Source: Croceicoccus estronivorus (GTDB taxonomy: Bacteria; Pseudomonadota; Alphaproteobacteria; Sphingomonadales; Sphingomonadaceae). Taken from it: a stretch of DNA of 64,000 bases. The stretch lies in the NCBI RefSeq assembly GCF_001625325.1, contig NZ_JRQQ01000002.1, positions 248,001 to 312,000 on the forward strand. The letters run 5' to 3'. Both the position numbers and the translations under genes were made by a program. Shown in pieces: positions 1 through 64,000 of this stretch (positions are counted from its first letter, which is position 1; every line of letters starts with the position of its first letter). The notes under the pieces are model-generated. The model was not told where the DNA came from. It worked only from the letters and a program-made list of their open reading frames with translations, and ran no database searches.

Positions 1-579
<579 letters not shown>

Positions 580-639
580 TTAACGCTCCGTTTCATGCTG
601 CAATGCATTATGTTATGAAGATGCGGCCTCCTAGCTATG

Positions 640-664
640 GGAACCATGGCAGGCAAGTCGCGTT
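640..664 (+). promoter_or_regulatory. Putative EcfG (general stress sigma factor) promoter
   Basis: GGAAC at 640-644 is followed after exactly 16 bases by CGTT at 661-664. This matches the -35/-10 pattern known for alphaproteobacterial EcfG sigma factors (GGAAC-N16-17-CGTT). It lies about 75 bases upstream of the ATG at 740 and points into the small-protein cluster. The motif match is direct; use by EcfG is inferred. Confidence 0.6.
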
Positions 665-739
665 GAAAAGAGGGGCGGGAAATGGCACTTTCCGTCTGAT
701 ATTCGTCAGTCCACGAGATCAATAGAGAGGACTATCGTC

Positions 740-1342
740 ATGGCCGAGAGCACCACCCGCAAAAGCACCCGTTCCACAAAGGCGAAGAGCACCGCAGCCC
801 CTCCCGTCGACAACCGCACGGAAGCAAAGTCAAAGTTTTCTGCGGCTTTGGAGGAAGCGAAAGCTGGCGTCGCCGCCTTGGGGCGCGAGGCGCAGGTTCA
901 GGCCGATAGCCTCAAGGGAAAAGCAATGGGCAAACAGGCCGAGTGGCAATCCGAAGCCAAGACCTACAGCGAACAAGCTAAAGCCAAAGCAGGAGAATTC
1001 GCGTCCGACGCAAAGGTCTATGGTGATCAGGCAAAGGCCAAGGCAAGTAAACTTGCAGCCGACGGTAAAGCCAAGACCAGCGAAGCTTTGAGCTTGCTTG
1101 GCAAGACTGTAGCGGACAATGCCAGCACAATCGATGAAAAGCTGGGTGAAAAATATGGAGATTACGCCCGCTCCGCGGCACGATCCATCCAGGAAACAGC
1201 AGCCAAGCTCGAAGCGAAGAGCGTCGAGGACATGGGTGAAGATGCCAAGGAGTTCGTCCGCAAGAGCCCCGGCCTTGCTGTCGGCATTGCCGCTGTCGCC
1301 GGCTTCATGGTTGCACGGTTGTTCAAAGGCTCGAAGAATTGA
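740..1342 (+). CDS. YqjD/DUF883-like membrane-anchored helical protein
   Basis: A 200-residue protein rich in Ala and Lys. It has a basic N-terminal tail (about residues 1-25) and a long helical, probably coiled-coil middle with imperfect repeats containing EQAKAKAGEFASDAKVYGDQ. A single C-terminal hydrophobic segment follows SPGLAVGIAAVAGFMVARL, then a basic end. This is the architecture of the ElaB/YqjD (DUF883) family, inner-membrane proteins reported to associate with ribosomes in stationary phase in E. coli; the helical part also resembles phasins. An SD (AGAGAGGA, about 724-731) precedes the ATG. It is first in a cluster with the three following genes and lies behind an EcfG-like promoter, suggesting stress induction. 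The molecular function is not known from sequence. Confidence 0.75.
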   Translation: MAESTTRKSTRSTKAKSTAAPPVDNRTEAKSKFSAALEEAKAGVAALGREAQVQADSLKGKAMGKQAEWQSEAKTYSEQAKAKAGEFASDAKVYGDQAKAKASKLAADGKAKTSEALSLLGKTVADNASTIDEKLGEKYGDYARSAARSIQETAAKLEAKSVEDMGEDAKEFVRKSPGLAVGIAAVAGFMVARLFKGSKN

Positions 1343-1375
1343 TTTCAATACCGGTCAACGGTTCGATCACTAGCC

Positions 1376-1762
1376 ATGGATGAACGGGACGAAGACGCGG
1401 AAAATCTCCGGCATGAGATACCGGATCAGCAGAATGAATCCCTTTTTGACGATGTCAGCGGTCTGATTGACGATGGGCGCACGCTCATCGAAGCGGAGTT
1501 GGCATATCAAAAAACCCGCTTTGCCTATGCAGGGCGAAGGGGACGGAATGCTGTTGTCTTTGGAATACTTGCAGCAATTTTGGCGGTGTTCGCCCTGTTC
1601 GGGCTCGTTGTCGGGGCGATCTTGGCGCTTACTCCCCACTTTACTGCTTGGGGGGCGACAGGCGTGGTCGCAGGCTTACTACTGATATCGGGAATCTTGT
1701 TTGCCTTGTTAGCAGCCAGAAACGCACGATTGATTGCAAAGGTCTTCAAAGAGGGAGAGTGA
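1376..1762 (+). CDS. YqjE-like phage-holin-superfamily membrane protein
   Basis: A 128-residue protein with an acidic N-terminus, a short amphipathic stretch (SLFDDVSGLIDDGRTLIEAE) and two hydrophobic helices (about residues 58-82 and 90-112) ending in a short charged tail. This is the usual layout of the YqjE / holin-superfamily-III proteins that accompany YqjD-like genes. It starts 33 bases after the previous gene and its TGA overlaps the next ATG (TGATG at 1760-1764), so translational coupling is likely. The family name rests on layout and context; no catalytic residues are visible. Confidence 0.65.
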   Translation: MDERDEDAENLRHEIPDQQNESLFDDVSGLIDDGRTLIEAELAYQKTRFAYAGRRGRNAVVFGILAAILAVFALFGLVVGAILALTPHFTAWGATGVVAGLLLISGILFALLAARNARLIAKVFKEGE

Positions 1763-2079
1763 TGGGTAGGCAAGAAAGAATTTTGTCGGAATACAAGGCA
1801 TTGCGGGATGCCGCTCATGCCGCATTTCGAACCAATCTTGACCTTGTCCGTTCGGAGTTTGCCCCAGAGGCTATCGCACAACGCGCAGGCGAAAAGGCCT
1901 CTGCCCTATCCAGCAGTGCCACAGAAACAATCAAACATCATCGCGGAGCCCTTGTAGGAGGCATTGCTGCGGCAACACTCGCCGCCACACTCGTCTTTTG
2001 GTTGAGGCGCAGCTCGTCTCAGGGCGAAAATTGTAACGATGTGGAGGGGGACAACGATGAAGATAAGGAAATCTCATGA
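1762..2079 (+). CDS. Small single-span protein, possibly DUF3618/YqjK-like
   Basis: A 105-residue protein starting MGRQERILSEYKALRDAA. It has a helical soluble part (residues 1-60), one hydrophobic segment (about 64-82, GALVGGIAAATLAATLVFWL) and a polar acidic tail. I chose the ATG at 1762, which overlaps the stop of the previous gene, over an upstream alternative that would run deep into the YqjE-like gene. The pattern of a short charged helix plus one membrane span is shared with DUF3618 and YqjK-type proteins that sit in yqjD-like clusters. The assignment is tentative and function is unknown. Confidence 0.6.
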   Translation: MGRQERILSEYKALRDAAHAAFRTNLDLVRSEFAPEAIAQRAGEKASALSSSATETIKHHRGALVGGIAAATLAATLVFWLRRSSSQGENCNDVEGDNDEDKEIS

Positions 2080-2549
2080 CCGATGATCCCCAACTTAAAG
2101 ACATAAAGCAACGTGTGGAAGCCGCTGAGACGCGAAACAGCCAGCGATTGGCCGACCGTGCAGCACAAGCAAAAAACCGTGTCGCGACATTTATCGGCGA
2201 GCATCCTGTCGCATCAATTGCCAGTGGCATTGCTGTGGGCACGTTAATTGGCACGCTCATTCCTAAACGGCGGGCCTCTGTTAAAATGGGCGCTCTCGCG
2301 GCGCTGGTCGCTGAAGCCGGTGCTGAGATTGCCCAGCGCAGTTGGCAATCGGCCCGCAACACTGGTCGTGCTGGACAGAAAAGCCTCGAACATTTAGGGG
2401 ATCGCGTATCGGACAGCACAATCGGCCTACGCGAGGAGATCGAGCGCTTTGCAGAAGAAGCGATCGAGAATGTTCGTAGTGCCGGCAAGCAAGCGTCCCA
2501 ACAGGCCAAGAGCGTGACCGGGAAAATCGGGTCACATCTTCGCCACTGA
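2076..2549 (+). CDS. Helical anchored protein, DUF883/YtxH-like
   Basis: A 157-residue protein overlapping the previous gene by four bases (ATGA). It has an N-terminal charged helix (residues 1-36), a glycine-zipper hydrophobic stretch (about 42-62, VASIASGIAVGTLIGTLI), then a long amphipathic, Ala/Gln/Glu-rich helical region to the C-terminus. It therefore looks like a circular permutation of the first cluster member, with the anchor near the N-terminus and the helix after it. The family assignment is by architecture only. Co-translation with the upstream genes suggests these proteins act together, perhaps at the inner membrane. Confidence 0.6.
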   Translation: MTDDPQLKDIKQRVEAAETRNSQRLADRAAQAKNRVATFIGEHPVASIASGIAVGTLIGTLIPKRRASVKMGALAALVAEAGAEIAQRSWQSARNTGRAGQKSLEHLGDRVSDSTIGLREEIERFAEEAIENVRSAGKQASQQAKSVTGKIGSHLRH

Positions 2550-2620
2550 ATCCCGCCAGGATATAGCGGGAGCCTGCGGGAGAGGCCGTTCGTCAGTTTA
2601 TTTCCAAAGGTCTAAACAAC

Positions 2621-2842
2621 ATGCAGCTTCTTCACCTGGTAATGGGCGGGCGCGTCAAAAACCCCCAAAGTCTCGAATTTGAGGATCTGACGAAGATCGA
2701 CTTGGTGGGTGTCTACGGCACTTATGCCGAAGCGGAGGAAGCTTGGCGCAGCCATGCGCAGCGCACTGTCGATGATGCTGAAATGAAGTATGTCATTGTT
2801 CACCTGCACAAACTGCTGGAGCCCAAGCTCCCAGGTGAATGA
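2621..2842 (+). CDS. DUF4170 domain protein
   Basis: A 73-residue protein beginning MQLLHLVMGGRVKNPQSLEF and containing the core VGVYGTYAEAEEAWRSHAQRT. These are features of the small DUF4170 family common in alphaproteobacteria. It is soluble, has no signal peptide and no assigned function. It starts 72 bases after the stress-protein cluster with a weak SD (AAAGG, about 2606-2610) and ends just before a strong hairpin shared with convergent greA. The family call is from recall of the conserved core. Confidence 0.7.
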   Translation: MQLLHLVMGGRVKNPQSLEFEDLTKIDLVGVYGTYAEAEEAWRSHAQRTVDDAEMKYVIVHLHKLLEPKLPGE

Positions 2843-2849
2843 TGGAATG

Positions 2850-2877
2850 ACGAACCGGCGCACATGCGCCGGTTCGT
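2850..2877. terminator. Bidirectional hairpin between the DUF4170 gene and greA
   Basis: A perfect 13-base inverted repeat (ACGAACCGGCGCA ... TGCGCCGGTTCGT) with a two-base spacer (2863-2864) lies between two convergent genes. There is no long T tract on either side, so it may end transcription weakly or act as a 3' stability hairpin. Confidence 0.7.
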
Positions 2878-2883
2878 TGATAT

Positions 2884-3351
2884 TCAGATGAATTCAATCT
2901 TGTCGACAAGATAAAAGCGTTCACCCGAGGGCACGGTAACTTCAATTTCGTCACCTACCTTGCGCCCGATCAGCGCCTTGCCAAGCGGCGAATTATAAGA
3001 AATTCTTCCCACCTTGGCGTCAGCTTCAGTCTGACCGACGATCTGATAACGCACTGGTTTATCATCATCGTCCAAAAGGGTCACAGTCGCACCGAACACG
3101 ACCTTGTCACCCGACAGCGTTGTGGGGTCGATAATCTGAGCCCGGCTGACGCGATCTTCCAGATCGGAAATCTGCGCCTCGACCTGACCTTGCCGTTCTT
3201 TTGCCGCATGATATTCGGCATTTTCCGAAAGGTCACCATGAGCACGCGCCTCCTCGATCGCATCGACGATACGCGGCCGTTCTTCCCTCAGGGCCTTAAG
3301 ATCGGCAGTCAGCTTCTCATAGCCTTCCGCCAGCATCGGCACCTTTTCCAT
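2884..3351 (-). CDS. greA: Transcription elongation factor GreA
   Basis: Cleaves backtracked RNA in paused RNA polymerase by delivering acidic residues through the secondary channel. The 155-residue protein begins [20 protein letters not shown]. It has the N-terminal coiled coil (about residues 10-75) with [13 protein letters not shown], which includes the acidic tip residues, and a C-terminal FKBP-like domain with [18 protein letters not shown]. The length is normal. It lies 114 bases downstream of carB in the same direction, the usual carAB-greA order in alphaproteobacteria, and may be co-transcribed. Confidence 0.97.
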
Positions 3352-3464
3352 AAGAACTACCCCACTCCGTTAAGGTCTTCCGGTCAATAGGACCCCCGCC
3401 ATTTCACGCACCATGCGGAGAAACGGTAGCAATCCAATCCTGATGTCGGGAAGACGCTGGTGTC

Positions 3465-6400
3465 TTAGGCGTAATAATCCTGAAGTGAGCGTACTTCAAG
3501 TTCGCTTGTTTTGGCAGCCGTAATCGCCTTTGCCACGGCCACGGATGCAGCTGCGGTGGTGAAATAAGGCACCTTGTTTTCCAGAGCCGATGCACGGATC
3601 GATTGCGAATCTTTCAGGCTCTGCCAACCTTCCGTGGTATTGAAGATTATCGCAACGTCACCGTCGATAATCTTGTCGACCACATGCGGCCGCCCTTCCA
3701 GAACCTTGTTCACCTGCTCAACCGATAGACCGGCCTTGATCAGATAGTCGTGGGTCCCGCCAGTCGCAATGACCTTGAACCCATTCTCGATCATCTCCTT
3801 CACAGCCGGCAAGATCACCGGTTTGTCGCTGTCCTTAACGGAAACGAAAAGCACACCCTTTTCCGGAAGCCGGAGACCAGCCCCCATCTGCGCTTTGAGA
3901 AAAGCCATCGGGAAATCGCGATCAATGCCCATGACTTCCCCGGTTGATTTCATTTCCGGTGACAGCACCGGATCAGTGCCAGGGAAACGGGTAAAGGGAA
4001 ACACGGCTTCCTTGACTGCCATGTAATCCACCTCGCGCCGGATCGGCGGCAGGGAAGACAAGGCTTCACCGGCCATTACACGCGCAGCAATCTTTGCGAC
4101 AGGGCTACCCACAGCCTTGGCGACAAATGGTACGGTACGACTCGCGCGAGGATTAACTTCGATCAGATAGACTTCGCCATCTTTAATCGCGAACTGCACA
4201 TTCATAAGGCCACGGACATTGAGACCCCGAGCGAGGGCATCGGCCTGACGCTCCATCTCTGCCACGATCTCATCTGTCAAACTGTAAGGCGGAAGAGTGC
4301 AAGCGCTATCGCCCGAATGAACTCCCGCTTCTTCGATGTGCTGCATTACACCTGCAACTACGACCTGTTCGCCATCACAAAGGGCATCGACATCGCATTC
4401 GATCGCGTCCCTCAAATATTGGTCGATCAAAACAGGGCTGTCGCCTGACACGTTGACTGCAGTCGCAATGTAATCGTCAAGTTGGGCTTCCGAGTCGACG
4501 ATTTCCATCGCCCGGCCGCCCAGGACATAAGATGGACGCAGCAAAACGGGGTAACCGATCCGTGCGGCCACAGCTGCGGCTTCATCCCGACTCCGAGCAA
4601 TCCCGTTAGCCGGCTGTTTGAGACCAAGCTTTTCGACGAGCGCGGAGAAACGTTCCCGATCTTCAGCCAAGTCGATCGCATCAGGCGATGTACCAAGGAT
4701 CGGAATCCCGGCATCTTCCAGCGGCTGGGCCAATTTGAGTGGAGTTTGGCCTCCAAATTGCACGATAACGCCTACCAACTCGCCTTTGCTCTGCTCAACC
4801 CGCAGAATTTCAAGCACGTCTTCAGCCGTCAGCGGCTCGAAATAAAGGCGATCCGAAGTGTCGTAATCGGTCGAGACAGTTTCCGGATTGCAATTGATCA
4901 TGATTGTTTCGAACCCTGCTTCGTCAAGCGCAAAGCAGGCATGGCAACAGCAATAATCGAACTCGATGCCCTGCCCGATCCGGTTCGGCCCCCCGCCCAG
5001 GATCACAACCTTGCGGCGATCCGTTGGCATCGCCTCATCTTCCGGTTCACCAAAGCTAGGCGCCTCATAAGTCGAATACATATAGGGCGTAATTGCTTCG
5101 AATTCGGCGGCACAACTGTCGATCCGCTTGAATACCGGGTAGACGCCGAGTTTGTGGCGCAACTCGCGCACTTCTTCCTCACTGGTCGCACCAGCCATGG
5201 CGCGGATCGCATCGTGCAGCAGGCCCGAACGCTTGGCCTGTGTCTCACCCAGCCCACCAGCGACATGGACGGAGCGGACAGCTAAAGTGGCAAGGCGCTT
5301 GTCAGAAAAGCCCATGGCCTTCACGCGACGCATTCCTGCTGCGTCTGTGGGCAAGCCATGCTCCGAAATCTGTGTCTCTTCGGAAATGATTTCCTCGATA
5401 TGGCGCAGGAACCACTTATCATACGCAGTGATCGCGTGGACCTCGTCCACGGTGAAGCCTTCACGGAAAGCCTGCGCAATTTTCAGAATACGATCCGGTG
5501 CGCGCACTGAAAGCGCAGCAGTGACGGCTTCTTTCCCGGCCCCCTCAAGCTCAACAACGCGATTGAAACCGTCCAACCCGGTTTCAAGCCCGCGAAGAGC
5601 CTTCTGCATGCTTTCCTTGAAATTCCGGCCAATAGCCATGACTTCGCCGACCGACTTCATGGCCGTGGAAAGCTCTACCTTGGCGCCTTTGAATTTCTCG
5701 AACGTGAAACGCGGAATTTTGGTGACGACATAGTCAATGGTCGGTTCGAAACTGGCTGGAGTCGCCCCTGTGATCTCATTAGTGATCTCGTCCAAAGTGT
5801 AGCCAACAGCGAGCTTGGCCGCGACCCGCGCGATCGGGAAGCCGGTGGCTTTCGATGCCAGCGCCGAACTACGTGACACACGGGGATTCATCTCGATCAC
5901 GATCAGGCGACCATCATCCGGATTGACCGCGAACTGAACGTTGGATCCGCCTGTTTCAACTCCGATCTCCCGCAGCACGGCAATGCTCGCGGAGCGCATG
6001 ATCTGGTATTCTTTATCAGTTAAAGTCAGTGCCGGGGCAACGGTGATGGAATCGCCCGTATGCACGCCCATCGGATCGACATTTTCAATCGAACAGATGA
6101 TAATCGCATTGTCGTGCTTGTCGCGCACGACTTCCATTTCATATTCTTTCCAGCCCAGCAGGCTCTCTTCGATCAACACTTCAGTCGTGGGGCTGGCATC
6201 GAGCCCTTCCCGCACAATCTTTTCGAATTCTGCCTTATTATAGGCAATACCACCGCCAGTACCGCCGAGCGTGAAGCTTGGGCGGATGATTGAAGGCAGG
6301 CCTGTGTTCTCCAACACAGCGAAAGCTTCGTCCAACGTATGCGCCACACCGCTACGCGCGGATTCCAGGCCAATCTTGTCCATCGCTTCACGGAAACGCT

Positions 6401-6788
6401 GCCGATCTTCAGCTTTATCGATTGCGTCGGCATTGGCCCCGATCATGGTCACGCCGAATTTCTCCAGCACTCCCATGCGTTCGAGATCGAGCGCACAATT
6501 AAGCGCCGTCTGCCCGCCCATCGTCGGGAGCAAGGCGTCAGGCCGTTCTTTCTCTATGATCTTCGCAACCACATCCGGCGTAATCGGCTCTACGTACGTC
6601 GCGTCCGCAGTCTCCGGATCGGTCATGATCGTCGCTGGGTTAGAGTTGACGAGGACCACACGGTAGCCCTCCTCTTTCAGCGCCTTGATCGCTTGTGTGC
6701 CGGAGTAGTCAAACTCGCAGGCCTGGCCGATGATGATCGGGCCAGCGCCAATGACGAGGATCGAGGAGATGTCTGTGCGTTTTGGCAT
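3465..6788 (-). CDS. carB: Carbamoyl-phosphate synthase large subunit
   Basis: Makes carbamoyl phosphate from bicarbonate, ammonia (supplied by CarA) and two ATP, feeding pyrimidine and arginine synthesis. The 1107-residue protein (E. coli 1073) starts [20 protein letters not shown]. It shows the duplicated ATP-grasp plan: a carboxyphosphate half (about 1-400), an oligomerisation region (about 400-560), a second ATP-grasp half beginning at [15 protein letters not shown] (about 600), and a C-terminal MGS-like allosteric domain (about 950-1107, with [11 protein letters not shown]). Its ATG overlaps the carA stop by one base (TAATG), indicating translational coupling. Confidence 0.98.
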
Positions 6789-7972
6789 TAGCCGAGCGAT
6801 CCCACGAATTTCTGAAAAAGGTAGAAGCTATCTTGCGGACCAGGCGAAGCCTCCGGGTGATATTGCACGCCGAACGCATTCTTACCCTTGATTGCAATTC
6901 CGCAATTGGAGCCATCGAACAAGGAAACATGCGTTTCCTCGATATTATCGGGCAACGTCGCATTATCAACCGCGAACCCATGGTTCATGCTGGTGATCTC
7001 AACCAGTCCTTCAGTGGGCCCCCAATTGCCGCCCACTCGCTTGACAGGATGGTTCGCCCCACGATGCCCTTGATGCATCTTGGAAGTCTTGGCCCCTGCG
7101 GCAAGCGCCAGCATCTGATGGCCGAGGCATATCCCGAACAGAGGGATGTCCCGGTCCAGCAGCCCCTTTATAACGGGCACCGCATATTCCCCGGTCGCTG
7201 CCGGGTCGCCCGGACCATTGGAGAGAAACACTCCGTCCGGCTTACAGGCCAATACCTGCTCCAGAGACGCATTTCCGGGAAGCACGGTAACCTTGGCCCC
7301 TGCTTTCACCAGATTGCGGAAAATATTGTCCTTGGCCCCGAAATCGAGTGCGACCACATGGGGACGGCCTTCACTCTCACCGAGGGAATAGCCTTGGCCT
7401 AATGTCCACGCACCGCCACTCCAGCCTTCCTCACCTTTGCGGCTGACCACTTTGGCAAGATCCATCCCAACAAGGCCGGGCCAATCCTGGGCCTGCCGCA
7501 GCAAGGCCGGAATGTCGAAGCGTCCTTCAGGATCATGAGCGATCACAGCGTTAGGCGCACCTGCCAAGCGGATGCGCCGTGTCAGCGCTCTGGTATCGAT
7601 GCCGGAAAGACCGATCTTGCCGTTATCGGCCATCCAATCGCCAAACGTTCGTTCCGCGCGAAAATTGGACGGCGGAGTGACTTCCTCGCGCACTATGCAA
7701 CCCACAGCCCCTTCGACGTGAGATTCGACATCTTCGTCGTTGGTCCCGACATTCCCGATATGCGGGAAAGTGAACGCGACGATCTGTGATGCATACGATG
7801 GGTCGGTCATCACTTCCTGATACCCGGTCATCGAAGTGTTAAAGCAAACCTCGCCCACTGCATTGCCGGTGGCGCCGAAGCCCTTCCCCCAAATCACAGT
7901 TCCGTCAGCGAGCACGAGAACGCCCGTCGCCCCATCGGGTAGGGGCACGTGCAAAGAGGCGGCGTCGGCCAT
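6788..7972 (-). CDS. carA: Carbamoyl-phosphate synthase small subunit
   Basis: The glutamine amidotransferase subunit that hydrolyses glutamine and channels ammonia to CarB. In the 394-residue protein the N-terminal domain contains [20 protein letters not shown] (about 40-59). The class I GATase domain contains FGICLGHQM with catalytic Cys282 and the YHPEASPGP segment with His372 and Glu374, so the triad is intact. It is the first gene of carA-carB-greA. The 160 bases between it and the divergent yqeY gene must hold both promoters. No PyrR- or arginine-box signal was recognised there. Confidence 0.97.
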
Positions 7973-8133
7973 AGGGGCTGCTCCGTCAGTAAGAGGTTTT
8001 GGCGATGTGCGCTAAGGCCCACCGGCTAGACGTGGCTGGGCCCTGGGTCAAGCTATCGGCAAACAAATATATCGGCTAAGATACTCATGCCCACCGGGCG
8101 GATCCTTAAATTATTGAGAGGAAAGTTTTTCCG

Positions 8134-8586
8134 ATGCTCCGCGATTCGATCACGCAAGCCCAAAAAGATGCCATGAAGGCTCGCGAAAAGGATCGTCTGG
8201 CAGCTATCCGCCTGATCCTGGCCAAGATCAAGGATCGGGACATTGAGTTGCGCACCTCCAGTGCCACTGGCGACGATGATGCTATAATTGGAGAAGTCCT
8301 CCAGAAAATGGCCAAACAACGCCGCGAATCCATCGCGATGTATGAGGATGGCGGTCGGCAGGAACTTGCCGATCAGGAGAAGGGAGAGCTTGCGGTCATT
8401 GAAGAATTTCTGCCGCAACAGATGTCCGAAGATCAGATGAAAGCCGCGATCGGAGAGATCAAGACAGAGCTGAGCGCCGAATCGATCAAAGACATGGGCA
8501 AAGTGATGGGTGAATTGAAGGCGCGCTACGCAGGCCAGATGGATTTCGGCAGGGCCTCCAGTCTCGTAAAAGCCAGCTTCGGCTGA
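8134..8586 (+). CDS. yqeY: GatB/YqeY family protein
   Basis: A 150-residue helical protein starting MLRDSITQAQKDAMKAREKD, with the typical YqeY core (VLQKMAKQRRESIAMYEDGG, then EEFLPQQMSEDQ). It is related to the tail domain of the GatB subunit of Glu/Asp-tRNA amidotransferase, which binds the tRNA D-loop; the stand-alone role is unclear. An SD (GAGAGGAAAG, about 8117-8126) supports this start. It lies 15 bases before dnaG and occupies the place taken by rpsU in the enterobacterial rpsU-dnaG-rpoD operon. Confidence 0.92.
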   Translation: MLRDSITQAQKDAMKAREKDRLAAIRLILAKIKDRDIELRTSSATGDDDAIIGEVLQKMAKQRRESIAMYEDGGRQELADQEKGELAVIEEFLPQQMSEDQMKAAIGEIKTELSAESIKDMGKVMGELKARYAGQMDFGRASSLVKASFG

Positions 8587-8601
8587 GTAAGACAGGAGCA
8601 G

Positions 8602-10497
8602 GTGGCGCTTTCTCCACAATGGCTGGATGAACTCCGCGCCCGGATCACGCTTTCCAGCGTCATCGGGCGGACGACCAAACTTCTGCGCGCCGGGCGGGAA
8701 TGGAAAGCTTGTTGTCCATTCCATAATGAGAAGACACCCAGTTTCACGGTCAACGACGAAAAGGGCTTTTATCACTGCTTTGGCTGTGGCGCCCATGGCG
8801 ACGTCATCCGCTGGATGACCGACCAGCGCGGACTGTCTTTCATGGATGCAGTGAAGGAACTAGCGTCGGAAGCAGGGCTGGAAGTTCCTCAGCCGGACCC
8901 ACGTGAGGCGAAACGTGCCGAGCAGCGTGCGGGCCTGCATGATGTCATGCAGGCCGCTCAGGACTGGTTTGTAAACAATCTTGCCGAACCACGGGGGGCT
9001 GCGGCCCGAAAATACCTCATGGAGCGTGGTTTTGACGCCCGCACTATTCAACGCTTCGGCTTTGGGTATGCCCCAGGGAGTCGAATCGCACTTTTGGATG
9101 CTCTCGGCCGGTTTGACGAAGCGATGCTCTTGGAAGGAGGGCTTCGAATCGCTGTCGAAGGCAAAGAACCTTATGACCGATTCCGCGATCGCCTGATGCT
9201 TCCCATTCAGGATGCGCGTGGACGTGTGATCGCGTTTGGGGGACGCATCCTTCCTTCCCAACAGCCATCGGGAAACGACAGCGCACCCAAGTATCTTAAT
9301 TCCCCGGATACTCCGCTGTTTGACAAGGGACGCACGCTTTACAATCTTCACCGAGCCGGCCCAGCCTCCCGCCACAGTCACCGTATCGTGGTCGTCGAAG
9401 GCTATATGGACGTTATCGCACTGGCAGCCGCCGGTATTGAAGATGCAGTGGCACCTCTCGGTACTGCTCTGACCGAACGGCAGATAGAGATGTTGTGGCG
9501 GCTGGTGGAAGTCCCGCTTCTCTGCTTTGACGGCGACACGGCAGGCCAACGCGCTGCAATGCGAGCCGTTACACGCGCCCTTCCCCTGCTCCGGCCTGGA
9601 TATTCGCTTGCCATTGTGCGCTTGCCTGCCGGGCAGGACCCGGACGATCTGATCAAGGCGAAGGGCAGCACGGCGATGGAGGGCTTGTTGGCAAACCCCT
9701 CCAGTCTCCTCGACACGCTGTGGGAACATGAGCGTGAAGCGAAGCCGCTCAACACGCCAGAAGACAAGGCTGGCCTGAAAGCGCGTTTGCTCGAACATGT
9801 GGAAGTGATCGAACATCCGGACATAAAGGCATTATACCGGCGCGAATTGCTCGATCGCTTTTCTGCTTTCGCATATCCGCCACGTGCTCCTTTTACCCCT
9901 CACAGAAAATTCGCCCGTCCCACTCCTGAGAGACTCTCGGGACATTCGGCAAAACTGCTCCGGGGGCTTGTGCAAGGTGGTGGCCGAGACAATCTCGCCA
10001 GTGCAGTAATCGCAGGGCTTGCGCGCTTTCCTGACCAGATCCACCGTCACGCCGAAGCCCTGGCGGCATTTGAGACAACCGATGCTGAAACGACGCAGGC
10101 GATCAACATCTTGCTTGATCATGCCGAAACGCTTGAAAATCGAGCAGCTGTTCCCATAAAGAGTTTGGAAAGCCTTGCCACGCCGCCGGATCAAGCTCGA
10201 CGCTATTCCTTCCTGATGGAAGATCAGAATCCGCAGTCTGCCCGCGAGGACTTAGCCGAAGCCGTCGCCATGCTGGTCGAACGGCCCGCTATCGAAGCCG
10301 CATTGGCGGCTGCGACGGCGCGGTTCGAGATCGATCCGGAAGGCGCCATTGCCGAGCAGCAGCGCTTGCGCCAAAGAAAGCTGGCATTGGAAGAGCGGTT
10401 GAGGCAATTGGCCCGGCAACGCGTCGCCGGGTCGACACAGGAAGATTCATCGCCTGCTGCTGTCCACCCAGCGCAGGGCGAACAGGGAATGGACTGA
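8602..10497 (+). CDS. dnaG: DNA primase
   Basis: Synthesises RNA primers at the replication fork. The 631-residue protein starts at a GTG preceded by AGGAGC at 8594-8599. It has the N-terminal CHC2 zinc-binding domain with Cys38, His41, Cys59 and Cys62 (CPFHNEKTPSF ... YHCFGCGAHGD). The TOPRIM catalytic domain carries VVVEGYMDVIAL with its catalytic Glu, and LCFDGDTAGQRAA. A helical DnaB-interacting C-terminal domain follows. It sits between yqeY and rpoD, the conserved macromolecular-synthesis arrangement. Confidence 0.98.
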   Translation: MALSPQWLDELRARITLSSVIGRTTKLLRAGREWKACCPFHNEKTPSFTVNDEKGFYHCFGCGAHGDVIRWMTDQRGLSFMDAVKELASEAGLEVPQPDPREAKRAEQRAGLHDVMQAAQDWFVNNLAEPRGAAARKYLMERGFDARTIQRFGFGYAPGSRIALLDALGRFDEAMLLEGGLRIAVEGKEPYDRFRDRLMLPIQDARGRVIAFGGRILPSQQPSGNDSAPKYLNSPDTPLFDKGRTLYNLHRAGPASRHSHRIVVVEGYMDVIALAAAGIEDAVAPLGTALTERQIEMLWRLVEVPLLCFDGDTAGQRAAMRAVTRALPLLRPGYSLAIVRLPAGQDPDDLIKAKGSTAMEGLLANPSSLLDTLWEHEREAKPLNTPEDKAGLKARLLEHVEVIEHPDIKALYRRELLDRFSAFAYPPRAPFTPHRKFARPTPERLSGHSAKLLRGLVQGGGRDNLASAVIAGLARFPDQIHRHAEALAAFETTDAETTQAINILLDHAETLENRAAVPIKSLESLATPPDQARRYSFLMEDQNPQSAREDLAEAVAMLVERPAIEAALAAATARFEIDPEGAIAEQQRLRQRKLALEERLRQLARQRVAGSTQEDSSPAAVHPAQGEQGMD

Positions 10498-10505
10498 AAT
10501 AGCTT

Positions 10506-12506
10506 ATGGCGTCCGAAGCAAACACCGAAAGCAACGATGCACCTCTGATCGATCTCAACGAGGCGTCGATCAAGAAACTGATTGCTCGCGCAAAACGGCG
10601 TGGTTTTGTCACGGTTGACGAACTTAACGAAGCTCTGCCTCAAGATCAGATGTCTTCCGAACAGATCGAAGACATCATGTCGGCCATCTCCGAAATGGGC
10701 GTGAATATCGTCGAAAGCGACGAAGATGCCGAAGGTCAGGACGATGATTCGGGCGTCGACGAAATCGATGCCAACGATGACGCACCAAAGCTCGTCACCG
10801 AAACGCCGAAGAAAAAGGAAACGATTGAGCGCACTGACGACCCCGTACGCATGTATCTGCGTGAAATGGGGGCAGTGGAACTTCTCAGCCGGGAAGGCGA
10901 AATTGCCATCGCCAAGCGGATCGAGGCCGGTCGTGACACGATGATCATGGGCCTGTGCGAAAGCCCGATTACGTTTCACGCCATCATCCATTGGTCCGAA
11001 GCCCTCAACAACGAGGAAATGCAGCTGCGCGAGATTCTCGATCTCGACGCCATGCTTTCCAAGGAACCTCCCGTCGAGAAGATGGAAGAGGAAGAAGACG
11101 GCAACGGCGAGATCAGCGAAGAGACCGCGGGTCCGTCGTACAAGGACGATGACGACCTGGAAGAAGAGGAAGACGATTCCGAAGACGAGAACGGCGAAGG
11201 CAGTTCACGTCGTCGCGAGGAAGAGGATGAGGACGACAACACTCTCTCCCTCGCTCAAATGGAAGCCGCGCTTAAACCCGAAGCGCTCGAAAAATTTGAC
11301 CGGATTACCAAGCTCTTCAAGAAATTCGAAAAAATACAGGCCGAGCGGGTCGATGCATTGGGTCGCGGGGATGATTTTCCTGCTGCAAAAGAGAAACTTT
11401 ACGAGCAACTGCGCGAAGATCTCACCGCCGAGGTCGAAAGCGTCCAGTTCCACGCGACCAAGATCGAATTCCTGGTAGACAATCTCTACGCGTTCAATCG
11501 TCGGCTGACCGCCTTGGGCGGCCAGATGCTTCGCCTGGCCGAGCGGCATAAAGTCCCTCGCAAGGACTTTCTTGAATGTTACATCGGCCACGAGCTGGAT
11601 GATGGCTGGCTGCAAAGCCACGCGAAAAGGGACAAGAAGTGGGCCGCATTCGTCGAAAACGAAGCGGAACCGGTTGAGCGCATTCGTGCGGAAATCGCCG
11701 ATATTGCTGCCAACACAGGCATGAGCCTGAGCGAATTTCGCCGAATCGTGAATATGGTTCAGAAGGGTGAGCGCGAAGCCCGCATTGCAAAGAAGGAAAT
11801 GGTCGAGGCGAACCTCCGTCTCGTTATTTCAATCGCCAAAAAATACACCAACCGCGGCTTGCAGTTTCTCGACCTTATCCAGGAAGGGAACATCGGCTTG
11901 ATGAAGGCCGTTGATAAATTCGAGTATCGGCGCGGCTACAAGTTCAGCACTTATGCGACATGGTGGATTCGCCAAGCTATCACGCGCTCAATCGCCGATC
12001 AGGCGCGCACCATTCGTATTCCTGTTCACATGATCGAAACGATCAACAAACTCGTCAGAACGAGCCGTCAGTTCCTTCATGAACAGGGCCGTGAACCTAC
12101 TCCCGAAGAGATGGCCGAACGGCTTTCAATGCCGCTTGAGAAGGTTCGCAAGGTGATGAAGATCGCCAAGGAACCGATCTCGCTCGAAACGCCTATCGGT
12201 GATGAGGAAGATTCACATCTCGGCGACTTCATCGAGGACAAGAACGCGATCATTCCGGTCGATGCGGCAATCCAGGCTAATCTCAAGGAAACGGTAACCC
12301 GCGTGCTGGCGTCTCTCACGCCACGTGAGGAACGTGTCCTGCGTATGCGCTTCGGTATCGGCATGAATACCGATCATACGCTTGAGGAAGTGGGGCAGCA
12401 GTTCTCCGTTACTCGCGAACGTATCCGTCAGATTGAGGCGAAGGCTCTGCGCAAGCTCAAGCATCCAAGCCGAAGCCGCAAGATGCGCTCTTTCCTCGAT
12501 CAATAG
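10506..12506 (+). CDS. rpoD: RNA polymerase primary sigma factor (sigma-70)
   Basis: The housekeeping sigma factor directing RNA polymerase to -35/-10 promoters. The 666-residue protein has region 1.1 (about 15-80), region 1.2 ([16 protein letters not shown]), a long non-conserved region, and region 2 with [20 protein letters not shown] and the -10 melting/recognition segment [16 protein letters not shown]. Region 3 and region 4.2 with the helix-turn-helix [20 protein letters not shown] follow. The non-conserved region contains a very acidic run (about residues 191-245). It starts nine bases after dnaG, so it is probably co-transcribed as well as having its own promoters. Confidence 0.98.
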
Positions 12507-12535
12507 TTCACGCAAACCCAATGCACGAACGGTAA

Positions 12536-12618
12536 GCCCAGAGTTCCGGGAACCATCCTGATTGCAGGGTGGCATCCTGGGACGACTGGGCCTAAGGGGA
12601 CATCCACATCGAATCCCC
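12536..12618 (+). ncRNA. Candidate structured leader RNA of rpiB-glyA
   Basis: In the 132 bases between rpoD and rpiB, GCCCAG (12536-12541) pairs with CTGGGC (12586-12591) and encloses an 8-bp hairpin, CCATCCTG/CAGGGTGG (12553-12560 with 12565-12572, loop ATTG). A second hairpin, GGGGA/TCCCC (12596-12600 with 12614-12618), follows close to the rpiB start. The pairings are seen directly. A regulatory role is inferred, and I could not match it to a known riboswitch class. Confidence 0.4.
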
Positions 12619-12638
12619 AGAGCAGTTGACGACACACT

Positions 12639-13082
12639 ATGCGCATCGCCATCGCTTCCGACCACGCCGCCGTCGACCTCAAGGCCGAACTGCGCGAATA
12701 CCTGATCCAGCAGGGTCACGAAGTAGCCGATCTCGGCCCGGAAACGGCTGATCGGGTCGATTATCCTGATTACGGCTATAAACTTGCGTCTGTCGTAGCC
12801 GACGGCACAGCAGAATTCGGCGTCGCCCTATGCGGTTCGGGCATAGGGATTTCGATTGCAGTCAACCGTAATCCCAAACTCCGCTGCGCACTGGTTTCAG
12901 AACCTTTGTCGGCTTCGCTGGCGCGCGAGCACAACAACGCCAACGCAATTGCGTTGGGCGCACGTTTGACGGGTGTCGATATGGCGAAAGCATGCCTCGA
13001 TGCCTTTCTTTCCACGGAATTCGGCGGCGGCCGACATGCTGGCCGCGTCGACAAACTGTCCAACCCCGCGATCGGGAATTGA
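12639..13082 (+). CDS. rpiB: Ribose 5-phosphate isomerase B
   Basis: Interconverts ribose 5-phosphate and ribulose 5-phosphate in the pentose phosphate pathway. The 147-residue protein of the RpiB/LacAB family has ASDHAAVDLKAEL at the N-terminus, the active-site segment CGSGIGISIAVNR with catalytic Cys65, and NAIALGARLTG downstream. The start ATG has no clear SD nearby. It is separated from glyA by only three bases, so the two are almost certainly co-transcribed behind the folded leader. Confidence 0.96.
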   Translation: MRIAIASDHAAVDLKAELREYLIQQGHEVADLGPETADRVDYPDYGYKLASVVADGTAEFGVALCGSGIGISIAVNRNPKLRCALVSEPLSASLAREHNNANAIALGARLTGVDMAKACLDAFLSTEFGGGRHAGRVDKLSNPAIGN

Positions 13083-13085
13083 ACC

Positions 13086-14396
13086 ATGAGCACTGCCCCT
13101 ATTCAGACTGCCGACCCAATGAACCGCTTCTGGAACGATACGCTTGCACAGGCTGATCCCGAAATCGCCGAAGCGGTGGCAAACGAATTGAAGCGGCAGC
13201 GCAACAAAATCGAACTGATTGCTTCTGAAAATATCGCGAGCCGTGCGGTGCTCGAAGCGACAGGCTCCGTTTTCACCAACAAATACGCCGAAGGCTATCC
13301 CGGCAAGCGCTATTATGGCGGATGCGATTACGCCGATGTGGTCGAAACATTGGCAATCGAACGGGCCAAGAAGCTGTTCGGTTGTGAATTCGCCAACGTG
13401 CAGCCCAATTCAGGCAGCCAGATGAATCAGGCCGTGTTTCTCGCCCTGCTTCAGCCGGGCGACACTTTCATGGGGCTCAACCTGAATGCCGGGGGACATT
13501 TAACCCACGGCTCCCCCGTCAACATGTCAGGCAAGTGGTTCAATCCGGTTCCTTACGGGGTACGTGAGGACAATGAACTGATCGACATGGACGAAGTCGC
13601 GAGCATTGCACGGCAAAACAAGCCCAAGCTGATCATCGCTGGGGGGACAGCTTATTCACGCATTTGGGATTTCAAGCGTTTCCGCGAAATTGCGGATGAA
13701 GTAGGTGCCTATCTGCTCGTTGATATGTCCCACTTCTCCGGCCTGGTTGCCGGGGGCGCTCACCCCTCGCCGGTGCCGCACGCCCATATAGTAACCAGCA
13801 CCACTCACAAGAGTTTGCGAGGGCCGCGTTCAGGGATCATCCTGACCAATGATGAGGCGATCGCCAAGAAGATCAATTCGGCAGTCTTTCCCGGCATGCA
13901 AGGCGGCCCCCTGATGCATGTCGTTGCGGCGAAGGCTGTGGCGTTCGGGGAAGCTCTGCGGCCCGATTTCAAAGTCTATGCCAATCGTGTGGTCGAAAAC
14001 GCCCGTGCGCTCGCGAGCAGCCTGGAAGAACAAGGGTTACGCATTGTCTCCGGCGGGACTGACAATCATCTCATGCTCGTCGATCTCACAGCCAAGGACG
14101 TGACTGGTAAGGCCGCAGAAAAGGGCCTCGATCGCGCATGGCTGACGTGCAACAAGAATGGCATTCCATTCGACACCCGTAGCCCCTTCGTCACTTCGGG
14201 TGTGCGCCTTGGGACGCCGGCAGGCACCACCCGTGGCTTCGGCACGGATGAATTCCGCAAAATCGGTGCACTGATCGCCGAAGTGGTAGAAGGTCTTGCT
14301 CGGAATGGTGAGGAAGGTGATGGCCAGGTGGAAGAACGTGTCCGTTCTCAGGTCGAGGCCCTTTGCGAATCCTTTCCCGTTTATCCGGGCATATAA
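13086..14396 (+). CDS. glyA: Serine hydroxymethyltransferase
   Basis: PLP enzyme converting serine and tetrahydrofolate to glycine and 5,10-methylene-THF, the main one-carbon source. The 436-residue protein has [20 protein letters not shown], the active-site block [15 protein letters not shown], and the PLP-lysine motif [13 protein letters not shown] around residues 238-250. The length is normal. It is followed 19 bases later by nrdR, giving the order rpiB-glyA-nrdR. The direction and tight spacing indicate an operon linking one-carbon supply with nucleotide metabolism. Confidence 0.98.
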
Positions 14397-14415
14397 GCGG
14401 TAGCCGAGCCGATCC

Positions 14416-14907
14416 ATGCGCTGCCCCTTTTGTGCCCATGACGACAGCCAGGTGAAGGATTCACGGCCGACAGAGGACAACACTGCAATTCGTCGTCGGC
14501 GGCAATGCGAACGCTGTGGCGCACGTTTTACGACATTTGAACGCGTCCAATTGCGTGATGTCATGGTCCTCAAGAGCGGTGCGAGTGGCGACGTCAGCCG
14601 CAGGGAGCCCTTTAACCGATCGAAGATTGAGCAATCGGTTGCTCTCGCCTGCCGAAAGCGTGGCATCGCACAGGAAAGATTGGATCAACTGGTTTCCGGC
14701 ATTCAGCGCCAGATTGAAACCCTGGGTGAAAGTGAAATAGAGTCTGCCCGGATTGGCGAGATGGTCATGGAGGGGCTCCAGCAACTCGACAGCGTGGCCT
14801 ATATCCGCTTTGCCAGCGTCTATCGGGATTTCAGCGAAGCCAGGGATTTTGAGGAATTCGCAAGCTCCCTTCAGGAAATGAGTGGGCGGGATGCCTCAAA
14901 AGGCTAA
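14416..14907 (+). CDS. nrdR: Transcriptional repressor NrdR
   Basis: An ATP/dATP-sensing repressor of ribonucleotide reductase genes. The 163-residue protein begins [20 protein letters not shown] and has a four-cysteine zinc ribbon (CPFC ... CERCG within the first 40 residues). An ATP-cone domain (about 48-140) follows. The length matches the family. Its 3' end overlaps the start of the next gene. No NrdR box was searched for computationally. Confidence 0.97.
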
Positions 14908-15643
14908 AGCCAGCACGAACCGGCCCATAATCGTTCTTGTCCGACCCCAACTTGGTGAGAATATCGGCAAGGCAGCCCGGGCAATGCTCAATTTCGGTCT
15001 ATCCGAACTGCGGCTTGTCAGTCCCCGCGATGGCTGGCCCAACCCTTCTGCCGGACCAGCGGCTTCAGGTGCGGATATCGTGCTGGAACAAGCGCAGGTC
15101 TTCGACAGTGTTGGCCAGGCAGTTTCCGATTGTGAGCATGTCTATGCCACGACAGTTCGCAAACGAGGCGTAACCAAGCCGGTACTCACACCGGAAAAGG
15201 CGGCACAAGACATCACAACACTTTCCGGTCGGCACGCAATCCTGTTCGGGCCGGAACGCTCCGGGCTGGAAACAGATGATGTGGCTGTTGCCCGCGCGAT
15301 CATTACTGTACCGATCAATCCGGAATTTGCATCGCTCAACCTCGCACAGGCCGTCATTCTCTGTGCTTACGAATGGTCAAAGCACCAGACACTTGTGCAG
15401 CCCACGATTGATGAGGAATTACCCCCTGCCCCGCAGGAGGAATTGGATGGGCTGATCGATCATTTTACCAGCTTGCTTGAGCCCAGAGGTTATTTCCTGC
15501 CCGAAGCCCGAGCCGCGACGACGGCTCGCACGCTGCGGAACATGTTGACCAAGCCCCGCTGGAATCATCTCGAAGTACGAACCATGCGCGGAGTGCTCAG
15601 CGCGTTGGGTCGCGAACCACGCAACGATGCTCCCGAGTCTTGA
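14882..15643 (+). CDS. TrmJ-like SpoU-family RNA methyltransferase
   Basis: A SPOUT-class methyltransferase that probably 2'-O-methylates tRNA. The 253-residue protein contains [20 protein letters not shown] (motif 1 region), [18 protein letters not shown] (motif 2) and [22 protein letters not shown] (motif 3), the knot residues that bind AdoMet. The C-terminal extension ([10 protein letters not shown] onward) is typical of TrmJ/RlmB relatives. The GTG at 14882 follows AGGA with good spacing and overlaps nrdR; the ATG at 14891 is an alternative. Assignment to TrmJ rather than another SpoU protein rests on length and motif 3. Confidence 0.88.
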
Positions 15644-15672
15644 CCTGACGCCCATTCCTGCTAGGGGCGCGC

Positions 15673-15759
15673 CTTCACTTCGGATCCGGCACTTGCTGGC
15701 ACACCCGATTGGCCCCGCACCTCGGTGAAGCGGTGGCCGCGTCCGGCAACAGGCCGGAC
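15673..15759 (+). promoter_or_regulatory. Possible structured rpsD leader
   Basis: Upstream of rpsD, CTTCAC (15673-15678) can pair with GTGAAG (15725-15730), and GTCCGGC (15741-15747) pairs with GCCGGAC (15753-15759) around a five-base loop. Ribosomal protein S4 is known to autoregulate through folded leaders in other bacteria. Whether these hairpins bind S4 is inference. Confidence 0.3.
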
Positions 15760-15819
15760 GGTGCGATACCGGGTTAAAACGTTGCCACAGGGGCAGCGGA
15801 CGCAAATTGGAGAAGCACC

Positions 15820-16434
15820 ATGTCGAAGCGTAAGGCATCGAAGTATAAAATTGACCGCCGTCTGGGTGAAAACATCTGGGGTCGTCCCAAAAGCTCGGTC
15901 AATCGCCGCAGCTACGGCCCTGGCCAGCACGGGCAGCGTCGCAAGGGCAAACTGTCCGACTACGGCATCCAGCTCCGCGCCAAGCAGAAGCTGAAGGGCT
16001 ACTATGGCGATGTTACGGAAAAGCAGTTCAAGCGTACCTACCAGCAGGCCGCGAGCATGAAGGGCGATACGGGTCAGAACCTTATCGGTCTGCTTGAGCA
16101 GCGTCTTGATATGGTGGTCTATCGTGCGAAGTTCGCTCCGACCATCTTCTCCGCCCGTCAGATCGTTTCCCACGGCCACATCCGCGTCAACGGCGTGAAG
16201 TGCAACATTGCAAGCCGCAAGATCCTTCCTGGCGACGTCGTCAGCCTGGGTGACAAGGCCAAGGATATGGCATTGATCATCGAAGCACAGAGTCTGCCGG
16301 AACGTGATATTCCTGAATATGTCGCTCCCGATGGCAACGACAAAGTCACCTTCGTACGCGTTCCTTCGTTGGATGAAGTTCCTTACCCGGTGAAGATGGA
16401 ACCGAACCTGGTTGTCGAATTCTATTCGCGCTAA
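15820..16434 (+). CDS. rpsD: 30S ribosomal protein S4
   Basis: A primary 16S rRNA-binding protein of the small ribosomal subunit, and a translational autoregulator in many bacteria. The 204-residue protein starts [20 protein letters not shown]. It has the S4 RNA-binding fold (about 94-155: [20 protein letters not shown] ... [14 protein letters not shown]) and a normal C-terminus. An SD (TTGGAGAAG, about 15808-15816) supports the start. It is monocistronic: a 177-base leader precedes it and a strong terminator follows. Confidence 0.98.
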
Positions 16435-16458
16435 TTTGTACGGCAACTTGCCGATCAC

Positions 16459-16489
16459 AAAAAAGGCGGTCCCTCGGGCCGCCTTTTTT
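16459..16489. terminator. Rho-independent terminator, rpsD / tgt
   Basis: An A6 run, an 8-bp stem GGCGGTCC/GGGCCGCC (one G-U pair) with a CTC loop, then a T6 run at 16484-16489. Because it is flanked by A and T tracts between convergent genes, it can act on both strands. Confidence 0.92.
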
Positions 16490-16524
16490 GTTTGGGTATG
16501 TCTGAAACAAAACTATCCGATATG

Positions 16525-18470
<1,946 letters not shown>

Positions 18471-19235
18471 TCAGCTGCGCAGACGCCAACCTGTTTTGAA
18501 AATCACCGCAATTACCCCAATGCAAATCACAAGAAATGCGACGGTCGATCCTGCCGAAACAAGAATGTTCACATCGGAAGAGCCATAGAACGTCCAGCGC
18601 AAGCCATTCACCAAATAGACTATGGGGTTAAACAGCGCGACCGACCGCCATGGTTCATCAAGCATATCTATGGAATAGAAGGTACCACCCAGAAATGTGA
18701 GCGGCATCAACACCAGCATCGGGATCATCTGCAGCTTCTCGAAGCCTTCCGCCCATATGCCGAGAATAAACCCCAGCAACGAGAAAGATGCTGCCACCAA
18801 CATGATGTAGCAAACCGCCAAGATCGGGTGAGCTATGGAATAATCGACAAATATCGTTGCCGTCGCAAGAATGATTGCGGCCAGGATCAGGCTCTTCGTC
18901 GCCGCTGCCCCGACGAAACCGATCAAGGTCTCTGCCACACCGACAGGAGCTGATAACAGCTCATATATCGAGCCAGTGAAGCGCGGCATATAGATGCCGA
19001 AACTGGCGTTGGACGTGCTTTCGCTAAGCAAGGTCAACATGAGCAGACCAGGAACGATGAAAGCACCATAGTTGACCCCGCCAACGGCCTGCATCTGGCC
19101 ACCGATGGCAGAACCAAAGACGACAAAATAAAGGCTCGTCGTCAGAACTGGTGACACGATCGTGCCAAAGATCGCACGCCAGGCACGCGAAACTTCTTGT
19201 TTGTAAATGGCCCAGGTGCCGCGCAAATTGATCAT
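18471..19235 (-). CDS. ABC-2 type transporter permease (YadH-like)
   Basis: The inner-membrane subunit of an exporter. The 254-residue protein has about six hydrophobic segments and no ATPase motifs. The pattern SPVLTTSLYFVVFGSAIG near the N-terminus and LTFLGGTFYSIDMLDEPWR (about 182-200) matches the ABC-2 permease family. Its start codon overlaps the stop of the ATPase gene by four bases, so the pair is translated together. The substrate is unknown; relatives include drug and polysaccharide exporters. Confidence 0.9.
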   Translation of the reverse strand: MINLRGTWAIYKQEVSRAWRAIFGTIVSPVLTTSLYFVVFGSAIGGQMQAVGGVNYGAFIVPGLLMLTLLSESTSNASFGIYMPRFTGSIYELLSAPVGVAETLIGFVGAAATKSLILAAIILATATIFVDYSIAHPILAVCYIMLVAASFSLLGFILGIWAEGFEKLQMIPMLVLMPLTFLGGTFYSIDMLDEPWRSVALFNPIVYLVNGLRWTFYGSSDVNILVSAGSTVAFLVICIGVIAVIFKTGWRLRS

Positions 19236-20170
19236 CCTGCAGCCTGCTCTTCCATCAATTCAACAAAGATATCTTCCAGGCTCGATTCCTTTTGGTCCAG
19301 CGCGCTAAAGATAATTCCGTGCTCTATCAGAATGCGAGCAATCGCAGCGATTTCCGCCTTGCCCTTGCCCATCCCGTCGCCACCGCGATAAACTAGAACT
19401 TTGCCCTCATCGTGCAAAGAAACATGATAAGATTGCAGTGCTTCCGGAATGGATTGCTGCGGTCGTTCCAGTACGAAACGTGCTTCGGTGCGCCCCAAGC
19501 GGGCCATGATCGCATCCTTATCGTCGACAAGCAGAATCCTCCCCTTGTCGATTATGCCCACGCGGTCGGCCATTTCCTCCGCTTCTTCGATGTAGTGCGT
19601 GGTCAGAATGATAGTGACACCCTGGTCGCGTAGCTGATCAATCAGCCGCCACATATCCCGGCGCAATTCAACATCGACACCAGCTGTCGGCTCATCGAGA
19701 AACAGCAGGTCCGGATCGTGGCTCAGCGCTTTGGCGATCAGCACACGCCGCTTCATTCCGCCGGAAAGCTTGCGGATCTGATCATGCCGTTTGTCCAGCA
19801 ACTGAAGGGAGCGCAGAATTTCCGTAATTCGCCCGTCATCAGATGCACGACCGAACAACCCGCGGGAATAACGGATCTGCCGATCAACGGTATCGAATAT
19901 ATCGAAGCCCAGTTCTTGCGGCACCAGCCCGATACGCTGGCGGATCTCCCGCCAATCGCTTTTCAAATCGAGGCCAAACGCGCGGATCGAACCGGATGTG
20001 GGGCGAACCATGCCACAGACAGCCCCAATCAGCGTTGTTTTGCCGGCCCCATTCGGCCCCAGCAGTGCGAAGATTTCACCTCTGCGGACTTCCAGATCCA
20101 CTGCGTCGAGAGCCTTCAGCCCCCCACTGTAGGTCTTGGTCAGCCCTCTGATGTCGAGAATAGGCTCCAT
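19232..20170 (-). CDS. ABC transporter ATP-binding protein (YadG-like)
   Basis: A 312-residue ATPase with Walker A GPNGAGKTT (about 37-45), signature LSGGMKRR, Walker B LLFLDEPTAGVD and the switch histidine in ILTTHYIEE. A C-terminal extension (about 220-312) is typical of ABC-2 exporter ATPases. It pairs with the overlapping permease gene downstream to form an export system. It lies 39 bases downstream of queA on the same strand. Confidence 0.92.
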   Translation of the reverse strand: MEPILDIRGLTKTYSGGLKALDAVDLEVRRGEIFALLGPNGAGKTTLIGAVCGMVRPTSGSIRAFGLDLKSDWREIRQRIGLVPQELGFDIFDTVDRQIRYSRGLFGRASDDGRITEILRSLQLLDKRHDQIRKLSGGMKRRVLIAKALSHDPDLLFLDEPTAGVDVELRRDMWRLIDQLRDQGVTIILTTHYIEEAEEMADRVGIIDKGRILLVDDKDAIMARLGRTEARFVLERPQQSIPEALQSYHVSLHDEGKVLVYRGGDGMGKGKAEIAAIARILIEHGIIFSALDQKESSLEDIFVELMEEQAAG

Positions 20171-20209
20171 ACCCGGCTCATTGGCGATTCTTGCCAGTAT
20201 TGCAACTGC

Positions 20210-21241
20210 CTAGGGGATCAGCAAACTTGCATCGCCATAACTGTAGAAACGGTAGGCATCACGAACTGCGTGGGCATAGGCTGCGTGCATCCGTTCCAGC
20301 CCCATCAGCGCGCTGACCAGCATGAAGAGGGTCGATTTCGGCAAATGGAAATTGGTCATCAATCCATCGATCGCGCGAAAGTGATAGCCCGGCGTTATGA
20401 AGATATCGGTATCGCCGACAAAGGGAGCGATCACCCCGTTCTCATCAGCCGCGCTTTCGAGAAGACGCAACGAAGTCGTGCCAACAGCAATCAACCGCCC
20501 TCCACTCTGGCGCACACTATTGAGACGATTGGCGGTATCCTGATCGATACGCCCCCATTCCGAATGCATCCGATGTTCTGTGGTATCGTCCGCCTTGACC
20601 GGAAGAAAGGTGCCTGCTCCGACATGCAAGGTAAGGGTTTCCGTTCCAACGCCTGCCTGATTTAGCGCAGCCAGCAATTCAGGCGTAAAGTGGAGCGCGG
20701 CCGTAGGTGCCGCGACAGCTCCTTCCTCACGCGCGAAAATCGTTTGATAATCTTCCCGGTCGGACGCATCGGTTGGGCGCTTGCCTGCAATGTAAGGCGG
20801 TAATGGCATGGTACCCGCCCTTTCGAGCAGCACCTCGACTGGCTCGTTTCCCTGGAACGCCAATGTCCAACTGCCATCTCCATGGCGTTCTTCTGCAATG
20901 GCAGAGACATCCCGTGGAAACATAATGACATCGCCCATGCGAAGCCGCTTGGCGTTGCGGATAAAAGCCTGCCAGCGCCTGAGATCGACTCTTTTATGCA
21001 AGGTCGCGCCGATCCGCGCCTCACCACGTCGCCCTTCGAGTTGCCCGGGTATTACCTTGGTATCGTTGAAGACCAGAACATCGCCCGCACGAAGAAGCTC
21101 CGGCAGTTCATTCACGACCCGATCCGCCAGCGGACTTTCCCGTCCTTCGACCACCAGCATTCGCGCCGAATCCCGCGGCCGGACAGGCCGCAGAGCAATC
21201 CGTTCGGGTGGAAGGACGAAATCAAACAGATCAACGCGCAT
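20210..21241 (-). CDS. queA: S-adenosylmethionine:tRNA ribosyltransferase-isomerase
   Basis: Transfers the ribosyl group of AdoMet to preQ1-tRNA, giving epoxyqueuosine. The 343-residue protein starts [19 protein letters not shown], the characteristic QueA N-terminus. It contains [30 protein letters not shown] and [20 protein letters not shown]. It is complete, with normal length. Together with tgt this gives two steps of queuosine synthesis within 5 kb, though not in one operon. Confidence 0.97.
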
Positions 21242-21282
21242 GGAGCGCGCCTAGGCAAATGCAGAGCACTTGGGAAGCTTGC

Positions 21283-21963
21283 TTACTGCGCTTTCGACTT
21301 GTTCAGCATCTCGGCGGTAATCTGTTCCCCGGCAGGAGCAGGAGGAGCGATCACAGGTGGGGCCTTGTGATCTGCCGCGATGGATGCCTGCAGTATCTTG
21401 GTTGGGTTCTGAGGTGGCTCGCCACGTTGAACTTGGTCAACCGCCTGCATGTTGGCAATTACACGCCCGAAATTCGTGTAGCGGTGATCAAGCGCAAAAC
21501 GCGGATAGAAAACGATGAAGAACTGGCTGTTGGCGCTGTCATCAGACGACGCACGCGCCATGGAAACCGTGCCACGTACATGCGGCATATCATTGAATTC
21601 CTGCGCAATGTCAGGATATTCCGAACCACCGCGACCTGTCCCCGTCGGGTCTCCGGTCTGGGCCATGAATCCGTCGATTACACGGTGGAAAATCACGCCA
21701 TCATAAAAACCATCACGGGTCAGTTGCTTGATCCGCTCGACATGGTGAGGGGCCCAATCCGGCATCAGGCGGATCGCCACACGCTGTCCCGTCGACAAGT
21801 CGAGCAAAAGAATATTCTCGAGATCGTCATTCAGGTTGTAGTCGACCGGCGCATAGACACGTGCCGGTGCCGCTTCTTCATCCTTCTTGTCCTTGGCACT
21901 TGCCAATCCCGGAGCAAGGCTGAGGGAAAGGGCCAGTATGGTAGAAATAAGGGCTTTCGACAT
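21283..21963 (-). CDS. Periplasmic cyclophilin-type peptidyl-prolyl isomerase
   Basis: Catalyses proline cis-trans isomerisation during protein folding. A signal peptide (MSKALISTILALSLSLAPGLASA) is followed by the cyclophilin core: FYDGVIFHRVIDGFMAQTGDPTGTG with the catalytic Arg, and NSQFFIVFYPRF. It ends in a proline-rich C-terminal tail. I prefer the ATG at 21963 over the TTG at 21978 because it gives a cleaner signal peptide. It has 226 residues and lies between coaD and queA on the same strand. Confidence 0.92.
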   Translation of the reverse strand: MSKALISTILALSLSLAPGLASAKDKKDEEAAPARVYAPVDYNLNDDLENILLLDLSTGQRVAIRLMPDWAPHHVERIKQLTRDGFYDGVIFHRVIDGFMAQTGDPTGTGRGGSEYPDIAQEFNDMPHVRGTVSMARASSDDSANSQFFIVFYPRFALDHRYTNFGRVIANMQAVDQVQRGEPPQNPTKILQASIAADHKAPPVIAPPAPAGEQITAEMLNKSKAQ

Positions 21964-22067
21964 TTTTTTCTCGAACAATCTTGGGGGCTCACGAACAACC
22001 CGGTGGATGGACCGCCGCCGCGCCGTTTAGCCAGCAGCGACTGTCGGTGCAATGAACGATAACGAGC

Positions 22068-22580
22068 TCAGTACTCGCCAAGCTGGCCGCGCTCTGCCAC
22101 ACGGGCGACCACTTCGTCCCGAACTGGTTGACTGACGAAGGGTGAAATATCTCCGCCGAACAATGCAATTTCCTTGACCAGTTTGGAGGCAATCGGCTGC
22201 AAACTGACATCAGCCATGAGGAAAACCGTTTCAATTCCAGAGTTGAGTTGCTGGTTCATACCCGCCATCTGGTATTCATATTCGAAATCAGCAACCGCTC
22301 TCAGCCCCCTGACAATGACGCTGGCGCCCTGCTTTTCTGCGAATTTCATCAGCAGCGCATTAAACCCGATCACATCCACATTATCGATTCCGAGCGCCGC
22401 CACTTCCCGCTCGACCATCGACATGCGCTCACGCGGCGTAAACATCGGATTTTTAGATGGATTGGTCGTTACGCCGATAATCAGACGATCAACGAGCTTG
22501 GCGCCGCGCCTGATGATGTCTGCATGACCCAGCGTAATGGGATCGAACGTCCCCGGATAAACCCCCACCCGTTCGCTCAT
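22068..22580 (-). CDS. coaD: Phosphopantetheine adenylyltransferase
   Basis: The fourth step of coenzyme A synthesis: transfers AMP from ATP to 4'-phosphopantetheine. The 170-residue protein starts MSERVGVYPGTFDPITLGHA; the nucleotidyltransferase T-x-G-H motif is residues 16-19. VIVRGLRAVADFEYEYQMA and the SSKLVKE-like segment PIASKLVKEIALFGG are also typical. Its ATG overlaps the ispA stop (TAATG), showing coupling. Confidence 0.97.
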   Translation of the reverse strand: MSERVGVYPGTFDPITLGHADIIRRGAKLVDRLIIGVTTNPSKNPMFTPRERMSMVEREVAALGIDNVDVIGFNALLMKFAEKQGASVIVRGLRAVADFEYEYQMAGMNQQLNSGIETVFLMADVSLQPIASKLVKEIALFGGDISPFVSQPVRDEVVARVAERGQLGEY

Positions 22581-23491
22581 TAATATTCCCTCTCGACGAT
22601 ATAACGTGCCAGCACCCGAAGCAGTTCTCCCTCTTCGCCGTGGCTGACCAGATGTTCGACTGCCTGCTTCACCAGGATTTTCGCCTGCTCTCGCGCACGA
22701 TCTGCCCCAAGCAGCGAAACGAAAGTCTGCTTGCCCTGCGCATTATCCTTACGCAACGCCTTTCCAGCCTTCTCCTCATCACCTTCGTGATCGAGCAAAT
22801 CGTCCGCAATCTGGAAAGCCAGCCCCAAGTCTCGCGCGTAGGCACGCAAATGCACGCGCCCATCCGGCGGGACATGCCCCAGAATAGCCCCCATTTCCAC
22901 TGCCGCCCCCAGCAAAGCCCCGGTCTTCAGCTGCTGCAGACGAGTAATTGTATGCAGATCGAAGTTTTCGACCCCGGCCAGCATGTCGATCATCTGCCCC
23001 CCAGCCATCCCATTTGATCCGCTTGCCATTGCCAGGGTCTGAACCAGTTCGGAACGAACAAAGGGATCCCCGCTCGTCTTTGAATCGGACAGGATCGAAA
23101 AAGCCAGTGCATGGAGCGAATCGCCTGCAAGCACAGCTGTCGCCTCGTCGAACGCCTTGTGCACGGTCGGTTTGCCATGCCGTACGTCGTCGTCGTCCAT
23201 GCAAGGCAGATCGTCATGGATCAACGAGTAGACGTGAATCGCCTCTGCCGCGCACGCCGCACGCAAGGCTGAGTCTCTATGCACGCCATACATTTCCGCA
23301 GTTGCGACAAGCAGTAGCGGGCGGACACGCTTGCCACCGCCAATGGCGGCATAACGCATGGCATCAACCAGACGCGCATGCTTGTCATCCGGAACGGGCA
23401 TGAGCGAATCGAACAATGTGTCGATCTCGCTGGCAATCCGTTCGAGGTTTTCCGTCAAAAGGTCGAGACCAACCGAGGTCGTGTCAGTCAT
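22580..23491 (-). CDS. ispA: Polyprenyl (farnesyl) diphosphate synthase
   Basis: Condenses isopentenyl diphosphate with allylic diphosphates, probably to farnesyl diphosphate. In the 303-residue protein the first aspartate-rich motif is DDLPCMDDDD, in the form common in bacterial IspA. The second is the DDxxD motif in QIADDLLDHEGD. GGKRVRPLLLVA is the IPP-binding start. It is translationally coupled to xseB upstream (TGATG) and coaD downstream. The xseB-ispA pairing is widespread; dxs, often the next gene, is absent here. Confidence 0.96.
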   Translation of the reverse strand: MTDTTSVGLDLLTENLERIASEIDTLFDSLMPVPDDKHARLVDAMRYAAIGGGKRVRPLLLVATAEMYGVHRDSALRAACAAEAIHVYSLIHDDLPCMDDDDVRHGKPTVHKAFDEATAVLAGDSLHALAFSILSDSKTSGDPFVRSELVQTLAMASGSNGMAGGQMIDMLAGVENFDLHTITRLQQLKTGALLGAAVEMGAILGHVPPDGRVHLRAYARDLGLAFQIADDLLDHEGDEEKAGKALRKDNAQGKQTFVSLLGADRAREQAKILVKQAVEHLVSHGEEGELLRVLARYIVEREY

Positions 23492-23754
23492 CAGACACCT
23501 GTCCGGCCATCGGGATCGAAAGGTTCAGTCCCTTTCGCCTTTCCATCAGGCCCCGCCACGATCTTCTCGATTCTTGCCTGAGCTGCATCGAGGCGCTTCT
23601 GGCAATGCATGCGCAAGGCTTCTCCTCGCTCATAAAGATCTATCGATTCGTCGAGCGGCACTTCACCGCTTTCGAGCTTGCGAACCACGTCTTCGAGCGC
23701 GCGGAGCGCGTCCTCGAAGCTCAATTGCGAAATATCGGGGGCTTGCTGCGCCAT
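23491..23754 (-). CDS. xseB: Exodeoxyribonuclease VII small subunit
   Basis: The small subunit that, with XseA, degrades single-stranded DNA. The 87-residue protein contains LSFEDALRALEDVVRKLESG and VPLDESIDLYERGEALRMHC, the conserved helical XseB core, and a short variable tail. It is the first gene of the xseB-ispA-coaD run. The divergent promoter region shared with purL is 85 bases. Confidence 0.96.
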   Translation of the reverse strand: MAQQAPDISQLSFEDALRALEDVVRKLESGEVPLDESIDLYERGEALRMHCQKRLDAAQARIEKIVAGPDGKAKGTEPFDPDGRTGV

Positions 23755-23839
23755 GCTTTGAAGCTTTGACGAGCATATGCGAGCCGGTCAAGCGTGTGAG
23801 GGCTAGCAGGATTCATGCGACGCGGCTAAGGGCCCGCCC

Positions 23840-26047
23840 ATGTCCGAAATTACGCCCGATGTCGTCGAGGCCCACGGCCTCTCCCCCGAGGAATACGAAC
23901 GCGTCCTGCGCGCGCTCGGTCGCGAGCCCAACCTTGTTGAACTGGGTATTTTCTCAGTCATGTGGTCAGAGCACTGCTCCTACAAGTCTTCGCGACTGCA
24001 TCTCAAGAAGCTGCCGACCGAAGCCCCATGGGTAATCCAGGGGCCCGGCGAGAATGCCGGAGTGATCGACATTGGGGATGGACAGGCAGCGATCTTCAAG
24101 ATGGAGAGCCACAACCACCCATCTTACATCGAACCCTATCAGGGTGCCGCGACGGGAGTCGGCGGCATTCTGCGCGATGTATTCACCATGGGCGCTCGTC
24201 CCGTGGCGAATCTGAACGCGCTGCGTTTCGGGAGACCCGACCATCCCAAGATGAAGCACCTCGTGAAAGGGGTGGTCGCGGGAATTGGCGGTTATGGCAA
24301 CTGCGTCGGCGTGCCGACAGTCGGTGGCGAGACCAACTTCCACAAGGCTTACGACGGAAACATCCTGGTCAACGCGATGACTGTGGGCGTCGCAGATACG
24401 GACAAGATCTTCTATTGCGCGGCAACCGGCATCGGCAATCCGATCGTCTATGTCGGGTCAAAGACGGGCCGCGACGGTATTCATGGTGCGACCATGGCCA
24501 GTGCCGACTTTGGCGAGGATTCGGAAGAGAAGCGTCCAACTGTACAAGTAGGAGATCCCTTCACTGAGAAGCTCCTGATCGAGGCGTGTCTGGAACTCAT
24601 GTCGACCGATGCCATTGTCGCAATTCAGGACATGGGCGCAGCTGGCCTGACCTCGTCCAGTGTCGAAATGGCGAGCAAAGGCGGTGCCGGCATCCGACTG
24701 GACATGAATCAGGTGCCTTGCCGCGAAGAGGGAATGACTCCCTATGAAATGATGCTGAGCGAAAGCCAGGAGCGTATGCTGATGGTGCTCAAGCCAGGCA
24801 AGGAGCCCATGGCGGAGGCGATTTTCCGCAAATGGGAACTGGATTTCGCGGTTATCGGCGAAGTGACCGACACTGGGCACATGGTGCTCGAATTCGACGG
24901 TAAAGTGGTGTGCGACATTCCGCTCGCCCCGCTGGCAGACGATGCTCCGGAATACGACCGTCCCTACGTCTCCAAAGAAGAATATCGGAATTGGGCGGGA
25001 GTCGAAGAACTTAAAACCTTGCCCGAGAGCGGAGATATCGCCGCGGACCTCCTGAAATTGGTAGGCGGTACCGATCTTGCCTCGCGAAGGTGGATTTGGG
25101 AGCAATACGACAGCCAGGTCGGTGGTGACACGTTGCAGCTCTCTGGCGGCGATGCCGCAGTTGTGCGCGTACACGGCACGAAAAAGGCGCTCGCCATGAG
25201 CACCGATTGCACACCGCGTTATTGTTACGCAGATCCTTATGAAGGCGGCAAACAGGCGATTGCGGAAGCCTATCGTAATATCTCAGCCGTTGGGGGGCGG
25301 CCACTTGCCGTCACGAACTGCCTCAACTTCGCCAATCCGCAACGGCCTGAAATCATGGCTCAGTTCGTTGGCTGCCTCGAAGGGATGGGCGACGCCTGCC
25401 GGGCTCTCGATTTCCCAATCGTGAGCGGGAACGTATCCCTCTACAACGAATCCAAGGCTACCGGGGGCGGTAGCGCGATCCTCCCCACACCTGCAATCGG
25501 CGGCGTAGGGCTACTCGATGATTCTTCCGCAATGGCTACTATCGCTTTCAAGGGCGAAGGCGATACGGTGATCCTGATCGGCGATACAGCGGGCCATTTG
25601 GGGCAGAGCCTGTGGCTGCGCGAATGCCACGGCAGGGAAGAAGGCCTCGCTCCACCTGTCGATCTGACACTGGAGCGCAAGCACGGCGAGTTCGTCCGCA
25701 AACTGGTGACGGACGGCAGAGTATCTGCAGTCCACGACGTATCGGATGGCGGTATACTGGTAGCGATAACGGAAATGGCCATGGCAAATGGAATCGGAGC
25801 CAGGCTCACGCCGTCTGCGCAGTCGTCCAATCTCGCTGCCATGCTCTTTGGCGAAGATCAGGGACGCTACATCGTAACGACTTCCGAACCAGAGGCAGTG
25901 CTGGAAGCAGCGCGTTCAATCGGAATCGTTGCGGCTTCCATCGGCACCACTGGCGGTTCGACTGTATCCGGCCCTGGTTTCAGCGTGCCCCTGTCCGATC
26001 TGCGTGAGGCAAGCGACGCCTTCTTCCGCAATTGGATGGGAAACTAG
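23840..26047 (+). CDS. purL: Phosphoribosylformylglycinamidine synthase subunit PurL
   Basis: The ATP-dependent fourth step of purine synthesis, using ammonia delivered by PurQ with PurS. At 735 residues this is the small, multi-subunit type of PurL. It has the ATP-binding region [20 protein letters not shown] followed by the [20 protein letters not shown] block (about 89-108), and the second half with GGDAAVVRV and [12 protein letters not shown]. purS and purQ are not adjacent. It ends about 50 bases before the convergent serB gene. Confidence 0.98.
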
Positions 26048-26098
26048 AGGCGATCCACGAAAGCAGCACCTCGGTTTATCGTGGGGCTAATGGGGAAG

Positions 26099-26983
26099 TT
26101 ACGCCTTAGCCCATTCTTTCTCCGGAATGCCAAGCAGGTGGAGAATGGCCGTCAAGTCACCACGGTCAATCCACCCGTTGGCGGCCGCACGAGCCTTTGG
26201 TTTGGCGCGATAGGCAATGCCGTAAGTCGCCACTTCCAGCATGGGAATGTCATTGGCGCCGTCGCCAGTGGCAAGGCTCACGGCCCCTTCACCAAGTTGC
26301 GAAACCTCCTCAAGCAAAACCGACTTCTTGACACTGCTATCGGTTATTGGCCCCGCCAACTCACCCGTTAGCGCACCATCGGAAATGGCCAGCCTGTTGC
26401 CAACCACGCGATCGAAGCCAAGTTCTTTTGCCACCGGATCGGCAAACTGGTGAAAACCGCCAGTTACTAGCACTGTCCTGCATCCCTTTGCCTTCAGAGT
26501 GGCGACCAGGGTCTTTGCGCCCGGCATCGGTGCAATGCGCGTATCGAGGCATTCGAGAATCGCCCCTTCCGAAAGGTCCCGCAGAAGCATAACCCGTTCG
26601 CGCAAGGCACTTTCGAAATCGAGTTCACCCTGCATGGCACGTTCAGTGATTGCAGCAATCTGATGTTTAATGCCGGCGAAATCGGCAAGTTCATCGATAC
26701 ATTCCTGCCCGATCATGGTCGAATCCATGTCGGAAACAAAGACGCGCGGCAATTCAAGCTCAGCATTCAGAATAAGCAGATCGGATGGCTGAAATTTCTC
26801 ATCCAGCACGCGCCGAAATGCCGTTGCATCGCCTTCGGGCAGGGAAATCTGTAGAACCGGACTATTCGCATCATCCAGACGAGCAAGCGCCACGCGCATC
26901 CCTTCTCGCTCCAACGCAACTGTCGCATCATCGAGGCTTGCGGAATAATTGTCTGGGTCTGCTATCAGGCGGGCGATGAGCAA
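26099..26983 (-). CDS. serB: Phosphoserine phosphatase
   Basis: The last step of serine synthesis. An HAD-family phosphatase with the nucleophile motif DMDST (Asp85), VTGGFHQFADPVA (motif II) and GDGANDIPML (motif IV). The N-terminal part (1-80) is ACT-like. The reading frame stays open further upstream, but those residues are antisense to miaA. I therefore choose the TTG at 26983, preceded by ACGGAG with suitable spacing, giving 294 residues as in the family. The start is only 15 bases from the divergent miaA start. Confidence 0.94.
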   Translation of the reverse strand: MLIARLIADPDNYSASLDDATVALEREGMRVALARLDDANSPVLQISLPEGDATAFRRVLDEKFQPSDLLILNAELELPRVFVSDMDSTMIGQECIDELADFAGIKHQIAAITERAMQGELDFESALRERVMLLRDLSEGAILECLDTRIAPMPGAKTLVATLKAKGCRTVLVTGGFHQFADPVAKELGFDRVVGNRLAISDGALTGELAGPITDSSVKKSVLLEEVSQLGEGAVSLATGDGANDIPMLEVATYGIAYRAKPKARAAANGWIDRGDLTAILHLLGIPEKEWAKA

Positions 26984-26998
26984 GGGAATCTCCGTAAT

Positions 26999-27934
26999 AT
27001 GACAGTTGGTCTGCCACCGTTGGCGCTCATTGCAGGGCCAACCGCGAGCGGCAAGAGCGATTGTGCCGTCCGCCTTGCGCTTGGCCTGAAAGAGCGTGGA
27101 ACCCGCGCGGTAGTGGTCAATGCCGACAGTGCGCAAGTCTATGCCGATCTCGCCGTGCTCAGCGCACGCCCGAATGAGGCAGAGATGGTGGGGATAGAGC
27201 ATCGCCTGTTCGGCGTCTGGGACGGAGCCACCCCCTGCTCCGCAGCCGATTGGGCCCAGGCGGCAAAGGCGGAAATCGCAGAACTGCATAGCCAAGGCGC
27301 TGTACCAATCCTTGCAGGGGGCACTGGCCTGTATCTCCGTACTCTGCTGGACGGCATTGCCCCCATCCCCCCCATAGATCCGGCCATCCGAGAGGACGTC
27401 CGCAGCCTGACTGTGTCAGAGGCGTATGCAGCCCTCCAGACCGAAGATCCGGCACGCGCCACAGCACTTCATCCGGGTGATACCACTCGCGTCGCCCGCG
27501 CCCTGGAAGTGATCCGGTCCACAGGCCAGACATTATCGTTCTGGCAAGAAGCGCGAACGGGCGGGATCGGTGCGAAGGTCTCGTTACACCCCCTCATTCT
27601 CCTGCCTCCACGCGAGGAACTCTACAGTCGTTGCGACGTGCGTTTCAGCAAAATGGTCGAGAGTGGTGCGGCTGAGGAAGTGCAAGCACTACTCGCCCGA
27701 CAACTTGCGCCAGATCTGCCCGTCATGCGGGCAATTGGCGTACGCGAAATCGCAGGGTGGCTCCAAGGCGAATGGAGTCGAGAGGAGGCGATAGAGCGCG
27801 GCACACAGGCGACACGAAATTACGCGAAGCGGCAATATACATGGTTTCGCAGGCAACCTCCTGTCGACTGGCCCTGCAATGAACAGATAGATTTCGACAA
27901 TCTAGGGTATTTTGAAATTTTATTGCGTATGTAG
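26999..27934 (+). CDS. miaA: tRNA dimethylallyltransferase
   Basis: Adds a dimethylallyl group to A37 of UNN-decoding tRNAs. The 311-residue protein has the P-loop GPTASGKS (13-20), NADSAQVYADLAVLSARP, AGGTGLYLRTLLDGIAP and the C-terminal RNYAKRQYTWFRRQP motif of the family. Its start is 15 bases from the divergent serB start, so each promoter or ribosome-binding region must lie in or against the other gene. It ends just upstream of the ilvB leader. Confidence 0.97.
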   Translation: MTVGLPPLALIAGPTASGKSDCAVRLALGLKERGTRAVVVNADSAQVYADLAVLSARPNEAEMVGIEHRLFGVWDGATPCSAADWAQAAKAEIAELHSQGAVPILAGGTGLYLRTLLDGIAPIPPIDPAIREDVRSLTVSEAYAALQTEDPARATALHPGDTTRVARALEVIRSTGQTLSFWQEARTGGIGAKVSLHPLILLPPREELYSRCDVRFSKMVESGAAEEVQALLARQLAPDLPVMRAIGVREIAGWLQGEWSREEAIERGTQATRNYAKRQYTWFRRQPPVDWPCNEQIDFDNLGYFEILLRM

Positions 27935-27937
27935 AGG

Positions 27938-27966
27938 TTGACAGGTCATTTCATGTCTCCTAACCG
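27938..27966 (+). promoter_or_regulatory. Possible ilvB promoter
   Basis: TTGACA at 27938-27943 matches the -35 consensus exactly and begins four bases after the miaA stop codon. A poor -10 candidate (TAACCG, 27961-27966) follows with a 17-base spacer. It would start transcription just before the hairpins preceding ilvB. The -35 match is direct; promoter activity is inferred. Confidence 0.4.
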
Positions 27967-27992
27967 CCCTCTCATTCCTGAGAGGAGGATCA

Positions 27993-28026
27993 GACCCGAC
28001 GCATCAATGCGCCGGGTCATCTTTTT
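27993..28026 (+). terminator. Intrinsic terminator or attenuator before ilvB
   Basis: GACCCGACGCA (27993-28003) pairs with TGCGCCGGGTC (28008-28018) with one mismatch around a TCAA loop, followed by T5 at 28022-28026. The ilvB reading frame begins within about 50 bases. The hairpin either ends miaA transcripts or attenuates ilvB. A further hairpin (CCTCTC/GAGAGG, 27968-27985) precedes it, and GGTGGC/GCCACC (28045-28059) follows it. Confidence 0.75.
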
Positions 28027-28077
28027 CCAATGGAACTGACGACAGGTGGCGCAGCCACCGCAAACGAGGAAATGACG

Positions 28078-29823
28078 GTGACTCAAGAGCGCAGCGGCGC
28101 ACAAATCCTGGTCGAAAGCCTGGTCCGGCAGGGTGTCGAATTTGTATTCGGCTACCCCGGCGGTGCAGTTCTTCCGATCTATGATGAATTGTTCAGCGAC
28201 ACACGCATCCGCCACATTCTCGTCCGGCATGAGGCCGGTGCGGCTCACGCGGCGGAAGGCTATGCCCGTTCGACAGGCAAACCTGGTGTTGTTCTGGTTA
28301 CCTCAGGGCCGGGCGCGACGAATGCCGTCACCGGCATCGCCGATGCATTTCTGGATTCCATTCCGATGGTCGTCATTACTGGTCAGGTTGCAACGAACCT
28401 GATCGGCTCAGACGCATTCCAGGAAGCTGACACAATCGGGATCACCCGCCACTGCACGAAGCACAATTATCTCGTCCGTGACCCATCCGAACTGGCGGCG
28501 ACCATTGACGAAGCGTTCGAAATCGCAACCACGGGCCGCCCTGGCCCGGTTCTGATCGATATTCCGAAAAACGTTCAGGTCGCGTCCGCAAGCCATGCCG
28601 ACGGCAAACCACAGCGTCCCCAGCGATATAACCCCCGCATCATGGCCGATGCCGACGAAATCGAGCGTGCGGTCGATATGATTGCCAATGCCCGGGCACC
28701 GATTTTTTACACCGGTGGCGGAGTCATCAATTCGGGGCCTCGCGCCACCGAACTGCTCCGGCAATTCCAGGCGCTGACGGGCGCACCGGTTACTTCGACA
28801 CTGATGGGGCTCGGCGCCTTCCCGCATGACCATGCGGATTGGCTCGGCATGCTCGGCATGCATGGCACCTTCGAGGCAAACATGGCCATGAATCGGTGCG
28901 ATGTAATGGTGAACATCGGCGCTCGCTTCGATGATCGCGTGACGGGTCGGCTTGACGCATTCTCACCGGATTCGAAGAAGATTCACATCGATATCGACCG
29001 CAGTTCCATCAACAAGACCGTTCAGGTCGACCTGCCTGTTATCGGTGATTGCGCTGCTGTTCTCGAGCAGTTGATTGATGCCTGGGGCAAGCGCAAGGGT
29101 GCCGATCTGACCGAGTGGAAAGCCCGGATCGACGGCTGGCGCGCACGTGACAGTCTCGCTTATCCGCATCAGACAAGCGGTACGATCATGCCGCAATATG
29201 CGGTTGAGCGCCTGTTTGAAATGACCCGCGCGCAGGACCCGATAATCACCACCGAAGTCGGTCAGCACCAGATGTGGGCGGCTCAATACTTCGGTTTCGA
29301 CAAGCCGAATAAATGGCTGACGTCCGGCGGTCTCGGCACGATGGGCTACGGTCTGCCCGCCGCCATTGGCGCGCAGCTTGGCAATCCGGACAGTCTGGTG
29401 ATCGACATCGCCGGTGAAGCCTCGATCCAGATGAATATTCAGGAAATGGGAACGGCCAGCCAGTTCCGCCTGCCGGTCAAGGTCTTCATCCTGAACAACG
29501 AATACATGGGCATGGTCCGCCAGTGGCAGGAATTGACCTATGAGAGCCGTTATTCGAATTCCTATTCGGATAGCCTGCCGGATTTCGTGAAGATAGCCGA
29601 AGCCTATGGCTGGAAGGGCATCCGCATTCATGACCAGAGTGAACTGGAAGCGGGAATCAAGGCCATGATGGAACATGACGGGCCAGTGATGGTCGACTGC
29701 CTCGTTTCCAAGGAGGCCAATTGCTTCCCGATGATCCCGAGCGGAGCCGCGCATACCGAAATGATCCTCTACGGGGATACGGTCGCAGGAACTATGGAAG
29801 ATGAAGCCAAGGCGCTGGTGTAA
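28078..29823 (+). CDS. ilvB: Acetolactate synthase large (catalytic) subunit
   Basis: A ThDP enzyme making acetolactate or acetohydroxybutyrate, the first common step of Val/Leu/Ile synthesis. Features are [15 protein letters not shown] with the conserved Glu in the following [15 protein letters not shown], the FAD/linker middle domain, and the C-terminal ThDP domain with [14 protein letters not shown] and [14 protein letters not shown]. The ThDP metal motif reads GEAS rather than the usual GD. Start choice: GAGGA at 28066-28070 is spaced seven bases from the GTG at 28078 but only one base from the ATG at 28072. The ATG at 28030 has no SD. The product from 28078 is about 581 residues. Confidence 0.95.
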
Positions 29824-29834
29824 GAAGGATGGAA

Positions 29835-30353
29835 ATGATGAAAATCCAGCATCGCGAGATTGAGCGCCACGTTCTGACCATCACGGTCGACAACGAAGCC
29901 GGCATTCTGGCGAAGATCGCCGGGCTGTTCACCGCGCGCGGCTACAATATCGACAGCCTGACTGTTGCCGATATCAGCGAAAACCATTCTGTCAGCCGGA
30001 TCACTATCGTTACGCACGGCCCGCCTGCCGTGATCGACCAGATCCATGCACAACTTGAACGTCTGGTGCCGGTCCATCGTGTCACCGATCTGACCGAGGC
30101 CGGGCCTCACGTCGAACGTGAACTGGCCCTTATCAAGGTTTCCGGCACGGGTGAAAAACGGGTCGAGGCACTGCGTGTAGCCGATGTGTTCCGGGCAAAG
30201 GTGATCGACACGACTACGTCCAGCTTCATTTTCGAGCTGACCGGCGCCCCCGACAAGATCGACAGTTTCGTTGCAATCATGCGCGAACTCGGGCTGGTCG
30301 AAGTCGGACGGACTGGAATTGTCGGCATGATGCGCGGCGGCGAGGCCGCTTGA
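29835..30353 (+). CDS. ilvN: Acetolactate synthase small (regulatory) subunit
   Basis: The valine-sensing regulatory subunit of acetolactate synthase. The N-terminal ACT domain contains HVLTITVDNEAGILAKIAGL and GYNIDSLTVADISE; the C-terminal domain contains RTGIVGMMRGGE. Three in-frame ATGs lie close together (29829, 29835, 29838). AAGG at 29825-29828 gives acceptable spacing only to the second and third, so I use 29835 (172 residues). It lies 11 bases after ilvB, forming the usual ilvBN pair. Confidence 0.95.
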   Translation: MMKIQHREIERHVLTITVDNEAGILAKIAGLFTARGYNIDSLTVADISENHSVSRITIVTHGPPAVIDQIHAQLERLVPVHRVTDLTEAGPHVERELALIKVSGTGEKRVEALRVADVFRAKVIDTTTSSFIFELTGAPDKIDSFVAIMRELGLVEVGRTGIVGMMRGGEAA

Positions 30354-30379
30354 TGCAAATTGCCATCCGATAGGCCTGA

Positions 30380-31471
<1,092 letters not shown>

Positions 31472-31480
31472 TTCGCTTCA

Positions 31481-31519
31481 CAGCCCCCCGGAAATTGGCC
31501 AGACCATTCCGGGGGGCTG
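31481..31519 (+). terminator. Terminator-like hairpin after ilvC
   Basis: CAGCCCCCCGGAA (31481-31493) is the exact complement of TTCCGGGGGGCTG (31507-31519), a 13-bp G/C-rich stem starting 10 bases past the ilvC stop. Only a weak T-rich stretch follows, so it may work with Rho or as a 3'-end stabiliser. Confidence 0.7.
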
Positions 31520-31592
31520 CACTTGCCCAGTGGACATAGCCATCCCGAATGGCCAGATTGCTCTCCTTCGATCCGCCGGGGGAGTTTCCTGA

Positions 31593-32243
31593 ATGCGCAA
31601 GATTAATTTCACACTCGCAGGCATTGCTGGTGCCGCATTGCTATCCTTCTCTGCGGTCCAGGCGCAAAACGGAACCAGCGGCCAACCCGGCAAGGCCGAT
31701 GCCACGTTAATTTCAGCCGGAACCTACGCCGCAGACCCGAACCACACGTTGGTTGGCTGGCGAGTGAACCACTTCGGTTTCTCCGATTATTTCGGCATCT
31801 TTGGCGATGTAAGCGGCACGCTCAAGATCGATCCTGCTGACTTGGCTACGGCTCAACTGGAAGTTGTCGTTCCCGTTTCCAGTGTCACGACGGCCAGCCA
31901 GGAATTAACTTCACATCTGTTACGGCCCGGCAAAGACGGTGCTGCAGCTGACTTCTTTGGCGCGACGCCTGCCGACGCCATTTTCAAATCCACGCAAGTT
32001 CGGCAGACTGATAGCAATGAAGCCTTGGTCACAGGTATGTTGACACTCAACGGTGTTACGAAGCCGGTGTCGTTCATGGCTCAGTTCACCGGTGCAGGCA
32101 CCAATCCAATGACCCAGAAAGCGACCATCGGTTTCAAGGGATGGGCCCGCATCAAAAGATCCGATTTCAATGTCAGTTACGGCATCCCGATGGTCACAGA
32201 CACAGTAGACTTGGACATCACCGCCGCGTTCGAAAAACAGTGA
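31593..32243 (+). CDS. Periplasmic YceI family protein
   Basis: A 216-residue protein with a signal peptide (MRKINFTLAGIAGAALLSFSAVQA, cleavage about residue 24). It has the YceI fold: AGTYAADPNHTLVGWRVNHF, FGDVSGTLKIDPAD, MLTLNGVTKPVSFMAQFTG and a C-terminal WARIKRSDFNVSYGIP. YceI proteins are lipocalin-like barrels that bind isoprenoid-type lipids; the ligand here is unknown. It stands alone between the ilvC terminator and the leuA leader. An SD (GGGGGAG, 31579-31585) fits the start. Confidence 0.93.
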   Translation: MRKINFTLAGIAGAALLSFSAVQAQNGTSGQPGKADATLISAGTYAADPNHTLVGWRVNHFGFSDYFGIFGDVSGTLKIDPADLATAQLEVVVPVSSVTTASQELTSHLLRPGKDGAAADFFGATPADAIFKSTQVRQTDSNEALVTGMLTLNGVTKPVSFMAQFTGAGTNPMTQKATIGFKGWARIKRSDFNVSYGIPMVTDTVDLDITAAFEKQ

Positions 32244-32352
32244 TCATATGACTATCAGCCGTCATTTCACTGCTGCCAACAAAAATAAGAATTGCCCACC
32301 CGGAAAAGCTTGGGCTTGAATTTTCTGCGACAATGCGCAAATGGATCCTGCA

Positions 32353-32400
32353 ATGACGAACCGATCGATCCTATCGCTTCTTCGACTTACACGCCCTTAG
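32353..32400 (+). CDS. Leucine-rich leader peptide of leuA
   Basis: A 15-residue reading frame, MTNRSILSLLRLTRP, ending in TAG at 32398-32400, lies 125 bases upstream of leuA. Four of its codons are leucine (CTA, CTT, CTT, CTT), clustered within six codons. An in-frame ATG at 32341 could extend it by four residues. The stop codon lies inside a hairpin, and the following RNA has several competing hairpins. This is the arrangement of an amino-acid-sensing leader; translation is inferred, not shown. Confidence 0.65.
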   Translation: MTNRSILSLLRLTRP

Positions 32401-32518
32401 GCGTGTCATTTGGCCTGCGCGCTTCTCGTGCATGGCATATCGCCTAAGGGCAATTTCCAGATCCAATAGACGAAATTCCGGCGTGCCTCTTGCCGTGCAC
32501 GCCTTAAGCGATAAGGCG
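32389..32518 (+). promoter_or_regulatory. leuA attenuator-like leader RNA
   Basis: Four pairings are visible. ACACGCC/GGCGTGT (32389-32395 with 32400-32406) overlaps the leader stop codon. An 11-base perfect pairing joins 32393-32403 with 32441-32451. GGCGTGC/GCACGCC joins 32480-32486 with 32497-32503. CGCCTTA/TAAGGCG joins 32500-32506 with 32512-32518. The first two exclude each other, and so do the last two. The last hairpin contains the leuA SD (TAAGG, 32512-32516). No T tract follows, suggesting control of translation initiation rather than termination. Confidence 0.55.
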
Positions 32519-32525
32519 AATTGTC

Positions 32526-34211
32526 ATGTCCATGCTGAAAGAACCGGGCCGAAAGTACCGTCCCTTCCCGCAAATCGACCTGCCGAACCGGCAGTGGCCG
32601 AGCCAAACCATCACCACGCCGCCACGTTGGCTCTCCACCGACCTGCGCGATGGGAACCAGTCCATCATCGACCCCATGGACGCGGTAAAGAAGAACCGTT
32701 TTTTCGATCTCCTGGTCGAAGTCGGCTTCAAGGAAATCGAAGTGGGCTTTCCTGCCGCCGGTCAGACAGAGTTCGATTTCATCAGTTCGCTGGTCCGCGA
32801 AGGTCGTATTCCTGACGATGTCATGGTTCAGGTTCTGACCCAATCTCGTGAAGATCTGATCCGAACAAGCTTCGACAGCCTGGAAGGTGCCCGGGCGGCG
32901 ATCATTCACCTGTACAATGCCGTTTCGCCTGCCTGGCGGGACATTGTCTTCCAGATGAGCAAGGAAGAGGTGAAACAGATCGCGATCAAGGGCGCAAAGG
33001 TGCTGCGCGACGAAGCCGCCAAGCGCCCGGGGACCGACTGGTTCTTCGAATACAGTCCTGAAACCTTTTCAACCGCCGAACTGGATTTCAGTCTGGAAGT
33101 TTGTGAAGCGGTTATGGATGTACTCCAACCGACACCAGACCATCCGTTGATCTTCAATTTGCCGGCAACTGTCGAAGCGGCAACACCCAATATCTACGCG
33201 GATCAGGTTGAATATTTCCATCGCAATATCCCGCGCCGCGACAGCGTCGTAATCTCTCTGCATACTCATAATGACCGGGGTACCGGCGTTGCCGCCGCTG
33301 AACTGGGCATGATGGCCGGTGCAGATCGCGTGGAAGGCTGCCTGTTCGGCAATGGTGAACGCACAGGCAACTGTTGCCTGGTCACCGTAGCGCTGAACAT
33401 GTACACGCAAGGGATTGATCCTGCGCTGGATTTCTCTGACATCGACAAGGCCATCGAGGTCGTCGAATATTGCAACCAGATTCCGGTACACCAGCGCCAC
33501 CCCTATGGTGGCGAGCTGGTCTTCACGGCTTTTTCCGGCAGCCATCAGGATGCGATCAAGAAAGGGTTTGCCGCACATGAGCGGCAGAACGACGAGCAAT
33601 GGAAGGTACCCTACCTGCCGATCGACCCAGCTGATCTGGGCCGCAACTACGAAGCAGTGATCCGCGTAAACTCGCAGAGCGGTAAGGGAGGCTTCGCTTG
33701 GGTCCTGGAGAAGGATCAGGGGCTGAAACTGCCGAAAAAGATGCAGGCTGACTTCTCGAAATATGTCCAGCAACTGGCCGATAAATTAGGACGTGAATTA
33801 AACGCCGACGATATTTGGCAAGTCTTTCGCGAGACCTATTTCGTGCAGGTAGACAAGCGCCGCTATCAATTGGTCGATTTCGACGAGACCCGAGCGAATG
33901 ATGGCACCCGTCTGTTCACTGGTACTATAAAAGTGGACGGGCAGGAACAACGTGTCAGCGGGCGCGGCAAAGGGCTGATTTCCTCGGTCCTGGCAACACT
34001 GGAAGATGCCTTCGGACTGCAACTCGAAGTCGCCGATTACAGCGAACATGCGCTGGGCACTGGCACGGACGCACGGGCAGCGGCTTATCTCGAATGTCGC
34101 ACACCCGCAGGCCAGACCGTCTGGGGCGTTGGCATCGATGAAGATGTAGCCGCGGCCAGCGTCCGGGCGATCGTTAGCGCAGCGAACAGCGCGGCTAGAG
34201 ACACCAAGTAA
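32526..34211 (+). CDS. leuA: 2-isopropylmalate synthase
   Basis: Condenses 2-ketoisovalerate with acetyl-CoA, the committed leucine step. The 561-residue protein belongs to the longer LeuA subfamily. It has the catalytic start TDLRDGNQSIIDPMD, the metal-binding segment SLHTHNDRGTGVAAAELG and GNGERTGNCCLVTVALN. The C-terminal LeuA dimer/regulatory domain (about 430-561) is where leucine feedback acts in the family. TAAGG is spaced nine bases from the ATG but can be hidden in a hairpin. leuB, leuC and leuD are not nearby. Confidence 0.97.
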   Translation: MSMLKEPGRKYRPFPQIDLPNRQWPSQTITTPPRWLSTDLRDGNQSIIDPMDAVKKNRFFDLLVEVGFKEIEVGFPAAGQTEFDFISSLVREGRIPDDVMVQVLTQSREDLIRTSFDSLEGARAAIIHLYNAVSPAWRDIVFQMSKEEVKQIAIKGAKVLRDEAAKRPGTDWFFEYSPETFSTAELDFSLEVCEAVMDVLQPTPDHPLIFNLPATVEAATPNIYADQVEYFHRNIPRRDSVVISLHTHNDRGTGVAAAELGMMAGADRVEGCLFGNGERTGNCCLVTVALNMYTQGIDPALDFSDIDKAIEVVEYCNQIPVHQRHPYGGELVFTAFSGSHQDAIKKGFAAHERQNDEQWKVPYLPIDPADLGRNYEAVIRVNSQSGKGGFAWVLEKDQGLKLPKKMQADFSKYVQQLADKLGRELNADDIWQVFRETYFVQVDKRRYQLVDFDETRANDGTRLFTGTIKVDGQEQRVSGRGKGLISSVLATLEDAFGLQLEVADYSEHALGTGTDARAAAYLECRTPAGQTVWGVGIDEDVAAASVRAIVSAANSAARDTK

Positions 34212-34221
34212 CCCAAAGTAC

Positions 34222-34255
34222 GGCCGGGCAGGTCAACTGTCCGGCCAATATTTTT
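34222..34255. terminator. Rho-independent terminator after leuA
   Basis: GGCCGGGCAG (34222-34231) pairs with CTGTCCGGCC (34237-34246; one G-U pair) around a GTCAA loop, followed by AATATTTTT ending at 34255. It lies between leuA and a convergent minus-strand gene. Confidence 0.9.
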
Positions 34256-34285
34256 GCCAGCGATTTAATCTGATAGCCGAGGGAC

Positions 34286-35077
34286 TTACCCCCCGCCCCA
34301 TACCCTGACAAAGCGCTGATTGGCCGAAGGCGCAATCCGCAGTTTTCGCGCTTCCGGGCCAACAATTTCATCCGCTTTTGCAAGCGGGCCATTCTCGATC
34401 AGAAAATCGATCAACCGCGCGGCGATCTTGGCCGCAACGGCTTGGTCATCGGCCAGTTCCGGCTCCACTCTCACCTCTTGACCGACAAAGAATGCCGCTC
34501 CCTCGCTCTGCATACCGCCATCTGGAGACATGCCGAGCCCAACAAACCCGCGCGCTGGGAAGACTCCACCCTTGGTCCAGTTGGACACGATCTGGGTGAA
34601 ATAGTTCGGCCCCATGCAGCTGCGGGCAGGATGCCAAACCACCGCAACCAACGATTCCAGGGAACACAATCGGGCAGCTAGACGAGTCATAGTCTGCACA
34701 ACCGGCTCAATCCGTTCACCCCCTGCCAAATGCGGCCCCGGATAAAGCGAAACTGCCTCCAATCCATTCAGATCGAGATCGTCGGGGATATCGAACCGAT
34801 ATGCACAATCGGGGCCAGCGCGCGCAGGTCCGTTCCCCACTCCGGTCAGATCGAAAGTCAGCCCATTTATAAGCAATTCCACCCACCGGCGCTGATTATC
34901 GCCTGCGGGCTCGGCCAAGGCCTGTACTGATTCTCGCAATCGATCTTCGGAATCGTGACTGACCGAGAAGCTTCCATCCTTTTCGGCAAGAGCCCGAATT
35001 GCGGCGACTTCAGGCCGCTTCCCACGCGGGAATAGCAGCGACAAGCCGCGCACGCCAATGCTTGTATCATTGTTCAT
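34286..35077 (-). CDS. Conserved-looking protein of unknown function
   Basis: I do not recognise this family with confidence. From the ATG at 35077 (MNNDTSIGVRGLSLLFPRGK) the product is 263 residues, with no signal peptide and no membrane segment. It has an alpha/beta-like composition. Notable stretches are CAYRFDIPDDLDLNGLEAVS, VAVVWHPARSCMGPNYFTQI and GFVGLGMSPDGGMQSEGAAF. A DUF4261-like fold is possible from the central WHPA-type segment, but this is a guess. The frame continues open upstream to 35272 with composition that looks non-coding. Codon use in the chosen part resembles neighbouring genes. It is downstream of the flavodoxin-like gene on the same strand. Confidence 0.6.
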   Translation of the reverse strand: MNNDTSIGVRGLSLLFPRGKRPEVAAIRALAEKDGSFSVSHDSEDRLRESVQALAEPAGDNQRRWVELLINGLTFDLTGVGNGPARAGPDCAYRFDIPDDLDLNGLEAVSLYPGPHLAGGERIEPVVQTMTRLAARLCSLESLVAVVWHPARSCMGPNYFTQIVSNWTKGGVFPARGFVGLGMSPDGGMQSEGAAFFVGQEVRVEPELADDQAVAAKIAARLIDFLIENGPLAKADEIVGPEARKLRIAPSANQRFVRVWGGG

Positions 35078-35180
35078 GAGGCTTCCAGTACCAACGTCTC
35101 GATTGCCGTGCGATCTGACCGGAAACCATTTATGCGTCGACCCTCGACTTAAGCTTTTGCATCCGATTTGGAGGTGTCTC

Positions 35181-35672
35181 TCAGAAGACCCCCAGTTGCA
35201 GACCTTGCGCCAATGCGGCCCCAAGCTCGCGGCATTGCTCGAGAACTTCATCAGACACGCTTTTGGGGGCAAGAATCTCCTCCGGCGTCTGCGCGTCGCA
35301 ATTCACAATCAACGGTTCGGCAACCCGCTTCAGCCGCCAGCCCATCACAATTCTGTCGATCTGTGCCTGCGCACCACGACCGTCTGATCCGGCCGCAATC
35401 ACTGTTGCGTAGGCCCGCCCCTCCACTTCACCCAACAGCGGGTAATAGCACCGGTCGAACATTTCTTTCATGGCACCGCTCATAGCTGCCAGGTTTTCGG
35501 GGCACAGGAAGAGATAACCGCCTGCCTCCAGCAAATCCTGTGGGCTGACCTGTTCCGCACAGAGAAGTCGCCCGCCCGGCCCTGCGCCCTCCGCGGCAGC
35601 CAGTGCCATGGCACGGGATGCTCCGGTGCGGCTATGCCATACGATCAGAAGTGGGCCATGCGTTGTGCTCAT
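35181..35672 (-). CDS. Flavodoxin-like / NAD(P)H-dependent reductase-type protein
   Basis: A 163-residue protein beginning MSTTHGPLLIVWHSRTGASR. The phosphate-loop position HSRTGASRAMA matches the flavodoxin pattern. LFLCPENLAAMSGAMKEMFDRCYYP is the second flavin-contact region seen in the flavodoxin/FMN-reductase fold. It probably binds FMN; the partner is unknown. In-frame ATGs upstream (35693, 35714, 35756) are possible starts, but their residues look less conserved. It is divergent from recJ. It may form a pair with the unrecognised gene 104 bases downstream. Confidence 0.75.
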   Translation of the reverse strand: MSTTHGPLLIVWHSRTGASRAMALAAAEGAGPGGRLLCAEQVSPQDLLEAGGYLFLCPENLAAMSGAMKEMFDRCYYPLLGEVEGRAYATVIAAGSDGRGAQAQIDRIVMGWRLKRVAEPLIVNCDAQTPEEILAPKSVSDEVLEQCRELGAALAQGLQLGVF

Positions 35673-35754
35673 CCGCGCTCGAATCCCGCCCATTCTGTCG
35701 ATTGTCAAATGCATGGGCTTTTCCGACTGCAAACCGTAGGCTAGCCGCAAGGAC

Positions 35755-37548
35755 ATGGCATCGCGTCAAGCAAGTGCAGTCTTCGGCATCGAACGCTCTC
35801 TCGGTGGGCGCGCATGGCATTGGCGTGGCGGCAACATGGACCTTGCTGATGGTGCCGTCGGGATGGAAGACGATCTCGTCGATCAACTGCTTCTCGCCCG
35901 CGGTGTCCCTCGCGAGGATCTGGCTCGCCACCGAAACCCGACCTTACGGGAATTCCTGCCTGATCCCTCGGAATTTCAGGATATGGATACCGCCGCCGAA
36001 CGCCTGGCACAGGCAGTCCTGACCGGGGAAGCGGTCACCATCTACGGTGATTATGACGTCGATGGCGCGACCAGCGCGGCGTTACTCATCCGTTTGCTGC
36101 GTATGTTGGGCCATCCAGCGGGGTATTACATACCGGATCGCCTTCTGGAGGGATATGGCCCCAGCGGCGAAGCACTGGTCCGACTGGCGGAGCAGGGTAG
36201 CAGTCTTGTCGTGACTGTCGATTGCGGCGCGATGGCCCATCAGGCTCTTCAGCAAGCCCGAGATGCCGGACTGGACGTCATTGTAGTCGACCACCACAAG
36301 TGTCCGGTAGAGCTCCCTCATGCCGTGGCGCTGGTGAACCCCAACCGGCTGGACGAAGGCGATATTGGGGCTGCTCATGGGCATTTGGCCGCCGTAGGAG
36401 TCGCCTTTCTGCTCGCCGTAGCAACCGTGCGGGCCCTTCGATCGCGCAACTACTTCGAAACCCGACCTGAGCCGAACCTGTTCGCCCTGCTCGATCTTGT
36501 AGCACTCGGAACGGTAGCGGACGTTGCCGCCATTCATGGACTCAATCGAGCCATGGTCTCCCAAGGCCTGAAAGTTATGGCACGGCGTGAAAACATCGGC
36601 ATGGCAGCTCTGATCGATGCCTCTCGGCTGAGCCGTGCCCCCGTGTGCAGTGATCTCGGCTTTGCACTGGGGCCGCGAATCAACGCCGGAGGTCGTGTCG
36701 GAGAATCAACATTGGGCGTGCGCCTGTTAACCACAGAGGACCCTGACGAGGCTCGTGCGATCGCGGCACAACTGTCGCAACTCAATGAGGAACGGAGAGC
36801 GATCGAAGCTGCCGTACAGGAAGAGGCCGAGGCACAGCTCGTCACGCAGCATAATCGTGCAGTGGTTGTCCTCGCTGGAAACGGCTGGCACCCAGGGGTG
36901 ATCGGAATCGTCGCTGGTCGTATCAAGGAAAAGACCGGTAAGCCGTCAGTCGTCATTGCGCTCGATGCCGATGAAGAAACGGGCAATGGCAAAGGTTCGG
37001 GACGATCGATCACCGGGGTAGATCTGGGCGCGGCGATCATCGCCGCGCGCGAATACGGCCTGCTTGTGGCAGGCGGCGGTCATGCGATGGCCGCTGGGCT
37101 CACCATAGAAGCCGGACGAATCAATGCCCTGGCCGACTTCCTGGACGAGCAACTTGGACGGGCAGTTTCCATGGCCCAAGCCCAGCAATCCATGTTGCTG
37201 GATCTCGCAGTGGCACCTGGCGGATTGAAACCCGCGCTCGTCGAATCGCTGGAAAGCGCAGGTCCTTATGGTGTCGGATGGCCTGGCCCGCGCATCGCAG
37301 TCGGGCCAGTGCGCCTGATCAAGGCAGACATTGTCGGTAAGGATCACGTTCGCATGATTGCTGCGGGGCAGGATGGAGCCTCGTTCAAGGCAATCGCTTT
37401 CCGCGCGGCCGAGAGCGAGATGGGTCAGGCTTTGTTGCACGGTTCACGGGGCCGTAACCTCTGGCTGGCCGGACGGGCAAAGATCGATGATTGGTCCAGC
37501 AGACCACAGGCTGAACTGCATGTTGAGGACGCCGCATGGGCCAACTAA
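35755..37548 (+). CDS. recJ: Single-stranded-DNA-specific exonuclease RecJ
   Basis: A 5'-3' single-strand exonuclease of recombination and mismatch repair. The 597-residue protein has the DHH-family motifs TIYGDYDVDGATSAALL (motif I), VTVDCG (motif II) and VVDHHK (motif III). The DHHA1 domain contains GRSITGVDLGAAI and GGGHAMAAGLT, and a C-terminal OB domain follows. AAGGA just before the ATG supports the start, although residues 1-28 are variable. It is followed by two tRNA genes. Confidence 0.97.
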   Translation: MASRQASAVFGIERSLGGRAWHWRGGNMDLADGAVGMEDDLVDQLLLARGVPREDLARHRNPTLREFLPDPSEFQDMDTAAERLAQAVLTGEAVTIYGDYDVDGATSAALLIRLLRMLGHPAGYYIPDRLLEGYGPSGEALVRLAEQGSSLVVTVDCGAMAHQALQQARDAGLDVIVVDHHKCPVELPHAVALVNPNRLDEGDIGAAHGHLAAVGVAFLLAVATVRALRSRNYFETRPEPNLFALLDLVALGTVADVAAIHGLNRAMVSQGLKVMARRENIGMAALIDASRLSRAPVCSDLGFALGPRINAGGRVGESTLGVRLLTTEDPDEARAIAAQLSQLNEERRAIEAAVQEEAEAQLVTQHNRAVVVLAGNGWHPGVIGIVAGRIKEKTGKPSVVIALDADEETGNGKGSGRSITGVDLGAAIIAAREYGLLVAGGGHAMAAGLTIEAGRINALADFLDEQLGRAVSMAQAQQSMLLDLAVAPGGLKPALVESLESAGPYGVGWPGPRIAVGPVRLIKADIVGKDHVRMIAAGQDGASFKAIAFRAAESEMGQALLHGSRGRNLWLAGRAKIDDWSSRPQAELHVEDAAWAN

Positions 37549-37618
37549 ATTCATGATGCGCAAAGCAGGGGTTGACCAGTCCATCCACCACCCCTAAAGG
37601 CGCGGGCCTGCACAGAGT

Positions 37619-37693
37619 GGCCCCTTCGTCTAGCGGTCAGGACGCGGCCCTTTCACGGCTGAAACACGGGTTCGATTCCCGTAGGGGTCACCA
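37619..37693 (+). tRNA. tRNA-Glu (anticodon UUC)
   Basis: A 75-base cloverleaf including an encoded CCA end. The acceptor stem is GGCCCCT/AGGGGTC, the anticodon stem CGGCC/GGCTG has TTC at 37652-37654, and the T-loop TTCGATT is present. The sequence matches the bacterial tRNA-Glu pattern. Confidence 0.97.
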
Positions 37694-37736
37694 CAAGTGC
37701 AGCATAGTTTTCCGCGCATAGCCGCGGACATTCCGC

Positions 37737-37811
37737 GGCCCCTTCGTCTAGCGGTCAGGACGCGGCCCTCTCACGGCTGAAACACGGGTTCGATTCCCGT
37801 AGGGGTCACCA
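37737..37811 (+). tRNA. tRNA-Glu (anticodon CUC)
   Basis: The second tRNA-Glu, 43 bases after the first. It is identical over all 75 bases except one: the first anticodon base is C instead of T (CTC at 37770-37772). CCA is encoded. A CCGCGG/CCGCGG hairpin lies in the spacer between the two genes. Confidence 0.97.
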
Positions 37812-37881
37812 GTTTCCTCCCTGTTGATGGATCACTTTTTAAGCTGGTTCGTCCCCTGCCCTCCGGCTAAGGCCTAGCTCC

Positions 37882-39081
37882 ATGAGCGAGCGTAGTCCTC
37901 TCCCTTGGCTGGGTATCGTTCTGGCCGTTATCAGCAGCATAGTACTGTTGGCAGCCGGAACCGAAATTGAACTCGTACTCGCCAATCTCCTTCTTTGGAT
38001 TGGCACACTGTGGATTTCACGCCCCGAAATTGCCCCCAGCCAACCGCGCCGTGACAGGGTAAACTTCACCCGCGACAGTATGCGTTCGCTGATCGAGCAC
38101 TCCGGGCTTCCGCTGCTCATGCTGGACCAGAGCCGAATCGTGATCGCCAATTCCGCTGCACGCGAGGCACTGGGGCGGCATATCATCGGGCAGGATGCCC
38201 GAGTCGCTCTGCGACACCCTGCTGCCATCGCGTTGCTGGACGATCCAGCGGGGGGCAGCACGACCATAAAAGGCCTGACCGGCGCGCGCAGCATCTGGCA
38301 AATGAGCCGCTATCCTGTGGACGAGCGCTATTGGATCGTCGAACTGATCAATCGCACGGCGGAAGCCGACATTAGCCGCGCACATACCGATTTCGTCGCC
38401 AATGCCAGTCACGAACTTCGCACTCCCCTGGCGTCAATCATCGGTTACGTCGAAACGCTGGCTGACAGCGATCAGAAAGTCGATCCCGAAACCGCTGCAC
38501 GTTTTCACGGTACCGTCCTCAAAGAAGCAAAGCGGCTGCAGACCCTCGTCGATGATCTCATGTCGCTTTCCCGGATCGAAGCAGAGAAGCACGATCTGCC
38601 CAATACGCGAATCGAGTTGAATGGAGTTGCGGCACAGGCTGCACGAGACGCCGGTCGACCGGAGGACAAGGATCGAATCGAGATCAAAAAGGCTCCGGGA
38701 CCACTTTTTGTCAGAGGGGACCGTCAGCAGCTTGAACAACTGGTACGCAATCTGGTCGACAACGCACTCAAATATGGGGATCCCCAAGGCACTGTGACCG
38801 TCGCCCTGTCCCTGGATGACAACGACAGTGCAATTCTGGAAGTTAAGGATGAAGGGGAAGGAATCGCTCCTGAGCACATCCCCCACCTCACCCGCCGTTT
38901 CTATCGTACCGACCCCGGACGAAGCAGAGCCGCTGGAGGCACCGGCCTTGGGCTTGCTATCGTCAAGCACATCGTGGAACGTCATAAGGGGCGTCTGGAC
39001 ATTGCCAGCAAGCCGGGAGAAGGCACTCGTATCACCATTCGCTTCCCGACATTACCGGACGATACCGGCGAAATGTCATGA
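37882..39081 (+). CDS. phoR: Phosphate-sensing histidine kinase PhoR
   Basis: A membrane histidine kinase controlling PhoB. The 399-residue protein has two N-terminal hydrophobic segments (about 10-26 and 31-45) and a PAS-like region (about 65-160). The HisKA box ANASHELRTPLASIIGY has phospho-acceptor His177. The ATPase domain carries the N box (LVRNLVDNALKYGD), G1 (VKDEGEGI) and G2 (GGTGLGLAIVKHI). It heads the operon phoR-pstS-pstC-pstA-pstB-phoU-phoB. Its stop codon lies within a putative Pho box for the downstream genes. Confidence 0.95.
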   Translation: MSERSPLPWLGIVLAVISSIVLLAAGTEIELVLANLLLWIGTLWISRPEIAPSQPRRDRVNFTRDSMRSLIEHSGLPLLMLDQSRIVIANSAAREALGRHIIGQDARVALRHPAAIALLDDPAGGSTTIKGLTGARSIWQMSRYPVDERYWIVELINRTAEADISRAHTDFVANASHELRTPLASIIGYVETLADSDQKVDPETAARFHGTVLKEAKRLQTLVDDLMSLSRIEAEKHDLPNTRIELNGVAAQAARDAGRPEDKDRIEIKKAPGPLFVRGDRQQLEQLVRNLVDNALKYGDPQGTVTVALSLDDNDSAILEVKDEGEGIAPEHIPHLTRRFYRTDPGRSRAAGGTGLGLAIVKHIVERHKGRLDIASKPGEGTRITIRFPTLPDDTGEMS

Positions 39082-39090
39082 AGGTGTCAT
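39073..39090 (+). promoter_or_regulatory. Putative Pho box upstream of pstS
   Basis: ATGTCAT (39073-39079), the spacer GAAG, then GTGTCAT (39084-39090): two TGTCAT half-sites in the 11-base repeat of the PhoB-binding consensus CTGTCAT-N4-CTGTCAT. It overlaps the last codons of phoR and is 67 bases upstream of the chosen pstS start. TATAAT (39090-39095) abuts it. Confidence 0.65.
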
Positions 39091-39156
39091 ATAATCGGGA
39101 CATCGCCCGGCGGGCCAGCCACTCACATGGCTAAAACCAAGGAAGGGCAATCAAAC

Positions 39157-40206
39157 ATGAAAAAGTCTCTTTTCCTCGCAACGGCTGTAGCCGCCAGCGC
39201 CCTGCTGGCAGCCTGTGGCGGTGGCGATGCCGCCAGCGGCGATACGCGCGATTCGATTCGGGCCGTAGGCTCGTCGACTGTCTATCCGTTCGCCAAGGCT
39301 GTCTCGGAAGCTTTCGCCAAATCCTACCCCGACTTCAAATCGCCGATTATCGAATCGACCGGTACGGGCGGCGGCATGAAGCTGTTCTGCGCTGGCGTCG
39401 GGGCTGAAAATCCCGACATCACCAATGCTTCGCGCCGTATGAAGAAGTCCGAATTCGATGACTGCCAAGCCAATGGCGTCAAGGAAATCGTCGAAATTCA
39501 GGTTGGGCTCGACGGCATCGCATTGGCTTCGGCCAAGGGCGGAATCGACATGAACCTCACGCCTGAAATCGTTTACAAGGCGCTTGCAGCCAAGCCTTTC
39601 GGCAAGGATCAGACCGCCAAGACCTGGAAAGACGTCGATCCGTCACTGCCGGACGCCCCGATCCTCGTTTACGGTCCGCCGTCGACTTCAGGTACTCGTG
39701 ACGCACTGAAGGAACTGATCCTTGAGGCCGGTTGTAAGACCGACGCCGAAACCAAGGCGCTTAAGGAAACCGACGAAGACAAGTTCAAGCAGATCTGCAC
39801 GGAAGTGCGCAGTGACGGCGCCTATGTCGATGCCGGTGAAAACGACAATCTGATCGTGCAGAAGATCGAAGCCAATCCGAAGGCTCTCGGCATTTTCGGC
39901 TACAGCTATCTCGAAGAAAACGCGGACAAGCTGCAGGGCCTGACCGTGAACGGTGTTGAACCCACCTACGAAAACATTTCGAGCTTCGCCTACCCGGGTG
40001 CCCGTCCGCTCTTCATCTATGTGAAAAAAGCCCACTTGGCTGCCATTCCCGGCCTGAAGGAATTCGTCGGTGAATGGCCGAAGATGTGGGGCAAGGGCGG
40101 ACCGCTCGCCAAGATCGGTCTCGTCGCCTCACCTGATGACGTGATGGCCAAGAGCGCAGACGCTGCGACAAACTTCACGCCGCTTAACGGCGACGACCTG
40201 AAGTAA
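39157..40206 (+). CDS. pstS: Phosphate ABC transporter substrate-binding protein
   Basis: The periplasmic phosphate receptor. I start at the ATG at 39157 (MKKSLFLATAVAASALLAAC), preceded by GGAAGGG, rather than the ATG ten codons upstream. The signal ends in a lipobox (LLAAC, Cys20), so the protein is probably a lipoprotein. The phosphate-binding motifs VGSSTVYPFAKAVSEAF, ESTGTGGGMKLFC and PPSTSGTRDALKEL are intact. It has 349 residues and is followed by pstC 35 bases later. Confidence 0.95.
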   Translation: MKKSLFLATAVAASALLAACGGGDAASGDTRDSIRAVGSSTVYPFAKAVSEAFAKSYPDFKSPIIESTGTGGGMKLFCAGVGAENPDITNASRRMKKSEFDDCQANGVKEIVEIQVGLDGIALASAKGGIDMNLTPEIVYKALAAKPFGKDQTAKTWKDVDPSLPDAPILVYGPPSTSGTRDALKELILEAGCKTDAETKALKETDEDKFKQICTEVRSDGAYVDAGENDNLIVQKIEANPKALGIFGYSYLEENADKLQGLTVNGVEPTYENISSFAYPGARPLFIYVKKAHLAAIPGLKEFVGEWPKMWGKGGPLAKIGLVASPDDVMAKSADAATNFTPLNGDDLK

Positions 40207-40241
40207 CGACCAACACGATCTGATATAAGGACCGAAGACGA

Positions 40242-41621
40242 ATGTCGCCGACCATCCTACTGCTCCTTGCCCTCGGCCTTGGTTTGGCTGGATGGTTGGC
40301 GGCTCGTGCTCGGGCATACAGCTTCAAGCGCGAGGTGCCCGCCGGGCGCCTCGCAGCCTTGCCCAATTACCACGCCTGGTATGTAGCGCTGTGGATCCTG
40401 ATCCCCGCCGTCATATTCATCGCCGTGTGGAGCTACATTGCTCCACAACTGGTGAGCGGCTCGGTCCTCGCCAATCCGGCTGCTGCCAACTTGCCTGAAT
40501 TCGGTTTCGAAAGAAGGGCTATTCTCAACGATGCCGCATCCGTTGCGATGGGCAAATCCCCGGCAGTCTTCAATGAGCAGGCGAAAGCCCTCGTCGAGCC
40601 ATACCGTGAGGCAATCGGGCAAACCCGGATTATCGGCATCATCATAACGCTTGTCATCGGCTTTCTGGGCGGCGCTTGGAGCTTTTTGAGGCTCAGGCCG
40701 GATTTCGGGGCCCGCACAAGAGTTGAACGCGCGGTAATGGGGATCCTGATCCTTGCATCGCTGGTCGCGATCCTTACGACACTCGGCATTCTCATCTCGC
40801 TGACGTTCGAAACCATTCGCTTCTTCAGCATGATATCGCCTACCGACTTCCTGTTTGGCACCCATTGGGGGCCGGACCCGATGAGTACCAACCCGGATCC
40901 CACGCGTTTCGGTGCCATCCCGCTATTCTGGGGCACAATCTACATCGGTGCCATCATCGCCATGATCGTCGCCATTCCGCTAGGCTTGATGAGCGCGATT
41001 TACCTCACGCAATATGCAAGCCCGGCCTGGCGCAGCTGGCTCAAGCCGGCGCTGGAAATTCTCGCTGGCGTACCAACCGTGGTCTATGGCTACTTTGCCG
41101 CCCTCACCGTCGCCCCGATCGTACGCGACGCCGCCATTGCTGTCGGCATCTCGAGCGCATCGAGCGAAAGCGCACTTGCCGCCGGCCTGGTGATGGGCGT
41201 GATGATTATTCCTTTCGTCTCTTCCATGGCTGATGACTCAATCGCCGCAGTGCCGCAGGCCATGCGCGACGGCAGCCTCGCCATGGGCGCCACGACCTCA
41301 GAAACCATCAAGCGGGTCCTCGTGCCTGCCGCCCTGCCTGGCATCGTGGCCGGCATCATGCTGGCAATCAGCCGCGCTATTGGCGAAACGATGATCGTGG
41401 TCATGGCCGCAGGCGCTGCCGCCAACCTGACTGCCAATCCCTTGGAAGCCATGACGACCGTGACGTTCCAGATCGTCGCCATGCTCACAGGTGAAGGCAG
41501 TTTCGACCATCCCGCGACATTGAGCGCCTTCGCGCTTGGTTTCGTCCTTTTCCTTGTCACCTTGGGCCTGAACATCATCGCCCTCCGTGTCGTCAAACGG
41601 TTCCGCGAAGCTTATGAGTGA
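40242..41621 (+). CDS. pstC: Phosphate ABC transporter permease PstC
   Basis: An inner-membrane channel subunit of the high-affinity phosphate transporter. At 459 residues it is longer than the E. coli protein (319). An N-terminal extension (about 1-180) has three hydrophobic segments and a soluble stretch. The permease core follows, with GAIIAMIVAIPLGLMSAIYL, the EAA-like loop MRDGSLAMGATTSETIKRVLVP and the terminal spans. The long form is usual in alphaproteobacteria. The last codons overlap the pstA start by eight bases. Confidence 0.95.
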   Translation: MSPTILLLLALGLGLAGWLAARARAYSFKREVPAGRLAALPNYHAWYVALWILIPAVIFIAVWSYIAPQLVSGSVLANPAAANLPEFGFERRAILNDAASVAMGKSPAVFNEQAKALVEPYREAIGQTRIIGIIITLVIGFLGGAWSFLRLRPDFGARTRVERAVMGILILASLVAILTTLGILISLTFETIRFFSMISPTDFLFGTHWGPDPMSTNPDPTRFGAIPLFWGTIYIGAIIAMIVAIPLGLMSAIYLTQYASPAWRSWLKPALEILAGVPTVVYGYFAALTVAPIVRDAAIAVGISSASSESALAAGLVMGVMIIPFVSSMADDSIAAVPQAMRDGSLAMGATTSETIKRVLVPAALPGIVAGIMLAISRAIGETMIVVMAAGAAANLTANPLEAMTTVTFQIVAMLTGEGSFDHPATLSAFALGFVLFLVTLGLNIIALRVVKRFREAYE

Positions 41622-42864
41622 GATCGTCCTTCCCAACCGCACTGCTCGTTTCGAACAGCGTTTGAAGAAGCGCTACGCGGCAGAGCGGCGTTTCAAGACC
41701 TTGGGTCTCGGCGCCATCCTGTTCTCCGTCGTTGTGCTCGCTATTCTGCTCGTCAGTATGACGATGAACGGAATTGGCGGTTTCCAGCGCGCCGAGTTGA
41801 GCGTTCCGGTCGACTTCCGGGAAGCCCAACTGGCTATCCCGCGAGATCGCCTGAAAGATCGGGACGCGGTACAGGCTCTGGAAACCGCAGGTCTTCCAAT
41901 GGCGCTTGCAACTGCGGCCGAAAAAACACTCGGCACCGAAGGGGCCCAGCAACTGGGCCGCGATGCCTGGCGTGTGGCCGCTCAGGAAATCATCGCCGAT
42001 CCTGCGATACTCGACAGCGAAGTGACGTTGCATCTGCCTGCCACTGAAAAGCTCGCTTCGGCACTGCGGGGCGAAGGGCAGGAAGATCTACAGCCTCTGG
42101 CCCAGGAATTGAAGGAAAAGGGTCTGCTCGCCCGGAACTTCGATCCCGGTTTCCTTACACGTGCCGATGCTACGGATTCGCAGATGGTCGGTATTTGGGG
42201 AGCGCTCAAAGGCTCGATCATGACCATGCTCGTGACCCTTGCCATGGCTTTCCCGATCGGGGTTCTCGCGTCCCTTTATCTTGAGGAATATGCCCCCAAA
42301 AACCGGTGGACCGACATTATCGAGGTTTCGATCAACAATCTCGCCGCAGTCCCTTCCATCATTTTCGGCTTGCTTGGTCTGGCGGTATTTCTCTGGATCT
42401 TCCCATACTATCGTTCCGCCCCGCTTATCGGCGGCATGACTCTCGCCCTGATGACCCTGCCGGTCATCGTGATCTCTGGCCGGAACGCCATCAAGGCAGT
42501 TCCGCCCTCGATCCGCGATGGCGCTCTGGCTGTTGGCGCTTCACCCGTGCAAGTGGTGTTCCATCACGTTTTGCCCCTTGCCCTCCCGGGCATCCTGACT
42601 GGCACGATTATCGGCATGGCACGCGCGCTGGGTGAAACGGCTCCTCTTCTGATGATCGGTATGCGCGCTTTCGTAGCGACGCCGCCGGATGGGTTCACAT
42701 CGCCCGCGACCGTGCTGCCAGTGCAGATCTTCCTCTGGTCGGACGAGATCGACCGCGGGTTTGTCGAACGCACATCGGCCGCGATCATCGTCCTCCTATT
42801 GTTCCTGCTCGTCATGAACGGGCTGGCTATCTACCTCCGCAACCACTTCGAGAAAAAATGGTGA
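41614..42864 (+). CDS. pstA: Phosphate ABC transporter permease PstA
   Basis: The second channel subunit. I use the ATG at 41614 ([20 protein letters not shown]), which overlaps the pstC stop; the upstream extension is out-of-frame pstC sequence. At 416 residues it carries the N-terminal DUF3333-type extension found in alphaproteobacterial PstA. The permease core contains [20 protein letters not shown] and the EAA loop [22 protein letters not shown]. The 3' end overlaps pstB by seven bases. Confidence 0.95.
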
Positions 42865-43679
42865 GCAACCAACCTTCAGCCGATACGATGGTCCCTACCG
42901 TCGAGTTCGCGGATGCGAACAGTGATCTCACGCCCAAGATGAGCGCACGCAACGTGTGCGTCTATTACGGGGAAAAAAAGGCGATCGACGATGTCTCGAT
43001 CGACATTCAGACCAAGTATGTAACAGCCTTCATCGGCCCGTCCGGTTGCGGCAAGTCGACCTTCCTGCGCTCTCTCAACAGGATGAACGACACGATCAGC
43101 AGCGCCAGGGTCACCGGAGATATCAATCTCGACGGCGAAGATATCCATGCAATGGATGTCGTTCACTTGCGGGCTCGGGTCGGTATGGTTTTCCAGAAAC
43201 CAAATCCTTTCCCGAAGTCGATCTTCGAAAACATTGCCTATGGCCCCCGTATTCACGGCCTTGCGGATGGCAAGCAGGACCTCGATGAAATCGTCGAGAA
43301 ATCCCTTCGCCGCGCGGGGCTCTGGGACGAGGTCAAGGACCGCCTTCAGGAAAGCGGGACTGCCCTGTCCGGCGGACAGCAGCAGCGGCTTTGCATCGCC
43401 CGTGCCATTGCGGTCGATCCCGAAGTCATCCTGATGGACGAGCCTTGCTCTGCACTGGACCCTATAGCCACGGCGCGGATCGAGGAACTGATTGACGAAC
43501 TGCGCGGGCGTTATGCCATCGTTATCGTCACACACTCGATGCAGCAGGCGGCACGCGTTTCGCAACGCACGGCTTTCTTCCACCTCGGCAAGATGGTGGA
43601 ATATGGCGTCACTTCCGACATTTTCACCAATCCGCGCGAAGAGCGCACCAAGGATTACATCACAGGGCGGTACGGCTGA
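42858..43679 (+). CDS. pstB: Phosphate ABC transporter ATPase PstB
   Basis: The ATPase of the phosphate importer. The 273-residue protein has Walker [11 protein letters not shown], the PstB-specific [18 protein letters not shown], signature [10 protein letters not shown], Walker [14 protein letters not shown] and switch His in IVTHSMQQA. The first 30 residues are variable. Translational coupling occurs on both sides: overlap with pstA, and TGATG with phoU. Confidence 0.98.
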
Positions 43680-44344
43680 TGGCAGAACATACGGTCAAGG
43701 CGTTCGACGAGGACATCACCCGCATTCGCGGTCTGATCGCCGAAATGGGTGGTCTGGCTGAGGTTGCTGTGCAGGAAGCCATGGAGGCCCTGGTCAACAG
43801 CAACGAAGAGCTGGCCGATTCCGTTGTTGTTCGCGACAAGAAAATCGACGCTCTCGAAGTCGAAGTCGACAAGCTAGCCGTGCGGGTTATCGCGCTGCGT
43901 GCACCGATGGCTGACGATTTGCGAGAGGTCATCGCTGCGCTCAAAATTTCCGGCGTGCTGGAACGGATCGGCGATTATGCGAAGAATATCGCCAAGCGCG
44001 TCGGACGGATCGAAGGGCGCAAGCCCTTCGAACCTCTCACTCTGCTGTCAGCCATGGGCGAAGTGGCGGAAGAGATGGTCCATGACGTGCTGACCGCCTA
44101 TGGCGCACGCGACGTGGTGCTTGCTCGCGAAGTGGTGGAGCGCGATCACAAGGTGGACGCTTTCTATAACAGCCTGTTCCGCAACCTTGTCTCGTTCATG
44201 ATGGAAAACCCTGCAACGATCAGCAGCGCAGCACAGTTGCTGTTCATTGCCCGCAACCTTGAACGGATCGGCGACCACGCGACCAACGTCGCGGAAATGG
44301 TCCATTATGCCGCTACCGGCGACTACCCCCCCGAGGAGGAATGA
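43679..44344 (+). CDS. phoU: Phosphate signalling protein PhoU
   Basis: A negative regulator linking PstSCAB status to PhoR. The 221-residue protein is built of two three-helix repeats, each with the metal-binding E/DxxxD pattern: DKKIDALEVEVDKLAVRVIA in the first and RDHKVDAFYNSLFRNLVSFM in the second. ERIGDYAKNIAKR and ERIGDHATNVAEM are the repeated signature ends. The start overlaps the pstB stop, and the end overlaps the phoB start (ATGA). Confidence 0.97.
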   Translation: MAEHTVKAFDEDITRIRGLIAEMGGLAEVAVQEAMEALVNSNEELADSVVVRDKKIDALEVEVDKLAVRVIALRAPMADDLREVIAALKISGVLERIGDYAKNIAKRVGRIEGRKPFEPLTLLSAMGEVAEEMVHDVLTAYGARDVVLAREVVERDHKVDAFYNSLFRNLVSFMMENPATISSAAQLLFIARNLERIGDHATNVAEMVHYAATGDYPPEEE

Positions 44345-45030
44345 CTAATCCCAAACTCCTCCTTGTTGAGGACGATCTCGCTCTGGCCGAGCTTTTGGAA
44401 TTCCGCTTCAAAGGTGAAGGCTATCAAGTCCGGATGACCGGTGATGGTGACGAAGCATTGGTACTTGCTGCTGAGGATGTGCCCGACCTGATCATTCTTG
44501 ACTGGATGATTGAGGGTACGAGCGGAATCGAAGTTTGCCGCCGATTGCGCCGCGACAAGGCGACAGCAAACGTACCGATCATCATGTTGACCGCGCGCGG
44601 GGCGGAGGATGATCGCATTCGGGGGCTCGATACCGGCGCGGACGATTATCTTACCAAACCTTTCTCTCCACGCGAATTGCAGGCCAGGGTTGCAGCTGTA
44701 TTGCGGCGTGTTCGCCCCGCTCTGGCAGGCGAAACCGTTATCGTCGGCGATCTCAGCCTCGATCCTGTCGCGCACCGGGTGGAACGCCAGGGGAGAAAGC
44801 TGGCTCTTGGCCCAACCGAGTACAGGCTCCTCCAGTTCTTCATGGAGCATCCGGGGCGCGTCTTTTCGCGTGGACAATTGCTCGACGCGGTCTGGGGTAC
44901 GGGAAGCGAGATCGAAGAACGTACCGTTGACGTTCATATAAGGCGTTTGCGCAAGGCTATCGAAGTCGATAACGCATCCGACCCCATCCGCACGGTCAGA
45001 TCGGCAGGTTATTCTCTCGAAGGCACCTGA
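44341..45030 (+). CDS. phoB: Phosphate response regulator PhoB
   Basis: An OmpR-family regulator activated by PhoR under phosphate limitation. The 229-residue protein has a receiver domain with acidic pair Asp11/Asp12, phospho-acceptor Asp54 and Lys106, then a winged-helix DNA-binding domain (about 130-229) with VFSRGQLLDAVWG and EERTVDVHIRRLRKAIE. It is last in the operon, so it is made together with the transporter it controls. No terminator was recognised in the 50 bases before the convergent PilZ gene. Confidence 0.97.
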   Translation: MTNPKLLLVEDDLALAELLEFRFKGEGYQVRMTGDGDEALVLAAEDVPDLIILDWMIEGTSGIEVCRRLRRDKATANVPIIMLTARGAEDDRIRGLDTGADDYLTKPFSPRELQARVAAVLRRVRPALAGETVIVGDLSLDPVAHRVERQGRKLALGPTEYRLLQFFMEHPGRVFSRGQLLDAVWGTGSEIEERTVDVHIRRLRKAIEVDNASDPIRTVRSAGYSLEGT

Positions 45031-45080
45031 TCACCACCTCCTGGCGCGCAGGGTTATGCCTTTCTGGCGATATTCCAGAA

Positions 45081-45461
45081 TCAATCTTTTCCGGAAGCCC
45101 AGTGTTCGGCAGCAAATCGTGCTTGGGAATCTTCATATTCGCTGAAATGGTCGGACAGCGCACGCATGTGCAGGATAATATCCTTCGGAATACGTTCTTC
45201 GAACGTCAGTCCACACAGATGTCCTCGTGCCCAGGCAACCGAACCGAAGATTTCATAATCACTGAATCTCAGCCAAACGGATGCGCCTAGTCTAGGCAAT
45301 TTTTCGATGCGTATGCGAGCACCACCGAGGGAAAGGTCCTCCAGCATGCAATGCATTTCTTCGTTCGGCAGCATAAGCTTGGCTGGCAAGGCAAGTCTTG
45401 CCCGACCGTTCCAACGGCGGCAGGCCATTTTTTCCGTAGATGATGGAATCTCGGCACCCAT
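45081..45461 (-). CDS. PilZ domain protein
   Basis: A 126-residue single-domain protein. The c-di-GMP-binding signature is present: RxxxR at Arg16-Arg20 and the (D/N)xSxxG motif at Asp42-Gly47 (DLSLGGARI). A beta-rich core follows (ASVWLRFSDYEIFGSVAWAR). It probably senses cyclic di-GMP; the output partner cannot be told. It is flanked by phoB and the imu operon without obvious functional linkage. Confidence 0.85.
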   Translation of the reverse strand: MGAEIPSSTEKMACRRWNGRARLALPAKLMLPNEEMHCMLEDLSLGGARIRIEKLPRLGASVWLRFSDYEIFGSVAWARGHLCGLTFEERIPKDIILHMRALSDHFSEYEDSQARFAAEHWASGKD

Positions 45462-45541
45462 GGAGCGGGTTTAAATCAACATGGTAAAAGTACGCTTAAG
45501 ACCCGGAGATTTGTGATTTTGAGATCTCGACGACCTTCTCC

Positions 45542-48500
45542 TTAGTGAAAGTCTCGCGATGGCGGAATAACCCGCACATTGCGAGGATGACCGCCATGCG
45601 GGGTTGCCTGCGTATAGATACCCCGCCCTGGACGGTTTATATGGTCGGCATTGTCCATCGCCGGTTCCAGCAAATCGTGTGACAGACTGTGCAAATTCAC
45701 CGTTGCATCCGTCAGATGGGCTGCAATCACATGGATCACTTCGTCATCGTATTCCACACGGCCACGCACTTCCATTAGCCTCGCCCCCATAACGACCTTG
45801 CGGAAGCGTTCCATCGCATCAGGCCAGACGACGAGGTTCGCCACTCCGGTTTCATCTTCCAGTGTGATGAAACACACTCCCTTGGCTGATCCGGGACGTT
45901 GCCGAACCAATACGACACCAGCCAGGCTCACCATCGAGCGGGTTTTGCATCCGCGTAAATCCTCACACCGGATAAAACCTCTCTGCGCCAGACCCGCCCG
46001 CAAAAAGGCAAGTGGATGAGCCTTCAAACTCAATCTCGTAGTCTGATAATCGGCCACGACTTCTTCGGACAAAGGCATGAACGGCAGCGTAGCGGGTATC
46101 TTTTCAGAGCCTTCCTCATGCTCCGCAGCATGATTGAACAAAGGCAATTCAGGCACCGCAACAAGGCTACGCGCATCCCATAATGCCTGCCTGCGTCCAA
46201 GCCCCAGAGACGTGAAGCAATCCGCACTCGCAAGCAATTCTATATGCGCAGGCGACAACCGTGCTCGATTGCGCAGTGCTCCCACATCAACAAACGCATT
46301 CCCCGCCTCTCTCGCCGCGACCAAGTGAGCCGCAGCATACTGAGGGAAACCATCTACCTGCCTGAAGCCAAGCCGCAGGGCCACCTCTCCTCCCACGGAT
46401 TCCAGTGTGCAATCCCACATACTGGCATTCACATCCACAGGCAGTACGGCCACCCCGTGTTCACGTGCATCGCGAACGATCTGTGCGGGGGCATAAAAAC
46501 CCATAGGCTGTGAGTTCAGCAGGGCTGCTGCAAACGCAGCCGGGAAATGGCACTTCAGCCAACTCGACACATAGACGAGGTGTGCAAAACTGGCTGAATG
46601 GCTTTCAGGAAAACCATATTCGCCAAAGCCCTTGATCTGATTGAAGCAGCGCTGGGCGAATTCACGGTCGTATCCTCGCTTCACCATCTTTTCGACCATC
46701 ATGTCTTCCAGTTCATGCACCATTCCGCGCGAACGAAATGTCGCCATCGCCTTGCGCAGCCGGTTCGCCTCGGCAGGGGTAAACTTGGCCGCATCAAGCG
46801 CGATTTTCATCGCCTGTTCCTGAAAAATCGGCACGCCAAGGGTGCGTCCGAGAATAGAGGAAAGTTCATCCGGCGGACCATGGTCAGGGTCCGGCGCTGG
46901 CAGGCTGACAGCCTCATCCCCTCGCCTGCGCTTCAGGTAAGGGTGCACCATGTCTCCCTGGATCGGACCTGGTCGCACGATCGCAACTTCGATCACCAGA
47001 TCATAGAAACAACGCGGTCGCAGACGGGGCAGCATGTTCATCTGAGCCCGGCTTTCAACCTGGAACACCCCCAGGGAGTCCCCTTTGCACAACATGTCGT
47101 AAACAGCCGGGTCTTCACGCGGAACAGTGGCAAGAACCAGATCGCGGCCATGATGTTCACGCAGCAGGTCAAGGCTCTTGCGGATACAGGTGAGCATACC
47201 CAGCGCCAGAACATCAACCTTCAGGATACCGAGAGCATCGATATCGTCTTTGTCCCATTCGATGAAACTGCGATCAGCCATCGCACCATTCCCGATCGGA
47301 ACGGTTTCTGTCAGTGCCCCTTCAGTCAGGATAAAACCCCCGACATGCTGTGAGAGATGCCGGGGCATGCCGATCATCTGTTCAGTCAGTTTCAACACAC
47401 GGCGGAGATGCGGGTCGGAAAGGTCCAACCCAGCTTCTGCTACGTACTTATCCGCCACTTCATGCCCTGAACTGCCCCAGACCATGCGGGCCAGTATGCC
47501 TGTGACATCTTCCGACAATCCCATTGCCTTGCCGACTTCCCGGATTGCCATGCGCGGACGGTAATGGATCACAGTGGCGCACAATCCGGCCCGATGGCGA
47601 CCATAGCGATCGTAAATATGCTGAATCACTTCCTCGCGCCGTTCATGCTCGAAATCGACGTCGATATCGGGGGGCTCCTTGCGCTCCTCTGAGATAAAGC
47701 GGTCGAACAGCAGCGCGTGTTTGGCCGGATCAACAGCTGTGATTTCCAAACAATAGCAGACGGCGGAATTGGCTGCACTGCCACGCCCCTGACAGAGGAT
47801 CGGCGGCTTTTGCGAACGGGCAAAATCCACGATTTCCCTGATAGTGAGAAAATAGCGAGCCAGATCGAGTTTCCCGATCAAGGCCAGTTCACGACATAGC
47901 GTATCTTCTACTGAGACAGGTACGCCGGATGGATAACGCCGCCTTGCACCTTCCCAGGTCAGCACTTCCAGATGCTGCTGGGGGCTACGCCCTTGCGGAT
48001 AGACCTCCTGAGGATATTCATATTTCAACTCTTCGAGATCGAAAGTGCAGGCATCGGCCACATTACGGGCAGCGGCCAATGCATGGGGCCACCGCTCAAA
48101 CAATTCAAGCATCTCATCTGGCCCCTTGAGATGCCGTTCCGCATTGGCTTGCAGTAGATAGCCAGCCTGAGCCACAGTGGTTTTATGGCGGATCGCCGTC
48201 ATCACGTCGTGTAAGGGGCGGCGTTCCGGAGCATGATACAGGACATCGTTAGTGGCCAATATCTCGAGGTTATGTGCCTTCGCCAGCACATCAATCCTCT
48301 CGATCCGGGCTACATCATCACCACGATAGAAATAGTTGACAGCCAGATGCCCAAGACTGGGGGATAGCTTCGCAAGCAGGTGCGGTAATATTTCCGGCAG
48401 AGCACCAATCGTCGATTGGTCTCGCCTGGCACCATCCAGATCAACCACATTATCGCCCCATGCCGGTACGGAGAAACGATTATCCAGATCTTCCGGCGGC

Positions 48501-48961
48501 AGGAGCACAAGCATCACATCTTCCGCATGATCCGCCAGCATCGCCAGAGCGATCTCACATACCCCCTTGGCCTGCCACTCTCCCGCAAGTGTCCCCATGC
48601 GCCCCGCCGAGATCAGGCGGCAAAGGCGGCCATATGCCTCTCGATCCTTTGGATAAGCCAGGAATGCCAACCCTTCGACCGTTTCGATCCGGCAACCGAT
48701 GACAGGCCGTAACTTGAGAGCTTTCGCCTCCATATGAAGACGCACGATGCCAGCCATGGAATTGGTATCGGCGATACCAACCGCATCATACCCTAATGCG
48801 CGCGCAGTCCCCGCCAGTTCGATCGCATCGGAAGCTCCACGCTGGAAAGAAAAGCAACTTGCCAGGCCAAGTTCGACGAATGGAGCACGGCACGGCGGCG
48901 TCAGACTATCCGGATCAGGCCTGGTATGCCGCCGCCGATGCGTGAAAGACGTATCGGGCAT
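45542..48961 (-). CDS. dnaE2: Error-prone DNA polymerase (ImuC/DnaE2)
   Basis: The catalytic subunit of the SOS mutasome with ImuA and ImuB, giving damage-induced mutagenesis. From the ATG at 48961, which follows the imuB stop after one base, the product is 1139 residues. The open frame extends further only into imuB antisense space. The PHP domain starts FVELGLASCFSFQRGASDAI, where the usual metal-binding histidines of replicative DnaE are replaced, as expected for ImuC. The polymerase core has GRGSAANSAVCYCLEITAV and PPDIDVDFEHERREEVIQHI with the catalytic aspartates. An OB domain lies near the C-terminus. Confidence 0.97.
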   Translation of the reverse strand: MPDTSFTHRRRHTRPDPDSLTPPCRAPFVELGLASCFSFQRGASDAIELAGTARALGYDAVGIADTNSMAGIVRLHMEAKALKLRPVIGCRIETVEGLAFLAYPKDREAYGRLCRLISAGRMGTLAGEWQAKGVCEIALAMLADHAEDVMLVLLPPEDLDNRFSVPAWGDNVVDLDGARRDQSTIGALPEILPHLLAKLSPSLGHLAVNYFYRGDDVARIERIDVLAKAHNLEILATNDVLYHAPERRPLHDVMTAIRHKTTVAQAGYLLQANAERHLKGPDEMLELFERWPHALAAARNVADACTFDLEELKYEYPQEVYPQGRSPQQHLEVLTWEGARRRYPSGVPVSVEDTLCRELALIGKLDLARYFLTIREIVDFARSQKPPILCQGRGSAANSAVCYCLEITAVDPAKHALLFDRFISEERKEPPDIDVDFEHERREEVIQHIYDRYGRHRAGLCATVIHYRPRMAIREVGKAMGLSEDVTGILARMVWGSSGHEVADKYVAEAGLDLSDPHLRRVLKLTEQMIGMPRHLSQHVGGFILTEGALTETVPIGNGAMADRSFIEWDKDDIDALGILKVDVLALGMLTCIRKSLDLLREHHGRDLVLATVPREDPAVYDMLCKGDSLGVFQVESRAQMNMLPRLRPRCFYDLVIEVAIVRPGPIQGDMVHPYLKRRRGDEAVSLPAPDPDHGPPDELSSILGRTLGVPIFQEQAMKIALDAAKFTPAEANRLRKAMATFRSRGMVHELEDMMVEKMVKRGYDREFAQRCFNQIKGFGEYGFPESHSASFAHLVYVSSWLKCHFPAAFAAALLNSQPMGFYAPAQIVRDAREHGVAVLPVDVNASMWDCTLESVGGEVALRLGFRQVDGFPQYAAAHLVAAREAGNAFVDVGALRNRARLSPAHIELLASADCFTSLGLGRRQALWDARSLVAVPELPLFNHAAEHEEGSEKIPATLPFMPLSEEVVADYQTTRLSLKAHPLAFLRAGLAQRGFIRCEDLRGCKTRSMVSLAGVVLVRQRPGSAKGVCFITLEDETGVANLVVWPDAMERFRKVVMGARLMEVRGRVEYDDEVIHVIAAHLTDATVNLHSLSHDLLEPAMDNADHINRPGRGIYTQATPHGGHPRNVRVIPPSRDFH

Positions 48962-48962
48962 C

Positions 48963-50588
48963 TCAGGAACAGAGCCCTTGCAAAAACCATTCAGGCATCC
49001 CTCCACGCCCATCGCCGATAAGACCGAGGCGATAGATCCAGTAACGCCGCCCATCCCCATCTTCGATGCGATAATAATCGCGCAACCGTACCCCGGCACG
49101 TTCACGCCACCATTCCGGGCCAATTCTTTCAGGCCCTTCGACCCGCGAAACTTCATGGACATGACCACGCCAACGGAAACGGCGAGGGAAGCCGTCCGGC
49201 GTAGCATAAAGCACCGCAATCCGTTCCGGGCGGTCGAGTAATTTGAGCGGCCTTGCGCGCAAGGGTAAATGATCTTGCCCGGCTGGAACAGGGTCGAGAG
49301 GCGGCTGCCAATGCTGGGCCCGTTCAGGCACATGGCTGGCATAGGAGACCGGGCGGCGTACCGCCTTGTCCCCCAAGCGAACGGTCAACCGGTCGATAAA
49401 AGCCCCAAGGCTGGTGCCATGGCATTCGACCGCCGCATCGAAATCGCCCTGGCCCATCGGCAAGGCCTGCACCCAGGTAGCTCGCAGACGGACCAGTTCA
49501 ATTCCAAATCCAGCCTCAATATCGGCAAGCTTCTCTCCGAACAGACGGATCATATGGGCAGAATCGCGAGTAGCGACAGCCATTTCGAGGCTACGCAGCA
49601 CAACCTCTCCATCGACCCGCCACAAGCCAAGTTCGAGGCGCCTCGCACCTTCTCCTCGCCCTTCCAGTTCGCGAGCCATATCCTGGGCGCAATCAGACAT
49701 GACCTGGTCCAGCAGCTCACGATGGCGAATAGGCTCCAGCAATCGACGCTGGACTGCCGGCTGCTCCACCGCGAAAACAGGGAGCAACGGCTCAGGGACA
49801 AGGCCAAGAAGCTGATCCAGCCTAAGCAGGGGATTGGCAGATGGTGCACGGCGGGTACGGAAACGACGGAGCAATGCATCCCGGCCAATTCCGGCAATAT
49901 CACCGATCTTTTTCAATCCCAAACGCCGCAATATCAGCAGTACATCCTCATCGAGCCGCAAGGCCGCGACGGGCAATTGCTCCAACCGCGCTTTCATCCT
50001 GTCCGCATCACCCTGCAGGATCAGACTTTGCGGTAATCTGGAATCATGGGCCGTATCCGTACCCTTTCCAAAGTGAGCCAGTGCCCACGCCGCCCCTGCC
50101 GTAGGCGCAATTGCAAAGCGCGCTGCAAGCCCATGTCGTGCAAAAACGCTGCGGACGTCTTCCAGCAACCGTTCTTCACCGCCAAACAGATGCGCCCCGC
50201 CAGTGATATCGACCAGTAAGCCATCTGGCGGATCAACGGCATTCCATGGCCCCCAACGTTGCGCCCAAAGGGCCAGACGTTCGAGAAAAGCAACATCACC
50301 AACCGGGTCAGCCGGGGCAACCTGCAAGTGCGGGCACAGACTGCGAGCATCGGCCAACATCGCGCCCGCTCGGACACTTTCTTCCCATGAGGCTGTATTC
50401 ACCGCCGTAATTCTTGGTCCGTGGGCAGTTTCGGTCACCAATGCCAGCGGATCGGCATCGCGCCCCTCCCCTTCACGATATTGTTCAGAGCGCCGCCAGC
50501 GATCGATTGCCAGCCTTGTCAGCCAGATGGCCATGATCCGGCGTGAAAGGGGCGCTCGGATTTCTGGCGACGAGACCATTTCCACCAT
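48963..50588 (-). CDS. imuB: ImuB, catalytically inactive Y-family polymerase-like protein
   Basis: The mutasome hub that binds the beta clamp, ImuA and DnaE2. The Y-family fold is recognisable (MAIWLTRLAIDRWRR, then DPPDGLLVDITGGAHLFGGE), but the first catalytic acidic residue expected in the opening strand is absent, as in known ImuB proteins. Starts considered: 50588 (541 residues) and 50534 (523 residues, beginning MAIWLTRLAID). Neither has an ideally spaced SD, and both overlap imuA by 50-104 bases, implying coupling. The frame open to 50777 is antisense-like and not used. Confidence 0.92.
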   Translation of the reverse strand: MVEMVSSPEIRAPLSRRIMAIWLTRLAIDRWRRSEQYREGEGRDADPLALVTETAHGPRITAVNTASWEESVRAGAMLADARSLCPHLQVAPADPVGDVAFLERLALWAQRWGPWNAVDPPDGLLVDITGGAHLFGGEERLLEDVRSVFARHGLAARFAIAPTAGAAWALAHFGKGTDTAHDSRLPQSLILQGDADRMKARLEQLPVAALRLDEDVLLILRRLGLKKIGDIAGIGRDALLRRFRTRRAPSANPLLRLDQLLGLVPEPLLPVFAVEQPAVQRRLLEPIRHRELLDQVMSDCAQDMARELEGRGEGARRLELGLWRVDGEVVLRSLEMAVATRDSAHMIRLFGEKLADIEAGFGIELVRLRATWVQALPMGQGDFDAAVECHGTSLGAFIDRLTVRLGDKAVRRPVSYASHVPERAQHWQPPLDPVPAGQDHLPLRARPLKLLDRPERIAVLYATPDGFPRRFRWRGHVHEVSRVEGPERIGPEWWRERAGVRLRDYYRIEDGDGRRYWIYRLGLIGDGRGGMPEWFLQGLCS

Positions 50589-51213
50589 CGTACAATATCC
50601 ATTCTCCTTGCGGATGGACGCGGGCCCGAAACAATTCCGCCCGCCAGCATGGCAAACCCGGGGCCCGGTGATCCCAGCGAGAGACCTGTGACAGGTGGGA
50701 GCGGATGTCCCAGCGCATCCTAGCAGATGACAAGTCATGCCTTGCATCAAGCCGGACAAGGTAAAGCGGTACACCATGCTTTTCCGCCGTCAGCGTCAGG
50801 CGCCGCGAAGCGACAAAGCTCAATGCTCGTGGATTACCAACGATTTCCCCGATCACACAAATCAGATCGCGACAGCGCAACCCTTCTTCCAGAGCGAAAA
50901 GCGCATCTTCAGGAGTACTGGCCGAGACATGAATCATCCGGGCACGCAATTTTTCCGGTAATCCATGGCGATATGGCCGCCCACCAAGGCGCAAGGCCTT
51001 TTTGTCCTGTACCCATAGGATCGCGCGACGATCATTCGCGCCACACTCCACCCTGCATGCTCCATCCAACGCAAGGGCCAAGGCCGCAGCTGTCCCGCCC
51101 GCATCCCTGGCTGAAGCAAATATCTCACTATGGCAGACAGGATGCAGCCCCGGTTGCCACTGGACAATATCATCAGCCCCGGAGAGGCCTGAAGAGAATG
51201 CGGAGGAAGACAT
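50485..51213 (-). CDS. imuA: ImuA, RecA-like mutasome accessory protein
   Basis: The first gene of imuA-imuB-dnaE2. The 242-residue protein of the ImuA/SulA-like, RecA-related family has GAGGTAAALALAL-like sequence (DAGGTAAALALALDG) near residue 40, RRAILWVQDKKALRLGGRPY, and LSFVASRRLTLTAEKHGVPL. Together the three genes make up the SOS-induced mutagenesis cassette common in alphaproteobacteria. The start ATG is only three bases from a LexA box, so the mRNA leader must be extremely short unless the true start lies further inside. Confidence 0.92.
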   Translation of the reverse strand: MSSSAFSSGLSGADDIVQWQPGLHPVCHSEIFASARDAGGTAAALALALDGACRVECGANDRRAILWVQDKKALRLGGRPYRHGLPEKLRARMIHVSASTPEDALFALEEGLRCRDLICVIGEIVGNPRALSFVASRRLTLTAEKHGVPLYLVRLDARHDLSSARMRWDIRSHLSQVSRWDHRAPGLPCWRAELFRARVHPQGEWILYDGGNGLVARNPSAPFTPDHGHLADKAGNRSLAAL

Positions 51214-51216
51214 AAT

Positions 51217-51231
51217 GTTCCCATTATGTTC
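51217..51231 (-). promoter_or_regulatory. LexA operator (SOS box) of imuA-imuB-dnaE2
   Basis: GTTCCCATTATGTTC, a perfect match to the alphaproteobacterial LexA site GTTC-N7-GTTC, lies immediately upstream of imuA. The operon it precedes is a standard SOS target in this class, so the assignment is strong. Confidence 0.9.
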
Positions 51232-51264
51232 TCATAGTGAGAGATTGGCAACCCTCTCCACATG

Positions 51265-51290
51265 AAAAGGGCCGCCCAAACGGACGGCCC
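51265..51290 (-). terminator. Terminator of the amino-acid permease gene
   Basis: GGGCCGCCC (51269-51277) pairs with GGACGGCCC (51282-51290), with one mismatch. Read on the minus strand the stem is followed by T4. It separates the permease gene from the imuA promoter. Confidence 0.75.
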
Positions 51291-51326
51291 CTCCACTATG
51301 GCAAAGATGCACGATGGAACGCTCTG

Positions 51327-52904
51327 TCAGTCCCGTCCACGGTCGGCAATGCCTGGAATATCCGGTTCGATATCGGCGTAATCAGCCTCATGCACTTCGA
51401 CTTTTCCGAGGCCCACATGGCTGTGAGAACGCGCATAGCCGAAATAAACCAACATCCCGGCCAAACCCCATACCGGGAGCACGAGCATAGCTGGGAGCGG
51501 CAAGTTCACGAACAGGAAAACACATCCGACAATCGTAGCCGGCCCCACCAGCCACAATGCCGGAGCCCGGAATTTCCGGGGAAGATCCGGCATCCGACGG
51601 CGTAGAATCATGGCCGAAACAGCAACCATGGTAAAGGCATAGAGCGTGCCTGCATTGGAAATATCGGCCAATCGCCCGACTGGAAGAAACGCTGCGGCAA
51701 CCGCGACGACCACACCCGTAATCGCAGTGACGACATAGGGGGTCTTCCACTTGGGGTGCACCTGAGCAAGTTTCTCCGGCAACAGCCCGTCGCGCGCCAT
51801 CACGAAGAAAATACGCGTCTGCCCGAACAGCAATATCAGGATGACGGATGGCAAAGCCACGAATGCCGCAATGCCCAGCATATTGCCCACCGTACCGAAC
51901 CCGATGACCCGCAGCACATGAGCGAGAGCTTCATTCGAACAGACAAGATATTCGCTATATTCCGGCAACGCACACTGGCGCGCCAGTTCCTCCGACCCCG
52001 CCGGAAACGGAATACCATTCGGCCCCATAATGGGTTGGCCGCCGATCGAACCAATCGCACCCGCCGATACGAGAATGTAGAAGATGGTACAAAACACCAA
52101 GGAGCCGACCAGTCCGATCGGCACGTTACGCTGTGGATTCTTTGTTTCTTCCGCGGCAGTCGAAACCGCATCGAAACCAACATAAGCAAAAAACATTGTG
52201 GCCGCGGCTCCGACTGCCCCCACACCTGTGCCGAACCCGCCGAATACGCCAGCGGGAAGGAAGGGGTTGAAACGAACCAACTCGGCCTTGGGTAAAGTCA
52301 GCACGACAAAAGCAGTCAATGCTGTAACCTTTATTGCCACCAGCGCGGCATTGAACCAGGCGCTTTCCCGCGTACCGACCATCAGCAACCAGGTCACAAG
52401 CAACGCTATGAGCAAGGCTGGCAGATTTATAAGCCCGCCGGGGGCACCGCCAAGCGCCAATGGCCCGGCACTGAGCCAGGCAGGTAAGTGGATTCCAAGA
52501 AATTCATTGAGAATCGTCCCGCTGAAATACCCGGACCAACCGACCGAAACCGCGCTGGCGGCAACTGCATATTCCAGCACCAGCGACCAACCTACAGTCC
52601 ACGCCAGAAATTCGCCCATCGTCGCGTAAGTGTAAGTGTAGGCGGAACCAGCCACCGGCACTATCGCCGCAATCTCGGCATAACACAGTGCGGCGACGAT
52701 ACAGATCCCGCCAGCGATAGCGAATGCGAGCAGCAGCCCCGGCCCCGCCTTTTGCGCCCCGGCGGAAGTCAGGACAAAAATGCCAGTACCGATGACACAG
52801 CCGATCCCGAACAGCATAAGCTGGAAGGCCCCGAGTGAGCGATGGAGTGATTTCTTCTCGGCTGTCGCGATAATCGCATCCAACGGCTTCACCCGTCCGA
52901 ACAT
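51327..52904 (-). CDS. APC-superfamily amino-acid permease
   Basis: An inner-membrane amino-acid transporter. The 525-residue protein has about 12 or more hydrophobic segments. The helix 1 signature GIGCVIGTGIFVLTSAGAQK and AYTYTYATMGEFLAWTVGWS resemble the cationic amino-acid transporter (CAT/YfnA) branch. FFAYVGFDAVSTAAEETKNPQRNVPIG is the conserved helix 6-loop region. The C-terminal tail is soluble and acidic. The substrate cannot be fixed from sequence. It has its own terminator and stands alone. Confidence 0.93.
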   Translation of the reverse strand: MFGRVKPLDAIIATAEKKSLHRSLGAFQLMLFGIGCVIGTGIFVLTSAGAQKAGPGLLLAFAIAGGICIVAALCYAEIAAIVPVAGSAYTYTYATMGEFLAWTVGWSLVLEYAVAASAVSVGWSGYFSGTILNEFLGIHLPAWLSAGPLALGGAPGGLINLPALLIALLVTWLLMVGTRESAWFNAALVAIKVTALTAFVVLTLPKAELVRFNPFLPAGVFGGFGTGVGAVGAAATMFFAYVGFDAVSTAAEETKNPQRNVPIGLVGSLVFCTIFYILVSAGAIGSIGGQPIMGPNGIPFPAGSEELARQCALPEYSEYLVCSNEALAHVLRVIGFGTVGNMLGIAAFVALPSVILILLFGQTRIFFVMARDGLLPEKLAQVHPKWKTPYVVTAITGVVVAVAAAFLPVGRLADISNAGTLYAFTMVAVSAMILRRRMPDLPRKFRAPALWLVGPATIVGCVFLFVNLPLPAMLVLPVWGLAGMLVYFGYARSHSHVGLGKVEVHEADYADIEPDIPGIADRGRD

Positions 52905-53020
52905 GCACTTCCCCCTAGTGATGACGTGAAATTCGTAGAGGAAGCTAACGCGGGATCACGGATTGGCAAGGGTGATTACCAGCCCTTCCCCAGCCAAGAT
53001 ACAGCGTCTAAAAGGCCTCC

Positions 53021-53890
53021 ATGTCTACCACCTTCCAGATCGACACGGCCACGAGCCGCGCCAACCCCACCCCTGCCCCGCTCCGCAGGCTGACCGTACC
53101 GACCATACGCGCGCGGAAACGGGATGGGGTAACTGCTGAACCGGTTGTCATGCTGACGGCCTATACTGCCCGCCAGGCGCAATTGCTGGATGCACATTGC
53201 GACGTATTGCTTGTCGGGGACTCCCTGGGTCAGGTCATTTATGGCTTGCCTTCCACCATCCCAGTCACACTGGCAATGATGGCCAACCATGCAGCCGCTG
53301 TCGTACGCGGCAGTTATCATGCCGTAGTCACCGTCGACATGCCCTTCGGCAGTTACGAACAATCCCCGCAGCAAGCATTTGAAAATGCCACTTATCTGCT
53401 CAAGTCGAGTGGGGCAGCAGCCGTGAAGCTGGAAGGTGGGACCGCCATGGCAGAGACAGTGTCGTTCCTCACTCAGCGCGGCATTCCCGTAATGGGCCAC
53501 GTTGGCCTCACTCCGCAGGCGGTGAACGTTCTGGGCGGCTATATGGCGCGCGGGCGCAGTGATGCCGAGGCACAAAAAATCGTCGGAGATGCAAAGGCAC
53601 TGGATGAAGCCGGGGCGTTCGCCATTGTCGTCGAAGGGGTCGTCGAACCGATCGCCATAGAAACCACCCAAGCCGTTTCATGCCTGACCATCGGCATTGG
53701 CGGTTCGGCTCAATGCGATGGGCAGGTTCTCGTTACCGAAGATATGCTCGGTATGTTCGAACGGGTCCCCCGTTTCGTGAAGCGTTACGATAACATAGCC
53801 GAAGTCATCGAAGGCGCTGTATCCCGCTATGCCGAGGATGTGCGCAACCGGACATTCCCCGGCCCCGAACAGACATATCAGCCCAAGTAA
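53021..53890 (+). CDS. panB: 3-methyl-2-oxobutanoate hydroxymethyltransferase
   Basis: The first step of pantothenate synthesis, adding a one-carbon unit from methylene-THF to ketoisovalerate, the valine intermediate made by the ilv enzymes. The 289-residue protein has VVMLTAYTARQAQLLDAHCD, LVGDSLGQVIYGLPSTIPVT with the metal-binding Asp, DMPFGSYEQSPQQAFENATY and MGHVGLTPQAVNVLGGY. An SD (AAGG) lies six bases before the ATG. panC is not adjacent; coaD in this window acts further down the same CoA pathway. Confidence 0.97.
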   Translation: MSTTFQIDTATSRANPTPAPLRRLTVPTIRARKRDGVTAEPVVMLTAYTARQAQLLDAHCDVLLVGDSLGQVIYGLPSTIPVTLAMMANHAAAVVRGSYHAVVTVDMPFGSYEQSPQQAFENATYLLKSSGAAAVKLEGGTAMAETVSFLTQRGIPVMGHVGLTPQAVNVLGGYMARGRSDAEAQKIVGDAKALDEAGAFAIVVEGVVEPIAIETTQAVSCLTIGIGGSAQCDGQVLVTEDMLGMFERVPRFVKRYDNIAEVIEGAVSRYAEDVRNRTFPGPEQTYQPK

Positions 53891-53932
53891 TCCCAACCAT
53901 CGGCGGATAGCCGGAATCGGAAGGCAACCCAC

Positions 53933-54982
53933 GTGCTTCGCTTCTATCGCGGATCGATTATCTTTACCGTTGTCTGCCTTGCGCTTGCCGCATGGTATGG
54001 CTGGGCTTCTACAGGTAGTATCGAAGCCACTGCACAAATCCTCTGGATCGTCGCCGTTCTGTCGATCCTCGAAATCTCGCTCAGCTTCGATAACGCTGTG
54101 GTGAATGCCACCGTTCTGGAGGAAATGGACGAGATCTGGCAACGCCGCTTCCTAACCTGGGGCATTGCCTTTGCCGTATTTGGCATGCGGGTAGTTTTCC
54201 CGCTCGCCATCGTTGCAATCGCCGCTGGTATCGGCCCGCTGGATGCCTTGCACCTGTCTCTCAACCAGCCTGACGAATACGAACGTATCGTATCTTCGGC
54301 TCATGTGGGCATTGCCGGATTCGGTGGGGCATTTCTGGCCATGGTCGGGCTTGGTTTCTTCTTCGACGCTGACAAGGAAGTGCATTGGATCGCCGTTATA
54401 GAAGAGCGATTGTCCCGCATTTCCGCAGTGAAATCAGTCGAAATCGGCCTTCTCCTGTTGATCATGTGGGGCATTTCAACCTTGCTTGATCCCACCGAAG
54501 CCCTGACGTTCCTCATCGCAGGAATCCTCGGAATTGCCACTTTCATTGGGGTCGAAGCAATCAACACCTGGCTCGAATTACGAGATGAGCAACGTAAGCT
54601 GGCCGGAGCAGTCGTGCGTTCCGGACTGGGTGGGTTTCTCTATCTCAACGTCCTTGACGCATCCTTCAGCTTCGACGGTGTCATCGGAGCCTTTGCGCTT
54701 TCGAACAACATGATCGTAATTGCGCTGGGCCTTTCTATTGGCGCCTTCTTCGTACGATCAATGACGCTAATGCTGGTGAAGAAGGGCACTCTCGCCGAAT
54801 ATAAATTCCTGGAACACGGTGCCTTCTGGGCCATCATTGCTCTCGGCGGCATCATGCTGTTTTCGGCCAGATTTCACATTCCCGAAACAGTTACTGGTCT
54901 GATCGGTGCGACGCTCATCGGGATATCCTTGTGGTGGTCGATCCGAACCAATCGCAAGCTCAATCCATCCATCGCAAACTAA
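53933..54982 (+). CDS. DUF475 (TerC-like) integral membrane protein
   Basis: A 349-residue membrane protein with about eight to nine hydrophobic segments. It starts at a GTG preceded by GGAAGG with eight-base spacing. The motif ILEISLSFDNAVVNATVLEEM (about 45-65) and its repeat LDASFSFDGVIGAFALSNNM (about 240-260) place acidic residues inside membrane helices, the duplicated signature shared by TerC and DUF475 proteins. These are thought to move divalent metals such as manganese; the ion here is unknown. It lies 42 bases after panB. Confidence 0.88.
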   Translation: MLRFYRGSIIFTVVCLALAAWYGWASTGSIEATAQILWIVAVLSILEISLSFDNAVVNATVLEEMDEIWQRRFLTWGIAFAVFGMRVVFPLAIVAIAAGIGPLDALHLSLNQPDEYERIVSSAHVGIAGFGGAFLAMVGLGFFFDADKEVHWIAVIEERLSRISAVKSVEIGLLLLIMWGISTLLDPTEALTFLIAGILGIATFIGVEAINTWLELRDEQRKLAGAVVRSGLGGFLYLNVLDASFSFDGVIGAFALSNNMIVIALGLSIGAFFVRSMTLMLVKKGTLAEYKFLEHGAFWAIIALGGIMLFSARFHIPETVTGLIGATLIGISLWWSIRTNRKLNPSIAN

Positions 54983-55139
54983 TATGAGATCAAGGATTGG
55001 CGCCAAAAATAGGAGCCACCAATTCAACCATGTTGCCGGATCGCAACAGTATTGCTGCCTCAATCAAATGCAGTGCAAAATGGTTGTCAAACGCAACAGA
55101 TGAATGCATAGGAATGCTTCCAGTTTGGGAGAGGAAGGG

Positions 55140-55173
55140 AAAGAGCGGCACGCAGAGGCCGCTCTTTCTTTTT
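55140..55173. terminator. Rho-independent terminator between convergent genes
   Basis: AAAGAGCGGC (55140-55149) pairs with GCCGCTCTTT (55158-55167), then CTTTTT on the plus strand. The 150 bases between it and the DUF475 gene show no supported gene. Confidence 0.88.
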
Positions 55174-55190
55174 GGGTACAGTAAAAAGAA

Positions 55191-56981
55191 CTACCCGGCG
55201 CGTTTGATCCGCTGAACTTTTTTCCTCAATGCCCGCACCGCGGCATCATCTTCTCCCCTTAATTCCGACAGTACCCTTGCGAGTATCAGGGTAATCTCCG
55301 CATTGCCGGGCTGCAGCCGATAGGCTGCGACAGCGTCTTCCCTCGCACCGGAGATGTCTCCGTTTAGCAGCTTGATCTCCGCTCTTTGCGCTACCACGGC
55401 AGCATCCCGTTCCACTCCTGGCTGTCGGAGAGCCACGTCAAGCCATTGCTCCGCCCTTTGCCAATCTCCCATTTCAGTAGCGAAGCCGGCAGCCCAGCCA
55501 GCCGCCCGTCCATCCATCGGATGTTCGTCCGCATATGCCGCCACAAGTTCACCGGCATGTGACAATTGCCCAGCCCCCGAATGGGCAGCAATCATACGCG
55601 GCAACAACACAGGCGACAGTCGAATACGGGCAGACAAGCGGTAATGCTCAAGTGCTTTCGCATAGGCTCCGCTAGCGATCCCGGCATCGCCCGCCAGCAT
55701 TTGCGCGTCAGCAGAACCAGAAAACTTATTCAGCGCCTGATCGACCACGGCAACTGCTTGCTGAGCTTCATCCGTGGCAATCAATTGACGGACCAGCGGG
55801 ATAATGTTGTCCGCTCGATATGGATCGCTCTGCCAACGCGGTTCAAGTACTGAGACGGGAATGGGCCCCGGCCTCGATAGGGCATATGGCGCAGGAAGCG
55901 GCGCTGCCGCACGATCCAGAAAGACGGCCGCTGTTCTCCTGTTCTCCAAGGCCTCATACGCTCTGCCGACCAAAGTCAAAAGGTAAGGGGATGCCCCTTT
56001 CTGTCTGGCTTGTTCACCGAACCTCTCCACCAGTTCCCGCATTTCGCCGGCCTCATACAAGGTTCTCGCTATCAGCAATGCCACTTGCCGATTGTCTGGC
56101 TGGCGCTGCCCCAGACGTTCAAAAAGATCGCGTGCCATGGCGAGATTGCCAGATTTGAATTCGAGAATGCCGCTCAACATCATAGCCGCCGGCATGTCAC
56201 GAAATGCGTCGCCAGTTCGCCACATCAACCGTCGTGCCAGAGCATAGTCACCGGCTCTCGCGGCAAGCGCTGCCTGAAGATAAAATGCCCGAGGATTCCG
56301 GGGTGACAATTCGATCATCCGACGAGTGACCGCGAGCATTTCCTTTGCCCGGCCGACTTCACCAAGAGTCGCCGCATATTCTCCCAGGATATCGAGATCG
56401 TCCGGAGCTATTTTCCGTGCACGTTCGAACCAGCCAAGCGCTCCGACAGGCCCAATTGAATCGCGCACGATCTGCCCATAGAACTTAAGGGCCGCGATAT
56501 TGTTGCCATCCAGCTTTATCGCCTTTTCTATCGCTGCAATCGCCTGAAGCTGTTCGCCTCCGCGATAACGCAATTGTGCGACATCCACCCAAAGCTGGGC
56601 ATCGTTGGGTGTCAGTTCCAGTGCCTTGTCGAAAGCACGCCCCGCTTCCGACAAATTATCCTCGGCCATCTCCAGCCGGCCCAGCATACGGTAACCATAG
56701 GCTTGCTGATCGGGCACGAATTGCTCCGGGCCGAGCCATCGCCGCGCTTCAACCAGGTCTCCCTGCAACAGTTCGGCTTCCCCCATATTCGCCGCAACTG
56801 CCGGGCGCGAAGCCCCCTGCCTGAGCGCGTCGCGCAAAGCTACCTCTGCCGCGATTCCATCCTGCCTGAGCAAAGCTGCCCGCCCAGCGGCAAGCTGAGA
56901 GGCTGCACCGCTTTCGGCGAAGCCAACAATGGCCGGAAAAAAACAAAGCATCACGGCGCTGGCCGCGATGCCTCGTTTCAT
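55191..56981 (-). CDS. TPR-repeat secreted protein of the XrtA/PrsK-PrsR block
   Basis: A 596-residue protein from the ATG at 56981. A signal peptide (MKRGIAASAVMLCFFPAIVG, cleavage about residue 22-24) is followed by tandem tetratricopeptide-like helix pairs over most of the length, such as LSEAGRAFDKALELTPNDAQ and ALGWFERARKIAPDDLDILG. No lipobox is evident, unlike the longer PrsT lipoproteins of PEP-CTERM systems, so I call it PrsT-like by position only. An ATG at 57008 would overlap prsR. It is probably periplasmic and may support polysaccharide export or assembly. Confidence 0.8.
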   Translation of the reverse strand: MKRGIAASAVMLCFFPAIVGFAESGAASQLAAGRAALLRQDGIAAEVALRDALRQGASRPAVAANMGEAELLQGDLVEARRWLGPEQFVPDQQAYGYRMLGRLEMAEDNLSEAGRAFDKALELTPNDAQLWVDVAQLRYRGGEQLQAIAAIEKAIKLDGNNIAALKFYGQIVRDSIGPVGALGWFERARKIAPDDLDILGEYAATLGEVGRAKEMLAVTRRMIELSPRNPRAFYLQAALAARAGDYALARRLMWRTGDAFRDMPAAMMLSGILEFKSGNLAMARDLFERLGQRQPDNRQVALLIARTLYEAGEMRELVERFGEQARQKGASPYLLTLVGRAYEALENRRTAAVFLDRAAAPLPAPYALSRPGPIPVSVLEPRWQSDPYRADNIIPLVRQLIATDEAQQAVAVVDQALNKFSGSADAQMLAGDAGIASGAYAKALEHYRLSARIRLSPVLLPRMIAAHSGAGQLSHAGELVAAYADEHPMDGRAAGWAAGFATEMGDWQRAEQWLDVALRQPGVERDAAVVAQRAEIKLLNGDISGAREDAVAAYRLQPGNAEITLILARVLSELRGEDDAAVRALRKKVQRIKRAG

Positions 56982-56991
56982 GTGCCTGCGA

Positions 56992-58356
56992 TCAGGCGTG
57001 AAGATCATATTGCTTGAGGAGGTCGTAAAGTGTCGGACGACTGATCCCCAACATCTTCGCTGTATTGGAAATATTGCCCTCGCTCCGAGCCAGGGCATGG
57101 CGGATCACCTTGCGGTCCGCCTGCTCGCGCGCGCTCTTCAAATTGAGAGGCAGACTGTTTTCGTCCAACTCGTTCCCGAGATCGAGGTCCTCTGCGCTTA
57201 TGAGCTTCCCGTCGGCCATGATAACCGCTCGCTTGATGCGATTTTCCAGTTCACGGACATTCCCAGGCCAAGACCACGCATCGATTGCAGCCAAAGCATC
57301 CGCAGCCAGTCCTTTCACTTGCGGATTCATTTCGGCTGCAAATCGCTTGAGAAACGCCTTGGCCAATAGCACTGCATCGCCTGGTCGTTCAGCCAGCGAG
57401 GGTATCTTCACCACGATCTCGGCCAAACGATAAAACAGGTCCTCACGAAACCTGCCTTCGGCGATCATCGTTTCCAGATTCTGGTGAGTGGCGCAAACAA
57501 TTCGCGTGTCCACCTCGATCGACTTGCGTCCGCCTATTCGCTCAATCGTACGCTCCTGCAAGAAGCGGAGCAATTTCACCTGAAGCGGCAATGGAATATC
57601 GCCCACTTCATCAAGAAACAGCGTGCCGCCCTGGGCTTGCTCGATTTTACCCTCAGTGGTTTTGACCGCACCTGTAAAGGCCCCTTTCTCATGCCCGAAC
57701 AATTCGCTTTCGAGCAGATTTTCAGGGATCGCGGCGCAGTTGATCGCGACAAAGGTCTTGTCCCGCCGGCCACTGGCCTCATGCAGGCCTTTTGCAAGCA
57801 GTTCCTTGCCGGTCCCGCTTGCGCCGAGCAACATCACGGAAACATTCGTGTTCGCCACACGCTCAATCGTGCGGGCAACGCGGACCATTTCAGGCGCAGC
57901 GGTAATCAATCCCCCCAGGACTGTATTGTTATCGCCCGCACGCGCCACGAGCCTGCGATTTTCCTCTTCAATCTGATGGAGGCTGAATGCTCTCCTCACG
58001 ATCAAGCCCAGTTGCTCGATATCGACAGGCTTCTGATAGAAATCATATGCCCCGCGGTCGATCGCAGTCAGGGCACTTTCCCGCGCGCCATGCCCACTCG
58101 CAACAATCACTTTCGTATCGGGTTTGAGCCCCATGATTTCTTCCAGCACGGCAAAACCCTCACTGGTGCCATCAGGATCAGGCGGCAGCCCCAGATCCAA
58201 TGTCACCACAGCAGGGGCTTCTGCACGCAAAGATGCAAGAGCCGAAGCACGATCACCCGCAATAACCACATCGAAATCATCATAGGCCCATTTAAGCTGA
58301 GCCTGTAGACCTTCGTCATCTTCGACGATCAGCAATTTGGGTTTATCGTCGGCCAT
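56992..58356 (-). CDS. prsR: PEP-CTERM-box sigma-54 response regulator PrsR
   Basis: A 454-residue NtrC-type activator. The receiver domain (1-120) has Asp54 as phosphorylation site. The AAA+ domain has Walker A GASGTGKE (178-185) and the sigma-54 contact loop GAFTGA (225-230), followed by GGTLFLDEVGDIPLPLQVKL. The C-terminal Fis-type helix-turn-helix is NISNTAKMLGISRPTLYDLL. In PEP-CTERM/XrtA organisms PrsR activates exosortase-linked genes with RpoN. Its start is one base after the prsK stop. Candidate -24/-12 sites were not confirmed in this window. Confidence 0.93.
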   Translation of the reverse strand: MADDKPKLLIVEDDEGLQAQLKWAYDDFDVVIAGDRASALASLRAEAPAVVTLDLGLPPDPDGTSEGFAVLEEIMGLKPDTKVIVASGHGARESALTAIDRGAYDFYQKPVDIEQLGLIVRRAFSLHQIEEENRRLVARAGDNNTVLGGLITAAPEMVRVARTIERVANTNVSVMLLGASGTGKELLAKGLHEASGRRDKTFVAINCAAIPENLLESELFGHEKGAFTGAVKTTEGKIEQAQGGTLFLDEVGDIPLPLQVKLLRFLQERTIERIGGRKSIEVDTRIVCATHQNLETMIAEGRFREDLFYRLAEIVVKIPSLAERPGDAVLLAKAFLKRFAAEMNPQVKGLAADALAAIDAWSWPGNVRELENRIKRAVIMADGKLISAEDLDLGNELDENSLPLNLKSAREQADRKVIRHALARSEGNISNTAKMLGISRPTLYDLLKQYDLHA

Positions 58357-58357
58357 T

Positions 58358-60469
58358 TCATGCCACCTCGGCTTTATTGGAATCTATTTTCCCGATCAGA
58401 TCAGCGACACCTGCTCGCGGAAGGCGAAGAAAGAAACGCGTCCCGAGCCCTTCGCGAGACTCGACATCCAGCCTGCCTCTCATGGCAGTTATCAGTTCCC
58501 GTGCCTCGAACGCACCGATACCGAACCCACCCGGCTTTGAAGAAACGAATGGCTTGAACAGACGCGAACGGACAAATTCAGGGCTCATACCCGTCCCCGT
58601 ATCGACAATTTCGACTAGCCCATGCACTCCATCCGGTCGAACACGTATGAACACTGGCGCATCTGCATCACTGGCATCGATCGCGTTCTGAAGCAGATGG
58701 ACCAACGCCTGTTCCAAGCCCTCACGTTGGGCCTCAACTACGCAGTGTTCCTGTTCGACCACCACAACCGGATGCCCCGTCCCATAGCGCGCCGTCACTT
58801 GCTCCACACATTCGTCGAGAGCGACCGGTTCCAACTTGTCCCCACCGTGTGCGCCATATCGCCCGAGACGGGCCAAAAGACCGTTCAACTTGTCTGCACT
58901 ATTACGCAGGGTAATCAGCATATCAGCGCGGAACTCCGGCTTTTCGACATGCTTTTCCGCATTGCGCGCCAAGAGAGAGAGCTGGCTGGCCAGGTTTTTG
59001 ATGTCATGCATCACAAATGCGATGCGGCGATTGAACTCATCGAACCGGTTCGCCTCACTGAGCGCTTCCTGCCCTGCCTGTTCGGCAATGTAGCTAGCCA
59101 GTTGTTGCCCGACGACCCTGAGGAGATCGAAGTCTTCCCAGTCCAGCTTGCGCACCACTGTCGGGCGGGAAAGCACGACAAGCCCGGTCAGCCGTTCATA
59201 GTGTTGCAACGGCACGATCGCCCAGGCATTTTCATCGGATAAGAGCCAATCGGGGACGGCTTCTGCTTCTCCATGCTGATTGGCACCCGCCCGGACATCG
59301 TCAATATCGCAAATGAATGTGCCGCCGGCGAAAAAGCGCGCGGCTTCGGGGTCTATCGCGACGGCGGGCACTTCGATACTCAGCCATTTCCACCGCGCCG
59401 AAAGAACCATCCCGCCATTTTCACCTGGCAAGAGTAACAAGCCGGATGGGCTATCCGTGATATCGGCAAGGGCCTGGACCACACGCTCCTGCAATGGGGG
59501 CGCATCAGGGCCGGCACGACCGATCGTATGCGTCAATCGCAGCCACTCGGCACGGTAGTCATAGCGGTGCTGAAATAAGTGTTTGATCGCGGTCACTTTC
59601 AACCACCGACGCAAACGCTGGGAAGGCAGCCACAACAGCGCCACCACACTGGCCGTAAACAGGAATGCTACCTGCGTCAGCTGTGCAAGATTGCCGCCGA
59701 TCAACGTCAGTGACCGTGCAATGATCACCATCATCAGCAGGTAGAGCCCGATCACAACAAGCGACAGGGTCTGAAACGTCACCGCTCGCGAAGGCATGAA
59801 GCGCAAGTCCCGCCCTGCCCTGCTCACGCCCAGTGCCAGCGGAACAGCCGCCGCAGCCACTACAATTCCGCGCAGGGCCGCCAGTTCGATGGCCACCCCA
59901 TTACTCAAATAGGCAACCGTGTAATAATTGAGATCGACGACCCACAGTGCCGCCAATGCGGCGGCTGGCCAGCGCATACCCGGGCGATTGGCTGAGGATG
60001 CCCCGGCGTAGAGGTTATGCACAAGCAACAGCGCCCCGACCGTAACCAGCAAATGCATGATCACGGCGACTTGGAAGATTACCTCCTGTGCCCCAGGAAT
60101 CTGGGCCACTCGCAGCTGTGCGAGCAGAAGTGCCGGTTGCAGGCCTTCCAGAAAAGCCAGGATAAACAAGACGGGACGAATTGGCTGAATTGCGGAGTCG
60201 CGCCCGTCGCTTGCGAACAGCCGGTAGAGCAGGAACATCCACCCCAGGTTTCGCGCGCTCTCGGCGATCAGTGCCCAGAAGGACAGCGGCGAGGATGCCG
60301 CCGCGACCAACGCCCAGGCAGCGGTTAAACCGAGCGCCGTACGGGCCCCCTTACGCTCCGAACTAAGGCGCTTCCCGCGACCTACCCATACCGCCAGAAT
60401 TGCGCAAATCACTGCTCCGCCGAAATGGCTCCAGTATCCGATCGCACCCCAGAAATGGTCTCCCCCCAT
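58358..60469 (-). CDS. prsK: PEP-CTERM/XrtA-system histidine kinase PrsK
   Basis: A 703-residue membrane histidine kinase. The N-terminal third has about eight to nine hydrophobic segments (1-290), followed by a GAF-like region (about 310-465). The dimerisation box FVMHDIKNLASQLSLLARN holds the phospho-acceptor His. The ATPase domain contains LVHLLQNAIDASDADAP, VDTGTGMSPEFVRSRLFKPF and SSKPGGFGIGAFEA. It is coupled to the glycosyltransferase gene upstream (TGATG) and to prsR downstream. Confidence 0.93.
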   Translation of the reverse strand: MGGDHFWGAIGYWSHFGGAVICAILAVWVGRGKRLSSERKGARTALGLTAAWALVAAASSPLSFWALIAESARNLGWMFLLYRLFASDGRDSAIQPIRPVLFILAFLEGLQPALLLAQLRVAQIPGAQEVIFQVAVIMHLLVTVGALLLVHNLYAGASSANRPGMRWPAAALAALWVVDLNYYTVAYLSNGVAIELAALRGIVVAAAAVPLALGVSRAGRDLRFMPSRAVTFQTLSLVVIGLYLLMMVIIARSLTLIGGNLAQLTQVAFLFTASVVALLWLPSQRLRRWLKVTAIKHLFQHRYDYRAEWLRLTHTIGRAGPDAPPLQERVVQALADITDSPSGLLLLPGENGGMVLSARWKWLSIEVPAVAIDPEAARFFAGGTFICDIDDVRAGANQHGEAEAVPDWLLSDENAWAIVPLQHYERLTGLVVLSRPTVVRKLDWEDFDLLRVVGQQLASYIAEQAGQEALSEANRFDEFNRRIAFVMHDIKNLASQLSLLARNAEKHVEKPEFRADMLITLRNSADKLNGLLARLGRYGAHGGDKLEPVALDECVEQVTARYGTGHPVVVVEQEHCVVEAQREGLEQALVHLLQNAIDASDADAPVFIRVRPDGVHGLVEIVDTGTGMSPEFVRSRLFKPFVSSKPGGFGIGAFEARELITAMRGRLDVESREGLGTRFFLRLPRAGVADLIGKIDSNKAEVA

Positions 60470-61854
60470 CAGCGGGCCCCCTCATTCCAGAGGATAACCC
60501 GCAGGGTCTGGAGCAGGATCAGCAGGTCTAGAAAAGGAGTATAATTCTTCGCGTAGTACAGATCATATTCGAGTTTGTGCCGCGCGTCGTCAATCGAGGC
60601 ACCGTAAGGATAGTTGATCTGTGCCCATCCGGTGATACCCGGCTTCACCATATGTCGTTCGGCATAATATGGCAGCCGCTCTTCAAGGTCGGAAACGAAC
60701 TGCGGGCGTTCAGGCCTTGGGCCCACGAAACTCATTTCACCTTTCAGAACACTCCATGTCTGAGGCAGTTCGTCAATTCTTACCTTGCGAATGAGGCGAC
60801 CGACACGCGTCACGCGCGGATCGTTCGTCTGCGCCCATTTCGCCCCATCTTTCTCCGCATCAGTCCGCATCGAACGAAGTTTGATGACATCAAAAGGCTG
60901 CCCATAGAGCCCGACACGCGTTTGACGGAAGAAGGCGGGTCCTCTGCTGTCAATCTTCACCAGCAACGCAAAAAGCAGGATGACCGGGAAGGTCAGGAGC
61001 AGAAGCAGGCTGCTGGCAATGATATCGAACAGACGCTTGGCGATGCTCGACATCATCTGCGCGGATGAGAAACCATCGGAAAAAATCAGCCAGCTAGGGT
61101 TCAAGGTGTCGAGATCAACACGTCCCGTCTCCCGTTCCATAAAGCTGGAGAAATCGTTTACGTGAACACCTGCAGTCTTAATCCGCAACAAATCCTTGAG
61201 CGGCAAGGCATTGCGCCTTTCCTCTAAGGCAAGGACCACCTCGCTCGCCCCGAGATTCTGGACGAAACGGGAAAGATCATTGATCGCACTACGCGCAATC
61301 GCTTCATCAACTGTCCGCTCGTTCTCATTCATGCCGACATAGCCGACAATCACGAAACCGCTCTGCGGGCGCTCGGACAGCAACCGAAGACGATCAGCAC
61401 GATGGCCTGCTCCGAGGACGAGCACGCGACGACGGAAAGCTCCCGCGCCCAGAATTCCACCGACGATCAACCTGTTCGCCAGCAGCATCGCAATGGCGAG
61501 GAACATCGCATAGGCTAGTGTCGATCGCCAGAAATCGAGACCTGGGACAATGAAATCCGCGAAGGAAAGCGCAATGATGCCAAGGCTGACGGCAACAAGA
61601 ATGCGAGCCAGGGCAAAACGCATCGACCGCAGTGCGTCGACACCATAAACACCGACCGCGATCATCGCTGTTTGCACGACGATGGCGAAAGTAAGCAGCG
61701 ATGGCAAACGCTCAGCCAGCAGACCCGTATCAGTATTCAACTGACCTGCGCGCAATTGCCACGCCAGTTCACCTGCGCCGAGCAGCAATGCCAGGTCAAG
61801 CAGCCCCAACAACAGCACGGCGTGCGGGATATAGTGTTTGAACAGGCGGATCAT
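60469..61854 (-). CDS. XrtA-system sugar transferase (TIGR03013-type)
   Basis: A polyprenyl-phosphate glycosyl-1-phosphate transferase that would start exopolysaccharide repeat-unit assembly at the inner membrane. The 461-residue protein has four or five N-terminal hydrophobic segments (1-135) and a CoA-binding-like middle (VLVLGAGHRADRLRLLSERP). The C-terminal bacterial sugar transferase domain includes KRLFDIIASSLLLLLTFPVI, PAFFRQTRVGLYGQPFDVIK, LRSMRTDAEKDGAKWAQTND and KPGITGWAQINYPYGAS. It heads the minus-strand run to prsK, prsR and the TPR gene. Confidence 0.92.
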   Translation of the reverse strand: MIRLFKHYIPHAVLLLGLLDLALLLGAGELAWQLRAGQLNTDTGLLAERLPSLLTFAIVVQTAMIAVGVYGVDALRSMRFALARILVAVSLGIIALSFADFIVPGLDFWRSTLAYAMFLAIAMLLANRLIVGGILGAGAFRRRVLVLGAGHRADRLRLLSERPQSGFVIVGYVGMNENERTVDEAIARSAINDLSRFVQNLGASEVVLALEERRNALPLKDLLRIKTAGVHVNDFSSFMERETGRVDLDTLNPSWLIFSDGFSSAQMMSSIAKRLFDIIASSLLLLLTFPVILLFALLVKIDSRGPAFFRQTRVGLYGQPFDVIKLRSMRTDAEKDGAKWAQTNDPRVTRVGRLIRKVRIDELPQTWSVLKGEMSFVGPRPERPQFVSDLEERLPYYAERHMVKPGITGWAQINYPYGASIDDARHKLEYDLYYAKNYTPFLDLLILLQTLRVILWNEGAR

Positions 61855-61998
61855 CGCTTCCTACAGCAGCCGAAAAGGGTCGGTCAGAGACACGCCCTAA
61901 ACGGAAGAGATGAACTGTCGGTAAATTTTACATAAATCAACGAATAGCCCAAAAACCGGTCTATTGACGCTGGCCAGGCGTAGTTACTCGACTGTTAC

Positions 61999-63390
61999 CT
62001 ATGCATCGAAATCGAACGGAGTTTGCCCTCGGACGCGTTCTTCGAATTGCAGCATTGCCCCCCGTGGCGGCAGAGAACGTTGAATGCAGTCGGAGCGAAA
62101 ACAACGCTCACACCCAGGGCCTACTGCCGTCGCTCCGCCAAGACCGAACGATATACCTCGCGCCTGAGCCAACTGCGCAGCAAGCTTGGCTTCGACCCCG
62201 ATAACCGTCACGAACTGCACTGCAGACAAGTCATTTGCCCCGCGTCCCTCGCCGGTACAGGCGATCGTCAACCACTCTCGTTCGCCCTGCCCTGCTTCTT
62301 CCATCGCAATGAGTTGCACGCATATGTTCCCGGCACGTTCGAATGCCTGATGCGCCACCCAGAGCGGACAGCTATATTCCCCTTCCAACAGCAAGGTGCC
62401 ACTTGCCCCGGCATAGCGCTTGGAAAACTGCCCGGCACGATCAACCCGAGCCATGAAGAACGGCAAGCCCCGTTGCCCAACTCGTTGCAAAGTGGTCAAC
62501 CGGTGAGCCAATTGCTCGAAACTGACCCCGAAACGCCGTTGAAGAATGGCAAGATCATAGCCGGTCTGCTCGCAGGCACGCAAAAAACGACCGTAAGGCA
62601 TCAACAAAGCAGCCGCAAAATACGACTGGAGGTGGCGCGCGAAAAACTGGCGTGCGGCCTCATCCGGCAAGCGTGCCCCCTGTACCAGGCTGCGGATCGC
62701 CCCGCGTTGCTCCAGGATGGCAAGTTGTATCGCCACCTGGAAGTTCCTCGACGGCAGGCTCAGCATTTCGGACAACTGCAATTGCCGTGCATGGAGATCG
62801 AGACGCCGCTGCGAACCCATCAGAACATCGCTCGGCAAGATGCGGACGGAAATCTGATGGCGTTGCCTCAAACGCTCCGTCAAAGCTTGTCCGATGTCGG
62901 CATTCGACAAACGCAGTTCATCCGCCAACTCCTCCGCGGCAACGTCGAGATCGGCAAAATGGTTGCGCCAACGCTCGATTTCACGCCGGGCAAGAGTCAA
63001 CGGGCTGGTCTGTCCGGCCCCGGAATCTGCCGACACGCCAGCATCGTAGAGGCGCGCGAAGGCCACAGCCGCTTGCGGAACACTTGCGAGCCATTCAACT
63101 ATTTCTTCGCGATCAATTTCAAGATCGGCGAAACGCTCATCCGCCAGCCTTCGCCGCATCCCATCGATTCCGCCAACGGCTTCTTCCTGCCGCAGCACAC
63201 GCGGGTCAAAATCGAATTGCTCGACCAACTGGACTACCAGACGCGCTGAAACCGGTCTGCGGTTGTGCTCAACCAGGTTCAGATAGCTTGCCGATATACC
63301 CAGCCTGTCAGCCATGGCTGCCTGTGTCAGACCTTCGCGACGGCGCAATCGACGCAAGGCAGGACCAGCAAGAAGAGCAGCATCTGCCAT
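61999..63390 (-). CDS. ScfR/RamB-type XRE regulator with DUF2083 domain
   Basis: A 463-residue regulator. The N-terminal XRE helix-turn-helix is LRRLRRREGLTQAAMADRLG followed by ISASYLNLVEHNRRPVS (about 13-50). A middle IrrE/ImmA-like domain carries no clear HExxH. The C-terminal region has a cysteine cluster CERCFRSDCIQRS. Relatives control acetate, propionate and glyoxylate-shunt genes (RamB, short-chain fatty acyl regulators). It is divergent from aceA, which fits that role. A perfect inverted repeat lies just upstream of its start, suggesting autoregulation. Confidence 0.9.
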   Translation of the reverse strand: MADAALLAGPALRRLRRREGLTQAAMADRLGISASYLNLVEHNRRPVSARLVVQLVEQFDFDPRVLRQEEAVGGIDGMRRRLADERFADLEIDREEIVEWLASVPQAAVAFARLYDAGVSADSGAGQTSPLTLARREIERWRNHFADLDVAAEELADELRLSNADIGQALTERLRQRHQISVRILPSDVLMGSQRRLDLHARQLQLSEMLSLPSRNFQVAIQLAILEQRGAIRSLVQGARLPDEAARQFFARHLQSYFAAALLMPYGRFLRACEQTGYDLAILQRRFGVSFEQLAHRLTTLQRVGQRGLPFFMARVDRAGQFSKRYAGASGTLLLEGEYSCPLWVAHQAFERAGNICVQLIAMEEAGQGEREWLTIACTGEGRGANDLSAVQFVTVIGVEAKLAAQLAQARGISFGLGGATAVGPGCERCFRSDCIQRSLPPRGAMLQFEERVRGQTPFDFDA

Positions 63391-63398
63391 ATATCACC

Positions 63399-63414
63399 TG
63401 TAAATATCTTTACA
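63399..63414. promoter_or_regulatory. Palindromic operator candidate, ScfR-type regulator / aceA
   Basis: TGTAAA-TATC-TTTACA is a perfect inverted repeat nine bases upstream of the regulator start, in the 167-base divergent region. The overlapping TTTACATATTTTCACA and a later GTGTAATATTTTCTGTG (from 63461) look like degenerate copies. Binding is inferred. Confidence 0.5.
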
Positions 63415-63557
63415 TATTTTCACATCTATTAGCGCATTATGCCGGAGAATAACAATAAAGTGTGTAATATTTTCTGTGCAAGCCACGTGAGGTCCGTCAA
63501 ATGCAAGGCCAAGGGCTAGCCGATGAAAGCCAGCCCCACACTTTCGGAGCTGACGAC

Positions 63558-64000
63558 ATGACCACTTTTGCTGACCTTATCCCCGCCCCGGCAGGCCGTT
63601 TCGATGGCATCAACCGGACTTACGCCGCTGCCGACGTTGAACGCCTGCGCGGATCGGTTCCAGTAGAATACACTCTGGCTCGTCGCGGCGCCCTGAAGCT
63701 GTGGGATCTGCTGCGGAACGAACCCTACATAAACGCTCTGGGCGCCTTGTCAGGCAATCAGGCCATGCAAATGGTCCGCGCCGGCCTCAAGGCAATCTAC
63801 CTGTCAGGCTGGCAGGTTGCTGCTGATGCCAATACCGCCGGTGCCATGTATCCCGACCAGTCGCTCTATCCAGCGAATGCCGGGCCGGAACTCGCGCGGA
63901 AGATCAACAATGCCCTTCAACGTGCCGACCAGGTTGAACATGCTGAAGGCAATTTGACACGCGATTGGTTCGCACCGATCGTTGCCGATGCAGAGGCCGG
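63558..64000 (+). CDS. aceA: Isocitrate lyase, N-terminal part (gene runs off the right edge)
   Basis: A glyoxylate-shunt enzyme splitting isocitrate to glyoxylate and succinate, needed for growth on acetate or fatty acids. From the ATG at 63558, preceded by GGAG at 63546-63549, 147 codons are visible. They contain [40 protein letters not shown] and [20 protein letters not shown], the conserved isocitrate-lyase N-terminal blocks. The catalytic KKCGH loop lies beyond the window. The divergent regulator gene probably controls it. Confidence 0.97.

Follow-up and report, generated by a model that had tools for sequence, protein, structure and literature searches.

The 163-bp gap that separates the glycolytic enolase gene (eno) from a cluster of four genes, here called P1 to P4, carries an EcfG-type stress promoter facing the cluster and a probable eno promoter on the opposite strand, and the two are interlocked, with the -35 box of each placed inside the spacer of the other (Table 1). 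The interlock of the eno promoter with the stress promoter is what is new here, and the original prediction for this DNA had missed it. We propose that the gap is a two-way promoter: on the forward strand, EcfG would read GGAAC-N16-CGTT and transcribe P1-P2-P3-P4, and on the reverse strand the housekeeping polymerase would read TTGCCT-N17-TAGGAG and transcribe enolase. Under stress the membrane module would be turned on and eno transcription directly lowered. To this reading as a whole, comprising the two-way promoter, the exclusion of one polymerase by the other and a stress-sigma-driven membrane module of the YqjD/YqjE kind, we assign a probability of about 0.62.

We computed the conservation and geometry of both promoter elements, the conservation of the gene cluster and the family relations of its products, starting from a window (the whole stretch of DNA analysed, 64,000 nucleotides; G000:C11:248001-312000) in a genome of 3.67 Mb. 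Opposed promoters with overlapping recognition elements on the same DNA are present in it as sequence elements. In the literature searched, which leaves out most subscription journals, we found a description neither of the overlap between the eno and stress promoters nor of the EcfG and holin arrangement.

Table 1. Positions of the genes and promoter elements at the start of the window
Feature	Position	Strand	Description
eno (enolase), 5' part in window	1-576, start codon 576	-	tblastn gene order, 31 related loci
Probable eno promoter	628-656	-	-35 TTGCCT 656-651, 17-bp spacer, -10 TAGGAG 633-628; conserved columns
EcfG-type promoter	640-664	+	-35 GGAAC 640-644, 16-bp spacer, -10 CGTT 661-664; points into P1-P4
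P1	740-1342	+	200 aa; long amphipathic helices, C-terminal glycine-zipper-like anchor, weakly DUF883/YqjD-like
P2	1376-1762	+	128 aa; Phage_holin_3_6 (Holin-X/YqjE-type) membrane protein, two hydrophobic segments
P3	1762-2079	+	105 aa; short, single anchor; probable relative of DUF3618 proteins
P4	2076-2549	+	157 aa; DUF883-like glycine-zipper anchor, then long helical C-terminal region
DUF4170 protein gene	2621-2842	+	PF13773, E 4e-22; candidate operon member at most
greA	2884-3351	-	convergent; closes the block

Two opposed promoter elements between eno and P1

The original prediction had placed an EcfG-type promoter before P1, and this assignment holds: the match is exact, its position and orientation are conserved among relatives, and the genome's own nepR-ecfG genes lie behind the same motif. 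The match alone says little, because GGAAC-N16/17-CGTT occurs 54 times in the genome and its reversed control 153 times, that is, the motif is not enriched; for this reason we rejected the genome-wide count as proof of a promoter. To assess conservation, we used 31 genomes picked on similarity to P1 with eno adjacent, and compared each count with 300 shuffles. The exact site lies in the eno-P1 gap of 14 of these genomes (shuffle mean 0.07, maximum 2) and the looser GGAAC-N16/17-N[AG]TT in that of 24 (shuffle mean 0.43, maximum 3), counts to be read with the relatedness of the set in mind, since its members, nearly one genome per genus, are not fully independent. On the eno strand of the same 31 gaps, neither the exact nor the loose site occurs. 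Seven of the 31 gaps have no EcfG-like site, which counts against our explanation, as does the nearest relative (G001), in which GGAAT replaces GGAAC and the eno element is intact. The gap of this relative (L039), with its altered stress site and unaltered eno element, is a natural test case.

In the genome of the window, nepR (PF18557) overlaps a gene for an ECF sigma factor (PF04542 and PF08281, Sigma70_r2 and r4; contig G000:C1), and an exact GGAAC-N16-CGTT stands 102 bp before nepR. In Sphingopyxis, nepR2-ecfG1 is reported behind such a motif, and the EcfG consensus there is identical (PMC7083833). The Sphingopyxis regulon also uses TGTT, CATT and GGTT as -10 variants, and the flexibility of the -10 across our gaps fits these (PMC7083833). 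In Sphingomonas aquatilis, P1 is preceded by GGAAC-N17-GGTT; this site is absent among the 46 compared sites from Table 1 of the S. melonis study (PMC6599016), a further point against our explanation. The cluster is likewise unnamed in the Sphingopyxis regulon text (PMC7083833) and in the consulted part of the S. melonis table (PMC6599016). The S. aquatilis locus and a second one, from a record titled Arthrobacter sp. TPD3018 (L189 and L190), have a near-palindromic spacer in the EcfG-like site; the latter record seems to be a Sphingomonas under the wrong name. From the conserved site and its orientation we infer that transcription of P1-P4 would depend on EcfG.

Alignment of the gaps revealed conservation within the EcfG spacer as well, with GCAAG at a fixed place, and a TA that stands 7-8 bases before GGAAC. 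Read on the eno strand, these two elements form TTGC-N17-TA, a promoter of the housekeeping type; in the interlocked genomes, its -35 begins 59-122 bp upstream of the start codon of eno. The 31 gaps were not selected on this motif; 26 of them have TTGC-N17-TA[ACG] on the eno strand, where shuffles average 0.98, and not one has it on the opposite strand. The eno gene itself is present in 59 of 60 genomes of the order, and 16 eno loci from its other families include three with a match to TTG[AC]-N17-TA and none with P1 or an EcfG site. In five genomes (G005, G007, G017, G018 and G021; loci L043, L044, L051, L048 and L042), the eno leader contains, between the eno promoter and the start codon, a conserved stretch like ATATGGGGGTGT...TTACAACACC, which could be a hairpin or a further promoter.

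The interlocked geometry and polymerase exclusion

When we searched 249 genomes of the family for the combined pattern GGAAC-N8-GCAAG-N3-CGTT, it was found at 94 places in 88 genomes, against nine places for the reversed control. All 94 were inspected: 85, each in a different genome, sit between eno on the minus strand and P1 on the plus strand in the right orientation, and the other nine lie elsewhere, roughly the number that chance would give. The TA of the eno element is outside the search pattern, and in the non-redundant rows its T is kept in 63/63 and its A in 62/63.

Both sites could be placed in 28 of 41 compared sequences (several P1 starts were set by script; the S. aquatilis row gives no count, its P1 start being misplaced, and the short gaps in G069, G229, G268 and G077 may reflect the scripted choice of start codon), and these fall into two arrangements. 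In 16 genomes the promoters are interlocked, with the EcfG -35 starting exactly 16 bp inside the eno promoter, and in 12 genomes they stand side by side, with the EcfG -35 starting 15-40 bp beyond the eno -35. The side-by-side genomes indicate that the eno element is distinct from the EcfG promoter; their gap, with room for both, is no different in size (medians of 171 bp in 15 interlocked and 160 bp in eight separated genomes). In the eno tree, which has 45 rows, 17 of them without a label, a single change accounts for the 16 interlocked rows (support 85/84), and the interlock thus probably arose once.

Because the two promoters share the DNA from 628 to 664, one polymerase would have to exclude the other, and the interlock, judged from this shared DNA, probably confines transcription to one gene or the other at any moment. 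The closest likeness is with the bidirectional promoters of E. coli, such as PacrR/acrA and PsoxS/soxR, which also consist of opposed promoters on the same DNA; there, a polymerase bound in one direction precludes one in the other, and when one side is strongly activated the opposite side is repressed (PMC12825309). If this analogue is applied here, activation by EcfG should lower eno transcription. The E. coli promoters differ in being pseudo-symmetrical (PMC12825309), whereas here two different sigma factors would be involved, the -35 boxes are interdigitated and the register is fixed at 16 bp.

At basal activity the two sides of the E. coli promoters do not compete (PMC12825309), which counts against our explanation and lends itself to an alternative that we regard as a serious one, though with less than even odds: the EcfG-driven cluster would be real and the interlock without regulatory effect, history having fixed the two promoters in one place, where they would be held together, since both spacers would suffer from any insertion or deletion. 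A single origin is indeed possible under it, as the interlocked genomes all fall to one side of a branch when eno is used for the tree, but the gap is not short, as the medians above show, the separated lineage accommodates both promoters side by side, and most of the lineage has kept the interlock. That TTGC-N17-TA belongs to the stress promoter or is bound by a regulator, and is not an eno promoter, is improbable: the probable eno -10 lacks the usual final T, but the nepR promoter of the same genome has no TTGC-N17-TA, the element also lies 56-122 bp before eno where the EcfG site is elsewhere, and its exact spacing of 17, together with the invariance of TTG and TA, is in keeping with a housekeeping promoter.

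The P1-P4 module and its relatives

The original prediction of four closely spaced or overlapping reading frames behind the motif, each with a membrane anchor, is borne out by the coordinates (740-2549) and by the hydrophobic windows. P2 and P3 overlap by 1 nt and P3 and P4 by 4 nt, and translation is probably coupled across these junctions. The best hydrophobic windows (P1 177-195, P2 61-79 and 96-114, P3 63-81, P4 45-63) give P1 a C-terminal anchor, P2 two segments and P4 an anchor near its N-terminus, just as had been claimed.

The cluster is also kept as a unit, as our survey of its conservation shows. P1 was found in 32 of the 59 genomes searched (its own included), which are 32 of the 35 from the same family and none of the 24 from elsewhere in the order. 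In 31 of the 32 loci eno adjoins P1 in the same orientation; in the remaining genome (G033), eno was not found in the stretch fetched. P2 is present in all 32 family loci, P3 as a match other than P1 in 31 and P4 likewise in 29, and the order of P1, P3 and P4 is constant; a search for related loci with P2 as the query gave no matches. P2 and P3 are fused in one genome (G034), and P3 and P4 share one frame in four (G006, G023 and G033, and G020 by reading). Both the fusions and the unchanging gene order speak for a joint action of the products. The P4 ortholog sets leave out G004, G021 and G027, where the best match is P1, and the P3 set leaves out G020; the four protein alignments hold 13, 12, 10 and 8 of the 29-32 orthologs, hand-picked for spread.

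Further downstream, the DUF4170 gene stays in its place after P4 and before greA in most of the family. In 10 of the 32 loci, a gene for the lipid transport protein MlaC (PF05494) follows P4, ahead of the DUF4170 gene where that was found (L055, L056, L059, L061, L062, L063, L066, L067, L068 and L069; in the same order, genomes G020, G014, G034, G032, G031, G030, G006, G027, G033 and G023), and in G006 and G023 a hexapeptide-repeat protein comes after MlaC.

The products had been likened to the enterobacterial order yqjD-yqjE-yqjK, a comparison that stands in part, for the YqjD and YqjE types, and fails for YqjK. P2 matches PF07332 with 41.7 bits (cut-off 28.4), and all eight scanned orthologs match it at E values up to 0.1; the alignment of the P2 profile with E. 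coli YqjE is weak (E 2.7e-4). Between the P4 profile and E. coli YqjD there is an alignment of 60 residues that closes with the anchor (E 1.5e-8), and P4 extends some 90 residues past the aligned part. For P1, the likeness to YqjD is weak and confined to the last 30 residues (E 3.3e-5). An anchor at the very C-terminal end, a trait of DUF883 proteins, is present in P1 (177-195 of 200 residues) and not in P4 (45-63 of 157). Neither protein passes the cut-off of 27 bits for DUF883_C (PF19029), P4 scoring 21 and P1 12.9, a result that we count against our explanation; one P4 ortholog, that of G001, reaches 27.3 bits. The N-terminal DUF883 domain (PF05957) matches one of 12 P4-type members (E 0.013) and none of 10 P1-type members. 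Both P1 and P4 are net basic, and AlphaFold2 models them as all helix with low confidence (mean pLDDT 70 and 52, respectively). P1 of the window (952-1080) and that of G001 have some 18-20 residues more than the other orthologs, in a repeat of the AKxYxxQAKAKAGE type that looks apolipoprotein- or LEA-like by eye.

The identification of P3 with YqjK was rejected, the profile giving E 0.29 over eight columns against the E. coli protein. P3 appears instead to be related to DUF3618 proteins (PF12277): six of the 13 members of its alignment match at E values up to 0.1, the P3 of the window itself giving no match, and among six P3-type relatives scanned against PF12277, five match, four of them above the cut-off. 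In 142 genomes of the class, all six places with DUF3618 (five genomes) adjoin a Holin-X gene.

Similar modules are found elsewhere under other stress sigma factors. E. coli yqjD is under sigma S, and the yqjC-yqjD-yqjE-yqjK operon shares with P1-P4 the stress-sigma control and a YqjD-like glycine-zipper anchor, with a YqjE-type gene next in order (PMC10746276). The cluster described here differs in its P3, in having a second DUF883-like gene, P4, with the anchor near the N-terminus, in an EcfG-type promoter instead of sigma S, and in the adjacent eno. In P. aeruginosa, the envelope-stress sigma factor AlgU drives PA3040-PA3042, again a YqjD-type, a YqjE-type and a third small protein under stress-sigma control; the third gene is without a recognised domain, a fourth member is lacking, and the parts of the study consulted report no eno neighbour (PMC11302039). 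In Actinoplanes, two DUF3618/Holin-X pairs (ACSP50_3381-3382 and 4921-4922) are raised on expression of sigma-H; the same two families stand side by side, in an actinobacterial context and with DUF883-like partners unmentioned in the consulted portion of the report (PMC11205660). The EcfG-driven version thus appears to vary a type of module already known from these counterparts. The statement that the function of such an assembly is not described was only partly true, in that E. coli YqjD and ElaB and Pseudomonas PA3040-3042 have an experimental literature.

We propose that the module is a stress-sigma-driven assembly at the inner membrane, of the YqjD/YqjE kind. P1 and P4 would provide glycine-zipper anchors with long charged helices, P2, the Holin-X/YqjE-type protein, would probably hold the two together, and P3 would be the usual small DUF3618-type partner of P2. 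In non-growing cells, the module would most likely coat or stiffen the inner membrane and perhaps park ribosomes there; we favour an envelope-supporting assembly, of which ribosome tethering may be a part.

In its specific form, envelope support would mean that amphipathic helices of an apolipoprotein- or LEA-like kind rest on the inner membrane and maintain lipid order during stress, a role that we consider plausible and rather short of evenly likely. The apolipoprotein profile is the commonest match of the P1-type proteins (six of 10 members), but the match is far below threshold, at 23 bits where the cut-off is 90, and charged helices often give matches of this sort. The MlaC gene just downstream in 10 of 32 loci hints at an envelope role, but the loci from the window's own lineage yielded none; PA3040-3042 are part of an envelope stress response (PMC11302039). 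A ribosome tether or hibernation factor like E. coli YqjD, with P1 and/or P4 holding 30S subunits at the membrane, is unlikely as the main role. YqjD, ElaB and YgaM do localise ribosomes to the membrane (PMC10746276, PMC5525287), and the 60-residue alignment of P4 with YqjD and the basic charge of P1 and P4 are in keeping with this, but the likeness to YqjD is mainly in the anchor region, PF05957 is nearly absent as detailed above, and overexpression of P. aeruginosa PA3040-3042 does not arrest growth, PA3040-3041 lacking the inhibition seen for the E. coli proteins (PMC11302039).

A possible local switch between growth and survival

The usual definition of a stress-sigma regulon is by the genes that it turns on, and the turning down of growth genes is mostly ascribed to sigma competition or to ppGpp. 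Under the two-way promoter that we propose, RNA polymerase with EcfG would itself be the direct repressor of eno while it opens a membrane-protective operon, and the lineage as a whole would have a growth/survival switch between sigma factors that needs no repressor protein, a tentative suggestion whose chances we put just under even. The conserved geometry of the DNA may hence represent a direct, local trade of eno transcription against a stress operon, and through it a little-understood membrane module (DUF883, Holin-X, DUF3618) becomes linked to a single conserved alphaproteobacterial promoter.
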